Source of the DNA: Sphingomonas qomolangmaensis
GTDB taxonomy: Bacteria; Pseudomonadota; Alphaproteobacteria; Sphingomonadales; Sphingomonadaceae
DNA length: 64,000 nt
Direction: 5' to 3'
Assembly (NCBI RefSeq): GCF_024496245.1
Contig: NZ_CP101740.1
Span: forward strand, 186,001 to 250,000
Positions within the stretch are counted from its first letter, which is position 1. Each line of letters begins with the position of its first letter. Positions 1 through 64,000 of this stretch are shown piece after piece. The translations under genes were made by a program, and so were the position numbers. The notes beneath the pieces are model-generated. The model did not search any database. It had not been told where the DNA came from and saw only the letters and a list, made by a program, of their open reading frames with translations.

Positions 1-1
1 C

Positions 2-391
2 ACGCGCTTCGCCGATCGCCGGGTCGAGACATTGTCGGGGGGCGAGCGCGGGCGGGTGCTGCTCGCGCGCGTGCTGGCGGGCGAGCCCGAATGGCTGCTT
101 GCCGACGAACCGCTCGCCAGCCTCGATCCCGCGCACCAGCTCGACGTGCTCGATCGGCTGCGGGCGGTGGCGGGCGAGGGCGCGGGGGTGGTGGTGGTGC
201 TCCACGACCTCAACCAGGCGGCGCGCGTGGCCGACGATGTCGTGCTGATGCGCGGCGGGCGGATCGTCGCGGCGGGCGCACCCGAAACCGTGCTGACGCC
301 GGCGCTGATCGCGCAGACTTACGGCGTCGAGGCGCATGTGGGGCACACGCCCGAAGGGCAGCGCTATGTGATCCCGGTGCGGCGGACGTGA
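2..391 (+). CDS. ABC transporter ATP-binding protein, C-terminal part (cobalamin/iron-siderophore type)
   Basis: The window opens inside this gene, so the N-terminus with the Walker A motif is missing. What remains shows the ABC signature LSGGE, the Walker B segment WLLADEP followed by the D-loop SLD, and the H-loop histidine in VVVLHDL. The tail (alternating transporter-type switch region, ending IPVRRT) fits ATPases of the BtuD/FecE/FhuC group that energise vitamin B12 or ferric-siderophore import. Its TGA stop shares one base with the cobD start (TGATG), so it is translationally linked to the cobalamin genes; that makes B12 or cobinamide uptake the likely role. The substrate is inferred from context only. 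Confidence 0.85.
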   Translation, partial: TRFADRRVETLSGGERGRVLLARVLAGEPEWLLADEPLASLDPAHQLDVLDRLRAVAGEGAGVVVVLHDLNQAARVADDVVLMRGGRIVAAGAPETVLTPALIAQTYGVEAHVGHTPEGQRYVIPVRRT

Positions 392-1305
392 TGCTCGGCC
401 GCGAGGAACAATTGCTCGCGGCGCTGATCGTCGAGGCGGCGCTGGGCTATCCGGCGGCGGTGTATCGGCGGATCGGCCATCCGGTGACCTGGATCGGCGC
501 CCTGATCGCGGCGATCGAGGTGCGGATGAACCGTGGCGGCTGGGGTGCGCGGCGGGTTTCGGGGTGCGCGTTGCTCGCGGTGTTGGCGCTGGTGGCGGGC
601 GGTGCAGGCTGGGCGATCGAAGAGATTGGCTGGGTTGCCGTCATCGTGCTGCTGGCAACTACCGGGCTCGCGCAGCGCAGCCTGTACGATCATGTCGCGG
701 CGGTGCTGGGCCCTTTGGCGGCGGGCGACGTCGTGGGGGCGCGGGGGGCGCTGGCGATGATCGTTGGGCGTGATACCGGAGCGCTCGATGAAGCGGGGAT
801 TGCCACCGGCACGATCGAGAGCCTGGCGGAAAGCTTTTGCGACGGTGTCGCCGCGCCCGCTTTCTGGTTCGCGGTCGCGGGGCTGCCGGGGCTGGCGATC
901 TGCAAGGCGATCAACACTGCCGACAGCATGGTCGGTCATCGCGATGTGCGCTACGCCGCGTTCGGCGGGGCATGCGCGCGCGCTGATGACGTGATCAACT
1001 GGCTGCCCGCGCGGCTGTCGGGCGTGATGCTCTGCCTGGTCGGTGGCGGCGGCTGGCGGACGATGCTGCGCGACGCACCCGCGCATGCCTCGCCCAATGG
1101 CGGTTGGCCCGAGGCGGCGATGGCCGGGGCGCTGGGCGTCCGGCTCGGCGGCCCGGTCAGCTATGACGGCGAACCGGCGGCTCGCCCCTGGCTGGGGCAG
1201 GGCCGCGCACCCGACGCCCGCGATCTGCGCCGCGCGCTGGCGATGTATCTGCGCGCGTGCCTGTTGCTGTGGGGAATCGTGGGAGTGCTCGCATGGCTGC
1301 GGTGA
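391..1305 (+). CDS. cobD: Adenosylcobinamide-phosphate synthase (CobD/CbiB)
   Basis: An inner-membrane protein of 304 residues that attaches the aminopropanol (phosphate) arm to adenosylcobyric acid in late cobalamin synthesis. The family block [10 protein letters not shown] and several hydrophobic segments (around residues 53-95, 140-170, 210-225 and the C-terminus) are clear. ATG at 391 was chosen because it overlaps the stop of the preceding ATPase by one base and because the protein begins [21 protein letters not shown], as in the family. An upstream extension to 91 in the same frame only shadows the ATPase gene. cobQ starts within its last codons. Confidence 0.93.
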
Positions 1306-2762
1306 TGTTGCAGGGTACCGGTTCCGACGTCGGCAAATCGGTGCTGGTCGCGGGGCTGTGCCGGTTGTTCGCCAATCGCGGGCTTACCGTGCGCCCGTTC
1401 AAGCCGCAGAACATGTCGAACAACGCCGCCGTCACCCAGCCCGACGCCAATGGCCGGCGCGGCGAGATCGGGCGCGCGCAGGCGTTGCAGGCGCTCGCCT
1501 GTCGCACCCCGCCGACGATCGACATGAACCCGGTGCTGATCAAGCCGCAATCCGATGTCGGCGCGCAGGTGATCGTACATGGCCAGGTGCGCGGCCAGTT
1601 CGCCGCGCGCGACTATCAGGCGGCGAAGGTCTCGCTGCTCGGGGCGGTGCTCGGCTCCTATGCGCGGCTGTCGGCCGAATGCGACCTGGTGATCGTCGAG
1701 GGCGCGGGCAGCCCCGCCGAGACCAATCTGCGCGCCGGTGACATCGCCAATATGGGCTTTGCCCGCCCCGCCGGGGTGCCGGTGGTGTTGGTCGGCGACA
1801 TCGATCGCGGCGGTGTGATTGCCTCGCTGGTCGGCACCCATGCGATGCTCGATGCCCAGGATGGCGCGATGATCCGGGGGTTCCTGATCAACAAGTTTCG
1901 CGGCGACGTCGCGCTGTTCGACGATGGCCTGCGCGAGATCGAACGGTGTACCGGCTGGCTCGGGCTTGGCGTCGTCCCCTGGCTCGCCGCCGCGCGCTCG
2001 CTGCCGGCCGAGGATGCGGTGGTTCTCGATTCGGCCGCGTCGGGGGAGGGCGCGGTGGTGATCGCGGTGCCGATGCTGTCGCGGATCGCCAATTTCGACG
2101 ATTTCGATTCGCTTGCCGCCGAACCCGGCGTGCGGCTGGTGATGGTGCCGCCCGGATCACCGCTTCCCGCCGACGCCGCGCTGGTGATCCTGCCGGGGAC
2201 CAAGGCGACGATCGCCGACCTGGGCTTTTTGCGCGCGCAAGGATGGGACATCGACCTTGCCGGCCATGTCCGGCGCGGCGGGCAGGTGCTGGGGATTTGC
2301 GGCGGCTATCAGATGCTCGGGCGGACGATCGCCGATCCCGATGGGGTCGAGGGGGCAGCGGGTGAGGTCGCCGGCCTCGGGCTGTTGCCGGTCGATACCG
2401 TACTGACTGGCGACAAGCGGCTCGAGGACGTGACCGGCACCAGCATCGCCGATGCCGCCGCCTTTGCCGGCTATGAGATCCACGCCGGGCGCACCAGCAC
2501 CGCGCCGGGGACGCGGCCGATGCTCCGCTTCGCCGATGGCGGCGAGGATGGCGCGGTGCTCGGCAAGATCGCGGGCTGCTATGTCCACCGCCTGTTCGAC
2601 CATCCCGCACAGCGCGCCGCGTTGCTCGCGCGGCTGGGTGCCGCATCGAACGGCATCCACGAAACCGCTCGGGTCGATGCCGCGCTCGATTCGCTCGCCG
2701 CCGCGCTCGACCGCGTGGTCGATGCCGACCGCCTGCTCACCATCGCAAGGACTGCTGCATGA
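1293..2762 (+). CDS. cobQ: Cobyric acid synthase (CobQ)
   Basis: A glutamine-dependent amidotransferase of 489 residues that amidates side chains of adenosylcobyrinic a,c-diamide. The N-terminal synthetase domain carries the nucleotide loop GTGSDVGKS (about residues 8-16) and the conserved KPQNMSNNA. The C-terminal class-I-like glutamine amidotransferase domain has [10 protein letters not shown] with the nucleophilic cysteine, and [11 protein letters not shown] 1293 overlaps cobD by 13 bases; ATG 1305 (TGATG) is an equally possible start and would remove four residues. The last four bases overlap the cobT start (ATGA), indicating coupled translation. Confidence 0.95.
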
Positions 2763-3772
2763 TCGACGAAGCCGCCGCCTGGGACCATCTCGACTTGCTC
2801 GCCAAACCGCGCCGCAGCCTGGGGAAGCTCGAAGCGCTGGCGGTGCGGTTGGCCTGCATCCAGCAGCGACTCGATCCGGTCACCCGCCCGCGCCGGATCG
2901 TGCTGTTCGCCGCCGATCACGGCGTCGTCGCGCAGGGCGTGTCGGCCTGGCCGAGCGACGTCACCGGGCTGATGGTCGCGACGATCGCGATGGGCCGCGC
3001 GGCGAGCAATGCACTGGCGGCGGCGCATGGCTGCGACTTGCGGCTGGTCGACATGGGGGTGGCCTCGCCGCCGGGCGGGGCGATGCCCGATCATTTTCGC
3101 GATGCGTCGCTGGGCAGGGGGAGCGCCGATCTGGCGACCCGCCCCGCGCTGACGCTCGAACAGTTCGACGCGGCCTGGGACGTGGGAGCCGAGGAAGCCG
3201 AACGCGCGGTGCGTGCCGGGGTCGCGGTGCTGATTGCGGGCGAAATGGGGATCGGCAACACCACGCCAGCCGCCTGCCTGACCGCATTGCTGGCGGACGT
3301 CGCGACCGAAACGGCGGTGGGGCCGGGGGCAGGGGCCGATGCCGAGGTGCAGGCGATCAAGCAGCGCGTCGTCCGCGAAGCCGTCGCGCGCGCCCGCAGC
3401 GAGGCCGATCCGCGTGCCGCCATCGCCTCGGTCGCCGGGTTCGAGATTGCGGCGATGGCGGGCTATTTCGCCGCCGGTGCCGAGGCGGGTGCTACGCTGC
3501 TGCTCGACGGCTATGTCGCTACCGCTGCCGCGCTGATCGCGGAGCGGCTGGCTCCGGGCACCGCGCGCGCGATGATCGCGGCGCATCGTTCGGCCGAGCC
3601 CGGCCACGGCGCGGCGCTCGCGCATCTGGGGCTCGAGCCACTGCTCGATTGGGAGATGCGGCTGGGCGAGGGCACCGGCGCGCTGGTGGCGCTGCCCTTG
3701 CTCGACAGCGCGGCGGCGATCCTGTGCGATGTCGCATCGCTTGCTGATCTGGGGGTGGGGCGTGCCGACTAA
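2759..3772 (+). CDS. cobT: Nicotinate-nucleotide--dimethylbenzimidazole phosphoribosyltransferase (CobT)
   Basis: Makes alpha-ribazole-5'-phosphate from dimethylbenzimidazole and nicotinate mononucleotide, the lower ligand of cobalamin. The 337-residue protein has the family blocks [18 protein letters not shown] and, near the C-terminus, RLGEGTGA, whose glutamate corresponds to the catalytic base known in Salmonella CobT. The length is normal. It overlaps cobQ by four bases and cobS by about ten, in the middle of a tightly packed lower-ligand assembly operon. Confidence 0.95.
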
Positions 3773-4550
3773 GGCTCCCGGCTGGGCACCGCCGCTGCTG
3801 GCGGTCCAGTTTCTTACACGAATTCCGGTGCCGATGACTGCGCGGCTGTCGCGCGAGCAGGTCGTCGACGGGCTTGCGCGCGCGGTCGGCTGGTTTCCTG
3901 CGGTCGGCACTTTGGTCGGGTGCGTCACTGCGGCGGTGGCGGTTTCGGCCAGCGCGGTGTGGCCGGTACCGGTCGCGGTGGTGCTGTCGCTCATCGTCGA
4001 GGCGCTGCTGACCGGCGCGTTCCACGAGGATGCGGTCGCCGATTTCTGCGATGCGTTCGGCGGCGGGCTGACGTCGGAGGATGTGCGGCGGATCATGAAG
4101 GACAGCCGGATCGGCAGCTACGGTGCGGTCGGGCTGGTGCTGGCGATCGCGCTGCGCGCGGGGACGATGATCGCGCTGGTGCAGGCACTGCCGCCGGTCG
4201 AGGCGTTCGTCGCGATCGTCGCGGCGGCGACCTTAGGGCGGTTGCTGGTGGTGGCGACGATGGCGGCGATCGACCCTGCGCCGGCGGGAACGGGCCTGGC
4301 CAAGGACATCGGCGCAATTACCGATATGCGGCGGCTGGGGTTCGCAGCGCTGGTTGCGCTGCCGGGGTTGGTCTGGTTCGCGGCGATCGATCCCGCCGCC
4401 TTGCTGTTCGCCTTTCTCGCGGCGTGCGCGTTCCTGTGGTGGTTCCGCCGGCTGCTGCTGCGGCGGATCGGCGGCAGCACCGGCGACTGCCTCGGCTTCG
4501 CGGCCTATGCCGGGCAGCTGATCGCGCTGCTGGCGGCGAGCGCGCGATGA
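3762..4550 (+). CDS. cobS: Adenosylcobinamide-GDP ribazoletransferase (cobalamin synthase, CobS)
   Basis: An integral membrane enzyme that joins alpha-ribazole phosphate to adenosylcobinamide-GDP, the last assembly step. The protein shows VQFLTRIPVP near the N-terminus, the conserved acidic block HEDAVADFCDAFGGG and GSYGAVGL, and several hydrophobic helices. GTG 3762 (about 262 residues) gives the usual family N-terminus. An in-frame start at 3729 would add eleven residues while overlapping cobT by 44 bases and is less likely. It ends with a four-base overlap with cobC (ATGA). Confidence 0.92.
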   Translation: MPTKAPGWAPPLLAVQFLTRIPVPMTARLSREQVVDGLARAVGWFPAVGTLVGCVTAAVAVSASAVWPVPVAVVLSLIVEALLTGAFHEDAVADFCDAFGGGLTSEDVRRIMKDSRIGSYGAVGLVLAIALRAGTMIALVQALPPVEAFVAIVAAATLGRLLVVATMAAIDPAPAGTGLAKDIGAITDMRRLGFAALVALPGLVWFAAIDPAALLFAFLAACAFLWWFRRLLLRRIGGSTGDCLGFAAYAGQLIALLAASAR

Positions 4551-5083
4551 TCCTGCTGGTGCGCCATCCCGCGGTGGCGCGCGCGTGGGCGGGGCGCTGC
4601 TATGGGATGAGCGACGTCGGGCTCAGCCGGGCGGGAGCGATGCAGATGCACGCGCTACTTCCCGAGCTGGTTGCGTGGGGGCCGACGCATATCGTCCATT
4701 CGGGGTTGCGCCGCGCGGCGGTGCTCGCGGAGGCGGTGGCGAAGGCTTCGGGTGCGCCGATCACGAGCGACCGCCGCTGGCGCGAGCGCGATTTCGGAGC
4801 GTGGGAGGGGCGAAGCTGGCAGGCAATCTATCGCGCCACCGGCAACGCGATGGACGGCATGATCGACGCCCCCGACAGCTTCCGCCCCGGTGGCGGGGAA
4901 ACGACTAGCGAACTCGCCGCCCGCGCCATTGCTGGCTGCGACGCGCTGCCTGCAGGCCGCGTGCTGGTGGTGAGCCATGGCGGCGCGATCGCGGCGCTGC
5001 TGGGAAGCAGAGCGGGCGTGCCCCCCCGCGATTGGCCGAAGCTCGTTCCGCCGACGGGCGGAACCGCGCGGCTGCCGCGGTAA
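4547..5083 (+). CDS. cobC: Histidine phosphatase family protein, probable alpha-ribazole phosphatase (CobC)
   Basis: A histidine-phosphatase-fold protein of 178 residues. The phosphate pocket residues are visible: the RH pair in LLVRHPAV (replacing the usual RHGET), an arginine in HSGLRRAA, the WRERDFGAWEG block with the general acid, and VVSHGGAI with the second histidine. Its place at the end of the cob operon, four bases into cobS, supports removal of the 5'-phosphate of alpha-ribazole or cobalamin phosphate. The function comes from family plus context, since the fold alone does not fix the substrate. Confidence 0.85.
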   Translation: MILLVRHPAVARAWAGRCYGMSDVGLSRAGAMQMHALLPELVAWGPTHIVHSGLRRAAVLAEAVAKASGAPITSDRRWRERDFGAWEGRSWQAIYRATGNAMDGMIDAPDSFRPGGGETTSELAARAIAGCDALPAGRVLVVSHGGAIAALLGSRAGVPPRDWPKLVPPTGGTARLPR

Positions 5084-5120
5084 TACGTCGCGCGCCCAAA
5101 GATTCATAAGCTGAGAAAAA

Positions 5121-5197
5121 TGGTCGGGGAAAGAGGATTCGAACCTCCGGCCCCTGCCTCCCGAAGGCAGTGCTCTACCAGGCTGAGCTATCCCCCG
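5121..5197 (-). tRNA. tRNA-Pro (anticodon CGG)
   Basis: Read on the minus strand, this is a complete 77-base cloverleaf. The 7-bp acceptor starts CGGGGGA and closes with TTCCCCG before the discriminator A and an encoded CCA. The D-arm GCTCAGCCTGGTAGAGC, the anticodon stem CTGCC/GGCAG around loop TTCGGGA, and the T-arm with GGTTCGAATCC are all present. Loop positions 34-36 read CGG, giving proline (codon CCG). Confidence 0.95.
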
Positions 5198-5286
5198 ACC
5201 GGGGCGCTTGTCCGGCGATGCCGGTCAGCGAGCCGCGGCATATATCACCATGGTCGCGCTTTTCAAGCGCCGCGTTGCGCGCGGGT

Positions 5287-6123
5287 TCAGCGTGCGACCG
5301 GCGCAGCCTCCGACGCGTTTTCGGGGAGGCCACCCATCTCGGTCACCAGCTTGGTGTAGGCGTCGAGGTACGCAAGCACGATGACCTGGCCGATCTCGGT
5401 ATTTTGGTAGCCGCCACCCGCGGCGCCGAACGCCCCGCCACCGCCGAACGCGCCGCCGCCCACGCCGAAGCTGAGGTCGCTCTTGCGGGCATAGCCTTCG
5501 GTCAGCGCTTCTTCCTCGGTGGTGCGCGCGTTGACGATCGACAGCGTGACGTTCGCCTCGGCCTTGCGGGTGTTGATCCCGCCGGCGATTGCGCCGACGC
5601 CGCCCAGGATGCCGCGGCTACGCCCCAACAGTCCGCCGAGGACGCCGCCGACCGCGTTGCCGCCCGAATTGGCGTTCGAGGTCACGATGTCGGGCTGCAG
5701 GAAATAATCGGCGGCCTTCACCTGCGCGCGGCCGAGGTTCGAATTGTCCTGCAATTCGCCCTGGTCGGCCAGCGCGCGTTCCATCGCGCGGCTCTGCATG
5801 CTGCGCCCGCGGTTGACCATGGTGAAGCACCCCGATTGCTGGACGAACACGCGCAGGATCGCCTCGGGGCTGCCGAGGTTGAATTCGCGCCACCATTGAT
5901 TGTCGGGCTCGACGATCGCGACGGTGCCGAGCTTGCGGGTGCAGCGCGGCACCTGTCGCATCGCGCGTTCCTGATCCTTGCGCGCCGACGAGGCACCGCG
6001 GGTGGTGCCGTCGCGGTTCTGGCGGCCCGAGGAGGTCGCGGTCTGCGCCTCGGCAGGCGCGGCGAGCAAGGGCGTGGTGGCGAGCAGCGCGGCGATGGCG
6101 GCGGCGGACGCGGTGTTGCGCAT
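5287..6123 (-). CDS. CsgG/HfaB-family secreted or outer-membrane-associated protein
   Basis: A protein of 278 residues starting at ATG 6123 with a Sec signal peptide (MRNTASAAAIAALLATTPLL, cleaved near AEA-QT). The core after residue 60 (KLGTVAIVEPDNQWWREF, then an FVQQSGCFTMVNRG block and AADYFLQPDI) resembles the CsgG/HfaB family of curli and holdfast secretion components. A glycine-rich middle (GGVLGGLLGRSRGILGG) and a Gly/Ala/Phe repeat near residue 225 are unusual. No lipobox cysteine is seen, unlike true CsgG. No curli or holdfast genes are nearby, so a transport role is not shown. It is monocistronic and divergent from lepA. Confidence 0.75.
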   Translation of the reverse strand: MRNTASAAAIAALLATTPLLAAPAEAQTATSSGRQNRDGTTRGASSARKDQERAMRQVPRCTRKLGTVAIVEPDNQWWREFNLGSPEAILRVFVQQSGCFTMVNRGRSMQSRAMERALADQGELQDNSNLGRAQVKAADYFLQPDIVTSNANSGGNAVGGVLGGLLGRSRGILGGVGAIAGGINTRKAEANVTLSIVNARTTEEEALTEGYARKSDLSFGVGGGAFGGGGAFGAAGGGYQNTEIGQVIVLAYLDAYTKLVTEMGGLPENASEAAPVAR

Positions 6124-6232
6124 ATAGTCAAATCCCCCCGAATTCGATGATACGCATTGCAACCGGGGCGACCGCCCGATGCGCTGCATATCAGACCCAA
6201 AAGGCGAGCGCGAGCGGGAACGAAAGCCCGTT

Positions 6233-6261
6233 TTGGCAAGCGCCCGCGAAGCTGCTATCGC
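6233..6261 (+). promoter_or_regulatory. Putative sigma-70 promoter of lepA
   Basis: A TTGGCA -35 (6233-6238) and a TATCGC -10 (6256-6261) are separated by 17 bases, about 40 bases upstream of the GTG start of lepA. This was recognised by eye only. Confidence 0.45.
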
Positions 6262-6300
6262 CCGCCCAACTCCTCGCATTTCGGAAATGACCCAGGCATC

Positions 6301-8097
6301 GTGGCAACCCCTCTCGACAAGATCCGCAACTTTTCGATCATCGCGCATATCGATCACGGCAAATCGACGCTGGCCGACCGGCTGATCCAGCGCACCGGTG
6401 GGCTTACCGAGCGCGAAATGTCGGCGCAGGTGCTCGACAATATGGATATCGAGAAGGAACGCGGGATCACGATCAAGGCGCAGACGGTGCGCCTCGACTG
6501 GAAGGGCTATGTCCTCAATCTGATGGACACGCCGGGGCATGTCGATTTCGCCTATGAAGTCTCGCGTAGCTTGGCGGCATGCGAGGGCGCGCTGCTGGTG
6601 GTCGATGCGGCGCAGGGCGTCGAGGCGCAGACGCTGGCCAATGTCTATCAGTCGATCGAGCACGACCACGAAATCGTGCCGGTGATCAACAAGATCGACC
6701 TGCCCGCCGCCGAACCCGAAAAGGTGCGCGCCGAGATCGAGGATGTGATCGGCATCGACGCCAGCCGCGCGGTGCTCGCCAGCGCCAAGGCGGGAATCGG
6801 CATCGAGGAAATCCTCGACGCGATCGTCGAACGCATCCCGCCGCCCAAGGGCGATGCCGACGCGCCATTGAAGGCGATGCTGGTCGACAGCTGGTACGAC
6901 CCGTATCTGGGCGTCGTGATCCTGGTGCGGGTCATGGAAGGCACGCTGAAAAAGGGCCAGCAGATCAAGTTCATGCAGGCGGGCACCGTCCACCTGATCG
7001 ATCGCGTCGGCTGCTTTCGGCCCAAGATCGAGCAACTGACCGACCTTGGCGTCGGCGAGATCGGTTTCATCACCGCGCAGATCAAGGACGTGGCGCAGGC
7101 GCGCGTCGGCGACACGCTCACCGATGCCAAGCGCCCCGCGGTACAGGCGCTCGAGGGCTTCAAGGAAGTCCAGCCGGTGGTGTTCTGCGGGCTGTTCCCG
7201 GTCGACGCCAACGACTTCGAGAAACTGCGCGAATCGATCAGCAAGCTTCGGCTCAACGATGCGTCGTTCAGCTTCGAGATGGAGACGTCGGCGGCCTTGG
7301 GCTTTGGCTATCGCTGCGGCTTCCTGGGGCTGTTGCACCTGGAAATCATCCAGGAGCGACTGACGCGCGAATATGACCTCGACCTCATCACCACTGCGCC
7401 GAGCGTGGTGTACGAGATCGACCTGACGCATGGCGGCGGTCATATCGAACTGCACAATCCCGCCGATATGCCCGATCCGAGCAAGATCGAGACGATCAGC
7501 GAGCCGTGGATTAACGCGACGATCTATGTGCCCGACGAATATCTGGGGAGCATCCTGAAGCTGTGCCAGGATCGGCGCGGCATCCAGAAGAACCTCACCT
7601 ATGTCGGCGGGCGCGCGCAGGCGACGTATGAATTGCCGCTCAACGAAGTGGTGTTCGATTTCTACGACCGGCTGAAGTCGCTGTCGAAGGGCTATGCGAG
7701 CTTCGATTACCAGCAGATCGGTTATCGCGAGGGCGATCTGGTGAAGATGGGCATCCTGGTCAACGAAGAGCCGGTCGATGCGCTGAGCATGATCGTCCAC
7801 CGTTCTACCGCCGAAGTGCGCGGTCGCGGCATGGTCGAGCGCCTGAAGGAGCTGATCCCGCGCCACTTGTTCAAGATTCCGATCCAGGCGGCGATCGGCG
7901 GCAAGGTGATCGCGCGCGAGACGATCAGCGCGATGCGCAAGGACGTGACCGCGAAATGCTATGGCGGCGATGCGACCCGCAAGCGCAAGCTGCTCGACAA
8001 GCAGAAGAAGGGCAAGGCGAAGATGCGCGAATATGGGAGCGTCAGCATCCCGCAGGAGGCGTTCATCGCGGCGTTGCGGATGGGGGATGAGACCTGA
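6301..8097 (+). CDS. lepA: Elongation factor 4 (LepA)
   Basis: A ribosome-associated translational GTPase that acts on stalled or mistranslocated ribosomes. The G domain shows AHIDHGKST (G1), DTPGHVDF (G3) and NKIDLP (G4). It is followed by the EF-G-like domains and the LepA-specific C-terminal domain rich in Lys/Arg ([19 protein letters not shown]). GTG 6301 yields 598 residues, the usual LepA length, and the standard start [16 protein letters not shown]. The frame stays open upstream to 6157 but has no ATG there. Confidence 0.97.
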
Positions 8098-8100
8098 TTC

Positions 8101-8299
8101 GCTCCCTCTACCGCGAGCGGAAGAGGGTTGCGCAGACTTGGTCTCGGTTCCTCAGCGAAGCCTAGTCGGAGCTCGGTGAGGGTGCCGCGGTCGCACTCGC
8201 GACCGCGCGGCGCTAGAGCGCCGCACCACCCTCATCCAACCTCCGCTAGCCAGCAAGCTGGCAAGCTTCGGTATCCTTCTCCCGCCAGCGGGAGAAGGT
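8101..8299. repeat. Palindrome-rich intergenic element between lepA and the phasin gene
   Basis: This non-coding stretch holds several short palindromes: GCGGTCGC-ACTC-GCGACCGC, GCGGCGC-TAGA-GCGCCGC and TTCTCCCG-CCA-GCGGGAGAA. The pattern is like the composite intergenic repeats of sphingomonads. It may also end lepA transcription, but no T-rich intrinsic terminator is obvious. Confidence 0.55.
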
Positions 8300-8386
8300 T
8301 TTGGACATGCGGAACCTCGCCGCCATTTGCGCGTCCATTGGGGGAGCGGTTCGACGACGAAACCGCCGACTAGCAGGAGATTTGCG

Positions 8387-8773
8387 ATGGCGAACGAGAC
8401 CGGCAAGAACGCTGCCGATGCAGCGAACGAAGCGACGCGCAATGCGGCCGATGCCGCCACCGGCGCGGCCAACCAGGCCACCGATCAGATGCGCGCGGGG
8501 GCCGAGAAGTTGCAGGCAGCGGGCGGGGCGATGGCCGATACCGGATCGCAGCTGGGCATGAAGATGCTCGACCAGGCCGAGACCAACACCGCCGAGGCGT
8601 TCAAGGCGATGCGCGCCGCCGCCGCCGCCAACGACGTCAGCGAAATCATGCGCATCCAGAGCGAATATATCCGCGACCAGGGCTCGCGATCGGTCGGCCA
8701 GGTGCGCGAGATCAGCGAGCTGATCGCCAATTTCGGGCGCACCGCGATGGGGCAGATGACCGGGCGCAGCTGA
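8387..8773 (+). CDS. Phasin family protein
   Basis: A 128-residue, alanine-rich, all-helical protein of the type that coats polyhydroxyalkanoate granules. The N-terminal half is low-complexity (Ala, Asn, Thr, Asp). The C-terminal half contains the phasin-like segment EIMRIQSEYIRDQGSRSVGQ with amphipathic helices and no signal peptide. ATG 8387 is preceded by AGGAGA at 8375-8380. It appears monocistronic, followed by a 12-bp perfect stem-loop. PHA synthesis genes are not in the window, so granule binding is inferred from family. Confidence 0.8.
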   Translation: MANETGKNAADAANEATRNAADAATGAANQATDQMRAGAEKLQAAGGAMADTGSQLGMKMLDQAETNTAEAFKAMRAAAAANDVSEIMRIQSEYIRDQGSRSVGQVREISELIANFGRTAMGQMTGRS

Positions 8774-8783
8774 GAAATCGCGG

Positions 8784-8820
8784 GCGGTCTATCGCGGCGG
8801 ATGCGTGCGCGATAGACCGC
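8784..8820 (+). terminator. Perfect 12-bp stem-loop after the phasin gene
   Basis: The arms GCGGTCTATCGC (8784-8795) and GCGATAGACCGC (8809-8820) pair without mismatch around a 13-base loop, eleven bases after the phasin stop. There is no T tract, so it may act as an mRNA 3' end stabiliser rather than a full intrinsic terminator. Confidence 0.5.
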
Positions 8821-8864
8821 TGGGGATGTCTTATACCGGCTCTCTAAGGGCGCACCCACGCCCC

Positions 8865-8960
8865 CCGTTCGCCCTGAGCCTGTCGAAGGGCGGCCCGCGC
8901 TTTCGGCTGCCCCGCTGGGTGCTGGTACGGGCCGGGCTTCGACAAGCTCAGCCCGAACGG
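8865..8960. repeat. REP-like inverted repeat (GTTCG...CTGAGC...TCGAAG family), upstream of modA
   Basis: The left arm 8865-8888 and right arm 8937-8960 are near-perfect inverted copies with the core CTGAGCCTGTCGAAG / CTTCGACAAGCTCAG. The same core recurs at 60392-60486 and, degenerate, at 58850-58972. It lies directly before the modA start and could be mistaken for the modA N-terminus if translated. Confidence 0.85.
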
Positions 8961-9728
8961 GTGTGGGGGCGGTGGCGCCCAACTGCCGTCGCGTTGTTGG
9001 CGCTGATCCTTGTCTCCGCGCCTGCATCCGCCCAAACCCGCGGTCCGCTCGTCCTTGCCGCTGCCAGCTTACAGGAGGCGCTCAGCGCCGCCGCCGATCG
9101 CTTCGCCGCGCAAGGCCAACCGCGACCGGTGCTGTCGTTCGCCGCCTCCTCCGCGCTTGCGCGGCAGATCACCGCCGGTGCCCCCGCCGACCTGTTCGTC
9201 TCCGCCGATGAAGGCTGGATGGACTTGGTCGAAGAGGCAGGCTTGCTCGCCCCCGGCACCCGCGCGACGCTGGCGGGCAATCGCCTTGCCCTGATCGCGC
9301 CGACCGCCAGCCGCTTGCCCCCCGTCCGCACCGGGGCACAGATCGTTGCGGCGCTCGGCAATGGGCGCATCGCGATCGCCGATCCGCAGGCGGTACCCGC
9401 TGGCCGCTACGCCCGGGTCGCGCTCTCCCGTATGGGAGCGTGGCGAGCCATCGCTCCCCGCGTCGCCGCCGCCGAGAATGTTCGCGCGGCGCTGGCGTTG
9501 GTCGAGCGCGGCGCGGCGCCGTTGGGGGTCGTCTACGCCACCGACGCACGCGCATCGAGGGCGGTGCGCGTCGTCGGGGTATTCCCCGCTGCCAGCCATC
9601 CGCCGATCCGCTATCCGATCGCTCGGCTTGCCCGCTCGCGCGAGCCCTCCGCCGAAGCCTTTCGCCGCTTCCTGCTTTCGCCCGCCGGCCGCGCGATCCT
9701 GCGCGCGCATGGCTTCAGCGCGCCCTGA
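8961..9728 (+). CDS. modA: Molybdate ABC transporter substrate-binding protein (ModA)
   Basis: A periplasmic molybdate-binding protein of about 255 residues. GTG 8961 gives a clean Sec signal peptide (WGRWRPTAVALLALILVSAPASA, cut before QT). Then come the family features: LVLAAASLQEAL with the oxyanion-binding Ser region, FAASSALARQI and GAPADLFVSADEGWMD. In-frame starts further upstream (8805, 8826) run through the inverted repeat and give a non-signal N-terminus, so they are rejected. The stop overlaps modB by one base. Confidence 0.88.
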   Translation: MWGRWRPTAVALLALILVSAPASAQTRGPLVLAAASLQEALSAAADRFAAQGQPRPVLSFAASSALARQITAGAPADLFVSADEGWMDLVEEAGLLAPGTRATLAGNRLALIAPTASRLPPVRTGAQIVAALGNGRIAIADPQAVPAGRYARVALSRMGAWRAIAPRVAAAENVRAALALVERGAAPLGVVYATDARASRAVRVVGVFPAASHPPIRYPIARLARSREPSAEAFRRFLLSPAGRAILRAHGFSAP

Positions 9729-10417
9729 TGTTGTCGGGCGAGGAATGGGAGATCGTTCGGCTGTCGCTGCTGGTCGGCGGCACCGCGGTCGCGCTGACGA
9801 TGCCGGTGGCGTTCGCGCTCGCCTGGCTGCTCGCGCGGGGGCGGTTTCCGGGCAAGGTGCTGCTCGACGGTATCGTCCATCTGCCGTTGGTGCTGCCGCC
9901 GGTCGTCACCGGCTGGCTGCTGCTGCTAGCCTTCGCGCCTACCGGCCCGATCGGTGGCTGGCTGCAGGGCTGGTTCGGCGCGAGCGTGTTGTTTCGCTGG
10001 ACCGGCGCCGCGATCGCGGCGGGGGTGATGGCGCTGCCGCTGATGGTGCGTGCGATCCGCTTGTCGATCGAGGGCGTGGATCGCAGGCTGGAGGCGGCGG
10101 CGGCGACCTTGGGGGCAGGCAGGGGCCGGGTGTTCGCCACGGTCACACTGCCGCTGGCGGTACCCGGCATTCTGGCAGGCGCGGTGTTGGGCTTCGCGCG
10201 TGCGCTGGGCGAGTTCGGCGCGACGATCACCTTCGTGTCGAACATTCCGGGCGAGACACGAACGCTGCCGATCGCCATCTATTCGGCGCTGCAGATACCC
10301 GGGGGTGACTCGATCGTGCTGCGCCTCGCCGTCGTGTCGGTGGTGCTGTCACTCGCCGCGCTGATCCTGTCAGAATGGCTGGCGCGCCGGTCGGGAAGGG
10401 GCGGGCATGTCCTTTGA
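9728..10417 (+). CDS. modB: Molybdate ABC transporter permease (ModB)
   Basis: An inner-membrane permease of 229 residues with about five to six hydrophobic helices. The cytoplasmic EAA loop (EAAAATLGAGRGRVFATVTLP) that docks to the ATPase is followed by the ModB-typical ARALGEFGATITFVSNIPGE. It forms the translocation channel with ModC. ATG 9728 overlaps the modA TGA. The end overlaps modC by 11 bases, consistent with one modABC transcript. Confidence 0.93.
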   Translation: MLSGEEWEIVRLSLLVGGTAVALTMPVAFALAWLLARGRFPGKVLLDGIVHLPLVLPPVVTGWLLLLAFAPTGPIGGWLQGWFGASVLFRWTGAAIAAGVMALPLMVRAIRLSIEGVDRRLEAAAATLGAGRGRVFATVTLPLAVPGILAGAVLGFARALGEFGATITFVSNIPGETRTLPIAIYSALQIPGGDSIVLRLAVVSVVLSLAALILSEWLARRSGRGGHVL

Positions 10418-11027
10418 CATCTCGGTCGTGAAGCGGCGCGGCGATGTGCTGGTCGCGGGCAATGTCGCGGGTGGCGAGGGGGTGACGGTGCTGTTCGGCC
10501 CCTCGGGCGTCGGCAAGAGCAGCGTGCTCGACATGGTCGCGGGGCTGCTTCGCCCCGATACCGGCCATGTCCGGGTCGGCGGCGAAACGCTGTACGACGA
10601 CAGCGCGCGGATCGACGAGCCGGCGCATCGGCGGCGGGCGGGCTATGTGTTCCAGGACGCACGGCTGTTCCCCCACCTGCGCGTCGCCGCCAATCTGCGC
10701 TATGGCGAACGGCTGGCCGCCCCCGCCGACCGCTGGATCGACTTCGACACCGTCGTCGCGTTCCTCGACATCGAACGCCTGCTGCGCCGCTGGCCCGCAA
10801 CGCTGTCGGGCGGCGAGGCGCGCCGTGTCGCGATCGGGCGGGCGTTGCTGTCGGCCCCGCGCTTCCTGCTGCTCGACGAGCCGCTGTCGTTCCTCGACCA
10901 CGCCCGCCGTGAGGAGATCGCACGGGTGATCGAGGATGTCCGCGACCGGCTCAAGCTACCGATCCTGCTCGTCACCCACGACCGCACCGAAGCCGAGCGT
11001 TTGGGCACCCGCATCGTCACGATGTAG
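10407..11027 (+). CDS. modC: Molybdate ABC transporter ATP-binding protein, short form (ModC)
   Basis: The ATPase of the molybdate importer. It shows Walker A GPSGVGKSS, the Q-loop in VFQDARLFPHL, the signature LSGGE, Walker B FLLLDEP and the H-loop in LLVTHD. At 206 residues it ends just after the ATPase core. Standard ModC proteins are about 350 residues and carry a C-terminal Mop/TOBE domain that binds molybdate for trans-inhibition. That domain is absent here, so feedback inhibition by bound molybdate should be missing. It is followed by a bidirectional terminator shared with rpoC. Confidence 0.92.
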   Translation: MSFDISVVKRRGDVLVAGNVAGGEGVTVLFGPSGVGKSSVLDMVAGLLRPDTGHVRVGGETLYDDSARIDEPAHRRRAGYVFQDARLFPHLRVAANLRYGERLAAPADRWIDFDTVVAFLDIERLLRRWPATLSGGEARRVAIGRALLSAPRFLLLDEPLSFLDHARREEIARVIEDVRDRLKLPILLVTHDRTEAERLGTRIVTM

Positions 11028-11062
11028 CGCGCCCGGCACCGCCGCCCGCGCCCCCCAAAACA

Positions 11063-11094
11063 AAACCGCCGCCCGGTTGCCCGGACGGCGGTTT
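11063..11094. terminator. Bidirectional intrinsic terminator between modC and rpoC
   Basis: The arms AAACCGCCG (11063-11071) and CGGCGGTTT (11086-11094) enclose an inner CCGG/CCGG pair. On the minus strand the stem is followed by GGTTTTGTTTT, suiting termination of rpoBC. On the plus strand it follows modC. Confidence 0.75.
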
Positions 11095-11119
11095 CGCATC
11101 CTCAAATCGGCAGTGCCGA

Positions 11120-15400
<4,281 letters not shown>

Positions 15401-15411
15401 GTCTGATACCT

Positions 15412-15514
15412 CATCCCCCTCCCGCTTGCGGGAGGGGCTAGGGGTGGGCATTTCCATGGGTGGAGCCTTTCAAGAAAGGCCCACCCCCGACCCCTCCCGC
15501 AAGCGGGAGGGGGG
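15412..15514. repeat. Nested palindromic repeat in the rpoB-rpoC spacer
   Basis: Two hairpins, CCCCTCCCGC-TT-GCGGGAGGGG (about 15415-15436) and CCCCTCCCGC-AA-GCGGGAGGGG (about 15490-15511), are themselves halves of a larger inverted repeat with outer pairs GGGGTGGGC/GCCCACCCC. It fills almost the whole gap between two essential co-transcribed genes, ending before the rpoC start. A similar unit follows thrC (22646-22771). Confidence 0.85.
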
Positions 15515-15523
15515 AAGTGCGAA

Positions 15524-18500
15524 TTATTCCGCCGCGATCTGCACGCCGTCCGAATCGTAGCCGAGTTCCATCGTCTTCAATTCGACGTTCAGGCCCAGCG
15601 AGCGCATTTCCTTGACGAGCACGTTGAAGCTCTCGGGGATGCCCGCCTCGAACGTGTCGTCACCCTTGACGATCGCCTCGTAGACCTTGGTACGGCCGAC
15701 CACATCGTCCGACTTCACCGTCAGCATTTCCTGCAGCGTGTAGGCGGCGCCGTACGCCTGTAGCGCCCACACCTCCATCTCACCGAAGCGCTGGCCGCCG
15801 AACTGCGCCTTACCGCCCAGCGGCTGCTGGGTGACCAACGAGTACGGCCCGATCGAACGTGCGTGGATCTTGTCGTCCACAAGGTGATGCAGCTTGAGCA
15901 TGTAGATATAGCCCACCGTCACCTTGCGATCGAACGCATCGCCGGTGCGACCGTCGAACAGCGTCACCTGACCCGATGGGTCGAGACCCGCCAGTTCGAG
16001 CATCGCCGCGACATCGGCCTCGCGCGCGCCATCGAACACCGGCGTCGCCATCGGCACGCCGTTCTTCAGGTGCTGCGCCAGTTCGATGATCTGGTCGCCG
16101 TTCCGCTCGTCGATCTCGGCGTGATACTTCTCGCCATAGACCGTCTTGAGGCGATCCTTGACCGCGTCGGGCATCGCGCCCGGCTCGGGGTTGGGATTGG
16201 CCTCGCGCCATTCCTCGAGCGCCTGGGTGATCTGACGACCAAGACCGCGCGCGGCCCAGCCCAGATGCGTCTCGAAGATCTGCCCGACGTTCATGCGCGA
16301 CGGCACGCCCAGCGGGTTGAGCACCAGATCGACCGGGGTACCGTCCTCGAGGAACGGCATGTCCTCCTGCGGCAGGATGCGCGAAATCACACCCTTATTG
16401 CCGTGGCGGCCTGCCATCTTGTCGCCCGGCTGCAGCTTGCGCTTCACCGCGACGAACACCTTGACCATCTTGAGCACGCCCGGCGGCAGCTCGTCGCCAC
16501 GCTCGAGCTTGTCGCGCCGATCGTGGAACTTGTCGGTGATCTTCTTGGCGGCTTCGTCATACTGGACCTTGACGGCTTCCAGGTTCGACTGGACGCCATC
16601 GTCGGCCACGCCGAACTTCCACCATTCGTGCCGCTCGACGCTGTCGAGCAGCGCGTCGTCGATCACGACGCCCTTCTTGACGCCCTTGGGCGCTGCGGTC
16701 GCGGTCTGGCCGAGCAGCATTTCCTTCAGGCGCGACCAGGTCGCACGGTTGAGGATGCCGCGCTCGTCGTCCGAGTCCTTCTTCAGGCGCTCGATCTCTT
16801 CGCGCTCGATCGCCATCGCACGCTCGTCCTTGTCGATGCCGTGGCGGTTGAACACCCGGACCTCGACAACGGTGCCAGCAACGCCCGGCGGCAGGCGAAG
16901 CGAGGTATCGCGAACGTCCGACGCCTTTTCACCGAAGATCGCGCGGAGCAGCTTCTCTTCCGGCGTCATCGGCGATTCACCCTTGGGGGTGATCTTGCCC
17001 GCCAGAATGTCGCCAGGCTCGACCTCGGCACCAATGTACACGATGCCCGCTTCGTCGAGGTTGCGAAGCGCTTCCTCGCCGACGTTCGGGATGTCGCGCG
17101 TGATGTCCTCTGGCCCCAGCTTGGTATCGCGCGCCATGACTTCGAATTCCTCGATATGGATCGAGGTGAAGACGTCGTCCTTCACGATGCGTTCGCTGAT
17201 GAGGATCGAATCCTCATAATTATAGCCATTCCACGGCATGAACGCGACCAGGCTGTTACGCCCAAGCGCCAGCTCGCCGAACTCGGTCGACGGGCCATCG
17301 GCCAGCACGTCGCCAGCCTTCACGATATCGCCGACCTGCACCAGCGGACGCTGGTTGATGCAAGTGTTCTGGTTCGATCGCTGGAACTTCATCAGCGTGT
17401 AGATGTCGACGCCGCTGGCAGTCGCCTCGACCTCGCCGGTCGCGCGGATGACGATACGGGTCGCATCGACCTGGTCGACGACGCCCGCGCGCTTGGCCGA
17501 GATCGCCGCACCCGAATCGCGTGCCACGGTCTGTTCCATGCCGGTGCCGACGAACGGTGCCTCGGCCTGGACCAGCGGAACAGCCTGGCGCTGCATGTTC
17601 GAGCCCATCAGCGCGCGGTTGGCGTCATCGTTTTCCAGGAACGGAATGAGCGATGCCGCGACCGACACGAGCTGCTTTGGGCTGACGTCCATCAGCGTCA
17701 CCTGGTCAGGCAACGCCATCAGGAATTCGCCCGCCTGCCGCGCCGAAACCAGCTCCTCGGAGAAGCTGTTGTCGGGGTGCAGCGCCGCCGATGCCTGGGC
17801 AACGGTGTGCTTCTGCTCTTCCATCGCCGAGAGATAGACGACGTCGTTGGTCACCTTGCCGTCGACGATCTTGCGGTACGGCGTCTCGATGAAGCCGTAT
17901 TTGTTCACGCGGCTGAAGGTGGCCAGTGAGTTGATCAGGCCGATGTTCGGGCCTTCGGGCGTCTCGATCGGGCAGATACGGCCATAATGCGTCGGGTGAA
18001 CGTCGCGGACTTCGAAGCCTGCGCGCTCGCGCGTCAGACCACCCGGTCCAAGTGCCGACACGCGGCGCTTGTGGGTGACTTCGGACAGCGGATTGGTCTG
18101 ATCCATGAACTGCGACAGCTGCGACGAGCCGAAGAATTCGCGCACCGCGGCAACCGCGGGCTTGGCGTTGATCAGGTCGTTGGGCATCACGGTCGAGACA
18201 TCGACCGACGACATCCGCTCCTTCACCGCGCGCTCCATGCGGAGCAGGCCGACGCGATACTGGTTCTCGAGCAATTCGCCCACCGAACGCACGCGGCGGT
18301 TGCCGAGATTGTCGATGTCGTCGACTTCGCCCTTGCCGTCCTTCAGGTTCACGAGCGTCTTGACGACCTCGAGAATGTCGTCGGTACGCAGCGTCGTCAC
18401 CGTGTCCTCGACATCGAGGTCGAGGCGCATGTTGAGCTTGACGCGGCCGACTGCCGACAGGTCGTAGCGATCGGGATCAAAGAACAGGCCGCTGAACAGC

Positions 18501-19705
18501 GACTCCGCGGTCTCGAGCGTCGGCGGCTCGCCAGGACGCATCACGCGATAAATGTCCGACAGCGCCTGCTCGCGCTCCTCGGCCTTATCGACCTTGAGCG
18601 TGTTGCGGATCCACGGACCGGTCGAGACATGATCGATGTCGAGCAGTTCGACGGTGTCGATGCCGGCCTTGTCAAGCAGTTCGAGATTCTCGGCGTCGAT
18701 CTCGTCGCCCGCCTCCACATAGATCTCGCCCGTAGTCTCGTTGATGAGATCATAGGCCGAATAGCGGCCGAAGATTTCCTCGGTCGGGATCAGCAGGTCG
18801 GTCAGGCCGTCCTTGGCTGCCTTGTTTGCGGCGCGTGGGCTGATCTTCTGGCCGGCGGGGAACATGATCTCGCCCGACTTGGCATCGACGATGTCGAACA
18901 TCGGCTTTTGCCCACGCCAATTCTCGGCGGCGAACGGGATCTGCCAGCCGCCTTCGCCGCGCACATAGGTGACGCGGTTGTAGAAGTGGTTGAGGATTTC
19001 CTCGCTGTTCATGCCGAGCGCATACAGCAGCGTCGTCACCGGCAGCTTGCGCTTGCGATCGATGCGGACGTTGACGATGTCCTTGGCGTCGAATTCGAAA
19101 TCGAGCCACGAACCGCGGTACGGAATGACGCGCGCGGCGAACAGATACTTGCCCGATGCGTGGGTCTTGCCGCGATCATGGTCGAACAGGACGCCCGGAC
19201 TGCGGTGCATCTGGCTGACGATCACGCGCTCGGTGCCGTTGACGATGAACGTGCCGTTCCCCGTCATCAGCGGCATGTCGCCCATATAGACGTCCTGCTC
19301 CTTGATATCGAGCACGCTGCGCGCCTCGGTATCGGCATCGACCTCGAACACGATCAGGCGAAGCGTGACGCGCATCGGCGCGGCATAGGTGATCCCGCGC
19401 TGGCGGCATTCCTCGGTATCGAACTTCGGCGGCTCGAGCTCGTAATTGACGAAATCGAGCTCGGCGGTGCCGGCGAAATCGCGGATCGGGAAGACCGAGC
19501 GCAGCGTCTTTTCGAGGCCCGAAACATAACCGATCGACGGATCGCTACGCAGGAACTGCTCATAGCTTTCGCGCTGCACTTCGATCAGGTTCGGCATCTG
19601 CACCACTTCGTGGTTGTCGCCGAAGACCTTGCGGATGCGCCGCTTCACGGTGCTGCGCTCGATGCGCTGCGATGCCGCGCCGCCGTCTGATGCCTGGGTT
19701 GCCAT
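15524..19705 (-). CDS. rpoB: DNA-directed RNA polymerase subunit beta (RpoB)
   Basis: The beta subunit of RNA polymerase, 1393 residues from ATG 19705. The rifampicin-region block is intact ([22 protein letters not shown], then a standard [17 protein letters not shown] stretch). The GNKGVISRI block and the C-terminal [19 protein letters not shown] are also typical. It has its own promoter and a leader of about 190 bases rather than following rplL, which lies 6 kb away. rpoC follows on the same strand after a repeat-filled spacer. Confidence 0.98.
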
Positions 19706-19779
19706 GGGTGCTGTTCGCCTCTCAGCTCAAGAAACTTCGATGTCGGCCGCCTGGGAGGGCGGCGCGCATGCGAAGACGC

Positions 19780-19814
19780 AAAAAGCCGCGCGCTCCATAG
19801 GGGGAGCCGCAGCT
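19780..19814 (-). terminator. Terminator-like hairpin in the rpoB leader (possible attenuator)
   Basis: On the minus strand AGCTGCGGCTCC (19814-19803) can pair, with one bulge and one G-U, with GGAGCGCGCGGCT (19796-19784), followed by TTTTT. It sits about 75 bases before the rpoB ATG and after the putative promoter. No minus-strand gene lies just upstream for it to terminate, so an attenuator role in the rpoB leader is the more natural reading. Confidence 0.55.
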
Positions 19815-19902
19815 TTCGGCGTCGTTGCAAACCCCTGCCGACCTATCCGTACGAAGCGCTGCGCGACGGCACTTCATTTCCCGGTCATCGGGGTGAGTGG
19901 CG

Positions 19903-19931
19903 GATATAGGTCACCAACGGGGGCGTGTCAA
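19903..19931 (-). promoter_or_regulatory. Putative rpoB promoter
   Basis: On the minus strand a consensus TTGACA (19931-19926) and TATATC (19908-19903) are spaced by exactly 17 bases. The expected transcript start is near 19896, giving a leader of roughly 190 bases. This is the best sigma-70-like match seen in the window. Confidence 0.65.
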
Positions 19932-20007
19932 ACCGCGGGCAAGGCTTTCGGTTCCCGATGGCGATGTTCGGACTAGCGGGAAGCCGCCGCGCGCGATAGG
20001 CGACTGC

Positions 20008-21357
20008 ATGGTTCGTTTACCCTCGTCTCCCGGGCAGGCCCCGGTGCGTGCCTTTGCCGCTTCGATCTTAGCCCTTGCGACGGCGCTGGTGCTGGGCGCG
20101 CCCGCGTCGGCGCAGGATGCGCCACCCGAGCGGATTACCCCGCCGATCCGCTATTCGCTGCCCCCCGGCGAAAGCAGCGAGACCCCGCCACCCGCACCGG
20201 CGCCAACGCCAACGCGTGTTGCCCCGCCGCTGATCGTCGTCCCGACGCCAGCCCCCGAGCCGACGCCGCGCGCACGGCCGACGCTGCGTGCGACCCCCGC
20301 GATCGTCCCCACACCCGCGCCTGCACCCGCGGCGCGTGCACCCGCCACGCAGCCGACCGGCACGCCGATCGAGCTGTCGCCCACCGCGGCGACGCCGGTG
20401 CAGCCGCTACCGGCGCCATCGCCCGAAATCACCGCGGCGCCCGCGGCGCAGCCTGACGAAGCCGATTGGACGTGGTGGATGCTCGCGGGCGGGCTTGCTT
20501 TGGTAACGGCGGCGGCGCTGCTGGCGTGGCGCCGCCGCGACGCAGCCACGGCGGCGGATTTTGCCGAGCCGGCGGTCGACCTCGCACCGCCGGTGCTGGC
20601 GCCGACGCCGCCGATGCGGCGGGCGGCTACCCCGGTTGCGGAACCCGAAATGGCCGAAGCGCTGGCGGCTGCAGCCCCACGCGGCAGCGACACGCAGTTC
20701 CTGACCGTGCCCGCGCGCCCCGCAGCCCCCCGCCCGGTATTGGCGCCCGATGGCACGCTCAAGGCGTTCCAGAACCGACCGCGCGCGGCCGCCCCGCCAC
20801 CGCCCGCTGCCGATGCCGGGTTCATCACCGCGTTCCGATCACCCGCCGCGCCGGCGCCGATGCTCGGGCTCGAGCTGCAGCCGATCCGCGCGGGATGCAC
20901 CGAGGATACGGGGTTCGTCGAATATACCTTCGCGGTCATCAACCCCTCGGACGTCGTGGTCGGCGATCTGCTGGTGTCGGCATGGCTGGTGTCGGCCAAC
21001 CCGCAGCAGGACCGCCAGCTGCTCGACTATCTCGCCGAACCCGCCGACCCTTCGCGTCACAATATCTTCGCGCTGCGTCCCGGCGAGCATCGCGAGCTGC
21101 GCGCGGCGATGGGCGTACCGTTCGACCAGCTCCATCTGGTCGAGGCAGCAGGTCGCCGCTTCTTCGCGCCGATGTTGCTGCTCGACGCGCGCTATCGCAC
21201 GCAGAGCGGCGTCGCGGGGCGCACCTCGGCGGCGTACATGATCGGCCGCCCGCACCCGTCGAGCGGCAAGTTGGCGCCGGTGTTCGTCGATCGCGGCCCG
21301 CGCGTGGTCGAAGGATTGGCGGCGCGCGCGTATCGGCTGCCACGCCCCGCAGCTTGA
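20008..21357 (+). CDS. Uncharacterised exported proline-rich single-pass membrane protein
   Basis: No known family was recognised. ATG 20008 gives 449 residues: a signal-type N-terminus (AFAASILALATALVLGAPASA), a Pro/Ala/Thr-rich linker to about residue 145, a membrane helix (WWMLAGGLALVTAAALLAW, about 154-172) followed by RRR, a second Pro/Ala-rich stretch, and a folded C-terminal region from about residue 285 (LGLELQPIRAGCTEDTGFVEY) ending LPRPAA. The C-terminal region, a beta-rich segment with VINPSDVVVGDLLVSAWLVSAN, resembles a modulator or adhesion-type fold but is not assignable. It is divergent from rpoB and upstream of thrC. Confidence 0.75.
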   Translation: MVRLPSSPGQAPVRAFAASILALATALVLGAPASAQDAPPERITPPIRYSLPPGESSETPPPAPAPTPTRVAPPLIVVPTPAPEPTPRARPTLRATPAIVPTPAPAPAARAPATQPTGTPIELSPTAATPVQPLPAPSPEITAAPAAQPDEADWTWWMLAGGLALVTAAALLAWRRRDAATAADFAEPAVDLAPPVLAPTPPMRRAATPVAEPEMAEALAAAAPRGSDTQFLTVPARPAAPRPVLAPDGTLKAFQNRPRAAAPPPPAADAGFITAFRSPAAPAPMLGLELQPIRAGCTEDTGFVEYTFAVINPSDVVVGDLLVSAWLVSANPQQDRQLLDYLAEPADPSRHNIFALRPGEHRELRAAMGVPFDQLHLVEAAGRRFFAPMLLLDARYRTQSGVAGRTSAAYMIGRPHPSSGKLAPVFVDRGPRVVEGLAARAYRLPRPAA

Positions 21358-21406
21358 GGGGCGGGGCGAGCTTGACGCCCGCGGCGGCTCGCCGCATCCA
21401 CCGCGC

Positions 21407-22645
21407 ATGCAAAGCAACGCCAACCTCGTCACCGAGCGCCCTACCTTCGTCTCCCACCTCGAATGCGGCCTGACCGGCGAACGCTACGAAGCCGATCGCC
21501 TCCACGGCCTGTCCGCCGCCGGCCGGCCCTTGCTCGTCCGCTACGACCTGCCCGCGGTGCGTGCTGCGCTCACCAAGGAAGCGCTAGCCCAGCGGCCGCG
21601 CGACCTGTGGCGCTGGCGCGAATTGCTGCCGGTACGCGATACCGCGAACATCGTCAGCCTGGGCGAGAACGAAACCCCGCTGGTCACGCTCGACCGTACC
21701 GGCGAGCGCCTGGCCGCGCGCGCGCCGATCGTGAAGGACGAAGGGCGGCTGCCGACCGGATCGTTCAAGGCGCGCGGGCTGGTGATGGCGATCAGCATGG
21801 CCAAGGCGCTGGGCGTCGAGACGATCGCGATGCCGACCAACGGCAATGCCGGGGCCGCGGCGGCAGCGTATGCGACGCGCGCGGGGATCGAGAGCATTAT
21901 TTTCTGCCCCGACGACACGCCCGAGATCAACGTGCGCGAGATCGCGGCGCAGGGCGGACGGGTCTATCGCGTCAACGGGCTGATCGACGATTGCGGCAAG
22001 ATCGTCGGGGAGGGGGCCAAGGCCAATGGGTGGTTCGACCTCTCGACGCTCAAGGAGCCGTATCGGATCGAGGGCAAGAAGACGATGGGGCTCGAGCTGG
22101 CCGAACAATTCGGGTGGGAGCTGCCCGATGCGATCTTCTACCCCACTGGTGGCGGTACCGGCTTGATCGGCATGTGGAAGGCGTTCGACGAGCTCGAGGC
22201 GATCGGCTTCATCGGCTCGCGCCGCCCGCGCATGTATGCGATCCAGGCATCGGGCTGCGCACCGATCGTCCGCGCGTTCGAGGCGGGCGAGCGCCACGCC
22301 GAACGCTGGGAGGACGCGCACACGCTTGCGGCAGGGATCCGCGTGCCCAAGGCAGTAGGCGATTTCCTGATCCTCGACGCGGTGCGCGAAAGCGGCGGCA
22401 AGGCGCTGGCGGTGGGCGATCCTGCGATCGTCGCGGCGGTCGAGGAGGCGGCGAAGGACGGGCTGCTGCTGTGCCCCGAGGGCGGCGCGACGCTGGCGGC
22501 GTATGAACGTGCCTTGGCCGATGGCGAGATCGGGCGCGACGAGCAGGTCGTGTTGTTCAACTGCGCGACGGGGCTGAAATATCCGATGCCGGATAAGTCG
22601 CGGACGCTCGATCGGCATGGGGCGATCGATTTGGCGGGGCTCTGA
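21407..22645 (+). CDS. thrC: Threonine synthase (PLP-dependent)
   Basis: Converts O-phosphohomoserine to threonine using pyridoxal phosphate. The 412-residue protein has the internal-aldimine lysine in the GSFKARG motif (about residue 121), the phosphate-binding GNAGAAAAAYA-type segment after PTNGN, and PTGGGTGLIGMW, as in the class of threonine synthases resembling plant enzymes. Two cysteines near residue 20 and the HLECGLTGERY block fit the N-terminal domain of that class. ATG 21407 follows the previous gene by 49 bases. Palindromic repeats follow the stop. Confidence 0.85.
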   Translation: MQSNANLVTERPTFVSHLECGLTGERYEADRLHGLSAAGRPLLVRYDLPAVRAALTKEALAQRPRDLWRWRELLPVRDTANIVSLGENETPLVTLDRTGERLAARAPIVKDEGRLPTGSFKARGLVMAISMAKALGVETIAMPTNGNAGAAAAAYATRAGIESIIFCPDDTPEINVREIAAQGGRVYRVNGLIDDCGKIVGEGAKANGWFDLSTLKEPYRIEGKKTMGLELAEQFGWELPDAIFYPTGGGTGLIGMWKAFDELEAIGFIGSRRPRMYAIQASGCAPIVRAFEAGERHAERWEDAHTLAAGIRVPKAVGDFLILDAVRESGGKALAVGDPAIVAAVEEAAKDGLLLCPEGGATLAAYERALADGEIGRDEQVVLFNCATGLKYPMPDKSRTLDRHGAIDLAGL

Positions 22646-22771
22646 CTCCCCTCCCTGAAAGGGAGGGGCTGGGGGTGGGTCGAGTGGTCATGGTACAGCG
22701 GCGTAGCGCCCGCGGCGACGGTATCGCCAGGCCTCGACCCACCCCCGACCCCTCCCTTTCAGGGAGGGGGG
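22646..22771. repeat. Large inverted repeat after thrC
   Basis: The arms 22646-22683 and 22734-22771 are inverted copies (CTCCCCTCCCTGAAAGGGAGGGG...GGGGTGGGTCGA). Each contains its own hairpin with stem CCCTCCCT. It is built like the rpoB-rpoC spacer repeat. Confidence 0.85.
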
Positions 22772-22797
22772 AAGAAGGCGACGCCCCCCCTAAATTG

Positions 22798-22879
22798 CGT
22801 CACCCCAGCGAAAGCTGGGGTCTTTCTGTTACGAAGCGCGCGATTGCCGCGGGAGACCCCAGCTTTCGCTGGGGTGACG
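22798..22879. repeat. Second inverted repeat (CACCCCAGCGAAAGCTGGGGT type)
   Basis: The arms CGTCACCCCAGCGAAAGCTGGG and its inverse span 22798-22823 and 22854-22879; each arm is also a small palindrome (CCCAGC-GAAA-GCTGGG). It is adjacent to, but different in sequence from, the preceding element. Confidence 0.85.
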
Positions 22880-22912
22880 ATTAGAGGAGGGAGCTAAGGC
22901 GCAACCCCCAAC

Positions 22913-23215
22913 CTACTCCCGAACCGGCACTTCCTCCTGCGTCGTCCCGTCTTCCGAACGATCCACCCGCGAGGTCATCCCCGTCGCTTCGGCGTCGTCG
23001 AGCATCTGCTCGTCGGGTGCGATCGGCTCGGGCTCCTCGGTGGGAGTCGGCTCGGGGCTGGGCTCGGGCAGCGGCGCGGGTTCGGGGAGCGGCTCGGGCT
23101 CGACATAGGCGGGTGCCTCGTCAGTCACTGCTTCACTTGGCGGCGGGCCGGTTTCGGGTTCGGCCGAACAGGCGGCGAGCGCCATAAGCCCGAGCAATGC
23201 GGTCTTCTTCATCAT
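22913..23215 (-). CDS. Small proline/glutamate-rich lipoprotein
   Basis: An uncharacterised 100-residue protein from ATG 23215. It has a lipoprotein signal (MMKKTALLGLMALAAC, lipobox LAAC with the lipidated cysteine at residue 16) followed by an acidic Pro-Glu repeat region (PEPLPEPAPLPEPSPEPTPTEEPEP) and a short charged tail. It is likely anchored to the outer membrane or periplasmic face. An AGGA-type ribosome site precedes the start. It lies 11 bases downstream of the L,D-transpeptidase gene on the same strand and may be co-transcribed with it. Function unknown. Confidence 0.75.
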   Translation of the reverse strand: MMKKTALLGLMALAACSAEPETGPPPSEAVTDEAPAYVEPEPLPEPAPLPEPSPEPTPTEEPEPIAPDEQMLDDAEATGMTSRVDRSEDGTTQEEVPVRE

Positions 23216-23226
23216 GCTAATCCTCT

Positions 23227-24738
23227 TCACCGGCTCGCGACCTGCGCGGCCGAACGGCGTTCGATCTTGTCGGCGAGTACCGCGTCCCATTTATACGGAT
23301 CGGCGCGGAAGCTCATCTGCCCGTTCGCGCTCGCAAACGCGGTCCAATAGAGCAGATACACCTGCACCGGGGTGTTGAGCCGCGCGCGGACGGTCTTGGT
23401 GGTGGTGGTCACCTGCTCGTCGATCGCCGCTTCGCTCCATTCGGGAACGTCGCGCAGCAGCAATTTGGCGAGCTCGGCGGGCTTTTCCAGGCGGATGCAG
23501 CCATGGCTCGCCAGCCGGTCGAAGCGCGAGAAGCCGGCCTGTGCCGGGGTATCGTGCAGATACACCGCGAACGGGTTGTCGAAATCGAATTTGAAGCGAC
23601 CGAGCGCGCTGGTGTCGCCCGATGCCTGTTGCAGGCGGCGGTTGGGGCCTTCGCCGATGATGCGGAAGTTGTTGGCCTTCAGATAGCCATCGCCTTTGGG
23701 GAACAGCTCGCGATTGGCGATGCTCGACGGCACGTTCCACGGCGGATTGAGCACCACCGAATGGATCGTCGATTGCAGCATCGGCGTCTCGCCTCCGCCG
23801 GGCTTGCCGGTAACCGCCTTCATCGACATCACCGGGCTGTCGCCTTCGAACACCGTCAGCACCGCGGCGGCGATGTTCACCTGGATCCGGTTTTTGGGGA
23901 GTTCGTGCGGCAGCCAGCGCCAGCGCTCCATATTCGCCATGATCTGGCGCACCCGGTCGCGCGCGGGCACGTTGAGCGCACCCATCGTCTGGGTCGAGAC
24001 GGTTCCGGTGGGATTCAGCCCGTAGCGGCGCTGCGCGCGCTGTACTGCCGCCTTCAACGTGGCGTCGAAGCTGTCGCCGGTCGCGACAACCTCCGGATCC
24101 TCGATCGCCAAGCGCTTGCGTAACGCGGCGACACGCGCACCCTTCGATCCCATCGACAGATCGGCGCCGGCGGGGATCGCCTGCCAACCGCCTGCGGTCA
24201 CGATGCCGCGATAGCGCGTTAGCCCCGCGCGCAAGCCATCATAGCCTGCCCAGGGTGGCGGCAGCGCGGCGAACCATTGCGCGATGCGATCCTCGGCGAC
24301 TGCCTTGGCAAAGGCGGGGCGGGGGTCGTAGGCGGCGGGACGCAGCGCCCAATCTTCCTGGAAATCGGCGGTATCGAGCCGTCCGGCATGTACCGCATGC
24401 GCGTGATCGAGCGCGGCGCGTACCAGCGCGTCGTTCGCCTGCGGGATCGAAACCGCAGCATCTACCGACCGCAGTCCCTGCACCGCGCCATCCTGCTCCA
24501 GCAACGCTGCCAGCTGGGTTGCCTGGACCGGGGTAAGCACCGGGAGCGGCGCAACCGGCTGCACCATCGGCACCGGGATCGATGGCGGCAGCGGTGTGGT
24601 CTGCATCGCCGGCGGGATGATCCGCGCGGGCGGGGCGGCGGGCATTGCGGGCGCGCGCGGCGCAGAAGCCTGGGCCTGCGCAACCGCCGGGGTAGCGAGC
24701 GAGGTCAGGAGCAGGGCAGTTAGGCCAACATTGCGCAT
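23227..24738 (-). CDS. L,D-transpeptidase, YcbB/LdtD type
   Basis: A periplasmic enzyme that makes 3-3 peptidoglycan cross-links. From ATG 24738 it is 503 residues: a signal peptide (NVGLTALLLTSLATPAVAQA), a Pro-rich spacer, a helical scaffold with a peptidoglycan-binding-like segment (MGSKGARVAALRKRL, about 230-245, and a QRRYGLNPTG repeat), and the YkuD catalytic domain with SHGCIRLEKP containing Ser411, His412 and catalytic Cys414. NPPWNVP is the usual substrate-loop block of LdtD-like proteins. It lies in the gap between rplL and rpoB. Confidence 0.9.
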   Translation of the reverse strand: MRNVGLTALLLTSLATPAVAQAQASAPRAPAMPAAPPARIIPPAMQTTPLPPSIPVPMVQPVAPLPVLTPVQATQLAALLEQDGAVQGLRSVDAAVSIPQANDALVRAALDHAHAVHAGRLDTADFQEDWALRPAAYDPRPAFAKAVAEDRIAQWFAALPPPWAGYDGLRAGLTRYRGIVTAGGWQAIPAGADLSMGSKGARVAALRKRLAIEDPEVVATGDSFDATLKAAVQRAQRRYGLNPTGTVSTQTMGALNVPARDRVRQIMANMERWRWLPHELPKNRIQVNIAAAVLTVFEGDSPVMSMKAVTGKPGGGETPMLQSTIHSVVLNPPWNVPSSIANRELFPKGDGYLKANNFRIIGEGPNRRLQQASGDTSALGRFKFDFDNPFAVYLHDTPAQAGFSRFDRLASHGCIRLEKPAELAKLLLRDVPEWSEAAIDEQVTTTTKTVRARLNTPVQVYLLYWTAFASANGQMSFRADPYKWDAVLADKIERRSAAQVASR

Positions 24739-24926
24739 GGGCAGGGATACTCTCACTCGTTCTTCGACACCGAACGCCGCGCCGAACCGTTCGCCGCAAG
24801 CCTTATCGTGCCTGGCGCGGCGGAGCAAAGCCGAAGCGGTGGCGGATACGTTCTGTTACAAAAAAGGTGGGGCTTCGCAGTGTGTGGCATGGCAGGTGGG
24901 ATGGCAAATTCAGGAAAGAGGCAGCG

Positions 24927-25673
24927 ATGAGCAAGGAATGCGTTCTGGTCACCGGGGGTGGCTCGGGTATCGGCATGGGGCTGGCGGAGGCCTTTCATGC
25001 ACGCGGTGCGACCGTCATGATCGCTGGGCGCAATCGCGCCTCGCTCGATGCCGTCGCTTTGCGCTGTCCCGGCATGATGGTGGCCGACGTCGATGTTTCC
25101 CAACCGGCATCGGTCGAGGCGCTGGTAGCCTGCGTCGCCGATCGTCTTCCCGGCCTGAACCTGCTGATAAACAACGCCGGTATCCAGCAGGTGCTCGACT
25201 TCGCCGGGGAAACGCCGCCCGATATCGCCACCATTTCGCGCGAGATCGACACCAATCTGAAGGGGCTCATCCATGTCAGCGCGGCGTTTTTGCCGCTCCT
25301 GCGCCGCCAGCCGTCGGCGCGTCTGGTCCACATAGGGTCCGGTCTCGCCTATGTCCCGTTGGCCATGGCTCCCGTCTATTCGGCCACCAAGGCTGCGGTG
25401 CATTCGTTCACGATGTCGTTGCGGTATCAACTGGCCGACACTTCGGTGAAAGTCGTCGAGATACTTCCACCTGTCGTCGATACCGCGTTGCATCGCGGGC
25501 TGGCACGCACGCCACCGAAGGCGATGCCGCTGCCGGCCTTCGTCGCTGCGGCGATGAAAGGGCTGGACGCGGGCGATCCCGAAGTCGTGGTGGGTCTGGC
25601 GAAGGTTCTGAAATTGGCCCAGCGGGTGGCGCCGCGCTTGTTTTTCGGCGTTGTGAACAAGAATTCGGTTTAG
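24927..25673 (+). CDS. Short-chain dehydrogenase/reductase (DltE-like SDR)
   Basis: A classical SDR of 248 residues with the NAD(P)-binding TGGGSGIGMG (about 9-18), the structural NNAG (about 86-89), the catalytic Ser in HIGSGLAY and YxxxK in YSATKAA. The pattern NNAGIQ and the C-terminus resemble the DltE/YdfG group. The substrate is not deducible. ATG 24927 has AGGAAAGAGG upstream. It is alone on the plus strand between two minus-strand genes, with codon choice slightly less GC-extreme than neighbours (GATAAACAACG, TCATACTTCC-like codons), so lateral acquisition is possible. Confidence 0.88.
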   Translation: MSKECVLVTGGGSGIGMGLAEAFHARGATVMIAGRNRASLDAVALRCPGMMVADVDVSQPASVEALVACVADRLPGLNLLINNAGIQQVLDFAGETPPDIATISREIDTNLKGLIHVSAAFLPLLRRQPSARLVHIGSGLAYVPLAMAPVYSATKAAVHSFTMSLRYQLADTSVKVVEILPPVVDTALHRGLARTPPKAMPLPAFVAAAMKGLDAGDPEVVVGLAKVLKLAQRVAPRLFFGVVNKNSV

Positions 25674-25705
25674 AACGGTTCGCGCCACCCACCTCCGCCC
25701 CACAC

Positions 25706-25735
25706 GAAAAAGGGCGACCCCGATGGGGCCGCCCT
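25706..25735 (-). terminator. Intrinsic terminator of rplJL
   Basis: On the minus strand AGGGCGGCCCC-ATC-GGGGTCGCCCT forms a strong stem followed by TTTTT (25711-25707), 43 bases after the rplL stop. It separates rplL from downstream genes including the distant rpoB. Confidence 0.85.
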
Positions 25736-25777
25736 CCTTCAATCGTATCGCCGCCCGTTGCCGGGTGGCAAAACCGA

Positions 25778-26152
25778 TTACTTGACTTCGACGGTCGCGC
25801 CGGCTGCTTCCAGCTGGGCCTTGATCTTGGCGGCTTCGTCCTTCGACACGCCTTCCTTGACGGCCTTGGGAGCCGACTCGACCAGCGCCTTTGCTTCGGT
25901 CAGGCCGAGTGCGGTGATCGCGCGGACTTCCTTAATCACGTTGATCTTCTTGCCACCGTCGCCGGTGAGGATCACGTCGAATTCGGTCTGCTCTTCGGCA
26001 GCAGGAGCGGCAGCGCCGCCGCCAGCGGCAGGTGCTGCAACTGCGGCAGCAGCCGAAACGCCCCACTTCTCTTCGAGCATCTTCGAAAGCTCAGCGGCTT
26101 CCAGGACGGTCAGGGCGCTCAGGTCGTCGACGAGCTTGTTCAGGTCAGCCAT
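25778..26152 (-). CDS. rplL: 50S ribosomal protein L7/L12
   Basis: The stalk protein of the large ribosomal subunit, 124 residues. It has the N-terminal dimerisation helices ([31 protein letters not shown]), an alanine/glycine-rich hinge ([15 protein letters not shown]) and the C-terminal globular domain that contacts translation factors ([27 protein letters not shown]). It follows rplJ by 60 bases on the same strand and ends at a strong terminator. rpoB is not downstream as it is in many bacteria. Confidence 0.98.
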
Positions 26153-26212
26153 GGTAATACTCCAATATTCAAAGGGTTCGGGTCAGTAAATAAGCCTTGG
26201 GGAAGCGCCGTT

Positions 26213-26728
26213 TCAGGCGGCTTCCTTCTCCGCATATGCCGAAAGCACGCGCGCGATCTGTGCGGCCGGTGCCTGAGCGATCGTCGCGATCTTGGTTGCA
26301 GGTGCCACGATGAGCCCCACAAGCTTGCCACGAAGTTCGTCCAGCGACGGCAGCGTCGCGAGCGCCTTCACGCCCTCGACGTCGAGCATCTGGCTGCCCA
26401 TTGCGCCGCCGACGATTTCGATCTTGTCGTTCGTCTTGGCGAACTCGGCGACCACCTTGGCCGCAGCCACGGGATCGGTCGAGGTGGCAAGGGCTACGGG
26501 GCCGGTCAGCAGGTCCGACAGACCTTCATACTCGGTGCCCGCAAGGGCGATGCGAGCAAGGCTGTTCTTGCTGACCTTGTAGCTGGCACCGGCTTCGCGC
26601 ATCTTCGTGCGGAGTAGCGTCGACTGGGCGACGGTCATCCCGAGGTTGCGGGTGACGACCACCACGGCAACTTCGTTGAAGGTGCTGTTCAGCGCGGCGA
26701 CGGCGTCGGTCTTTTGCGAACGATCCAT
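26213..26728 (-). CDS. rplJ: 50S ribosomal protein L10
   Basis: The stalk base protein that anchors L7/L12 dimers, 171 residues. ATG 26728 gives [20 protein letters not shown], with an SD GAGGAGACC between the leader hairpin and the start. A longer in-frame start at 26755 lies inside the leader hairpin and is rejected. L10 (or the L10-L7/L12 complex) commonly autoregulates this operon by binding the leader, which here contains a terminator-like hairpin. Confidence 0.97.
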
Positions 26729-26740
26729 GCCGGTCTCCTC

Positions 26741-26765
26741 AAAAAAGGCCTTCACTGCGAAGGCC
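26741..26765 (-). terminator. Intrinsic-terminator-like hairpin directly before rplJ (putative attenuator)
   Basis: On the minus strand GGCCTTC-GCAGT-GAAGGCC (26765-26747) is followed by TTTTTT (26746-26741) and then, almost at once, by the rplJ ribosome site and ATG at 26728. Placement between the promoter and the first gene points to L10 leader control by termination. Confidence 0.7.
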
Positions 26766-26980
26766 CGGTTACGTCGGAAGTCGGGCGACTGCCCGGCTCC
26801 CTCGTCCGAGGGGCATGATCGTCAAGCGGCGGGTGGCCCCGCGCATGACCCGAACCTCCCTGGCGGAAGTATCCGGCGAAAATGCATTCCCCGTCTTGGC
26901 AGGACATTAAGGCCGGGCAAATCCCTGGCCACCTGCTGTCTCGGACGGATGCCGACACGGACGAGTCCGTTCCGGCAAGG
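26766..26980 (-). promoter_or_regulatory. rplJ leader RNA region (probable L10 leader)
   Basis: About 215 bases of untranslated leader lie between the putative promoter and the attenuator hairpin. It contains several GC-rich inverted stretches (for example CCCGGCT...AGCCGGG-like and GGGGCC/GGCCCC pairs). Its position fits the L10 leader described in proteobacteria and Bacillus, which binds L10 or L10-L7/L12. No covariance check could be made here. Confidence 0.5.
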
Positions 26981-26985
26981 GGGCG

Positions 26986-27013
26986 CTGATAGCGGGAAGC
27001 TGAGGAAAGTCAA
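26986..27013 (-). promoter_or_regulatory. Putative rplJ promoter
   Basis: On the minus strand TTGACT (27013-27008) and TATCAG (26991-26986) are separated by 16 bases. It would start a leader of about 250 bases before rplJ. Confidence 0.5.
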
Positions 27014-27164
27014 CGGTGGCGGGCGGCTGGGCCCGGCGTTAACCTTATCGCATTGCAAGCGCGCCGATCCGTCCAACATCGGTACAGCGCAAAACAACCA
27101 CTGGCAAAACCCAGGCGAAAAACCAATACACTAAAGCAACGGCAAGACACAGAAAGCGACATCG

Positions 27165-27833
27165 ATGGTTAACGGCAACATCCCGCGAAAGACCCGTTCG
27201 CTACGATGGGGCGCGCTGATCTTGGCCGCAACGCTTGCGCCGCAAGTTGCGCAGGCGCGTACCCCCGAGGTTCGCAGCGTCCTCGCACTCGAAGCGCCTT
27301 TGGTGCCGGGAGAATATGCCTGGAACGCTGATGGCGTCGCCGCGGGCCCGACGCGGATCGTGATCGATCTGACCGCGCAGAAGCTGTACGTCTATCGCGG
27401 CGGGGTGGAGATCGGGCGCGCGTTCATCCTCTATGGTGCCGATCACAAGCCGACACCGACCGGCACCTTCCCGATCCTGCAGAAGAAGCGCCACCACATC
27501 TCCAATCTGTACAACGCACCGATGCCGTACATGCAGCGGCTGACCTGGGGCGGGGTGGCGATCCACGGTAGTGAGGTCGAAGCCAACGCCGCGACGCATG
27601 GCTGTGTCGGCGTCCCCGATGAATTCGCGGCGCTGCTGTTCGACGCGACCAAGATGGGCGACATCGTGACGGTCACGCGCAAATGGATGCCGGCGCTGTA
27701 CGAGGCCGAGATCAATGCGCCCGATCCGCATGCGATCGCAGAAGTTGTCGAGTCGGTCGAGGAAGTGCCGGTTGCCGTCGCAGCGAACGAAGTCGTTGGA
27801 GCGCCTTACGCAATCCTGACTCCGCCCGACTGA
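27165..27833 (+). CDS. L,D-transpeptidase family protein (short YkuD domain)
   Basis: An exported YkuD-fold protein of 222 residues. ATG 27165 gives a signal peptide (MVNGNIPRKTRSLRWGALIL up to about AQA-RT). The catalytic region has IHGSEVEANAATHGCVGVP with His145 and nucleophile Cys147, and the upstream IVIDLTAQKLYVYRGG typical of the fold. It may make 3-3 cross-links or attach a protein to peptidoglycan. It sits alone, between rplJ and rplA modules, and ends at a bidirectional terminator with rplA. Confidence 0.88.
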   Translation: MVNGNIPRKTRSLRWGALILAATLAPQVAQARTPEVRSVLALEAPLVPGEYAWNADGVAAGPTRIVIDLTAQKLYVYRGGVEIGRAFILYGADHKPTPTGTFPILQKKRHHISNLYNAPMPYMQRLTWGGVAIHGSEVEANAATHGCVGVPDEFAALLFDATKMGDIVTVTRKWMPALYEAEINAPDPHAIAEVVESVEEVPVAVAANEVVGAPYAILTPPD

Positions 27834-27856
27834 TCGCCGCCGTCATCGCGGCAACG

Positions 27857-27891
27857 AAAAAGGGCCGGGAGATCGCTCTCCCGGCCCTTTT
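27857..27891. terminator. Bidirectional terminator between the short L,D-transpeptidase and rplA
   Basis: AGGGCCGGGAG (27861-27871) and CTCCCGGCCCT (27878-27888) form an 11-bp perfect stem with loop ATCGCT. AAAA on the left and TTTT on the right (after the stem) give T-runs in both directions, serving the convergent genes. Confidence 0.9.
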
Positions 27892-27914
27892 CTATGCCGT
27901 GATGATCCGAAGGA

Positions 27915-28604
27915 TCAGACGCCGACTTCGGCGACGTCGACCTTGATCCCCGGGCCCATCGACGAGCTGACCGCGATCTTGCGGACATATTTGCCCTTGG
28001 CACCGGTCGGCTTTGCCTTGACCACCGCGTCGACCAGCGCGTCGAAGTTGGCGCGCAGATCTTCCTGCGGGAACGACGCCTTGCCGATGCCCGAATGGAT
28101 GATACCGGCCTTTTCGACGCGATATTCGACCTGGCCGCCCTTGGCTGCCTTGACCGCTTCGGCGACGTTCATCGTCACGGTGCCGAGCTTGGGGTTGGGC
28201 ATCATGCCCTTGGGCCCCAGGATCTTGCCGAGCCGGCCCACGACGCCCATCATGTCGGGCGTGGCGATGCAGCGGTCGAAATCGATCTTGCCGCCCTGGA
28301 TGATCTCCATCAGGTCTTCGGCGCCCACGACATCGGCACCTGCTTCACGTGCTTCGTCGGCCTTCGCGCCCTTGGCGAACACGCCGACGCGAACGGTCTT
28401 GCCCGTGCCCTTGGGGAGGGTGACTACGCCGCGGACCATCTGGTCCGCATGACGCGGGTCGACGCCGAGGTTCATCGCGACTTCGATCGTCTCGTCGAAC
28501 TTCGAGGTCGCGTTGCTGCGGGCCAGCGCGATCGCTTCGTCGATCGGGTGCAGCTTCTCACGATCGATCGTGAGTGCCTTCTGCTTCTTGCTCAGATTGG
28601 CCAT
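27915..28604 (-). CDS. rplA: 50S ribosomal protein L1
   Basis: A large-subunit protein of the L1 stalk, 229 residues. Family blocks [32 protein letters not shown] and [12 protein letters not shown] are intact. It follows rplK by 4 bases on the minus strand, as in the common rplKA pair, and ends at a strong bidirectional terminator. In many bacteria L1 represses its own operon through the mRNA near rplK. Confidence 0.98.
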
Positions 28605-28608
28605 CGGA

Positions 28609-29040
28609 TCAGCCCTCCACTACCTGGAGGCCCATCGCGCGTGCGGAGCCTTCGATGATCTTCGTTGCGGCGTCGATGTCGTTGGCGTTCAGATCCTTCA
28701 TCTTCGCGGTCGCGATTTCCGAAAGCTGCGAGCGCTTGATCGATCCGGCCGAAACCTTGCCCGGCTCCTTCGAACCCGACTTCAGGCCGGCGGCCTTCTT
28801 GATCAGATACGTGGCGGGCGGGGTCTTGGTCTCGAAGCTGAACGAGCGATCGGCATAGACGGTGATGACGGTGGGCAGCGGGGTGCCGACCTCCTGGTCG
28901 CCGGTCGATGCGTTGAACGCCTTGCAGAACTCCATGATGTTCACGCCGCGCTGGCCCAATGCGGGGCCGATCGGCGGCGAGGGGTTCGCCTTGCCTGCAG
29001 GAACCTGCAGCTTGATGTAGCCGGTAATCTTCTTTGCCAT
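28609..29040 (-). CDS. rplK: 50S ribosomal protein L11
   Basis: The L11 protein of the GTPase-associated centre, 143 residues. ATG 29040 gives [20 protein letters not shown], the standard start with the proline-rich region contacting 23S rRNA. The C-terminal [21 protein letters not shown] matches the RNA-binding domain. Upstream extension to 29130 is not supported. The 270-base gap to katG must hold the divergent rplK promoter. Confidence 0.98.
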
Positions 29041-29235
29041 GATACTCACTCTGTTGCCGGCCACGAATGCGCGCCGGTGCAAGTTTAGCGGTTCGTGCGA
29101 CGGCCAAGGGCCGCCTCCCGCAACATCCATCGCTAGCGTTGGAAGCTGGCGCGCTTAGCGCAAAGCGCGGTGCGATGCAACGGGCCGGGCGCGATCGCCG
29201 TCGCCGCGATTAATCGGTTTTACCGCTCGTGTTGA

Positions 29236-31533
<2,298 letters not shown>

Positions 31534-31569
31534 GGTAGGGCCCCCGGCGGTGTCGGGGTTTGCGGATGG

Positions 31570-31603
31570 GGCCGGGAGCGCGGGTGCGCTTCCGGCCTTT
31601 TTC
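31570..31603 (+). terminator. Intrinsic terminator of katG
   Basis: GGCCGGGAGCGC (31570-31581) and GCGCTTCCGGCC (31586-31597) pair with one wobble around a 4-base loop, followed by TTTTTC. It lies 37 bases after the katG stop. Confidence 0.8.
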
Positions 31604-31641
31604 TTGTTTGGGGGGGAGCCGAAGCGAGCGCGCCGTGTCCG

Positions 31642-31758
31642 CCCCCTCCGTCATGCTTCGCATGCCACCTCCCCCTGGCGGGGGAGGATTTGGGTGGGGT
31701 CTTTTCTCCCCTGCCAGGGGGAGGTGGCGGGCGCTTTAGCGGCCGTCGGAGGGGGAGG
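31642..31758. repeat. GC-rich inverted repeat at the 3' end of the DUF559 gene
   Basis: CCCCCTCCGTCATGC...CCACCTCCCCCTGGCGGGGGA (31642-31690) is inverted at 31706-31758 (CTCCCCTGCCAGGGGGAGGTGG...CCGTCGGAGGGGGAGG). The right arm supplies the last codons of the DUF559 gene. Confidence 0.8.
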
Positions 31759-32134
31759 TTGGGGGAAGGGTTGCGGCTATGCGTTGGTGGGTGACGGCGA
31801 TGATTTGGCGGACGACCGCGTCTAAGTCCTTTAGCACATCAGTCGCGGTGAACCGCAGCACTTCCACCCCCTGCGCTGCCAGCCATTCGGTGCGGGCTGC
31901 GTCGCGCACAGGGCGGTCACCGCGGTTATGGGCTTCGCCGTCGACTTCGATCGCGAGGCTTGCGGGGGCGCAGTAGAAATCGAGGATGAAGGCGCCGGCG
32001 GGGTGTCGGCGGCGGAAGCGGGGGGCGGATGCTTGGCGGCGTAGGGCTTGCCATAGGGCTAGTTCGGGCGGGGTCATTGCCTGGCGGAGGTGGCGGGCGG
32101 TGGTTTTGGCGTTTCGCGTGCCTGCGAGGCGCAT
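31736..32134 (-). CDS. DUF559 (endonuclease-like) protein
   Basis: A 132-residue member of the DUF559 group, related to Vsr and restriction-endonuclease folds. The core RRQASAPRFRRRHPAGAFIL then DFYCAPASLAIEVDGEAH shows the usual acidic/E-x-D spacing before GEAH, and a conserved TPPELALWQAL helix. Start at ATG 32134; the C-terminal TLPPTSPSDGR is encoded by the flanking repeat. Biochemical function of DUF559 is not established. Tight flanking by copies of the same repeat suggests mobility or a repeat-linked cassette. Confidence 0.72.
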   Translation of the reverse strand: MRLAGTRNAKTTARHLRQAMTPPELALWQALRRQASAPRFRRRHPAGAFILDFYCAPASLAIEVDGEAHNRGDRPVRDAARTEWLAAQGVEVLRFTATDVLKDLDAVVRQIIAVTHQRIAATLPPTSPSDGR

Positions 32135-32140
32135 CGTTTC

Positions 32141-32191
32141 CTCCCCCTCCGTCATGCTGCGCATGCCACCTCCCCCTGGCGGGGGAGGATT
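32141..32191. repeat. Second copy of the DUF559-flanking repeat
   Basis: CTCCCCCTCCGTCATGC...CATGCCACCTCCCC...GGCGGGGGAGGATT is almost identical to the left arm at 31642-31690 (one to two changes). It begins 7 bases before the DUF559 start codon on the other strand. Confidence 0.8.
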
Positions 32192-32230
32192 CGACTTGTA
32201 ATGTTGGATTTTCGCGAACACAACGGGAAC

Positions 32231-33229
32231 ATGGCTCGACCGTTCGATCGTGCGCAGGCGTTGGAGAATGCGGCGTTTATCGCCGCGTTGACGCAAACCG
32301 GGAATGTCCGGGCGGCGGCGCGGGCGATTGGGCGGGCGGCGGCGACGATGCATGGGCGGCGCGCGGCGCATCCGGCCTTTGCGCAGCAATGGGACGTCGC
32401 GGTCGCGATGGCCGATGCGCGGTTGGTCGAGGATGGCGGGGGGCGGCTGGCGGATAGCGCGGCGAAGGCGGGTGGGGCTGTCGGCCATCGCTCCGCCAGT
32501 GATCGTACCGCCAGTCATCGAACCTTGGGGGGCGAGGCGGTGGTGGTGCAGCGGCGCGACGGCAAGCTGCAGGTGCGCAGCGCGCAGCCGGGGAAGATCA
32601 CGCGGCAATGCGAACAGGCGTTCCTGGCGGCGCTGTCGGCGACCGCCAACATCCGGCTGTCGGCGGCGGCGGCGGGGGCGTCGCCCGCGGCCTTTTATCG
32701 GCGGCGACGGCGCAACCCGGGGTTCGCGCGCGAGATGCACCTGGCGCTCGAGATGGGCTATACGCGGATCGAGGCCGGGTTGCTCGAAAGCTTCGAGGTC
32801 GAGGCGCACGAGCATGACGCGTGGCGCCACAACGAACCACCCGAGTTGCCCGCGATGACGGTGAATCAGGCGCTGCAATTGCTGTATCTGCACCACAAGA
32901 CCGCGCGGCTATGGGCGCAGGCACCGTATATGAACCGCAGGCGTGGTGAGAGCAGCGGACAATGGAGCGAGCGCCGCGCGGCCGATTATCGCGCGGCCAA
33001 GACGCGCGAGACCGAGGCCCTCAAGATGGCGGCGACCAACGCGGCGTTGCGCTCGGCACTCGACCGGGTCGCGCCGCTGCCGCACGAGCCGCCGCCGCCG
33101 GTGCTGCCCGCGCTCGACCAGGTGACCGGCTGGTCGCGCGCCGATACCGACAAGACGCCGCACGACCCGACGCGCGCGCTGTTCGGCGGGTGGCGGTTCG
33201 AGGACATCGAGCGGCAGCACGGCGAGTAG
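32231..33229 (+). CDS. Uncharacterised protein with duplicated HTH-like (terminase small-subunit-like) region
   Basis: ATG 32231 gives 332 residues with no signal peptide. Two similar blocks are visible: FIAALTQTGNVRAAARAIG...HPAFAQQWDVAVAMADARL (about 16-66) and FLAALSATANIRLSAAAAG...NPGFAREMHLALEMGYTRI (about 133-180). Both have the pattern of the helix-turn-helix region seen in phage terminase small-subunit-like proteins of sphingomonads. The C-terminal part (about 240-332) is charged, with Pro-rich DRVAPLPHEPPPPVLPAL. No large terminase, portal or capsid gene is nearby. Role unknown: DNA-binding regulator or phage remnant. Confidence 0.68.
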   Translation: MARPFDRAQALENAAFIAALTQTGNVRAAARAIGRAAATMHGRRAAHPAFAQQWDVAVAMADARLVEDGGGRLADSAAKAGGAVGHRSASDRTASHRTLGGEAVVVQRRDGKLQVRSAQPGKITRQCEQAFLAALSATANIRLSAAAAGASPAAFYRRRRRNPGFAREMHLALEMGYTRIEAGLLESFEVEAHEHDAWRHNEPPELPAMTVNQALQLLYLHHKTARLWAQAPYMNRRRGESSGQWSERRAADYRAAKTRETEALKMAATNAALRSALDRVAPLPHEPPPPVLPALDQVTGWSRADTDKTPHDPTRALFGGWRFEDIERQHGE

Positions 33230-33248
33230 GCGCGGGGGCGGCGCGGCG

Positions 33249-33284
33249 GCGGCTGGTGCACGCGGGTTGGCCGCAGCGTTTTTT
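33249..33284 (+). terminator. Weak putative terminator after the HTH-like gene
   Basis: GCGGCTGG (33249-33256) and TTGGCCGC (33267-33274) can pair with several wobbles and are followed by AGCG then TTTTTT (33279-33284), between the HTH-like gene and the KaiC-like gene. Confidence 0.4.
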
Positions 33285-33340
33285 ATTGGCATAGCAGGCA
33301 CATAGCCCGGCCGATCTCGATCGGGCGACGGGAGTACCGC

Positions 33341-34852
33341 GTGTCCGACATCTCGATACCAGCAGGCGGCGGCGGCGCCGTGTCGTCGGGCTCGCCCGCG
33401 CTCGATCGCATCCTCGATGGCGGTTACGCCTATAACCGACTCCACTTGCTGGAAGGCGAACCCGGATCGGGCAAGACCACGCTGGGGATACAGTTCCTGC
33501 TCGCCGGCGTCGCCGAGGGCGATCGCTGCATGTACATCACCTTGTCCGAAAGCCGCGAGGAGCTGTTGCAGGTTGCGGGCACGCATGGCTGGGACGTATC
33601 GGGGATCGAGATATTCGAGCTGGTGCCGCCCGAACTGAGCCTCGACCCCGAGCGCGAACAGTCGATCGTCTATTCGTCGGACCTCGAGCTCGGCGAAACG
33701 GTGCGGATGGTGATGGCCGAGGTCGAGCGGGTAAAACCGACGCGGCTGGTGTTCGACAGCCTGTCCGAAATCCGGATGCTGGCGCAAGGGGGGTTGCGCT
33801 TCCGCCGCCAGGTGCTGGCGATGAAGCATTATTTCGCGCAGCGCGGGTGCACCGTGGTGTTCCTCGACGATCTTACCCAGACGATCGAGGATTTCAGCCT
33901 GCACAGCCTGGCGCACGGCGTCATCCGGCTCGAGCAGACCGCGCAGCCCTATGGCGCCGAGCGCCGGCGGCTGCGGGTGTACAAGATGCGCGCGCGCGGG
34001 TTTCGCGGGGGGTTCCATGATTTCGTGATCCGTCCCGGCGGGCTCGACATCTTTCCCCGGCTGAGCGCGGCGGCGCATCCCGACGCGGGCTATCGCGACC
34101 GGGTCGCCTCGAGCGGGATCGCCGAGCTCGACCTGCTGGTGGGCGGCGGGCTCGATTACGGCACCTCGACGCTGTTCATGGGGCCGTCGGGCGCGGGCAA
34201 GACGACGATGGCGATGCAATATGTGTTCGAGGGATTGAAGCACGGCGAAAAGGCGCTGTTCGTGAGCTTCGACGAGACCGAGCGGGTGTTTTTGCGCCGC
34301 GGCGCGGGGCTCAACATGGACGTCCAGCAAGCGACCGCCGAGGGGCGGTTCGTGTTCGAGCAGGTCGATCCCGCCGAAATGTCGCCGGGCGAACTGGCGC
34401 AGCTGATCCGCAGCCATGTCGAGAGCGGGACGACGATGGTCGTGCTCGATTCGCTGTCGGGCTACCAGCATGCGATGCCCGAGGAGCGCTACATGCTGCT
34501 CCAGATGCACGAGCTGGTGACGTATCTGAACCAGCAGGGGGTGTTGGCGCTGCTGGTGCTGACGCAGACCGGGCTGATCGGCGCGATGCAGTCGCCGATC
34601 GACCTGACCTATCTGTCGGACAATGTGCTGCTGGTGCGCTTCTTCGAGGCCGAGGGCGAGATCCGGCGGGTGATGTCGGTGATGAAGAAGCGCACCGGGC
34701 ATCACGAAAAGGCGCTGCGCGAATTGATGATCGATTCCGAAGGACTTCGCGTCGGGCCGAAACTCAATGGGTTCCGTGGCGTTCTGACCGGCGTGCCGCA
34801 AATGGTGGCGGGAGGAAAGCTTATGACGAACCGTGACGACGCCGAAACCTGA
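33341..34852 (+). CDS. KaiC-like dual RecA-fold ATPase
   Basis: A 503-residue protein made of two KaiC-type ATPase domains. The first has Walker A GEPGSGKTT (39-47) and Walker B RLVFDSLSEI (about 133-142); the second GPSGAGKTT (about 281-289) and TMVVLDSLSGY (about 364-374). The catalytic acidic pair that is EE in cyanobacterial KaiC is SE (TLSESREELL) in domain 1 and DE (SFDETERVFL) in domain 2. It starts at GTG 33341 after GGGAGTACC. It overlaps the following hybrid kinase by 20 bases and lacks a KaiB partner nearby. Circadian function should not be assumed; such proteins often pair with kinases in signalling. Confidence 0.85.
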   Translation: MSDISIPAGGGGAVSSGSPALDRILDGGYAYNRLHLLEGEPGSGKTTLGIQFLLAGVAEGDRCMYITLSESREELLQVAGTHGWDVSGIEIFELVPPELSLDPEREQSIVYSSDLELGETVRMVMAEVERVKPTRLVFDSLSEIRMLAQGGLRFRRQVLAMKHYFAQRGCTVVFLDDLTQTIEDFSLHSLAHGVIRLEQTAQPYGAERRRLRVYKMRARGFRGGFHDFVIRPGGLDIFPRLSAAAHPDAGYRDRVASSGIAELDLLVGGGLDYGTSTLFMGPSGAGKTTMAMQYVFEGLKHGEKALFVSFDETERVFLRRGAGLNMDVQQATAEGRFVFEQVDPAEMSPGELAQLIRSHVESGTTMVVLDSLSGYQHAMPEERYMLLQMHELVTYLNQQGVLALLVLTQTGLIGAMQSPIDLTYLSDNVLLVRFFEAEGEIRRVMSVMKKRTGHHEKALRELMIDSEGLRVGPKLNGFRGVLTGVPQMVAGGKLMTNRDDAET

Positions 34853-36545
34853 CGACGCCGCGCTGCACGCCTTCCTGGTCGTCGCGCCCGAGGGCCGCGA
34901 CGGCGAGGTGATCGCGCAATTGCTGCGCAGCGCGGGGCTGTCTTGCGTGCTCGATCGCGATGGCGAGGCGCTGATCGCCGCGGTGGCGGCGGGCGACAAC
35001 GAAGGCGCGATCGTCACCGACGATGCGCTGGCGCGGATCGATCCCGAGCGGCTGCGGCAGGCGATCGAGCAGCAGCCGCCCTGGTCGGACTTCCCCTTCA
35101 TCCTGCTGTCGAAGCGGGGCGGCAGTCGGCCGGGGATGAAGGTCAACGAGGAGCTGGTGAACGTCACCGTGCTCGAGCGGCCGCTGCATCCGGCGTCCTT
35201 GGTGTCGGCGGCGCGGGCGCTGGCGCGGGCACGGCGGCGCCAGCGGCTGGCGGCCGAGCATCTGCAGGAACGCGAGCGCGCGCGCGCGGAACTCCGGCGC
35301 TTCGCCGATACGCTCGAGCGCAAGGTGGCCGAGCGCACCGCCGAGCTCGCCAGCGCCAACGACCGGCTGACCGCCGAGATCGCCGAGCGCGAGCGTGCCG
35401 AGGCGCGGCTAGTCCAGGCGCGCAAGATGGAGGCGATCGGCCAGCTGACCGGCGGGATCGCGCACGATTTCAACAATCTGCTGACCGCGGTGATCGGCTC
35501 GCTCGACCTGCTGCTGCGCCGGACCGACGACGAGAAGGTCCGCAGGCTGGCGGGGATGGCACTGCAGGCGGGCGAGCGCGGGGCGTCGCTCACCTCGCAA
35601 TTGCTGTCCTTCTCGCGCAAGCAGCAATTGTCGCCCGCGCCGGTGCAGCCCAACCGTGTCGTCGCGGCGATGAGCGAGATGCTCGCGCGCGTCATCACCG
35701 ACGATGTCGTCGTCGAGACCGCGCTCGCCGACGATCTGTGGCCCGCGCTCGCCGATCCGACGCAGCTCGAGGTGATGCTGCTCAACCTGGCGATCAACGC
35801 GCGCGATGCGATGCCCGAGGGCGGTACGCTGCGGATCGCCACCTGCAATGTCGATACGGTTCCCGCCGAGGTCGCGGGCGAACTGGCCGAGGGGCATTAT
35901 ATCGCGATCGCGGTGTCGGACACCGGCACCGGCATGTCCGAGGCGGTGATCGCGCGCGCGTTCGAGCCCTTCTTCACCACCAAGGAAAAGGGCAAGGGCA
36001 CCGGGCTCGGCCTCGCGCAAATCTATGGCTTTGCGCGCCAGTCGGGGGGCACGGTGCATATCGCGAGCGAAGAGGGGCGCGGTGCCACCGTCACGCTCTA
36101 CCTACCGCGCACCCACGACCCTGTCGCGCCCGAGCCGCGCGACACGACGCGCGACGCAATCACCGCGGGCAATGCGCACATCCTGGTGGTCGACGACGAT
36201 GACGAGGTCCGCGCGATCGCGGCGCAGATGCTGTGCGAGATCGGCTACGAGGTCACCGCCTGCGACAGCGCGCGGCATGCGCTCGCCGATTTCGCGGGCG
36301 AGCGGTTCGACATGGTGCTGACCGACATCCTGATGCCGGGGATGAACGGCCTGGAATTCGCGCGGCGGGTGCGCGCGATCGATCCGGCGATGCCGATCCT
36401 GTTCGCCAGCGGCTATGCCGACATGGCGGACACCAGGAGCGAACTGAGCGAGGAAACGCTGATCCGCAAACCCTATCGTCTGGCCGAGCTGGCCGATCGG
36501 ATCGCGGGTACGCTCGCGCGCGCGCAGGCCGGGGCGCGGCACTAA
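34833..36545 (+). CDS. Hybrid histidine kinase with N-terminal pseudo-receiver and C-terminal receiver
   Basis: A soluble hybrid kinase of 570 residues; no membrane helix is seen. An N-terminal receiver-like region (about 10-125, lacking a clear phospho-acceptor) is followed by a coiled coil (about 128-200), an H-box GGIAHDFNNLL with phospho-accepting His211, and an ATP-binding domain with LNLAINARDAMPEGG, SDTGTGM, FEPFFTTKEKGKGTGLGL. Finally comes a receiver ILVVDDDDEVR ... LTDILMPGMNG with phospho-Asp498. The start is GTG 34833 inside the KaiC-like gene end, indicating coupling. It likely works with the KaiC-like ATPase; the output partner is not evident. Confidence 0.9.
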   Translation: MTTPKPDDAALHAFLVVAPEGRDGEVIAQLLRSAGLSCVLDRDGEALIAAVAAGDNEGAIVTDDALARIDPERLRQAIEQQPPWSDFPFILLSKRGGSRPGMKVNEELVNVTVLERPLHPASLVSAARALARARRRQRLAAEHLQERERARAELRRFADTLERKVAERTAELASANDRLTAEIAERERAEARLVQARKMEAIGQLTGGIAHDFNNLLTAVIGSLDLLLRRTDDEKVRRLAGMALQAGERGASLTSQLLSFSRKQQLSPAPVQPNRVVAAMSEMLARVITDDVVVETALADDLWPALADPTQLEVMLLNLAINARDAMPEGGTLRIATCNVDTVPAEVAGELAEGHYIAIAVSDTGTGMSEAVIARAFEPFFTTKEKGKGTGLGLAQIYGFARQSGGTVHIASEEGRGATVTLYLPRTHDPVAPEPRDTTRDAITAGNAHILVVDDDDEVRAIAAQMLCEIGYEVTACDSARHALADFAGERFDMVLTDILMPGMNGLEFARRVRAIDPAMPILFASGYADMADTRSELSEETLIRKPYRLAELADRIAGTLARAQAGARH

Positions 36546-36567
36546 CCCCGCCGCCCCACGCCGCGTA

Positions 36568-37725
36568 TCAGTTGCCGAACGCTTCCTTGAAGTCCTGCGC
36601 AGCGCGCGGGAACTGGTTGTTGCTGAGCATGCCTTTGAAGTCGGCGTTCGAATCCCAGTAGCTGTGATATTGCACCTTGTGCGTCACGAACCATTGTTTG
36701 GCGCGCTTGATGAACGGACCCGACGTGTCGGCATCGACCCCCCATTCGGCATAGGCGGTGGGCTTCTTGCGCGCAGCGGCGAATTGCTGGTGCCAGGCGA
36801 GGCCGTATTTCTCGTTGACCATGTAGATCCACGCCGCCTCGGGGTCCTTGGGATGCCACTGGGTGTTGTAGTAGAAGTCCATCCCGATCACGTCGACATA
36901 GCCGTCGCCGGGATAGGCGAGCGCGGGGTCCATCCCGTGATCGCCGATGTTGGGGGTCCATTCGAATTCGAAGCGGTCGGTTTCCTGGCGAAAGATGTCG
37001 ACCACCTTGCGGAACGCGCCCTTGTAGGCCTCGGGATTCTTGATCGCGGCCCAGGGCTGCCAGTCGGCGTTGAACTCCCAGCCGATGCGGACGGGGATCT
37101 TCTTGCCCGCTGGGGTCGCGCGGTTGAGCGTGCGCGCCTGATCGCGATAATGCTCGTCATAGGCGCCGGCGGCCGCCTGTTCGAGCGTCGCGCCGGTCGC
37201 GATCAGCGGCACCGACCAGCGAATATCGACCCCGCGCCCGGCGAACAGCCCCGCCATCCAGCCCGAGGAACTGCGCCAGTCGCTCCACCCCGCGCGGCCG
37301 ATATGCAGCTGCACCGCATCGGGTTTGCGTGCCAGCCAGCGTTCGACGACGCCGATCTGGTTGGGATCGTTGCCGACGTAAAACGAGTTTTCGAGCGCCG
37401 CCGAGGGCGCAGGGGCGGGCGACGGGGTGGGGGTGGCGCCGGGGGCAGGTGTCGCCGCTGCGGGGCTGGTGGATGGCGTCGGCGCGGGGGCGGGGGCTGG
37501 CGCCGGGGCGGGCGTCGGCGCCGGGGGGGGCGCGGCCGGCGTCACCGCGCCCGCGCCAGCGCCGGGCGCGATCACCACCGACCCCGCCGTCTCGGCCCCG
37601 CCGCTATCCTCGCCGCCGCACGCTGCGAGCAGCATGCACAGCGTCAGCGACACGCTGGTCGCGCTACGGGAAAGCCACCGCCGAGGAACTGCGGGGCCGA
37701 CGAGGGGGGGCGTGGTCGCGAGCAT
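36568..37725 (-). CDS. GH26-like glycoside hydrolase lipoprotein
   Basis: A 385-residue lipoprotein with lipobox MLLAAC (Cys36 anchor) and a long Ala/Pro/Thr linker (about 45-110) holding a catalytic domain off the membrane. The domain shows RIGWEFNADWQPW with Glu217 in the place of the GH26 acid/base, and AYAEWGVDAD with Glu327 in the place of the nucleophile, plus GMDFYYNTQW in between. This matches a TIM-barrel of the beta-mannanase type (GH26-like). Substrate unknown. It is monocistronic and sits between the kinase pair and nusG. Confidence 0.72.
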   Translation of the reverse strand: MLATTPPLVGPAVPRRWLSRSATSVSLTLCMLLAACGGEDSGGAETAGSVVIAPGAGAGAVTPAAPPPAPTPAPAPAPAPAPTPSTSPAAATPAPGATPTPSPAPAPSAALENSFYVGNDPNQIGVVERWLARKPDAVQLHIGRAGWSDWRSSSGWMAGLFAGRGVDIRWSVPLIATGATLEQAAAGAYDEHYRDQARTLNRATPAGKKIPVRIGWEFNADWQPWAAIKNPEAYKGAFRKVVDIFRQETDRFEFEWTPNIGDHGMDPALAYPGDGYVDVIGMDFYYNTQWHPKDPEAAWIYMVNEKYGLAWHQQFAAARKKPTAYAEWGVDADTSGPFIKRAKQWFVTHKVQYHSYWDSNADFKGMLSNNQFPRAAQDFKEAFGN

Positions 37726-38042
37726 GGAACCCGACGTAGCGCCAAGCGGTTACTGGCGAGTTTATGCAGGGCGGTCGGCGTGGGCGTTCGCGGCAGGCCG
37801 AAAGGCCGGGGCGGTGGATCGCACCCAGTGCCGAGCCAACCGTGATAATTCCTGGCCGGATCCCCGGCCCAGTTTGACCGCGACGCTATCCCGCGGCGTG
37901 CGAATGCCCACCGGAAAGACGCGCGGCGGCGCAGAACGATGACGGCGCAGCCATCGCTGTCGTCATCCGTTCCCCCGGCACTGCCAGCCAGACACGCCGA
38001 ATGGTCGGCCTGGGCTTTGGCCCGGGCGGCGCCGGCGTAAGC
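37726..38042. other. Intergenic region between the GH26-like gene and nusG
   Basis: 317 bases with no gene, RNA or clear promoter recognised. It must contain the promoter of the GH26-like gene (minus strand, divergent from nothing on this side) and the nusG 3' end, where only weak GC-rich hairpins (around GGGCTTTGGCCC) are seen. Confidence 0.55.
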
Positions 38043-38579
38043 TTACTTGCTGCGTTCGACCTGTTCGAAATCGAGCTCGACAGGAGTCGCACGGCCGAAG
38101 ATCGATACCGATACCTTGACCTTCGACTTGTCGAAATCGAGCTCCTCGACCATGCCGTTGAAGCTGGCGAACGGGCCGTCGAGCACCTTCACATTGTCGC
38201 CGATCTCGTAATCGACCTTGATCTGCTGCTTGGGCGCGGCGGCTGCTTCTTCCTTGGTGTTCAGGATCCGCGCGGCTTCGCCCTCGCTGATCGGCTGCGG
38301 CTTGCCCATGCTGCCGAGGAAGCCCGTCACCTTCGGGGTGTTTTTCACCAGGTGATAGACGTCGTCGTTCATGTCGAGCTTGGCGAGCACATAGCCCGGG
38401 AAGAACTTGCGTTCGGACTGCACCTTCTTGCCGCGGCGGACCTCGGTGATCGTCTCGGTCGGCACTTCGACGCTCTCGACCAGCGCGTCGAGCCCCATGC
38501 GCGTCGCATCGGCCAGGATCTGGTCGCGGACCTTGTTCTCGAAGCCCGAATAGGCGTGAATGATGTACCAGCGCGCCAT
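38043..38579 (-). CDS. nusG: Transcription termination/antitermination protein NusG
   Basis: A 178-residue RNA polymerase accessory factor. The N-terminal NGN domain starts MARWYIIHAYSGFENKV and contains the conserved FFPGYVLAKLDMND; the C-terminal KOW domain has VDYEIGDNVKVLDGPFASFNGMVEELD. ATG 38579 follows secE by 17 bases on the same strand, matching the normal secE-nusG pair. Upstream in-frame extension into secE is an artefact of the open frame. Confidence 0.97.
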   Translation of the reverse strand: MARWYIIHAYSGFENKVRDQILADATRMGLDALVESVEVPTETITEVRRGKKVQSERKFFPGYVLAKLDMNDDVYHLVKNTPKVTGFLGSMGKPQPISEGEAARILNTKEEAAAAPKQQIKVDYEIGDNVKVLDGPFASFNGMVEELDFDKSKVKVSVSIFGRATPVELDFEQVERSK

Positions 38580-38596
38580 GCGTGTTGTTCCGTTTC

Positions 38597-38794
38597 TTAG
38601 TCGGCGAGGGAGAGCAGGAACTTCACGAACGCGTCGAAGAAGCTGTCGACGCCGAGGAAGAAGATCGCCAGCAGCGAGGTCATGATGACGACCATCACCG
38701 CGGTCATCACCGTTTCCTTGCGCGTCGGCCAGACGACCTTGGCGGTTTCGGCGCGGACCTGCCGCATGAACTCGATCGGGGTCGTTTTCGCCAC
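38597..38794 (-). CDS. secE: Preprotein translocase subunit SecE
   Basis: A short single-pass SecE of 65 residues (VAKTTPIEFMRQVRAETAKV, then VVWPTRKET, the conserved amphipathic helix, and a hydrophobic segment VMTAVMVVIMTSLLAIFFLG). GTG 38794 gives the usual start after MAK; a TTG at 38815 would add seven residues and is less likely. It is preceded by its own promoter and a structured leader and is followed by nusG. Confidence 0.93.
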   Translation of the reverse strand: MAKTTPIEFMRQVRAETAKVVWPTRKETVMTAVMVVIMTSLLAIFFLGVDSFFDAFVKFLLSLAD

Positions 38795-38838
38795 TGGCGT
38801 GCTGCCCTTTGACAATGGGTTCGTTGGTTCGCCGACCG

Positions 38839-38880
38839 CCGGGCAAAGGGCCGCTGCCCGGTTCCTTCAGAGGAAACCGG
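38839..38880 (-). promoter_or_regulatory. Two alternative hairpins in the secE leader
   Basis: CCGGGCA (38839-38845) pairs with TGCCCGG (38855-38861). The second arm also overlaps CCGGTTCC (about 38858-38865), which can pair with GGAAACCGG (about 38872-38880) with one bulge. The two helices would compete for the same bases. No terminator T-run is present, so any regulatory role is speculative. Confidence 0.35.
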
Positions 38881-38913
38881 CGCTGCCCATCCAGACTGTC
38901 GGATTGGGACCGG

Positions 38914-38942
38914 TATCTAGCGAAGGATAAGGGGCAGTGCAA
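38914..38942 (-). promoter_or_regulatory. Putative secE-nusG promoter
   Basis: On the minus strand TTGCAC (38942-38937) and TAGATA (38919-38914) are spaced by 17 bases. The start would be near 38907, about 113 bases before secE. Confidence 0.6.
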
Positions 38943-39082
38943 GCATGCGCGCCGGGGCGGGAACAAAGCGGCGCCATATCCTGGCGAAAACGCCTCCGAA
39001 CCCTATATTAGGGGAGTAGGCGCATAGGAGAAACGAGAGGGCGGTTCCAGCCACCCAGCCTGTCCGCCACAGGAGAGCAGTC

Positions 39083-39235
39083 ATGCGGTCGCGCGCCAGA
39101 GTCAGCCCGTTGCATTCAGGTCCGCAGGCCGGCCCGGTGCTACGACGGGCGCTGCCGATGCGCGGGCTGCTATACTCGCTGCCGATCGCGGCGCTGTTGT
39201 GGGCGATCCTGCTGCTGCCGCTGCTGTTCGTCTGA
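39083..39235 (+). CDS. Putative small membrane protein, 50 residues
   Basis: ATG 39083 follows AGGAGAGCAG by a good ribosome-site distance. The protein has a basic N-terminal half (MRSRARVSPL...RRALPMRG) and a single hydrophobic C-terminal helix (SLPIAALLWAILLLPLLFV) followed at once by the stop. It lies between trnW and secE on the opposite strand to both. No family recognised; expression is unproven. Confidence 0.5.
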   Translation: MRSRARVSPLHSGPQAGPVLRRALPMRGLLYSLPIAALLWAILLLPLLFV

Positions 39236-39255
39236 ACGCCGCCGCGCGTTGCGGC

Positions 39256-39331
39256 TGGCAGGAGTGGAGGGACTCGAACCCACGGCCCTCGGTTTTGGAG
39301 ACCGATGCTCTACCAACTGAGCTACACTCCT
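39256..39331 (-). tRNA. tRNA-Trp (anticodon CCA)
   Basis: The minus strand shows a complete 76-base cloverleaf: acceptor AGGAGTG/CACTCCT, D-arm GCTCAGTTGGTAGAGC, anticodon loop CTCCAAA with CCA (34-36) in stem CGGT/ACCG, T-arm GTGGGTTCGAGTCCC, discriminator G and encoded CCA. It is followed on the same strand by secE-nusG, the usual trnW-secE-nusG order, but without tuf upstream. Confidence 0.97.
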
Positions 39332-39404
39332 GCAGCGCGATCGCCCTAGCCGCGCGTTTCGCTCCCCGCAAGAAAAACCGAACCGGCGCCGGCGGGCACG
39401 TCGA

Positions 39405-41765
39405 TCAGGCGGCGATGCTCGCGCCGCGCTTGCGCCGCGTGGCGAGGTGCCGCGCCTCGTCGGTGGGGAGCGGGCGTCCGAAATAATAGCCCTGGACCTT
39501 GGTGCAGCCGAGCTCCTGGACCATTTGGTGCTCCTCCTCGGTTTCGACGCCCTCGGCGGTGGTCGCCATGCCGAGCGACTGCGCGAGCGCGACCACCGCG
39601 CGGATAATGGCGATCGCCTCGCGCACCCCCTTCGACGCGCTCTGGACGAAGCTGCGATCGATCTTGATCGACGAGAATTTGGTGCGCGAGAGATAGCCAA
39701 GCGACGAATAGCCGGTGCCGAAATCGTCGAGGCTGAGGCGGCAGCCGAGTTGGAGGATGTGTTCGAGCACGCGGACCGCGCCGGTGCCTTCGCGCAGGAA
39801 CACGCTTTCGGTGACCTCGAGCTCGAGCCGGTCGGGCGAAATGCCGGTCTGGGTGATCGCCTGTGCGATGACCGCGACGAAGGCGGGGTTGTGGAGCTGT
39901 TCGGGGGAGACGTTGACCGCGATTCGGATGTCGTCGTCCCACTTGGCCGCCTCGGCGCAGGCGTTGCGCAGCACCCATTCGCCGATCGGCGCGATCAGCC
40001 GCGCATCCTCGGCGAGCGGAATGAACTTGGCGGGGCTGATCGGGCCGAGCGTCGGGTGGGTCCAGCGCAGCAGCGCCTCGAACCCGGTGAGCGCGCCGGT
40101 GCCGGCATGGACCACCGGCTGGTAGTTCAGCGCGAGCTCGTCATTCTCCAGTGCGCCCCGCAGCGCGATTTCTAGCACGCGACGTTCTTCGGCGGCGACG
40201 TGCAATTGCGGTTCATAGACGTTGAACACGCCGCCGCCGGCGTCCTTCGAGCGGTAGAGCGCGAGGTCGGCCGAGCGGACGAGCATCTCGGCGCTGCGGC
40301 CGTCGCGCGGGCCGACCGCGAGGCCGACGCTGGCGCCGATGTAGAGCGTGTGCTGGTCGACCTCGTACGAGCGCGAGAGCGTCGCGATGATCGTGCGCGC
40401 TAGGCGTTCGAGCCGCTCGGTATCGCGCGCGTCGCGGACGACGACGGCGAATTCGTCGCCGCCGAGCCGGCCGATCACTTCGTTGTCGGTCACCAGATGC
40501 GCGAGCCGTTCGGCGACTCGCTGGAGCAGCCGGTCGCCGAGTGGGTGGCCGAGCGAATCATTGACCGCCTTGAAGCGATCGAGATCGATCATCATGAAGG
40601 CGCAGCGCCCGCCCCATTTCTCGGCCTCGGCCATCGCGCGCGCGAGCGCTTCGTTGAGCAGCAGCCGGTTGGGCAGGCCGGTGAGCATGTCGTAGCGCGC
40701 CATGCGGTTGATCTTGTCGGTCGAGGCGCGCGCTTCGGTCACGTCGGAGCCGACGCCGCGAAAGCCGATGAAGCTGCCGCGTTCGTCGAAGCGCGGGCTG
40801 GCGGAGATTTCCCACCAGCGTTCCTCGTCGCCGATGCTGACGGGCAGCAGCAGGTCGCGGAACGCATCGCGCGCCTTGAGCCGCTCGGCGAGCTGGTGGA
40901 GGCCGGCGGGGAAGCTGCCGGTTTCCCAATGCGGGCCGGCGAGCACCTGGAGGAAGGGCATGCCGTCGATCGTCACCGGATCGAGCCCGACCGAATAGGC
41001 GAAGCGCGGCGAGGCGCGGACGACGCGGCGCTGGGCGTCGGTCTCCCACAGCCAGTCGGCGCCGTGATCCTCGAACTCGCGGAGCAACAGGCTGACGGTC
41101 TCGTCGCGTTCGGCGACCGCGATCTCGCCCGCGCGGATGACCACCAGCGCCTTGCCGCGCGCGAAGCAGGCGACGATCAGCAAGGCGGTGAAGAACGCCG
41201 CCGCCGCCGCCAGCACCGGGCCGGTGGCGATCAGCAGCGATACCGAGACCGAGGTGCCGACGACGCTTAGGAAAATGATCGTCGCCAGCGGCAAGGCGGC
41301 GAGCGCGACCGCCGAGGCGGTCATCAGGATCGACAGCGTCAACCACAAGGCGAGCGCCGATTCGCCCTGCGCATAGGGGCCGAAGACCACCGGCGCGATC
41401 GACCAGATGATGCCGAGCGCGAGGCCTTCATACGCGGTGTCGCGAATGTCCTCGATCGTCGCCGAAATCTGGGTGCGCGCGCGGGACGACAGGCGGCGGA
41501 TGCCTACCGCTGCGGAAATCACCGCGACCAAGGCACCCCAGCCGAACAACAGCCAGACCGGCAAGAGATTGCGAAACTGCAGGATCAGCAGCGCCGCGCC
41601 GAAGACGTTGGCGGCGAGCAGGAACAGCGCGAGCTGGCTGCCGGCGTTGAGCTGCGCCGCGCGGATCGGACCCCAATCGGTCAGATCGCGCGGGTCGTGC
41701 ATACCTAGGAGCGCGCGGGCATCGATCCGCGGCTTGGCGAACTGGGAGGTCGTATCGCTAGTCAC
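39405..41765 (-). CDS. Membrane GGDEF-EAL c-di-GMP protein with PAS-like sensor
   Basis: A 786-residue inner-membrane protein. Several hydrophobic segments in the first 210 residues (about 43-65, 68-88, 115-205) are followed by a PAS-like region (WLWETDAQRRVVRASPRFAYSV, about 238-345), a GGDEF domain with intact RLGGDEFAVVV and MIDLDRFKAVND, and an EAL domain with FEALLRW, NVSPEQL, DDFGTGYSSLGYL and EGVETEEE. Both active-site motifs look complete, so synthesis and/or hydrolysis of c-di-GMP are both possible. GTG start at 41765. Confidence 0.92.
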   Translation of the reverse strand: MTSDTTSQFAKPRIDARALLGMHDPRDLTDWGPIRAAQLNAGSQLALFLLAANVFGAALLILQFRNLLPVWLLFGWGALVAVISAAVGIRRLSSRARTQISATIEDIRDTAYEGLALGIIWSIAPVVFGPYAQGESALALWLTLSILMTASAVALAALPLATIIFLSVVGTSVSVSLLIATGPVLAAAAAFFTALLIVACFARGKALVVIRAGEIAVAERDETVSLLLREFEDHGADWLWETDAQRRVVRASPRFAYSVGLDPVTIDGMPFLQVLAGPHWETGSFPAGLHQLAERLKARDAFRDLLLPVSIGDEERWWEISASPRFDERGSFIGFRGVGSDVTEARASTDKINRMARYDMLTGLPNRLLLNEALARAMAEAEKWGGRCAFMMIDLDRFKAVNDSLGHPLGDRLLQRVAERLAHLVTDNEVIGRLGGDEFAVVVRDARDTERLERLARTIIATLSRSYEVDQHTLYIGASVGLAVGPRDGRSAEMLVRSADLALYRSKDAGGGVFNVYEPQLHVAAEERRVLEIALRGALENDELALNYQPVVHAGTGALTGFEALLRWTHPTLGPISPAKFIPLAEDARLIAPIGEWVLRNACAEAAKWDDDIRIAVNVSPEQLHNPAFVAVIAQAITQTGISPDRLELEVTESVFLREGTGAVRVLEHILQLGCRLSLDDFGTGYSSLGYLSRTKFSSIKIDRSFVQSASKGVREAIAIIRAVVALAQSLGMATTAEGVETEEEHQMVQELGCTKVQGYYFGRPLPTDEARHLATRRKRGASIAA

Positions 41766-41836
41766 CGCGCGGTAGTAGCGCCATGTTGGTTAGCGAGAGG
41801 TTATGGCGCGCCCGCGCTGCGATATTTATGTGTGGC

Positions 41837-41862
41837 TGCTGCAGGCGCGAACGCCTGCAGCA
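41837..41862 (-). terminator. Perfect 11-bp stem-loop after the acyl-AMP ligase gene
   Basis: TGCTGCAGGCG (41837-41847) and CGCCTGCAGCA (41852-41862) pair fully with a tetraloop, TTCG on the minus strand. It lies 9 bases after the ligase stop. No T-run follows, so it is a weak intrinsic terminator or a transcript-end stabiliser. Confidence 0.5.
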
Positions 41863-41871
41863 CGGTCGCGG

Positions 41872-43656
41872 TCAGGCGGCGATATCGTAGGGCTTGATCT
41901 CGCCCGCCAGGTACAGATTGCGCGCCTTGGCACGGCTCAATTTGCCCGAGCTGGTGCGCGGCAGCGTGCGCGGGGGCACGAGTTCGACGACGCAGTGCAT
42001 GCCGGTCACCGAGCGGACGCGCTCGCGGATATCGTCGCGCAGCCGCGAGCGTTCGGCGTCGTCGCTCGTGCGGCACTGGACCAGCACCGCGGGCGTCTCC
42101 TCGCCGCCGGGGGTGGTGATCGCGAAGGCGGCGATGTCGCCCGCCTTGAAGCCGGGCAGTTGCTCGACCGCCCATTCGATGTCCTGCGGCCAGTGGTTGC
42201 GGCCGTTGATGATGATCATGTCCTTGGCGCGGCCGACGATATAGACATAGCCGTCGGACAGATATCCCATGTCGCCGGTGTCGAGCCAACCATCGGTCAT
42301 GCACGCGTCGGTGGCAGCATCGTCGCGGAAATAGCCCGCCATCAGCGACGGGCCCTTGCACCAGACCTTGCCGATCGCCTTGTCGGGGAGCGGGGTGCCG
42401 TCTTCCTCGCGGATTTCGACCGCCATGTCGCGCACCGGCCTGCCGCAATTGACGATCGCGCGAAATCGCTGCGGGCGGCCGCCATCGACCGACATGCCCG
42501 ACAGCTGGGTTTCCTCGACGAGCTCGACGACGATTCCTTCGCCCGGGGGCATGATCGACACCGCGAGCGTCGCTTCGGCGAGGCCGTAGCTCGGCAGGAA
42601 GGCCGAGGCGGCAAAGCCCGCATCGGCAAAGGCGTCGACGAATTTCTGCATCACGTCGGGGCGAATCATGTCGGCGCCGTTGCCGGCGACGCGCCAGCGC
42701 GACAGGTCGAAGCGTTCGGACGCCTTGGTCTGGCTCGACATGCGGCGCGCGCAGATGTCGTAGCCGAAGGTGGGCGAATAGGAGAGGGTGGTGCCCGGAT
42801 TGCGGCTGATGAGGTCGAGCCAGGCGAGCGGGCGCCGCGCGAAATCCTCGGTCTTCAGATAATCGGCCGATACCTGGTTGGCGACCGGCGAGAGCAGGCA
42901 GCCGACCAGCCCCATGTCGTGATACCAGGGCAGCCAAGAAATGCAGCGATCGCCGTCGATCAGCTTCATGCCGTGCGAATGCGCCGCAAGGTTGTTGAGC
43001 AAGGCGCGGTGGCTGATGATGACGCCGTGCGGGAAGCGCGTCGATCCGCTCGAATATTGCAGATAGGCGATATCGTCGGCGGTCGCAGTGGGCAGCGTGA
43101 CCGCGGGCACCTCGCGCAGCGCGAAGCTTTCCCATTCGATCCCTTCGACGCCGGCGATCCGCGCTGCTTCACCCGCCATCGCGGCGAGTTCGCCGGGGTA
43201 GAACAGCATCGTGGGGTCGCAGCTGGCGAGCTGGACGCGCAATTGCTCGATATAGCTGTCGCGGCCGCCGAACGAAGTGGGCAGCGGCAGCGGCACCGGC
43301 CAGCCGCCGGCATAGACCACGCCGAAGAACAGCGAGGCGAATTCGGGGCCGGTCTCGGCGACCAGCGCGATGCGGTCGCCGGGGTTGACGCCCGCAGCGA
43401 TCAGCCGCGCCGCCTGGTCGAGCGCGTCGCTGCGCAGCTCGGCATAGGGATAGGCGCGCGCCAGCGTGCCGCGGGCGTCGTGGAAGTTCAGCCCGCGCTC
43501 GCCGCGTGCGGCATAGTCGAGCGCCTCGCCCAGCGTTTCGAAATCCGAAAAGCGGCGCGGCAGCGCATCGCTGCTGGGCGTGGCCGCCCGGTTGGTCGTC
43601 TCGGATAATCTCACGTCACGCGGTCCCGATACCCTTTTACGTCGTTTTCCGGACAT
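41872..43656 (-). CDS. Fatty acyl-AMP ligase (FAAL-type AMP-binding enzyme)
   Basis: An adenylate-forming enzyme of about 594 residues. It shows YLQYSSGSTRFPHGVIISH (AMP-binding P-loop), NGADMIRPDVMQKF and FLPSYGLAEATLAVSI (adenine/acyl region), GWLDTGDMGYL, and the C-terminal lysine segment RTSSGKLSRAKARN. The features fit fatty acyl-AMP ligases that activate fatty acids as acyl-AMP rather than acyl-CoA, and pass them to a carrier protein. No polyketide or NRPS genes are adjacent. ATG 43656 chosen; the frame is open to 43776 without a better site. Confidence 0.88.
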   Translation of the reverse strand: MSGKRRKRVSGPRDVRLSETTNRAATPSSDALPRRFSDFETLGEALDYAARGERGLNFHDARGTLARAYPYAELRSDALDQAARLIAAGVNPGDRIALVAETGPEFASLFFGVVYAGGWPVPLPLPTSFGGRDSYIEQLRVQLASCDPTMLFYPGELAAMAGEAARIAGVEGIEWESFALREVPAVTLPTATADDIAYLQYSSGSTRFPHGVIISHRALLNNLAAHSHGMKLIDGDRCISWLPWYHDMGLVGCLLSPVANQVSADYLKTEDFARRPLAWLDLISRNPGTTLSYSPTFGYDICARRMSSQTKASERFDLSRWRVAGNGADMIRPDVMQKFVDAFADAGFAASAFLPSYGLAEATLAVSIMPPGEGIVVELVEETQLSGMSVDGGRPQRFRAIVNCGRPVRDMAVEIREEDGTPLPDKAIGKVWCKGPSLMAGYFRDDAATDACMTDGWLDTGDMGYLSDGYVYIVGRAKDMIIINGRNHWPQDIEWAVEQLPGFKAGDIAAFAITTPGGEETPAVLVQCRTSDDAERSRLRDDIRERVRSVTGMHCVVELVPPRTLPRTSSGKLSRAKARNLYLAGEIKPYDIAA

Positions 43657-43774
43657 TCTGCCCGTTGTGGCCGACGGCTTTCGTTGCGCAGCCGACCAAA
43701 AGCAAGTCGCTGGCCGATTTTTCACCCATCGATGGACTTTGCTAGATCGTGCGCCAGTGTGGCACAAACATGGC

Positions 43775-44338
43775 ATGGCCCGAATCCGTAGCCCTGCACC
43801 GCCGCTTGCGCCCGATACGCTCGAACGGCTGGCGCTACGCTATGTCGAGCGGTTTGCGACGACGCGCGCCAAGCTGGCGACGTATCTGGCGCGCAAGATC
43901 CGCGAGCGCGGCTGGGGCGAGGACCTCGACCCGCCGGCGATCGACCCGCTGGTCGAGCGGGTCGCCGCGCTTGGCTATATCGACGATCGCGCGTTCGGCG
44001 AGGCACGCGCGGCGGCGCTGACGCGGCGTGGGTTCGGCGCGCGCCGGGTGGCGATCGCGCTGCAGCAGGCGGGGGTAGGCGGCGAGGACGCTGTCGGCAT
44101 CGTACCGCAAGCCGAGGAAAAGGCGGTGGAAAGCGCGCTGAGCTTCGCGCGCCGCAAGCGGATCGGGCCGTATGCGCGCGAGGCCGCCGAACGGCCGGGG
44201 CGCGAGAAACATATGGCGGCGATGATTCGCGCCGGCCATGCGCCCGCGCTGGCACGCCGCATCGCAGCAATGCAGCCGCTGTCCCATTCGGGGCAAGATA
44301 TTGATTTTGAAGCGCTACTCCTCCATTCGCTTTATTGA
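43775..44338 (+). CDS. recX: RecA regulator RecX
   Basis: A 187-residue helical protein with the RecX pattern of repeated three-helix units: [60 protein letters not shown], and a C-terminal region less conserved than usual. RecX modulates RecA filaments. ATG 43775 comes before [11 protein letters not shown]. It is divergent from the acyl-AMP ligase, and recA is not in the window. The frame ends 38 bases before the cold-shock gene. Confidence 0.82.
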
Positions 44339-44376
44339 AACCCTGTGTTAAGATATTGGTCGGGGGTATTATAAAG

Positions 44377-44967
44377 ATGCGTTCAGATCCGCAACCGATG
44401 CCGGATGCGTTCGACATGGAGCTGCCGATGGCCCGAGAGGACGATCACGGCGGGCAGGTTGATGCGCCCGTGTATTCGGGTGTCGTCAAATGGTTCGACG
44501 TCACGCGAGGGTTTGGATTCGTCATCGCCGACGAACAGGACGTCGGCGATATTCTTGTCCATTTCTCGGTGTTGCAGGATCATGGGCGGCGCAGTCTTCC
44601 CGAGGGCGCGCGCGTCGAGTGCCGCGCAGTGCGACGCCAGCGCGGGTTCCAGGCGAGCCAGATCGTCGCGATCGACCTGTCGACCGCGATCGAGGCGCCG
44701 CGGCCGCAAGGGCAGGGCGATCGCGCCGACCGGCTGAAGCTGGTCGACGATGCCGGGCCGTTCGAGCCGGTGATCGTCAAATGGTTCAACCGGCTGAAGG
44801 GCTATGGCTTTCTGGTCCGTCCCGACGGCGACGGCGATATCTTCGTCCACATGGAAACGCTGCGTCGCGCCAATATCGACGAGGTCGAGCCCGAGCAGCC
44901 GCTGCGCGCGCGGATCGTCGCGGGCGATAAGGGACCGCTTGCGGTCGCGATCGAAAAGCCCGAATAA
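44377..44967 (+). CDS. Tandem cold-shock domain protein
   Basis: A 196-residue protein with two cold-shock folds. The first has [20 protein letters not shown]...[11 protein letters not shown] (about 36-64) and the second [30 protein letters not shown] (about 129-158). Both carry RNP1-like (K/R-G-F/Y-G-F) and RNP2-like (D-I-F/L-V-H) motifs for single-stranded nucleic acid binding. A two-domain form is common in alphaproteobacteria. ATG 44377 is preferred to TTG 44335, which would add 14 poorly conserved residues. Confidence 0.88.
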
Positions 44968-44974
44968 CCCGGCC

Positions 44975-45499
44975 ATGGTATCGCGTAGTCTTCGAGCGTC
45001 GCTGGTTTGCGCCGTGCTCATCATCACCGCCGGCTGCGATGCCGGGGGTTCGGCCAACGCGATTTCGGCGCCGTCGCCGGAACCCAGTTCGAGCCTCGTG
45101 CTGAAACCGATTCCGCTGACGATCACCACCGCAAGCGGCGCGCATCGGTTCGAAGCCGAGCCCGCGCGCACGCGCGCCGAGCAGGATCGCGGGCTGATGT
45201 ACCGCACCGATCTTGGCCCGACATCGGCGATGCTGTTCTATCCCTATCCGGCCGAGGGGGGAGGGCCCAAGGAGGCCAGCTTCTGGATGAAGAATACGCC
45301 GACCCCGCTCGATATCCTCTTCATCCGTGCCGACGGGACGATCGCGAGCATCGCCGAGAACACCGTGCCCTTCTCCGAAGCGCCGGTGCCGTCGGGCGAG
45401 CCGGTGGGCGCGGTGCTCGAGCTGGTCGGCGGGCGCGCCGCCGAGCTCGGCATCTCGCCGGGCGACAAGGTCAGCTGGGCGGGTTTCCCGGCGGGCTGA
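44975..45499 (+). CDS. DUF192 lipoprotein
   Basis: A 174-residue exported lipoprotein with a lipobox IITAGC (Cys near residue 22). The DUF192 core is present: RTRAEQDRGLMYRTDLGPTSAMLF, FWMKNTPTPLDILFIRADGTI and ELVGGRAAELGISPGDKV. No catalytic role is established for the family. ATG 44975, 7 bases after the cold-shock gene stop; the pair may be co-transcribed. Confidence 0.85.
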   Translation: MVSRSLRASLVCAVLIITAGCDAGGSANAISAPSPEPSSSLVLKPIPLTITTASGAHRFEAEPARTRAEQDRGLMYRTDLGPTSAMLFYPYPAEGGGPKEASFWMKNTPTPLDILFIRADGTIASIAENTVPFSEAPVPSGEPVGAVLELVGGRAAELGISPGDKVSWAGFPAG

Positions 45500-45567
45500 A
45501 CCTGCACACGCGCGGCTGCGACGAGGCACGTTGCCACCGCCCCCGCGAACGCGCTAATGGGACGAAC

Positions 45568-45957
45568 ATGGGTATCCTCGGATCGATCTTCACCTGGTGG
45601 AACGGCGCCACCATCGGCACCACGCTGGCGCTGCACGGCAAGCAAAAGATGGGCAGCGATTCGCTGGGCAACGTCTATTGGATGGGCGGCAAGGACACTG
45701 CGGGCCGTCCGCGCCGCTGGGTGATCTACAACGGCGCCAACGATGCCAGCCGGGTGCCCCCCGAATGGTTCGGCTGGCTGCACCAGCAAAGCGACGACGT
45801 GCCCGACCAGTCGGTGCAGCCGCGCGCCTGGGAACAGCCGCCCTTGCCCAACCAGACCGGCACCGCGCTTGCCTATCGCCCGCCGGGGGCACTGGAAAAG
45901 GGTGGCCAGCGCGTCCGCGCCACCGGCGACTATGAGGCGTGGTCGCCCGAGGGATGA
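45568..45957 (+). CDS. NADH:ubiquinone oxidoreductase subunit NDUFA12 family protein
   Basis: A 129-residue accessory subunit of respiratory complex I, homologous to mitochondrial NDUFA12 (B17.2), found in alphaproteobacteria. The pattern FTWWNGATIGTTL, VYWMGGKDTAGRPRRWVIYNGANDASRVPPEWFGWLHQ and the Pro-rich YRPPGALEKGGQR are typical. It has no signal or membrane helix. ATG 45568 is clear and the end overlaps the next gene by 4 bases. Confidence 0.9.
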   Translation: MGILGSIFTWWNGATIGTTLALHGKQKMGSDSLGNVYWMGGKDTAGRPRRWVIYNGANDASRVPPEWFGWLHQQSDDVPDQSVQPRAWEQPPLPNQTGTALAYRPPGALEKGGQRVRATGDYEAWSPEG

Positions 45958-46664
45958 GGCTTCGTCGGGTCCTGGGCGGCACCGCGATCGCCGCCGCGCT
46001 GGGTGTGGGTGCGTGGCAGGGCATCGCGCTGCTCGGGCATGGCCGCGCGGTGGCTACCACGCCGACCGCTGCGACCTCGATCGACGTGCCCGCCCCCGCG
46101 CCCAAGGCGGCTAGCGACATCGTCACCGTCGAGAGCGAGGAATCGAACCTCGCCGCCACGCGTGGGACCACGCCGATGGCGCAGCGTGTCGCGGTGGTGG
46201 GGCTGCTCAACAAGCGCAACGGCGAAAGCCGCGACCTGACGCTGCGGCCGGGACAGGCGGTGCGGATCGGCGACGCGATCGTGCGGCTGCGCGCGTGCGA
46301 AGTCACCGCGCCGTGGGAGACCGAGCAATATACCGGCGCGTTCGTCCAGCTCGACACGCGCGGCAGCGACGCCAAATGGCGGCGCGCCTTTTCGGGCTGG
46401 CTGTTCAAGGAGCGGCCGGCGCTGAACGTCGTGCCGCATCCGATCTACGATGTGTGGCCCAAGAGCTGCACGATGTCGCGGCCCGACACCGGGCCCGATA
46501 CCGTCGACATGACGAAGGGATCGGGCGAGGCGAGCGGCGCGGGGGCGGCGAGGCCGACCTCGCGCAGGCGGTCAAGCGCGCCGAACACGCCGGTGACCAC
46601 CGGCGCGCCCGAGGCGAGCCCCGCCGAGGTCTCGCCGAGCGAGGCGCCGAGCAACGCCATATAG
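45954..46664 (+). CDS. DUF2155 protein with long C-terminal tail overlapping aat
   Basis: A 236-residue protein with an N-terminal signal-anchor segment (about 7-30) and the DUF2155 domain near residues 77-170 (VVGLLNKRNGESRDLTLRPG...GWLFKERPALNVVPHPIYDVWPKSCTM). The final 65 residues are Pro/Ser/Ala-rich and lie over the antisense 3' part of aat. ATG 45954 overlaps the NDUFA12 gene by 4 bases. DUF2155 is considered cell-envelope related. The tail may be a relaxed, fast-changing extension. Confidence 0.82.
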   Translation: MRLRRVLGGTAIAAALGVGAWQGIALLGHGRAVATTPTAATSIDVPAPAPKAASDIVTVESEESNLAATRGTTPMAQRVAVVGLLNKRNGESRDLTLRPGQAVRIGDAIVRLRACEVTAPWETEQYTGAFVQLDTRGSDAKWRRAFSGWLFKERPALNVVPHPIYDVWPKSCTMSRPDTGPDTVDMTKGSGEASGAGAARPTSRRRSSAPNTPVTTGAPEASPAEVSPSEAPSNAI

Positions 46665-47227
46665 GCGTCGCGGCGGATCTCGATCGCGCCGAGCGATCGG
46701 AGGTGGTCGGTCTGGAACTGGCAATCGAGCAGGGTGAAGCCGCCGACGCGTAGCCGCGCGGTCAGCCAGGCGAGCGCGACCTTCGACGCATCGGTGGCGC
46801 GGCTGACCATGCTTTCGCCGAAGAACGCGCGGCCGAGCGCCAGGCCATAGAGCCCGCCGACCAGCCGGTCGCCGTCCCAGCATTCGATCGAATGCGCGAA
46901 GCCGCGTTCGTGGAGCTGCGCGAAGACGTGCGCGATCGGCGGGTTGATCCAGGTTTCGGGCCGGTCGGTCGCCGATTGCGCGCACAGCGCGACGATCGCG
47001 TCGAAGGCGCGGTCGGCGGTGACGCGGTAGCGGTCGCGCGCGATCGTCTTGCGCAGCGAGCGCGAGAGATGGAAGCCGTCGAGCGGCAGCACGCCGCGCA
47101 ACTTGGGCTCGACCCAATAGACGCCGGGGGCATCGCGATGGTCGGCCATCGGGAACACCCCCATAGCATAGGCCCGCAAAACCAGTTCGGGATCGAGTTC
47201 CTGGTATAGCGAGAGCCGGCGGGTCAT
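46445..47227 (-). CDS. aat: Leucyl/phenylalanyl-tRNA--protein transferase
   Basis: Transfers Leu or Phe from tRNA to proteins with N-terminal Arg/Lys, marking them for the ClpS-ClpAP N-end rule pathway; clpA lies 3 kb away. The 260-residue protein has VLRAYAMGVFPMADHRD near the N-terminus, ECWDGDRLVGGLYGLALGRAFFGESMVS, and LLDCQFQTDHLRSLGAIEIRRDAY. ATG 47227 overlaps the upstream ParA-like gene by 4 bases. It overlaps the convergent DUF2155 gene by 220 bases. Confidence 0.92.
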   Translation of the reverse strand: MTRRLSLYQELDPELVLRAYAMGVFPMADHRDAPGVYWVEPKLRGVLPLDGFHLSRSLRKTIARDRYRVTADRAFDAIVALCAQSATDRPETWINPPIAHVFAQLHERGFAHSIECWDGDRLVGGLYGLALGRAFFGESMVSRATDASKVALAWLTARLRVGGFTLLDCQFQTDHLRSLGAIEIRRDAYMALLGASLGETSAGLASGAPVVTGVFGALDRLREVGLAAPAPLASPDPFVMSTVSGPVSGRDIVQLLGHTS

Positions 47228-47955
47228 CGCGCCGCCGACAGCCGACGTTCGACCGCCTGCCACAGCCCCGCGAACGCCGCCTGCGCCGCGCTCTTGGGCG
47301 CGAAGGCGCCGACGGGCAGGCGCCGCGCCGCCATCGTCTCGACCATGCTCGCCATCGGGATCACCGGCCAGTCGGGATGCAGCGCGAGCCGGTCGGCGTG
47401 GAGCTTGCGGCGCTTGTCGACCATCGCATGCACCGGCAGCAGCGGCACCTTGCCGCCCTTGCGATCGAGATGCTGGACCACTTCCTCGAACGCGCGGGTG
47501 GCGAGCGGTGAGGGGATGATCGGCACAATGATGAGGTCGGCGGCGCGCATCACCTGTTCGCTGGTCTCGGTGAGCCCCGGCGGACAATCGAGGATCAGCC
47601 GGTCATAGGCCGAATCGAGCGAGCCGACGAGCTTGGCGAGCCGCTTCTTCTTGTCGAGCGAGTGGAAGACGACGTCGAGGCTGCGCAGCGAGGTGTCGGC
47701 GCCGATCAGGTCGAGCCGGTCAATCCCGGTCGGGCGTACCAGCCGGGTGGGCTCGACATCCTTGGTGAAAATCGCCTGCGCCGAATCGGCGGCGCGCTGG
47801 TCGCGTCCGAGCAGGAAGGTGGAGGCGGCCTGGGGGTCGAGGTCCCAAAGCAAGGTGCGGCGGGCGGATAACTGCGCGGCGCACCAGGCGAGGTTGACCG
47901 CCAGCGTGGTCTTCCCGACGCCGCCCTTCAAACTATAGACCGCCACTACCGCCAA
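47224..47955 (-). CDS. ParA/MinD-like ATPase
   Basis: A 243-residue P-loop ATPase with deviant Walker A KGGVGKTT (about 10-17), WDLDPQAAST, and LILDCPPGLTE (switch/ Walker B). It has no ParB partner nearby, so it is more likely an orphan ParA-like positioning ATPase than the chromosomal partition protein. TTG 47955 (MAVVAVYSLKGG-like) or GTG 47946 could be the start. It overlaps aat by 4 bases, suggesting a shared transcript. Confidence 0.85.
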   Translation of the reverse strand: MAVVAVYSLKGGVGKTTLAVNLAWCAAQLSARRTLLWDLDPQAASTFLLGRDQRAADSAQAIFTKDVEPTRLVRPTGIDRLDLIGADTSLRSLDVVFHSLDKKKRLAKLVGSLDSAYDRLILDCPPGLTETSEQVMRAADLIIVPIIPSPLATRAFEEVVQHLDRKGGKVPLLPVHAMVDKRRKLHADRLALHPDWPVIPMASMVETMAARRLPVGAFAPKSAAQAAFAGLWQAVERRLSAAR

Positions 47956-48019
47956 TTGCCCGCCGCTCCCGTCCTTGCCCGTGGACGAGCATGCCCCAAC
48001 CGATGGGCGCGGTGCAAAG

Positions 48020-48050
48020 AAAAAGGCCGGCGGGATGGTCCCGCCGGCCT
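48020..48050 (-). terminator. Intrinsic terminator after the MliC-like gene
   Basis: AGGCCGGCGGGA (48024-48035) and TCCCGCCGGCCT (48039-48050) form a 12-bp perfect stem with loop TGG. The minus strand continues as TTTTTCTTTG, a T-rich run. Confidence 0.85.
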
Positions 48051-48074
48051 ATGATCATCTGGAGGAGGACGCAA

Positions 48075-48458
48075 TCAGGCGCGGCAGGTCTGCTCGCCCT
48101 TGCCCGGCTGGGTCACGGTGATGTTTTCCATGTCGCCGGTCAGCGAATAGCCTTCGGCGACATAGGGCTGGCCCGCCTCTGGCGCGCGCAGCGGCGTTGG
48201 GGTTTCGCCGCGCTTGTCGCGCAGGTTCACCAGCTTGTCGCCGTCGAAGAATTCGACGTACAGCAGGCTGTTGTCCTTGCAGCGGAACGCGACATTGCCG
48301 CGGATCGCGGGCGGCAGTTCGACGGGCGCTGCCTTTTCCTTTGCAGCGGCGAGCGGGTCGGGCGCCCGGCTGTCGACGACTTCGGGTTCGGCCTGCTGGC
48401 ACGCGGCCAGCGACAGGGCGGCGAGGACCGCCACGGCGGGGAGGATGCGATGCTTCAT
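48075..48458 (-). CDS. Small lipoprotein with MliC-like C-terminal domain
   Basis: A 127-residue protein with lipobox SLAAC (signal MKHRILPAVAVLAALSLAAC). The C-terminal part FRCKDNSLLYVEFFDGDKLVN, GQPYVAEGYSLTGDMENITV and TQPGKGEQTC matches the pattern of membrane-bound inhibitors of c-type lysozyme (MliC): a paired Cys, an acidic start and the GY-L-G...T...G..TC end. It could protect peptidoglycan from lysozyme. The match is by pattern only. Confidence 0.7.
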   Translation of the reverse strand: MKHRILPAVAVLAALSLAACQQAEPEVVDSRAPDPLAAAKEKAAPVELPPAIRGNVAFRCKDNSLLYVEFFDGDKLVNLRDKRGETPTPLRAPEAGQPYVAEGYSLTGDMENITVTQPGKGEQTCRA

Positions 48459-48532
48459 AGGCACGCGATTTCGCGTATGCAGCAAGCCGCGTCAAGCGAA
48501 ACCCGTAGCGTTCGACTAAGCTGAACGCTTGT

Positions 48533-49108
48533 TCATTGTTGCGCCGCGGCAGGCGCGGCCGCATTATTCGCCAAGACGATCTCGACGCGGCGGTTCTTCT
48601 GTCGGCCGTCGGGATCGTCGCCACCGGTGGGATTGGCATTGGGCGCGGTTGGACGCAACTCGCCCAGCCCGATCGCGGTGAGTATCGCGGCATCGACCTG
48701 GCGCTGCTCGACCAGATAGTCGCGCACCGCTTGCGCCCGGCCCTCGGAAAGCCGCTTGTTATAGGCATCGTCGCCCTTGGCGTCGGTATGGCCCTCGATC
48801 GACACGCTGGGCGGGTTCTGCGCCTTGACGAGCTCAGCAAGCTTGTCGAGCGTGCCGCGCGCGTCGGCACGGATCGTCGCCTTGTCGAAGTCGAACAGCA
48901 CGTCGCCAGGGAGCGACACCAGCGTGCCGCGATCGGTCTGGGTGGCGTTGAGCTCGGTCTGCAGCGTCTGCACCTGCGACAGGTTCGAGGTCGCGACCGA
49001 GCCGGTGCCAAAGCTGCTGCCGGTGCCGTTGGCAATCTCAAGCGCTGAATAGCCCGCCTGCAATGCCTTTAGACTGCTGACTTTTTTTTTGAGCCATCGT
49101 CGGACCAC
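48533..49108 (-). CDS. OmpA-like C-terminal domain, downstream half of a split gene
   Basis: This frame encodes the OmpA peptidoglycan-binding domain: DVLFDFDKATIRADARGTLD, SVSIEGHTDAKGDDAYNKRLSEGRAQAV and DGRQKNRRVEIVLAN, after a coiled segment SSLKALQAGYSALEIANG. Its own possible start (GTG 49108) encodes no signal peptide, so alone it could not be exported. It continues in the -1 frame from the lipoprotein gene 49069-49668, joined at an A9 run. A -1 shift at A-AAA-AAG would give one outer-membrane lipoprotein of about 378 residues. Confidence 0.85.
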   Translation of the reverse strand: MVRRWLKKKVSSLKALQAGYSALEIANGTGSSFGTGSVATSNLSQVQTLQTELNATQTDRGTLVSLPGDVLFDFDKATIRADARGTLDKLAELVKAQNPPSVSIEGHTDAKGDDAYNKRLSEGRAQAVRDYLVEQRQVDAAILTAIGLGELRPTAPNANPTGGDDPDGRQKNRRVEIVLANNAAAPAAAQQ

Positions 49109-49668
49109 GCGGTGGCGGGGGTGGGGATGTCGAGAATGAATTTGGGGTTGCTGGCGCTTTCGCTGGTCGAGCCGCTTTCGTTGAGCACCAGCTGGAGGCG
49201 GTCGGTCTGCGGGACCGCGCCGACGAACACCAGGTCGCCGGTCATCGTCGCGCCGCTCTCGACTTCGATCTGCTCGTTTAGCTGCGGCGGCGACACGATG
49301 AACTTGCGGTTCTCGGCCAGAAGGAAAGTGCGCTTGCTGTTGCGCAGCCAGTTGAGGTCGACCGGGCGGGTGTGGCCGTTGACATAGGTGATGTTCACGA
49401 TCGTCTCGGTGGGCTTAACCTGGATGGCATTGACCTTGAGCACGCCGCCATTGGGGTGGACCTGTTCGAGCGCGAGCCGGGTCGGCTTGCCGTCGGCGAA
49501 GAGCTTGTCGAAGATCCCGGCTTCCTCGGGGGTGAGGTTCGCTTCGCTGTTGCCGACCGTCGCGGCGGCTTCGGCATCGGCGTTGGCGGCGTCTTCGGTG
49601 CGGGTGTTGCAGGCGGCAAGCGTCAGCGCGGTGGAAAAAGCCAGAAGGGACAGCGAGATGGACTTCAT
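49069..49668 (-). CDS. Lipoprotein N-terminal half, ending just after an A9 slippery run
   Basis: A 199-residue frame from ATG 49668. A lipobox LTLAAC (Cys20) follows signal MKSISLSLLAFSTALTLAAC. The mature part is an immunoglobulin/lipocalin-like beta-rich region (GVLKVNAIQVKPTETIVNITYVN, then RTFLLAENRKFIVSPP and FVGAVPQTDRLQLVLNE). It stops three codons after Lys196 in A-AAA-AAG (49087-49081 on the minus strand). The OmpA frame starts in the -1 frame there. The two halves look like one gene, so the apparent break is programmed frameshifting, slippage, phase variation or a sequence error. Confidence 0.85.
   Translation of the reverse strand: MKSISLSLLAFSTALTLAACNTRTEDAANADAEAAATVGNSEANLTPEEAGIFDKLFADGKPTRLALEQVHPNGGVLKVNAIQVKPTETIVNITYVNGHTRPVDLNWLRNSKRTFLLAENRKFIVSPPQLNEQIEVESGATMTGDLVFVGAVPQTDRLQLVLNESGSTSESASNPKFILDIPTPATAWSDDGSKKKSAV
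49081..49090 (-). promoter_or_regulatory. A9 run with A-AAA-AAG heptamer (candidate -1 frameshift site)
   Basis: The minus strand reads TC then nine A then G; in the lipoprotein frame the codons are TCA AAA AAA AAG. A-AAA-AAG (49087-49081) is the slippery heptamer known from E. coli dnaX. The zero-frame stop TAA follows four codons later (49071-49069). No obvious SD-like stimulator was seen upstream. Confidence 0.6.
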
Positions 49669-49747
49669 GCGATCGGCGCTCCGAAATCGTTGCGGTAGGC
49701 GAATAACCGCCCGGGGCGGGCGGGGTTCCTAACGACTCACCGCGTCC

Positions 49748-50023
49748 TCAGCCGTCCTCGTCGCGCGCGCCGTGCCGCACCGAGAGGATTTCGAAGCGAT
49801 CGCCCGCGACGCGATAGCGGATGAGATAGGGGTAGACCACCGAGAGCTGGCGGATGCCGGGGGCGATCTCGCAGCCGCGGTTGGGGAAGGTGTCGAGCGA
49901 GCGGGCAGCTGCCGCCAGGCGCCGGCCAAGACGATCGGCGGCAGGGCTGTCAGACAGATCAATGAAATCGATGATTGCCTGAAGTTCGACCGATGCCGCG
50001 ATCGACCACGAAACGATTGCCAT
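49748..50023 (-). CDS. RelE/ParE-family toxin
   Basis: A 91-residue protein with the ParE/RelE pattern: VSWSIAASVELQAIIDFIDLSDSPAADRLGRRLAAA (N-terminal helices), FPNRGCEIAPGIRQLSV, YPYLIRYRVAGDRFEIL and HGARD. The C-terminal VRHGARDEDG fits ParE-type toxins that act on gyrase or RelE-like mRNA cleavage; which of the two is unresolved. ATG 50023 overlaps the antitoxin stop by one base (TGATG), as is typical of type II pairs. Confidence 0.82.
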   Translation of the reverse strand: MAIVSWSIAASVELQAIIDFIDLSDSPAADRLGRRLAAAARSLDTFPNRGCEIAPGIRQLSVVYPYLIRYRVAGDRFEILSVRHGARDEDG

Positions 50024-50220
50024 CAGTCGCCGATTTGTGGTGGCGGCGGGCGATTACCCTTTCCGATCTCGGTAAGCCAGCGGATCACGGCTTCGTTGCT
50101 GATAACCCGTCCTGCTTCGATGTCGGCAATCGCACGAGCATCGGCAGCGGCGATCACCGCGGGATCGTCGAAGATGCCGGGTTCGTTCGGATCCCAGAAA
50201 GGCTCGCGCGGCTCATCCAT
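50023..50220 (-). CDS. Antitoxin of the ParE-like pair
   Basis: A 65-residue protein upstream of the toxin. The segment AAADARAIADIEAGRVISNEAVIRWLTEIGKG is like ParD-type antitoxins of alphaproteobacteria, which combine a short DNA-binding region with a toxin-wrapping C-terminus. The small size and the overlap with the toxin start support the assignment. The module lies between the split lipoprotein gene and clpA. Confidence 0.75.
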   Translation of the reverse strand: MDEPREPFWDPNEPGIFDDPAVIAAADARAIADIEAGRVISNEAVIRWLTEIGKGNRPPPPQIGD

Positions 50221-50242
50221 ATTGCCATCCTACCAACAGAAG

Positions 50243-50274
50243 GCGGCGGCGCCAAATTGGGCGCCGCCGCTTTT
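50243..50274. terminator. GC-rich hairpin after clpA
   Basis: GCGGCGGCGCC (50243-50253) and GGCGCCGCCGC (50260-50270) form an 11-bp stem with TTTT on the plus side; on the minus side (after clpA) the run is weaker (TTCTG). Likely an intrinsic terminator for clpA. Confidence 0.55.
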
Positions 50275-50276
50275 CC

Positions 50277-52604
50277 CTACTTCGCGTCGGCGGGTTCGGT
50301 CTTCCTGCCGCCGCCCTTGCGCTTGGCCTTTTTGGGCGGCGCGGGGACGATTTCGAAGGCGAGTGCCGCATCCTTGAGCTTCACGTTCACTTCGCCGCCA
50401 TGCATCAGCTTGCCGAACAACAGTTCCTCGGCGAGCGGCTGCTTGACCTTCTCCTGGATCAGCCGGCCCATCGGGCGTGCGCCGTAGAGCTTGTCGTAGC
50501 CGCGCTCGGTGAGCCATGCCTTCGATTCATCGTCCAGACGGATGTGCACGCCGCGATCGGCGAGCTGCAGCTCGAGCTGGAGGATGAACTTGTCGACGAC
50601 GCGTGCCACCACTTCGGGCGGCAGATAGCCGAACGGCACGATAGCATCGAGGCGGTTGCGGAATTCGGGGGTGAAGAGCTTCTTCACCGCTTCTTCCTGC
50701 ACGTCGTCGCGATTGCTGGCGCCGAAGCCGATCGATTCGCGCGCCATGTCCGACGCGCCCGCATTGGTCGTCATGATCAGGATGACGTTGCGGAAATCGA
50801 CGGTCTTGCCGTGGTGATCGGTCAGCTTGCCGTTGTCCATCACCTGCAACAGGATGTTGAACAGGTCGGGATGCGCCTTCTCGATCTCGTCGAGCAACAG
50901 CACGCAATGCGGCTGCTGGTCGATCGCGTCGGTGAGCAGGCCGCCCTGATCATAGCCGACATAGCCCGGAGGCGCACCGATCAGCCGGCTGACCGAGTGG
51001 CGCTCCATATATTCGGACATGTCGAAACGCTGGAGCGGGATGCCCATGATCTCGGCGAGCTGGCGCGCGACTTCGGTCTTGCCGACGCCGGTGGGGCCGG
51101 TGAACAGATAGTTGCCGATCGGCTTGTCAGGTTCGCGCAGCCCCGCGCGCGACAGCTTGATCGCCGACGACAGCACTTCGATCGCGGCATCCTGGCCGAA
51201 CACCACGCGCTTTAGATCGGTGCCGAGATTGGCGAGCACGCGGGTATCGTCCGACGACACCGTTTTCGGCGGTATCCGCGCCATCGTCGCGATGACCTGC
51301 TCGATCTCCTTCGAAGTGATCACCTTCTTGCGCTTGTTGGGGGCGACCAGCATCTGCATCGCACCGACCTCATCGATCACGTCGATTGCCTTGTCGGGCA
51401 GTTTGCGGTCGTTGATGTAGCGCGCCGAAAGCTCAACCGCCGACTTGATCGCGTCGGGGGTGTACTTCACCGAGTGATGCCCCTCGAACGCGCTGCGTAG
51501 CCCCGAGAGGATCTTGATCGTGTCTTCGATCGTCGGTTCGTTCACGTCGATCTTCTGGAACCGGCGCAGCAAGGCGCGGTCCTTTTCGAAATGGTTGCGG
51601 AATTCCTTGTAGGTGGTCGATCCGATGCAGCGGATCGTGCCCCCCGACAGCGCGGGCTTCAGCAGGTTCGACGCGTCCATCGCGCCACCACTGGTCGCGC
51701 CGGCACCGATTACGGTGTGAATCTCGTCGATGAAGAGCACCGCATGTGGCAGCTTTTCGAGCTCGTTGACGACCTGCTTCAGCCGCTCCTCGAAATCGCC
51801 GCGATAGCGGGTGCCCGCAAGCAAAGCGCCCATGTCGAGCGAATAGATGACCGCGGGCAGCAGCACTTCGGGAACGTCGCCCTCGACGATCTTGCGCGCG
51901 AGGCCCTCGGCGATCGCGGTCTTGCCGACGCCGGGATCGCCGACATAGAGCGGGTTGTTCTTCGAGCGGCGGCACAGGATCTGCACTGTGCGATCGACTT
52001 CGGGGCCGCGACCGATCAGCGGATCGATCTTGCCGTTCTTGGCCTTTTCGTTGAGGTCGACGCAGAACTGCTTGAGCGCGCTTTCCTTGGCGTCCTTGCC
52101 GCCCTTTTGCGCGGGCTTGTCCTCTTCGGCGGCGCCCTTCACTTCGCGGGCTTCGGTGGGCGCACCGCCCTTGCCGACGCCGTGACTGATGAAGCTGACC
52201 GCGTCGAGCCGGCTCATGTCCTGCTGCTGCAGGAAATACACCGCATAGCTTTCGCGCTCGCTAAACAAGGCGACGAGCACATTGGCGCCGGTCACTTCGT
52301 CGCGGCCCGAGGACTGGACGTGGAGGATCGCACGCTGGACGACGCGCTGGAAGCCGCTGGTGGGCGAGGGATCGGTGGCGCTGTCGACCTTGAGCGCTTC
52401 GAGCTCGGTGTCGAGATAGGTCGCAACCGTCGCCTTGAGGTCGCCCAGGTCGACGCCGCACGACGCCATGACCTTGGCGCCATGTTCGTCGTCGATGAGC
52501 GCGAGCAACAGATGTTCGAGCGTCGCATATTCGTGCCGACGCGAGGACGCAGCCTCGAGCGCTTTGTGGAGCGTTGATTCGAGTGCGGATGCGAAAGACG
52601 GCAT
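50277..52604 (-). CDS. clpA: ATP-dependent Clp protease ATP-binding subunit ClpA
   Basis: A 775-residue AAA+ unfoldase that feeds ClpP. The N-domain repeats (SALESTLHKALEAAS..., about 5-75 and 80-150) are followed by AAA-1 with Walker A GDPGVGKTA (222-230) and VLFIDEIHTVIGAG, and AAA-2 with GPTGVGKTE (about 500) and LLLDEIEKAHPDLF. The IGF-type ClpP loop (ESIGFG, about 620) is present. No clpS gene is directly upstream. Substrate choice through N-end rule is plausible given nearby aat. Confidence 0.97.
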   Translation of the reverse strand: MPSFASALESTLHKALEAASSRRHEYATLEHLLLALIDDEHGAKVMASCGVDLGDLKATVATYLDTELEALKVDSATDPSPTSGFQRVVQRAILHVQSSGRDEVTGANVLVALFSERESYAVYFLQQQDMSRLDAVSFISHGVGKGGAPTEAREVKGAAEEDKPAQKGGKDAKESALKQFCVDLNEKAKNGKIDPLIGRGPEVDRTVQILCRRSKNNPLYVGDPGVGKTAIAEGLARKIVEGDVPEVLLPAVIYSLDMGALLAGTRYRGDFEERLKQVVNELEKLPHAVLFIDEIHTVIGAGATSGGAMDASNLLKPALSGGTIRCIGSTTYKEFRNHFEKDRALLRRFQKIDVNEPTIEDTIKILSGLRSAFEGHHSVKYTPDAIKSAVELSARYINDRKLPDKAIDVIDEVGAMQMLVAPNKRKKVITSKEIEQVIATMARIPPKTVSSDDTRVLANLGTDLKRVVFGQDAAIEVLSSAIKLSRAGLREPDKPIGNYLFTGPTGVGKTEVARQLAEIMGIPLQRFDMSEYMERHSVSRLIGAPPGYVGYDQGGLLTDAIDQQPHCVLLLDEIEKAHPDLFNILLQVMDNGKLTDHHGKTVDFRNVILIMTTNAGASDMARESIGFGASNRDDVQEEAVKKLFTPEFRNRLDAIVPFGYLPPEVVARVVDKFILQLELQLADRGVHIRLDDESKAWLTERGYDKLYGARPMGRLIQEKVKQPLAEELLFGKLMHGGEVNVKLKDAALAFEIVPAPPKKAKRKGGGRKTEPADAK

Positions 52605-52730
52605 GGGGTTAGCTACTCCAATCGGCCGCAGCGTGACACGCGGCCCTTAGTACCAATGTCGGGTCGGCAGGGCGGTTCGGCAAGCGGGGCGCCGGCAACG
52701 GGCTTTGGACCATGCGGGCGACCGGGCGGG

Positions 52731-52928
52731 TCATCGGCGGAACAGCGCATCGGCGCTGTCGCGATGGCGCACCGCCTTGTCGATATGCCGCCGAACCCGA
52801 GCAATCTCCCCCTCGAGCGCGGCGGCGCGCGCCTCGAGCTCGGCGATCGACAGCGGGTCGAGGTCCTGCACCACCAGGGCGGCGAGCGTATCGTCCTTGC
52901 GACGCGGGAGATTATCGTCGGCGTCCAT
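52731..52928 (-). CDS. DUF1192 family protein
   Basis: A 65-residue protein (MDADDNLPRRKDDTLAALVV...) with the DUF1192 pattern LDPLSIAELEARAAALEGEI followed by a basic helix RVRRHIDKAVRHRD. Probably a small coiled, cytoplasmic protein of unknown function common in alphaproteobacteria. ATG 52928. It is divergent from the quinone oxidoreductase gene. Confidence 0.78.
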   Translation of the reverse strand: MDADDNLPRRKDDTLAALVVQDLDPLSIAELEARAAALEGEIARVRRHIDKAVRHRDSADALFRR

Positions 52929-53005
52929 GACACCAAACGTTGACCCGTGCGGCGGCGATGTCAATAAGACCGACGAATTCCTGCGGCAGGGGGCACCGCG
53001 ACGCA

Positions 53006-54016
53006 ATGATCTTATCCGAAACGATGCCCGATGCGATGTGGGCGATCGATCCCGAGGGCGCCGGCGGTCCCGAAGTGCTGGTGCCGGTGCGGCGCCCGGT
53101 ACCCGCGCCCGAGCCCGGCGAGGTGCTGCTGCGCGTCGCCGCCGCGGGCGTGAACCGCCCCGACGTGATGCAGCGCAAGGGGCTGTATCCGATGCCGCCG
53201 GGGGCGCCATCGATTCTGGGCCTGGAGGTCGCGGGCGAGATCGTCGCGGTGGGCGAGGGGGTCGATGAAGTGATGCTCGGCCAGCCCGTTTGCGCGCTGC
53301 TGGCAGGCGGCGGCTATGCCGAATATGCGGTGGCGCCCGCGGGGCAATGCCTGCCGGTACCGCATGCGCTGACGATGATCGAGGCGGCGGCGCTGCCCGA
53401 GACGCTGTTCACGGTGTGGACCAATTTGTTCGAGCGCGCCTATGCCAGCGAGGGCGACACGGTGCTGGTGCATGGCGGCACCTCGGGAATCGGCACGATG
53501 GCGATCATGCTCGGCGGGCTGTTCGGGCTGACGACGATCGTGACGGTCGGCTCCGACGCCAAGCGCGAGGCGGCGCTGGCGCTGGGCGCCGATCATGCGA
53601 TCAACTACAAGACCGCCGATTTCGTCGAGGAGGTCCGCCGGATCACCGATGGCGCGGGGGTGGCGGCGGTGCTCGACATGGTCGGCGGCGATTATGTGCC
53701 GCGCAACCTGAAGTGCCTGGCCGAGGATGGCCGCCATGTCTCGATCGCGGTCCAGCGCGGGGCCGAGGCGAGCGTGCCGCTGTTCGAGATCATGCGCCGT
53801 CGGCTGACGCTGACGGGCTCGACGCTGCGCCCGCGCGACGGCCAGTTCAAGGCGCTGGTCGCCGACGAGCTCCAGGCAAATGTATGGCCGCATGTCGAGG
53901 CGGGGCGGCTGAAGCCGGTGATCGACCGGACCTTTCCGCTGGCCGACGCGGCCGACGCGCACCGCTGGATGGAAGCGGGCGACCATGTCGGGAAGATCGT
54001 GCTGACGATGGGGTGA
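53006..54016 (+). CDS. NAD(P)H quinone oxidoreductase, PIG3 family
   Basis: A zinc-free medium-chain reductase of about 336 residues. The N-terminal GroES-like part carries GEVLLRVAAAGVNRPDVMQRKGLYP; the NAD(P)-binding Rossmann motif is VHGGTSGIGTMAI (about 154-166). ETLFTVWTNLFERA is the PIG3-type block. ATG 53006 is used; ATG 53024 is possible and would remove six residues. Role: quinone reduction or redox homeostasis, substrate not fixed. It is divergent from the DUF1192 gene. Confidence 0.88.
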   Translation: MILSETMPDAMWAIDPEGAGGPEVLVPVRRPVPAPEPGEVLLRVAAAGVNRPDVMQRKGLYPMPPGAPSILGLEVAGEIVAVGEGVDEVMLGQPVCALLAGGGYAEYAVAPAGQCLPVPHALTMIEAAALPETLFTVWTNLFERAYASEGDTVLVHGGTSGIGTMAIMLGGLFGLTTIVTVGSDAKREAALALGADHAINYKTADFVEEVRRITDGAGVAAVLDMVGGDYVPRNLKCLAEDGRHVSIAVQRGAEASVPLFEIMRRRLTLTGSTLRPRDGQFKALVADELQANVWPHVEAGRLKPVIDRTFPLADAADAHRWMEAGDHVGKIVLTMG

Positions 54017-54128
54017 TGGCGGTTGGGTGCCGCCGCGTATGACACTCGCATGACCATGCCACCCGCAATCTGTCACAATTCACCTGCATAGGACGCCTAG
54101 ACAAGGACAACCGCAGGAAACCTTGGAC

Positions 54129-55052
54129 ATGGGCGCTATCACCCGACTGCCGTTCGACGCGGCGATCACCGACCGATTGTTGGGGCAGGGGGGCGATTTC
54201 GGCACGCTCGAACCATCGGTGCCCGAAAAGATCATCGAGCGGCGGCAATATCGCACCGTGTGGATCAGCGACGTCCATCTGGGCACGCGCGGCTGCAATG
54301 CCGAGATGCTGATCGACTTTCTCGACCATGTCGACAGCGACACCATGTATCTGGTCGGCGACATCTTCGACGGCTGGCAGCTCAAGAAGAAATTCTACTG
54401 GCCCGCGACGCACAACGACATCGTCTGGCGGATCATGAAGCGCGCCAAGCGTGGCACCAAGATCGTCTACATCCCCGGCAACCACGACGAAATGTTCCGC
54501 CAGTTCACCGGGCTCGATTTCGGCGGGGTGAAGATCAAGCGCCAGGCGATCCACACCACCGCCGATGGCCGCCGCTTGCTGGTGCTGCACGGCGACGAAT
54601 TCGACGCGATCACGCTGTCGCATCGCTGGCTCGCGCATGCCGGCGACTTTGCGTATCACATGATGATGACGCTCAACCGCTGGGTGAATCTGTATCGCCG
54701 CGCGCTGAAGCTGCCCTATTGGTCGCTGAGCAAATATGCCAAGCACAAGGTGAAGAACGCGGTCGAGTTCATTTCGAACTTCGAGGAGATCGTCGCGCAC
54801 GAGGCAAAGACGCGCGACGTCGACGGGGTGATCGCGGGGCACATCCACACCGCCGACTATCGCCATATCGACGGAATCGACTATTATAACGACGGCGACT
54901 GGGTCGAGGGCTGTACGGCTTTGGTCGAGCATGAGGATGGACGGATGGAAATCCTGCACTGGGCCGACGAGATCGCGGCGCGCGAGCGCGATGCCGCCGC
55001 TGCCACCACCGATGCCGAGGTGCGCGTGACCGAGGCGCGCGTGGCGGCCTGA
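54129..55052 (+). CDS. LpxH-like metallophosphoesterase (UDP-2,3-diacylglucosamine diphosphatase family)
   Basis: A 307-residue calcineurin-type phosphoesterase with ISDVHLGTRGCN, VGDIFDGWQL, PGNHDEMFRQ, LVLHGDEFDAI and GHIHTADYR, giving the full metal-ligand set of the family. It matches the LpxH-type subgroup that works in lipid A synthesis, but many alphaproteobacterial members are annotated only by family and LpxI can replace LpxH. ATG 54129 is preferred over TTG 54123. It is linked to a glycosyltransferase gene downstream (5 bases apart). Confidence 0.82.
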   Translation: MGAITRLPFDAAITDRLLGQGGDFGTLEPSVPEKIIERRQYRTVWISDVHLGTRGCNAEMLIDFLDHVDSDTMYLVGDIFDGWQLKKKFYWPATHNDIVWRIMKRAKRGTKIVYIPGNHDEMFRQFTGLDFGGVKIKRQAIHTTADGRRLLVLHGDEFDAITLSHRWLAHAGDFAYHMMMTLNRWVNLYRRALKLPYWSLSKYAKHKVKNAVEFISNFEEIVAHEAKTRDVDGVIAGHIHTADYRHIDGIDYYNDGDWVEGCTALVEHEDGRMEILHWADEIAARERDAAAATTDAEVRVTEARVAA

Positions 55053-55057
55053 CGCCG

Positions 55058-56083
55058 ATGCGGATCGCGATCGTCACCGATGCCTGGGAGCCGCAGGTCA
55101 ACGGCGTCGTCCGCACGCTCCAATCGGTGAGAGCGGTGCTGGAACGTCAAGGGCATGAGGTGATGGTGGTTTCGCCCGACCGTTTCTATTCGGTGCCGTG
55201 CCCGACCTATCCCGAGATCCGGCTGGCGATGGTGCGCACCGCGACGGTGGGCGGGCTGCTGGCGGATTTCCAGCCGCAGGCGATTCATCTGGCGACCGAG
55301 GGGCCGCTGTGCATCGCCGCGCGGCGCTGGAGCCTGCGGCGGGGCTATCCCTTCACCACCGCCTATCACACCCAGTTTCCCGACTATGTCTCGGCGCGAT
55401 CGGGCGTGCCCGCCGAGTGGATCTGGCGCTATATCCGCTGGTTCCATGCGCCGGCGCGCGCGGTGCTCGCCTCGACGCCGTCGATCCGGCAGACCCTGGT
55501 GGCGCATGGGCTCGAGCAGGTGCGGCATTGGGGGCGGGGGGTCGACCTGGCGGCGTTCCATCCGGGCGTCGCGCCGCATCCCGAACTGGCCGGGCTTGCG
55601 GGGCCGATCCAGCTCTATGTCGGGCGGATCGCGGTCGAGAAGAACCTCGAGGCGTTCCTCGAATGCGCGCATTCCGGCAGCAAGGTCGTGGTCGGCGACG
55701 GGCCGGCGCGCGCGGCGCTGGCGGCGAAATATCCCGAGGTATGCTTCATGGGGCCGCGCTTCGGCGACGAGCTGGCGCGCTTCTATGCCGGCGCCGATGT
55801 GTTCGTCTTTCCCAGCCGTACCGACACCTTCGGGCTGGTGATGATCGAGGCGCTCGCTTGCGGGACCCCGGTTGCGGCCTATCCGGTGACCGGGCCGATC
55901 GACATCGTCACGCCTGAGGCGGGGGCGCTGGCCGAAACGCTCGACGAGGCGATCGCCACCGCGTTGACCCGCGACCGCGCGGCGTGCGCCGCCTTTGGCC
56001 GGCAATTCACCTGGGAAGCGAGCGCTGCGCAGTTCCTGGGCGCGCTGGTGCCGATCGGCGGGGTCAATCGCGCCGCCGCCTGA
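55058..56083 (+). CDS. GT4-family glycosyltransferase
   Basis: A 341-residue retaining glycosyltransferase. It has the N-terminal Rossmann start RIAIVTDAWEPQVNGVVRTL, and a C-terminal nucleotide-sugar domain with VGRIAVEKNLEAFLE and DTFGLVMIEALACGTPVAAYPV, in which the Glu of the E-x7-E pattern lies. Similar enzymes add sugars to lipids or outer-membrane glycans. The substrate is not deducible. It follows the phosphoesterase by 5 bases, so an envelope-lipid role for the pair is plausible. Confidence 0.87.
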   Translation: MRIAIVTDAWEPQVNGVVRTLQSVRAVLERQGHEVMVVSPDRFYSVPCPTYPEIRLAMVRTATVGGLLADFQPQAIHLATEGPLCIAARRWSLRRGYPFTTAYHTQFPDYVSARSGVPAEWIWRYIRWFHAPARAVLASTPSIRQTLVAHGLEQVRHWGRGVDLAAFHPGVAPHPELAGLAGPIQLYVGRIAVEKNLEAFLECAHSGSKVVVGDGPARAALAAKYPEVCFMGPRFGDELARFYAGADVFVFPSRTDTFGLVMIEALACGTPVAAYPVTGPIDIVTPEAGALAETLDEAIATALTRDRAACAAFGRQFTWEASAAQFLGALVPIGGVNRAAA

Positions 56084-56139
56084 CGTCACGCTACTCCTTG
56101 CCCTTGGGCCGGCGCTGCACTAAGTCTTCGCCATTACAC

Positions 56140-56169
56140 GGCCACCCCGGAAGGGGTGGCCCTTATTGT
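56140..56169 (+). terminator. Stem-loop with T-rich tail before trcR
   Basis: GGCCACCCC (56140-56148), loop GGAA, GGGGTGGCC (56153-56161) form a 9-bp perfect stem, followed by CTTATTGTTT. It is 57 bases after the glycosyltransferase stop and 25 bases before the trcR GTG, so it may terminate the upstream operon or attenuate trcR. Confidence 0.65.
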
Positions 56170-56185
56170 TTCTGGAGACTTTGCC

Positions 56186-56857
56186 GTGGCCCAGCCTTTG
56201 ATGCCGCATGCGACCGCTTCCTGGCTGGTCGACAACACCGCGCTTTCGTTCGACCAGATCGCCGATTTCTGCGGCCTGCACATCCTCGAGATCCAGGCGA
56301 TCGCCGACGACACGACCTCGGCCAAGCTGACCGGGCGCGATCCGGTGCGCGCGCACGAACTGACTCAGGACGAGATCGAGAAGGGCCAGGCCGATCCCGA
56401 CTATCGGCTGGTGATGCAGAAGGGCCCCGAGCAGGTCCGCCGCACCAAGGGCCCGCGCTATACCCCGGTGAGCAAGCGCCAGGACAAGCCCGACGGCATC
56501 GCCTGGATCATCCGCAACCACCCCGAGATTTCGGACGGCGCGATCGGCAAGCTGATCGGCACCACGCGCACGACGATCGCGGCGCTGCGCGACCGCAGCC
56601 ACTGGAACATCGCCAACATCACGCCCAAGGATCCGGTGACGTTGGGGCTGTGCTCGCAGCGCGAGCTCGACGCATTGGTCGCCAAGGCGGCGAAGGCCGC
56701 GGGGATCGAGGCGCCGACCGACACGCGGCTCGAGGGCGATCGCGAAGTGCTGCTGGCGCAGCTGCGCGCCGAGCGCGAGGCGCTGGCGCGCGGCGACGTG
56801 GTCGAGACCGAGAAGCCGTTGTTCAAGAGCGACATCGTCGATCCCTGGAAGAAGTGA
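56186..56857 (+). CDS. trcR: Cell cycle transcriptional regulator TrcR (DUF1013)
   Basis: A 223-residue member of the DUF1013 group; the Caulobacter and Sinorhizobium members are known as TrcR, a cell-cycle-related regulator. It shows LVDNTALSFDQIADFCGLH near the N-terminus, DPDYRLVMQKGPEQVRRTKGPRYTPVSKRQDKPD, and an HTH-like IGKLIGTTRTTIAALRDRSHWN. GTG 56186 follows TGGAGACT. An alternative start at 56156 lies in the preceding hairpin. Function in this organism is inferred. Confidence 0.8.
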   Translation: MAQPLMPHATASWLVDNTALSFDQIADFCGLHILEIQAIADDTTSAKLTGRDPVRAHELTQDEIEKGQADPDYRLVMQKGPEQVRRTKGPRYTPVSKRQDKPDGIAWIIRNHPEISDGAIGKLIGTTRTTIAALRDRSHWNIANITPKDPVTLGLCSQRELDALVAKAAKAAGIEAPTDTRLEGDREVLLAQLRAEREALARGDVVETEKPLFKSDIVDPWKK

Positions 56858-56873
56858 TCGGGTGATCGACAAT

Positions 56874-57028
56874 CCTCCCCATCGCAGATGGGGAGGGGGA
56901 CCATCCGCAGGATGGTGGAGGGGCCGTCGGCAAAGCCGGCGGTCTTTCTTTTTGCGGACGCGGGGACGTCGCGCGGCGTCCCCTCCACCGCCTTCGGCGG
57001 TCCCCCTCCCCATTGCATGGGGAGGATA
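56874..57028. repeat. Imperfect inverted repeat between trcR and the DLH gene
   Basis: CCTCCCCATCGCAGATGGGGAGG... on the left and CCTCCCCATTGCATGGGGAGG on the right each form a hairpin. The inner part GGTGGAGGGG.../CCCCTCCACC is inverted between them. It is another palindromic intergenic element, not clearly of the same family as the others. Confidence 0.7.
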
Positions 57029-57091
57029 AAAGCAGGCATTGCCTCCGCGCGCGCCGCGGCTACGCTGCCCCGAATCCATCGGGAGCCAGCC

Positions 57092-57961
57092 ATGACCGAC
57101 CTGCGCCAGCGTGCGATCGACCTGTACGACGCCTTCACCCACGAGCATCGCGACCGGCGGCAATTGCTGCGCGAGACCGCGCTGCTGGTCGGATCGGTCG
57201 CGGCTGCCGAGGCGCTGATCGCGACGATCGCGGCATCACCCGCCGCGGCGCAGCAAATCGCCGCCGATGATCCGCGGCTGGTGACCGAAACCAAGACGGG
57301 GGTCGAGGCAGGCAAGCCCTTCACCGCCTATTTCGCCGCGCCGCGCCAGGCCGCCCGCAATGCCGGCTATGTGCTGGTCGTCCACGAAAATCGCGGGCTC
57401 AACGCGCATATCAAGGATGTCGCGCGCCGCGTGGCGCTGGCCGGCTATCGCGCGATCGCGCCCGATTTCCTTGCCCCGCAGGGCGGCACCCCCGCCGATG
57501 AGGACCAGGCGCGCGCGCTGATCGGCACGCTCGATTACGACCTGGCGCTGGCGCAAGCCGTCGCCACCGCGCAGCGGATGAAGCGCGATACCAGCGGCGC
57601 GCGCGTCGGCGCGGTCGGCTTTTGCTGGGGTGGCGCCTTCGTCAACCGGTTGGCGGTCGCGGCGGGCCAAGCGCTGGACGCCGGCGCGTCCTATTACGGC
57701 CCGGCGCCCGCCCCGACCGAGGCGGCGAAGGTTCGCGCCGCGATGGTCGTCCATCTGGCGGGCAAGGACGCGCGGGTGAACGCGACCGGCGTGCCATGGG
57801 GCGAGGCGCTGAAGGCGGCAGGCAGGGGAGAGGCGTTCGTCTATCCCGAGGTCGACCACGCGTTCAACAACGATACCTCGGCGGCGCGCTACGACAAGTC
57901 GGCGGCCGATCTCGCCTGGTCGCGCACGCTGGCGCTGTTCGCGAAGCATCTTGACGGCTGA
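57092..57961 (+). CDS. Dienelactone hydrolase family protein
   Basis: An alpha/beta hydrolase of 289 residues. The nucleophile elbow is GFCWGG (Cys near 177), with an Asp in HLAGKDARVN and the His in PEVDHAFNN. The N-terminus has a twin-Arg-like HRDRRQLLRETALLVGS before a hydrophobic stretch ending AQQIAAD, so it may be exported by Tat. Substrate unknown; the dienelactone-type fold alone does not imply catechol degradation. Confidence 0.82.
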   Translation: MTDLRQRAIDLYDAFTHEHRDRRQLLRETALLVGSVAAAEALIATIAASPAAAQQIAADDPRLVTETKTGVEAGKPFTAYFAAPRQAARNAGYVLVVHENRGLNAHIKDVARRVALAGYRAIAPDFLAPQGGTPADEDQARALIGTLDYDLALAQAVATAQRMKRDTSGARVGAVGFCWGGAFVNRLAVAAGQALDAGASYYGPAPAPTEAAKVRAAMVVHLAGKDARVNATGVPWGEALKAAGRGEAFVYPEVDHAFNNDTSAARYDKSAADLAWSRTLALFAKHLDG

Positions 57962-58005
57962 GCGATTTCGTTCGACATTTGTTCCGGCGCGACTCGGAGG
58001 CGATC

Positions 58006-58635
58006 ATGAGCGACGATCTGGTTTTCTACACCAATCCGATGTCACGCGGGCAGATCGCGCGCTGGATGCTCGAGGAGACGGGCGCGCCCTACCGCACCGA
58101 GCTGCTCGAATATGGCACGATGGACAGCGACGCGTATCGCGCGATCAACCCGATGGCGAAGGTGCCCGCGATCCAGCACGGCGACCGCGTGGTGACCGAA
58201 TGCGCTGCGATCTGCGCGTATCTGGCCGACGCCTTTCCGGATGCCGGGCTGGCGCCGGCGACCATCGACCGCGCCGACTATTATCGCTGGCTGTTCTTCG
58301 CCGCCGGCCCGGTCGAACAGGCGGTGACCAACCGCGCGCTGGGGGTCGAGGTGCCGCCCGAGAAGACCGCGATGATGGGCTATGGCGATTTCGACCGGGT
58401 GGTCGACGTGCTCGACGGCTGGCTGGCGACGCACGACCATGTCGCGGGCGGACGCTTTACCGCGGCCGATGTTTATGTGGGGGCGCAGGTGATCTGGGGG
58501 CTGGGGTTCGGTTCACTGCCCAAGCGGGCTTCGTTCGAAGCATATGCGGCGCGGTTGACCGAGCGCGAGGGGTACAAGCGCGCGAAGGCGGCGGATGACG
58601 CGTTGATTGCCGAGATGCAGGAGGCGGCGGGATAG
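58006..58635 (+). CDS. Glutathione S-transferase family protein
   Basis: A 209-residue GST with the thioredoxin-like N-domain (VFYTNPMSRGQIARWMLEET, NPMAKVPAIQHGD with the cis-Pro, TECAAICAYLAD) and a helical C-domain. A Ser/Cys in the N-terminal active-site position (PMSRG) fits a Ser-type GST. The reaction is not deducible. ATG 58006 has CGGAGG upstream. Confidence 0.87.
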   Translation: MSDDLVFYTNPMSRGQIARWMLEETGAPYRTELLEYGTMDSDAYRAINPMAKVPAIQHGDRVVTECAAICAYLADAFPDAGLAPATIDRADYYRWLFFAAGPVEQAVTNRALGVEVPPEKTAMMGYGDFDRVVDVLDGWLATHDHVAGGRFTAADVYVGAQVIWGLGFGSLPKRASFEAYAARLTEREGYKRAKAADDALIAEMQEAAG

Positions 58636-58660
58636 GGCGATCGGGTCGCAACGCGCTGGC

Positions 58661-58732
58661 GTTCGTTTCGAGCGAAGTCGAGAAACGGGGTTGGGCGCTG
58701 GGGGCGGTTTTTCGACTTCGCTCGAAACGAAC
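58661..58732. repeat. Inverted repeat GTTTCGAGCGAAGTCGAGAAAC type
   Basis: The arms 58661-58686 and 58707-58732 are inverted copies with one mismatch (GTTCGTTTCGAGCGAAGTCG). It is like the REP-type palindromes known in sphingomonads, and differs from the CTGAGC family. Confidence 0.85.
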
Positions 58733-58849
58733 GGGGTGAGTAGGTCAGCGCGGAAACGCGCCAAGGGCCTCAGGTCTACCCACCCCCAATCCCTCCCCGG
58801 CAAGGGGGGAAAGATTTGGATTCGTTCGCCAGGTTGGTTTTCCCCCCTT

Positions 58850-58972
58850 TCGTCCTGAGTAGGGGCTGAGCTTGGCGAAGACCCGTATCGAAGGACCTTG
58901 CCCCAAGCGGACCGGTGCTTCGATACGCCGCTTCGACGCGCTCAGCGGCTACTCAGCACGAACGGGTGGGGA
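58850..58972. repeat. Degenerate inverted repeat with CTGAG cores
   Basis: TCCTGAGTAGGGGCTGAGC (58850s) and the inverse GCTCAGCGGCTACTCAGCA (58940s) pair imperfectly; TATCGAAGG and CTTCGATA are also inverted. The repeat resembles a decayed copy of the 60392-60486 element. Confidence 0.55.
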
Positions 58973-59012
58973 GACCCGCTGAGGCCGGAAACGGGCAATG
59001 CCGCGCGGGCCC

Positions 59013-60311
59013 TCACCGCGGCGCAGGAGGCGTCCTTCCGGCGAAGGTGACGATGCTCTCGGTCCCATCCGCCCCCACCGACGATACCCCGAAGAAATGA
59101 TCGTCGACGATCATGTCCTTGACCACCAATTCGGTTCCGGTGGTGTCGCGGTGACCGGTCCAGTCGGAGGTGTCGTTGCGGCGCCAGTGGATGCGATAGC
59201 GGGCGGCGCCCTCGACCGGCTGCCACTTCACCGTCGCGTCGAAGCTCAGCGCGCCGTCGACGCTCACGCCCTCGGGGGCGGCGGGAGCATTGGCGAGGCG
59301 GCGGGCGGCGGCGATGTTGATCGCGGTAACCTTCGCCAGATAGGGGAAGTCCATCTTGTCGATCGTGTCGCCATAGACGCGGCCGTTTTCGGTGCGCAGA
59401 TTCTGGTGCTGCTGGTCGTAATTCTCGGCGCCGACCGAGAAGCGCACCGCAGGATAGCCCAGCCGCAGGAACGCCTCGTGATCGCCACCGCGGCCGAACC
59501 GGTCGGGGCGGCGCACCGCGAACACGTCGAGCGCGCCGGGCATGCCCTCGGCGACGTCGTCGACCGCCTTGGCGAGCGAGCGGCTGGGGCCGTCATCCTC
59601 GCCGCCGTCGCCGCGCCGGCGCTTGGCTTCCTCGATCGTCTCGACCTGGCGGATGCCTTCGGAGAAGACGCGGACGCGGTCGGCGACGCGCTTGCCGTTC
59701 TGGCCTACCGTGTTGCCGACGATGTCGTTGCTGAGCACCGCCGAGACGTTCCAGCCGCGCTCGCGCGCGGTTTCGGCGAGCAGCGTTGCGCCCCACAGCC
59801 CCTGCTCCTCGCCCGACAGCGCGGCATAAACGATCGTCGCACGATGCTTCTGCTTCGACAGCAGCCGCGCGGCTTCGAACACCAAGGCGACCCCCGAGGC
59901 ATCGTCGTTGGCGCCGGGCGCGTCGCCCGTTGCGTCCATCACGTCGCTGTTGCGGCTGTCGATATGCCCCTGGAGAATGACGACGCGGCCAGGCTCGGTG
60001 CCCGGCTGGATCGCGAGCACGTCGACGACGTTGACGCCGGTCGGTGCGCGCGGGCCGGTGAAACTGCGCTCGATCGTCTCGGTCTTGATGCAGCCGCCGC
60101 ACGCCTTGGCGATCCGATCGAACTCGGCCTGCGCCCAGCGGCGCGCGGCGCCGATCCCGCGCTTGGGATCGGTGACCGAGGAGGCGGTGTGGCGGGTGCC
60201 GAAATCGACCATCGTCTGGACATCGGCGCGCAGCCGCTGCGGGCTGGGCCGGTCTTGCGCGATGGCGGGGGTGGCGAGGAGGACGAGCGGGAGGGGGAGG
60301 GTTTTGAGCAT
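59013..60311 (-). CDS. M28-family peptidase, exported, with C-terminal Fn3-like domain
   Basis: A 432-residue zinc aminopeptidase-like protein with signal peptide (MLKTLPLPLVLLATPAIA-QD). Metal-site blocks are ILQGHIDSRN, GANDDASGV, ALSGEEQGL, LSNDIVGNT and GRGGDHEAFLRLGYPA. Near the C-terminus an Fn3-like segment (LSFDATVKWQPVEGAARYRIHWRR) may be a secretion or adhesion module. Probably a periplasmic or secreted peptidase; specificity unknown. Confidence 0.88.
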   Translation of the reverse strand: MLKTLPLPLVLLATPAIAQDRPSPQRLRADVQTMVDFGTRHTASSVTDPKRGIGAARRWAQAEFDRIAKACGGCIKTETIERSFTGPRAPTGVNVVDVLAIQPGTEPGRVVILQGHIDSRNSDVMDATGDAPGANDDASGVALVFEAARLLSKQKHRATIVYAALSGEEQGLWGATLLAETARERGWNVSAVLSNDIVGNTVGQNGKRVADRVRVFSEGIRQVETIEEAKRRRGDGGEDDGPSRSLAKAVDDVAEGMPGALDVFAVRRPDRFGRGGDHEAFLRLGYPAVRFSVGAENYDQQHQNLRTENGRVYGDTIDKMDFPYLAKVTAINIAAARRLANAPAAPEGVSVDGALSFDATVKWQPVEGAARYRIHWRRNDTSDWTGHRDTTGTELVVKDMIVDDHFFGVSSVGADGTESIVTFAGRTPPAPR

Positions 60312-60391
60312 GGCGCGAACGTGGCTGGAAATCGGGCGCGGCTCAAGGTTTTCGTTTGGGGGGACGCGCTGGTGATTGCGTAATACCCTTT

Positions 60392-60486
60392 CCCCGTTCG
60401 TGCTGAGCCTGTCGAAGCACTGATCTTCTTCTGCGACTGACGCGCGAGAGAAGGACCGTGCTTCGACAGGCTCAGCACGAACGGGG
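60392..60486. repeat. REP-like inverted repeat (CTGAGCCTGTCGAAG family)
   Basis: CCCCGTTCGTGCTGAGCCTG then TCGAAGCAC (60392-60420) and its inverse (60458-60486) match over about 28 bases. The same core is present upstream of modA (8865-8960). Confidence 0.9.
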
Positions 60487-60500
60487 GTAAGCGGGTTTCC

Positions 60501-60956
60501 TCAGCTCAGCCGGTCGATCGCGTCGCGGTCGAGGCTGCCGGGGATGATCATCAGCGGCACCGAGAGCGTGCCCGCATCGGCGCCGGCGAAGTGCGACACC
60601 AGCGGCCCCGGCGGGCCGCTCGCCGCGGCGCCGAGCACGAGCGCGGCGATGTCGGGGTTGGCGGCGATCATCTCGCGGACGACCTTGGGGCCTTCGCCCT
60701 GGCGCACGGTGATCGAAGGCTTGAGACCCGATTCGGTGAGCAAGGTGCCCGCCGCGCCCGCGACCAGCGCCTCGGCGCGCAGCAGCGCTTCTTCCTCGAT
60801 CGTCGCCATCACGCCGCCCCATTGGACGAAGTCGGGGGTGGGGACGAGCGCGAGGATCTCGACCCCGCCGCCGGTCTTGACCGCTCGCCGCGCGGTGAAG
60901 CGCATCGCGATCTCGGATTCGGGACTTTCGTCGATCACCACCAGATAGGTACGCAT
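60501..60956 (-). CDS. Universal stress protein (UspA) family
   Basis: A 151-residue single-domain UspA-type protein. It starts MRTYLVVIDESPESEIAMRFT, contains the GPPGPLVSHF-like nucleotide loop region (LGAAASGPPGPLV), and ends LSVPLMIIPGSLDRDAI. The usual ATP-binding G-2X-G-9X-G(S/T) appears modified, so ATP binding is uncertain. Divergent from pdhC. Confidence 0.8.
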   Translation of the reverse strand: MRTYLVVIDESPESEIAMRFTARRAVKTGGGVEILALVPTPDFVQWGGVMATIEEEALLRAEALVAGAAGTLLTESGLKPSITVRQGEGPKVVREMIAANPDIAALVLGAAASGPPGPLVSHFAGADAGTLSVPLMIIPGSLDRDAIDRLS

Positions 60957-61132
60957 TTGCTCTCCCCCTTTTTCCCACAGGTGGCCCGGCGCGCGCCCGC
61001 GTGCAAGATGCCGCTACGGGTTCGTGCGGTTCGCGCGCTCCTTTGGCCGCCAAGCGATAACCCCAAGCCTTGACCTGCGCGGGTCACATCGCGAAGGAAG
61101 GCCTTCCCCAGGATCAAATGCCAGGATTTGCG

Positions 61133-62467
61133 ATGTCGATCGAACTCAAGATGCCGGCGCTGTCACCGACGATGGAAGAAGGCACGCTGGCCAAATGGCT
61201 GGTCAAGGAAGGCGACAGCGTGAAGTCGGGCGACCTGATGGCCGAGATCGAGACCGACAAGGCGACGATGGAATTCGAAGCGGTCGACGAAGGCGTGATG
61301 GCCAAGATCCTGGTCGCCGAGGGCACCGACGGGGTGAAGGTAGGCACCGTGATCGCGATCATCGCCGAAGAGGGCGAGGATGCGGGATCGGTCGAAGCGC
61401 CCAAGGCTGCTGCCGCGCCCGCACCCAAGGCCGATAACGTCGGCCCCGCCGCTACCGCCGACGAGGCGCGTACGCAGGAAGTCAGCGAAGAGACCGGCGC
61501 GACCGATGCTGCCGGTACCGCGCCAGCCCCGGCGTCGGGCGATCGCGTGAAGGCTAGCCCGCTGGCGCGCCGGCTGGCCGCCGAAAAGGGCATCGAGCTT
61601 TCGGCGCTGGCGGGTTCGGGGCCGAATGGCCGGATCGTGAAGGCCGATCTCGAGGGCGCCAAGCCGGGCGCCGCGCCCGCTGCCCAAAAGGCCGCCGCGC
61701 CTGCCGCCAAGAGCGAAGCGCCTGCTGCCGCTGCGGCCGCGCCGACCGAGGCCAAGGCTGTTTGGTACGACGAAAGCATCCCGCACGAGGTCGAGAAGCT
61801 CTCGAACATCCGCAAGACGATCGCGCGCCGCCTGACCGAGGCGAAGCAGACGATCCCGCACATCTATCTGACGCTCGACATCCGGCTCGATGCGCTGCTC
61901 AAGCTGCGCGGCGAGCTCAACAAGGGGCTCGAGAGCCGCGGCGTGAAGCTGTCGGTCAACGACATGCTGATCAAGGCGCTCGGCGTCGCGCTCGAGGCGA
62001 CGCCCAAGTGCAACGTCACCTTCCTTGGCAACGAGCTGGTCAGCTATAAGCGCGCCGACGTGTCGGTCGCGGTGTCGACGCCCTCGGGGCTGATCACGCC
62101 GATCATCCGCGACGCCGCCAGCATCAGCCTGTCGAAGATCTCGACGCAGATGAAGGAGCTCGCGGGGCTGGCGAAGGACAACAAGCTCAAGCCCGAGCAA
62201 TATCAGGGCGGTACCGCGAGCATCTCGAACATGGGGATGTTCGGGATCAAGCAGTTCGATGCGGTCATCAACCCGCCGCAGGGGATGATCCTGGCGGTCG
62301 GCGCGGGCGAGAAGCGGCCCTATATCGTCGACGATGCGCTGGGCGTCGCGACGGTGATGTCGGCGACCGGCAGCTTCGATCACCGCGCGATCGACGGCGC
62401 CGACGGCGCGCAGCTGATGAAGCTGTTCAAGGAGCTGGTCGAAAGCCCGCTTGGCATGATCGCCTGA
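61133..62467 (+). CDS. pdhC: Pyruvate dehydrogenase E2, dihydrolipoamide acetyltransferase
   Basis: A 444-residue E2 of the pyruvate dehydrogenase complex. It has one lipoyl domain ([20 protein letters not shown], lipoyl Lys in [13 protein letters not shown]), an Ala/Pro-rich linker, the E1/E3-binding PSBD ([21 protein letters not shown]), and the catalytic domain with [18 protein letters not shown] and [17 protein letters not shown] 61133. The E1 genes are not adjacent. It is the first of a run with a small membrane protein, a thioesterase and lpd. Confidence 0.92.
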
Positions 62468-62477
62468 GCGACGCGCA

Positions 62478-62675
62478 ATGGTCTTTCGCGTCCTGATCGA
62501 GCTGTTCTACGTCCTGCTCGGACTGGGCGCGGCGATCGTGATCGGGCTGACCGCCGAATGGGCGTATCCGATCGGCGCCAAGAATATCTGGCTGGTGACC
62601 TATGCCGCGATGGTCGCGGTGGTCTTGATGGGGGTGCGCCCGATCGTGCGCGCCGCCCGGGGAATACCGCGATGA
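62478..62675 (+). CDS. Small two-helix membrane protein
   Basis: A 65-residue protein with two hydrophobic segments (about 5-25 and 40-55) and an Arg-rich tail (RPIVRAARGIPR). No family recognised. It lies 10 bases after pdhC and overlaps the next gene by 4 bases (ATGA), so it belongs to the same operon. Function unknown. Confidence 0.72.
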   Translation: MVFRVLIELFYVLLGLGAAIVIGLTAEWAYPIGAKNIWLVTYAAMVAVVLMGVRPIVRAARGIPR

Positions 62676-63097
62676 ATGCCGAAACCCCGCCCGAGGGCAG
62701 CCCCGCGATCCGCGTGACGACGATGCCGGGCGACGCCAATGCCTATGGCGACATCTTCGGCGGCTGGCTGATGAGCCAGATGGACATGGCCGCCGGGCTG
62801 GTCGCGGCGCGCTATTCGAAGGGCCGCGCGGTGACGATCGCGATGGACGGGATGCAGTTCCACGCCCCCGTCGCGGTGGGCGACGAAGTGTCGGTCTATT
62901 GCGAGCTGGTGAAGGTCGGTCGCACTTCGATGACGATCGAAGTCGAAGCCTGGCGCCGCGACCGGCACCAGGAAGAACAATGCCGGGTGACGCAGGCGCG
63001 CTTTGTGTTCGTCGCGATCGATGAGGCGCGCAAGCCTCGCGTAATAGAGAACCCCTCGGCACCCAAGGGCGAGGGATTTGGAGAAGTTCATGGCTGA
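62672..63097 (+). CDS. Acyl-CoA thioesterase, hotdog fold (YciA-like)
   Basis: A 141-residue hotdog enzyme with DANAYGDIFGGWLMSQMDMAAG, the family signature in which Asp and Gly form the active site, and VTIAMDGMQFHAPVAVGDEVSV. It hydrolyses acyl-CoA; chain length is not predictable. Being between pdhC and lpd suggests a role in CoA or acetyl-CoA balance. The start overlaps the small membrane protein by 4 bases. Confidence 0.85.
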   Translation: MNAETPPEGSPAIRVTTMPGDANAYGDIFGGWLMSQMDMAAGLVAARYSKGRAVTIAMDGMQFHAPVAVGDEVSVYCELVKVGRTSMTIEVEAWRRDRHQEEQCRVTQARFVFVAIDEARKPRVIENPSAPKGEGFGEVHG

Positions 63098-64000
63098 CAC
63101 CTACGACCTCATCGTGCTGGGCTCGGGCCCCGGCGGCTATGTCGCGGCGATCCGCGCGGCGCAGCTGGGGATGAAGACCGCGATCGTCGAGCGCGAATTG
63201 CTCGGCGGCATCTGCCTCAACTGGGGCTGCATCCCGACCAAGGCGCTGCTGCGCTCGGCCGAGATCTTCCATTATATGCAGCACGCCAAGGACTACGGGC
63301 TGAAGGCCGACGGGATCAGCGCCGATCTCGATGCGGTGGTGAAGCGCTCACGCGGGGTGTCGAAGCAGCTCAACCAGGGCGTCACGCACCTGATGAAGAA
63401 GAACAAGATCGCGGTGCATATGGGCACCGGCAAGCTCACCGCGCCCGGCAAGCTGACCGTCACCGACAAGGACGGCAAGACCACCGAGATCGAAGCCAAG
63501 AACATCATCGTCGCCACCGGCGCGCGCGCGCGCGACCTGCCGGGCACGCCCGCCGACGGCAAGCGGGTGTGGACCTATCGCCATGCGATGGTGCCGACCG
63601 AGATGCCGACCAAGCTGCTCGTCATCGGATCGGGCGCGATCGGCATCGAATTCGCCAGCTTCTATAATGACATGGGCGCGGACGTTACCGTCGTCGAGAT
63701 GGTCGACCGGATCGTGCCGGTCGAGGATGCCGATGTGTCGGCGTTCCTCGAAAAGTCGCTGACCAAGCAGGGCATGACGATCATGACCGGCGCGAGCATC
63801 AGCGACATCAAGGTTGGCGCGAACGGCGTCACCGCCAAGCTGAAGGACAAGGCGGGCAAGGAAACCGCCGGCGAATTCAGCCATGTCATCGTCGCGATCG
63901 GCATCGTCCCCAACACCGCCGATATCGGCCTGAAGGAACTGGGCGTCGAGATGGACGATCGCGGCTTCCTCAAGACCGATCCGATGTGCCGCACCAACGT
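63090..64000 (+). CDS. lpd: Dihydrolipoyl dehydrogenase, partial (E3)
   Basis: The window ends within this gene. From ATG 63090 it reads MADTYDLIVLGSGPGGYVAA, with the FAD-binding GSGPGG and the redox disulfide in GGICLNWGCIPTK. The NAD(P) domain has KLLVIGSGAIGIEFAS and VIVAIGIVPNT. It overlaps the thioesterase by 8 bases. As the E3 subunit it reoxidises lipoyl groups of the E2 complexes. Confidence 0.93.
   Translation, partial: MADTYDLIVLGSGPGGYVAAIRAAQLGMKTAIVERELLGGICLNWGCIPTKALLRSAEIFHYMQHAKDYGLKADGISADLDAVVKRSRGVSKQLNQGVTHLMKKNKIAVHMGTGKLTAPGKLTVTDKDGKTTEIEAKNIIVATGARARDLPGTPADGKRVWTYRHAMVPTEMPTKLLVIGSGAIGIEFASFYNDMGADVTVVEMVDRIVPVEDADVSAFLEKSLTKQGMTIMTGASISDIKVGANGVTAKLKDKAGKETAGEFSHVIVAIGIVPNTADIGLKELGVEMDDRGFLKTDPMCRTN

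What the first reader, a model, noticed from the sequence alone, without database searches (positions are those of the whole stretch)
48533..49668. Lipoprotein-OmpA gene split exactly at an A9 run containing A-AAA-AAG
Two minus-strand frames overlap in a homopolymer. The upstream one has a lipoprotein signal and no OmpA domain; the downstream one has an OmpA domain but no export signal. A single -1 shift at the heptamer 49087-49081 gives one coherent outer-membrane lipoprotein of about 378 residues. The heptamer is identical to the dnaX slippery site, and the upstream stop comes four codons later. Options: programmed -1 frameshifting with two products (soluble-end lipoprotein plus OmpA-fused form), transcriptional slippage, contingency (phase) variation of a surface protein, or a homopolymer indel in assembly.
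Basis: partly seen in the sequence, partly recalled or inferred. Interest (0 to 1): 0.78.

Follow-up and report, generated by a model that had tools for sequence, protein, structure and literature searches.

The report
Conserved A9 slip makes two lipoproteins
In Sphingomonas and its relatives, a run of nine A's inside one gene has been kept in place across distant species, apparently so that occasional slipping while the gene is copied or read yields two versions of an outer-membrane lipoprotein, one with and one without a cell-wall-binding end; some relatives encode the same two versions as two neighbouring genes.

Summary
The upstream frame 49668-49069(-) is a lipoprotein domain ("A"); the OmpA frame is -1 to it, joined at an A9 run (49090-49082). 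The same split with exactly nine A's occurs in 10 of 10 orthologous loci examined (9 genomes, 1 MAG; A domains 31-96% identical to the window's), though their upstream stops differ. Of 120 listed database relatives of the A domain, 118 (the window's own among them) are short and end 1-25 residues after the same GSK(K/E) motif. The OmpA frame is under purifying selection. Transcriptional slippage fits better than a dnaX-type ribosomal shift: half the loci read A_AAA_AAC, a rare TCA codon extending the run is fixed, stimulators are essentially absent, both Lys tRNAs exist. In 10 other genomes the same two products come from a tandem gene pair (A-only, A-OmpA) born of one duplication and lacking the run. 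Against a strict need for both: some relatives have a single-frame A-OmpA. I read it as programmed frameshifting, probably transcriptional, giving a free and a peptidoglycan-anchored form. No RNA or protein evidence was available.

The parts
49069..49668 (-). Upstream zero frame: lipoprotein A domain, short product (199 aa plus stop)
   Evidence: lipobox LAAC by eye; model of residues about 60-185 is a beta-sandwich
49082..49090 (-). A9 slippage run (within TCA AAA AAA AAG)
   Evidence: nine A's in 10 of 10 loci; one of two A9/T9 runs in the genome
49081..49087 (-). Heptamer A_AAA_AAG inside the run (rival ribosomal shift site)
   Evidence: A_AAA_AAG in 5 of 10 loci, A_AAA_AAC in the other 5
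49069..49071 (-). Zero-frame stop (TAA), 10 nt after the run
   Evidence: stop position varies among the ten loci (+1, +10, +73 nt)
48533..49081 (-). Downstream -1 frame: linker plus OmpA-type peptidoglycan-binding domain, joined to the export signal only by the shift (182 aa plus stop)
   Evidence: PF00691 1e-20; dN 0.021, dS 0.238 against G010

Best explanation
The locus is one gene with a programmed, ancient and selected frame transition. RNA polymerase (most likely) slips on the nine A's and makes a mixed mRNA pool. Messages with nine A's are translated to a short outer-membrane lipoprotein that ends a few residues after the run (A domain only). Messages with one extra A (or two fewer) are translated to a lipoprotein of about 378 residues whose C-terminal OmpA domain should bind peptidoglycan. 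The cell thus gets a free and a wall-anchored form of the same Ig-like lipoprotein in a ratio set by the run. Shown: the frames, the conserved run, the changing stops, purifying selection on the downstream frame, and relatives with two dedicated genes for the same two products. Inferred: that slippage occurs, that it is transcriptional, the ratio, and the anchoring role.
For: Run of exactly nine A's in 10 of 10 loci (G000, G010, G050, G027, G144, G021, G416, G453, G559, MAG L013), A domains 31-96% identical to the window's. The A-domain profile searches, which do not ask for the run, gave nine genomes whose match reached the profile's end (SDDGSKK) in single copy, and all nine have A9. Of 33 amino-acid columns invariant in the ten A domains, 7 use one codon throughout, and only three of these end in A or T: TCA, AAA, AAA of the run; TCA is 6 of 291 Ser codons and AAA 29 of 152 Lys codons elsewhere in these genes. 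Zero-frame stops lie at +1 nt (4 loci), +10 (5) and +73 (1) after the run. Substitutions G000/G010 fall in third positions of the zero frame before the run (6/0/25) and of the -1 frame after it (3/5/29); dN/dS about 0.09. In 8 of 10 loci no ATG/GTG/TTG lies before the run in the open -1 frame. Transcriptional rather than ribosomal: A_AAA_AAC in 5 of 10 loci (low efficiency in E. coli, PMC4066793, passage); fold z -1.96 to +1.92 over 20 folds downstream; an SD-like site in 1 of 10; tRNA-Lys TTT and CTT both present, which PMC5009743 says may be relevant to slippage in Thermus dnaX (passage); nine is the length at which selection against slippage is evident in a large share of genomes (PMC1088944, abstract and passages). 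Tandem pairs A + A-OmpA in 10 genomes, with no run of 7 or more A or T in the stretch read.
Against: Single-frame A-OmpA proteins with a recognisable junction exist: 7 of the 120 listed (P0001, P0002, P0003, P0066, P0099, P0104, P0119), among them Qipengyuania spongiae, although other Qipengyuania have the split form. So a separate short form is not needed everywhere. P0001 and P0003 could be run-length variants or sequencing errors. Of the 118 short clusters three have GSKKT and one GSKKI, which imply a run shorter than nine if Ser is TCA, and one has GSKE, a broken run (DNA not seen). Only one silent base (third base of TCA) tells a kept A9 from a kept heptamer, and the ten loci are related by descent. 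PMC4066793 also calls an A_AAA_AAC insertion-sequence cluster without known stimulator a proven ribosomal case. No RNA, proteomic or ribosome-profiling data were available.
Confidence: 0.78

Rival explanations
1. Programmed -1 ribosomal frameshifting on A_AAA_AAG / A_AAA_AAC makes the long form; the extra A's are incidental.
For: The heptamer is in the correct frame in all ten loci. A_AAA_AAG is among the most efficient E. coli motifs when stimulators are present, and one A_AAA_AAC insertion-sequence cluster is a proven case without an established stimulator (PMC4066793, passages).
Against: 5 of 10 loci have A_AAA_AAC, low in efficiency in E. coli; no downstream structure stands out; SD-like site in 1 of 10; tRNA-Lys CTT present; the rare TCA codon, whose A lies outside the heptamer, is fixed in 10 of 10.
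Confidence: 0.15
2. Phase variation: the run gains and loses A by replication slippage and switches the long form on and off.
For: A homopolymer in a surface lipoprotein gene is a classical setting; P0001 and P0003 are single-frame relatives.
Against: Nine A's in 10 of 10 loci; all 118 short clusters listed are split; none of the 120 listed hits of the read-through query has the A9G-class junction KKKVSS in one frame, and the nearest to the query is 52% identical. Strains of one species were not compared.
Confidence: 0.04
3. Sequencing or assembly indel, or a recent inactivating mutation (pseudogene).
For: Homopolymers are error-prone in some technologies.
Against: Same split in nine separately held genomes and a MAG, and in the 118 database clusters listed; purifying selection after the run.
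Confidence: 0.01
4. Only the short form is made in quantity and the OmpA part is a separately initiated or residual protein.
For: GTG at -27 nt in the -1 frame in G000 and G010.
Against: No ATG/GTG/TTG before the run in the other 8 loci; such a product would lack an export signal; in the tandem and single-frame relatives the OmpA part is joined to an A domain with a lipoprotein-like N-terminus.
Confidence: 0.02

Closest known systems
Thermus thermophilus dnaX (transcriptional slippage on nine A's)
   Same: Nine A's in the sense strand give two C-terminal variants; two Lys tRNAs in the organism (passages in PMC5009743 and PMC1088944).
   Different: There the unslipped message gives the long product; here the unslipped message gives the short one. 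Unrelated, cytoplasmic protein.
Citrobacter rodentium tssM1 (A11 slippage, two length variants)
   Same: Poly-A before an early stop; slippage restores a C-terminal envelope domain; both forms needed there (passages in PMC4256274).
   Different: Only one other tssM gene, Yersinia tssM3, was found with such a run; here the site is conserved over ten loci and has a tandem-gene counterpart. Shown by experiment there, not here.
E. coli copA (-1 ribosomal shift makes a chaperone that some other bacteria encode separately)
   Same: One recoded gene in some species, two genes in others (passage in PMC5009743).
   Different: Ribosomal, and there the shift gives the short product.
OmpA-type peptidoglycan-binding lipoproteins (YiaD and others)
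   Same: PF00691 and YiaD-type NCBIfam hits for the downstream frame.
   Different: Here the OmpA domain is joined to its export signal only by a frame change; none of the 25 NCBIfam models shown (of 37) passed its cut-off.

Membership tests
Programmed transcriptional slippage (realignment) genes | Run of nine or more A/T at the frame transition, conserved among homologues | tested here: met
   A9 in 10 of 10 loci
Programmed transcriptional slippage (realignment) genes | Each frame under coding selection on its side of the run | tested here: met
   Codon-phase counts on both sides; dN/dS downstream
Programmed transcriptional slippage (realignment) genes | mRNA with heterogeneous run length | not testable with these tools
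   no RNA data
dnaX-type -1 programmed ribosomal frameshifting | Efficient in-frame heptamer A_AAA_AAG | tested here: inconclusive
   present in 5 of 10 loci; A_AAA_AAC in the other 5
dnaX-type -1 programmed ribosomal frameshifting | Upstream Shine-Dalgarno-like stimulator | tested here: not met
   GGAG in G021 only (1 of 10), none in the window
dnaX-type -1 programmed ribosomal frameshifting | Downstream stem-loop or pseudoknot | tested here: not met
   fold z between -1.96 and +1.92 in 20 folds of 10 loci; pseudoknots not tested
dnaX-type -1 programmed ribosomal frameshifting | Sole tRNA-Lys(UUU), weak on AAG, as in E. coli | tested here: not met
   tRNA-Lys TTT (L173) and CTT (L181) in G000
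Phase-variable (contingency) gene | Run length varies between strains or relatives | tested here: not met
   nine A's in 10 of 10 loci of different species-level genomes; strains of one species not compared
OmpA family (PF00691) | Domain match over the curated cut-off | tested here: met
   74.3 bits, cut-off 27.2, downstream frame
DUF4352 (PF11611) | Match over the curated cut-off for the A domain | tested here: not met
   13.1 bits in P0128, cut-off 25.9; not listed for the window piece. Source names for P0121, P0122 and P0129 nevertheless say DUF4352

The most novel reading that the evidence does not exclude
Sphingomonadales carry an ancient envelope gene in which RNA-polymerase slippage on nine A's sets the ratio of free to peptidoglycan-anchored lipoprotein; in one lineage a duplication replaced the slip by two dedicated genes (A-only and A-OmpA), and in another the frame was fused outright: a natural series showing recoding, subfunctionalisation by duplication, and loss of recoding in one gene family.
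Probability: 0.55. Interest if true: 0.78.

Novelty: new member of a known kind. Interest (0 to 1): 0.66.

Why it matters
To my knowledge (recalled) conserved, non-mobile slippage genes with a plausible function are few. Where sources name the short product they call it hypothetical, DUF4352 or once a copper chaperone, and no listed database protein carries the window's long product in one frame, so it is invisible to annotation. The tandem-gene relatives show what the two products should be and would let one test directly whether recoding can be replaced by gene duplication.

Tried and rejected

Dropped rows and limits: pattern hits L099 (G102), L104 (G239) and L107 (G360) are not this gene. 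Of 11 genomes with two A matches, G258 was left out of the trees: its second copy runs into other coding sequence instead of OmpA. Of 8 genomes with one A match of another type, a separate A gene plus an OmpA lipoprotein without A domain was read for G393 and, fully or in part, for G029, G034, G032 and G033; G203, G222 and G106 were not examined. G924 is a partial match. The profile searches scored only the best 8 or 11 candidates per genome, so their tallies are lower bounds; genomes without a match beyond the first rows were given only as a number. One search (P0099 in 127 family genomes, E up to 1e-50) found matches in 2, one tandem and one split type, and no single-frame genome. In one search the column printed as '+1-frame' is in fact the zero frame and is not used. 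Papers: only passages returned by 'find' were seen (PMC1088944, PMC3711429, PMC4066793, PMC4256274, PMC5009743). The main text of PMC3711429 does not hold the terms OmpA or Sphingo, but its supplementary list of candidate clusters could not be read, so this family may be among them. 10.1093/molbev/msr155 is not held. Of the papers listed (15, 15, 10 and 10 of 102, 36, 18 and 93), none describes this gene in its title or the start of its abstract.

Full report
What is there. On the minus strand an ATG at 49668 opens a 199-residue frame with a lipoprotein signal and no OmpA domain, ending at TAA 49071-49069. The OmpA domain lies in the -1 frame, open through the run and ending at 48533. The two meet at TCA AAA AAA AAG, nine A's at 49090-49082. 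The genome (3,429,145 bases, one contig) has one other A9/T9; it starts 11 bases past the end of a 485-aa ORF. GC of the window is 66.7%.

Conservation. A DNA pattern that includes the run hit 8 of 295 genus and 9 of 396 order genomes, with no hit for the reversed pattern in the same genomes; three of the hit genomes (G102, G239, G360) hold unrelated sequence. Independently, a profile of the A domain alone found matches in 13 of 396, 21 of 295 and 3 of 385 genomes drawn from order, genus and class. Together with the MAG locus L013 this gives ten loci of the split type: G000, G010, G050, G027, G144 (run followed by G) and G021, G416, G453, G559, L013 (run followed by C). All ten have exactly nine A's, and GACGAYGGCTC before the run is the same in all ten. 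Source names of matching short proteins include Sphingomonas spermidinifaciens, S. baiyangensis, S. japonica, S. radiodurans, Qipengyuania and Altererythrobacter.

Selection. Zero-frame stops fall at +10 (5 loci), +73 (1) or +1 nt (4) after the run, so the short tail is not conserved but the run is. Of 33 residues invariant in the ten A domains, 7 use one codon throughout; three of these are A/T-ending, and they are the three codons of the run. TCA is 6 of 291 Ser codons elsewhere in these genes. Only the third base of TCA is a silent position outside the heptamer, so this argument for a full nine rests on one position. After the run, substitutions follow the -1 frame (3/5/29 by codon position, G000 against G010) and dN/dS is about 0.09; five pairs gave dN 0.02-0.26 against dS 0.24-1.15.

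Database view. Profile search: 257 hits, 120 listed. The other two, P0001 and P0003, are in one frame. Three of the 118 have GSKKT and one GSKKI, which suggest shorter runs. Read-through query: 3,837 hits among the 7,998 candidates scored, 120 listed, the nearest 52% identical; 7 of the 120 have a recognisable junction in one frame, and of the rest those that I read in full (P0034, P0050, P0105) look like the tandem-type long protein.

Relatives with two genes. In 11 genomes the A profile matches twice side by side; in 10 of these the first gene is A-only and the second is A-OmpA in one frame, each with a lipoprotein-like N-terminus read by eye, and no run of seven or more A or T lies in the 3.6 kb read. 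In a tree of A domains the A-only copies are one clade (98/92), the A-OmpA copies another (100/100), and the two are joined (96/92): one duplication. Split-type and single-frame sequences lie in several places on the tree. Because the run and its flanks are the same in all ten, I infer that the slip is ancestral among them and was later resolved by duplication or fusion; the tree is unrooted and does not prove this direction.

Mechanism. Transcriptional slippage and ribosomal -1 shifting would give the same long protein. For slippage: nine A's kept, A_AAA_AAC in half of the loci, no downstream structure that stands out, an SD-like site in one of ten, both Lys tRNAs present, with the literature passages. 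For the ribosome: the heptamer is in the right frame everywhere, and an A_AAA_AAC case without stimulator is on record. I put slippage well ahead but not certain.

Function (inferred). The A domain models as an Ig-like beta-sandwich. The long form adds an OmpA domain of the peptidoglycan-binding kind, so the pair would be a free and an anchored form of one outer-membrane lipoprotein. That dedicated genes encode just these two forms elsewhere supports this; that some relatives have a single-frame fused gene argues that the short form may be dispensable there (whether those genomes also hold an A-only gene was not seen).

Noticed in passing
window 49751-50023 (-): ParE-type toxin gene (PF05016, 1.6e-12) directly upstream of the lipoprotein gene, after a ClpA-like gene (50280-52604); no partner was looked for.
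   Followed up: no
window 48075-48461 (-): Small lipoprotein-like ORF without a Pfam hit just downstream; a similar ORF follows the split gene in L089, L090 and L091, then a ParA-like ATPase.
   Followed up: partly
L164 (G258): In this tandem-type genome the second A copy runs into sequence that looks like an EAL domain (by eye) instead of OmpA: recombination or misassembly.
   Followed up: no
L216 position 1501: The only other A9 of the genome starts 11 bases past the end of a 485-aa ORF and is followed by a terminator-like hairpin read by eye.
   Followed up: partly
L095 (G034) position 2580: An A8 run lies inside the open OmpA frame of a separate-type relative.
   Followed up: no
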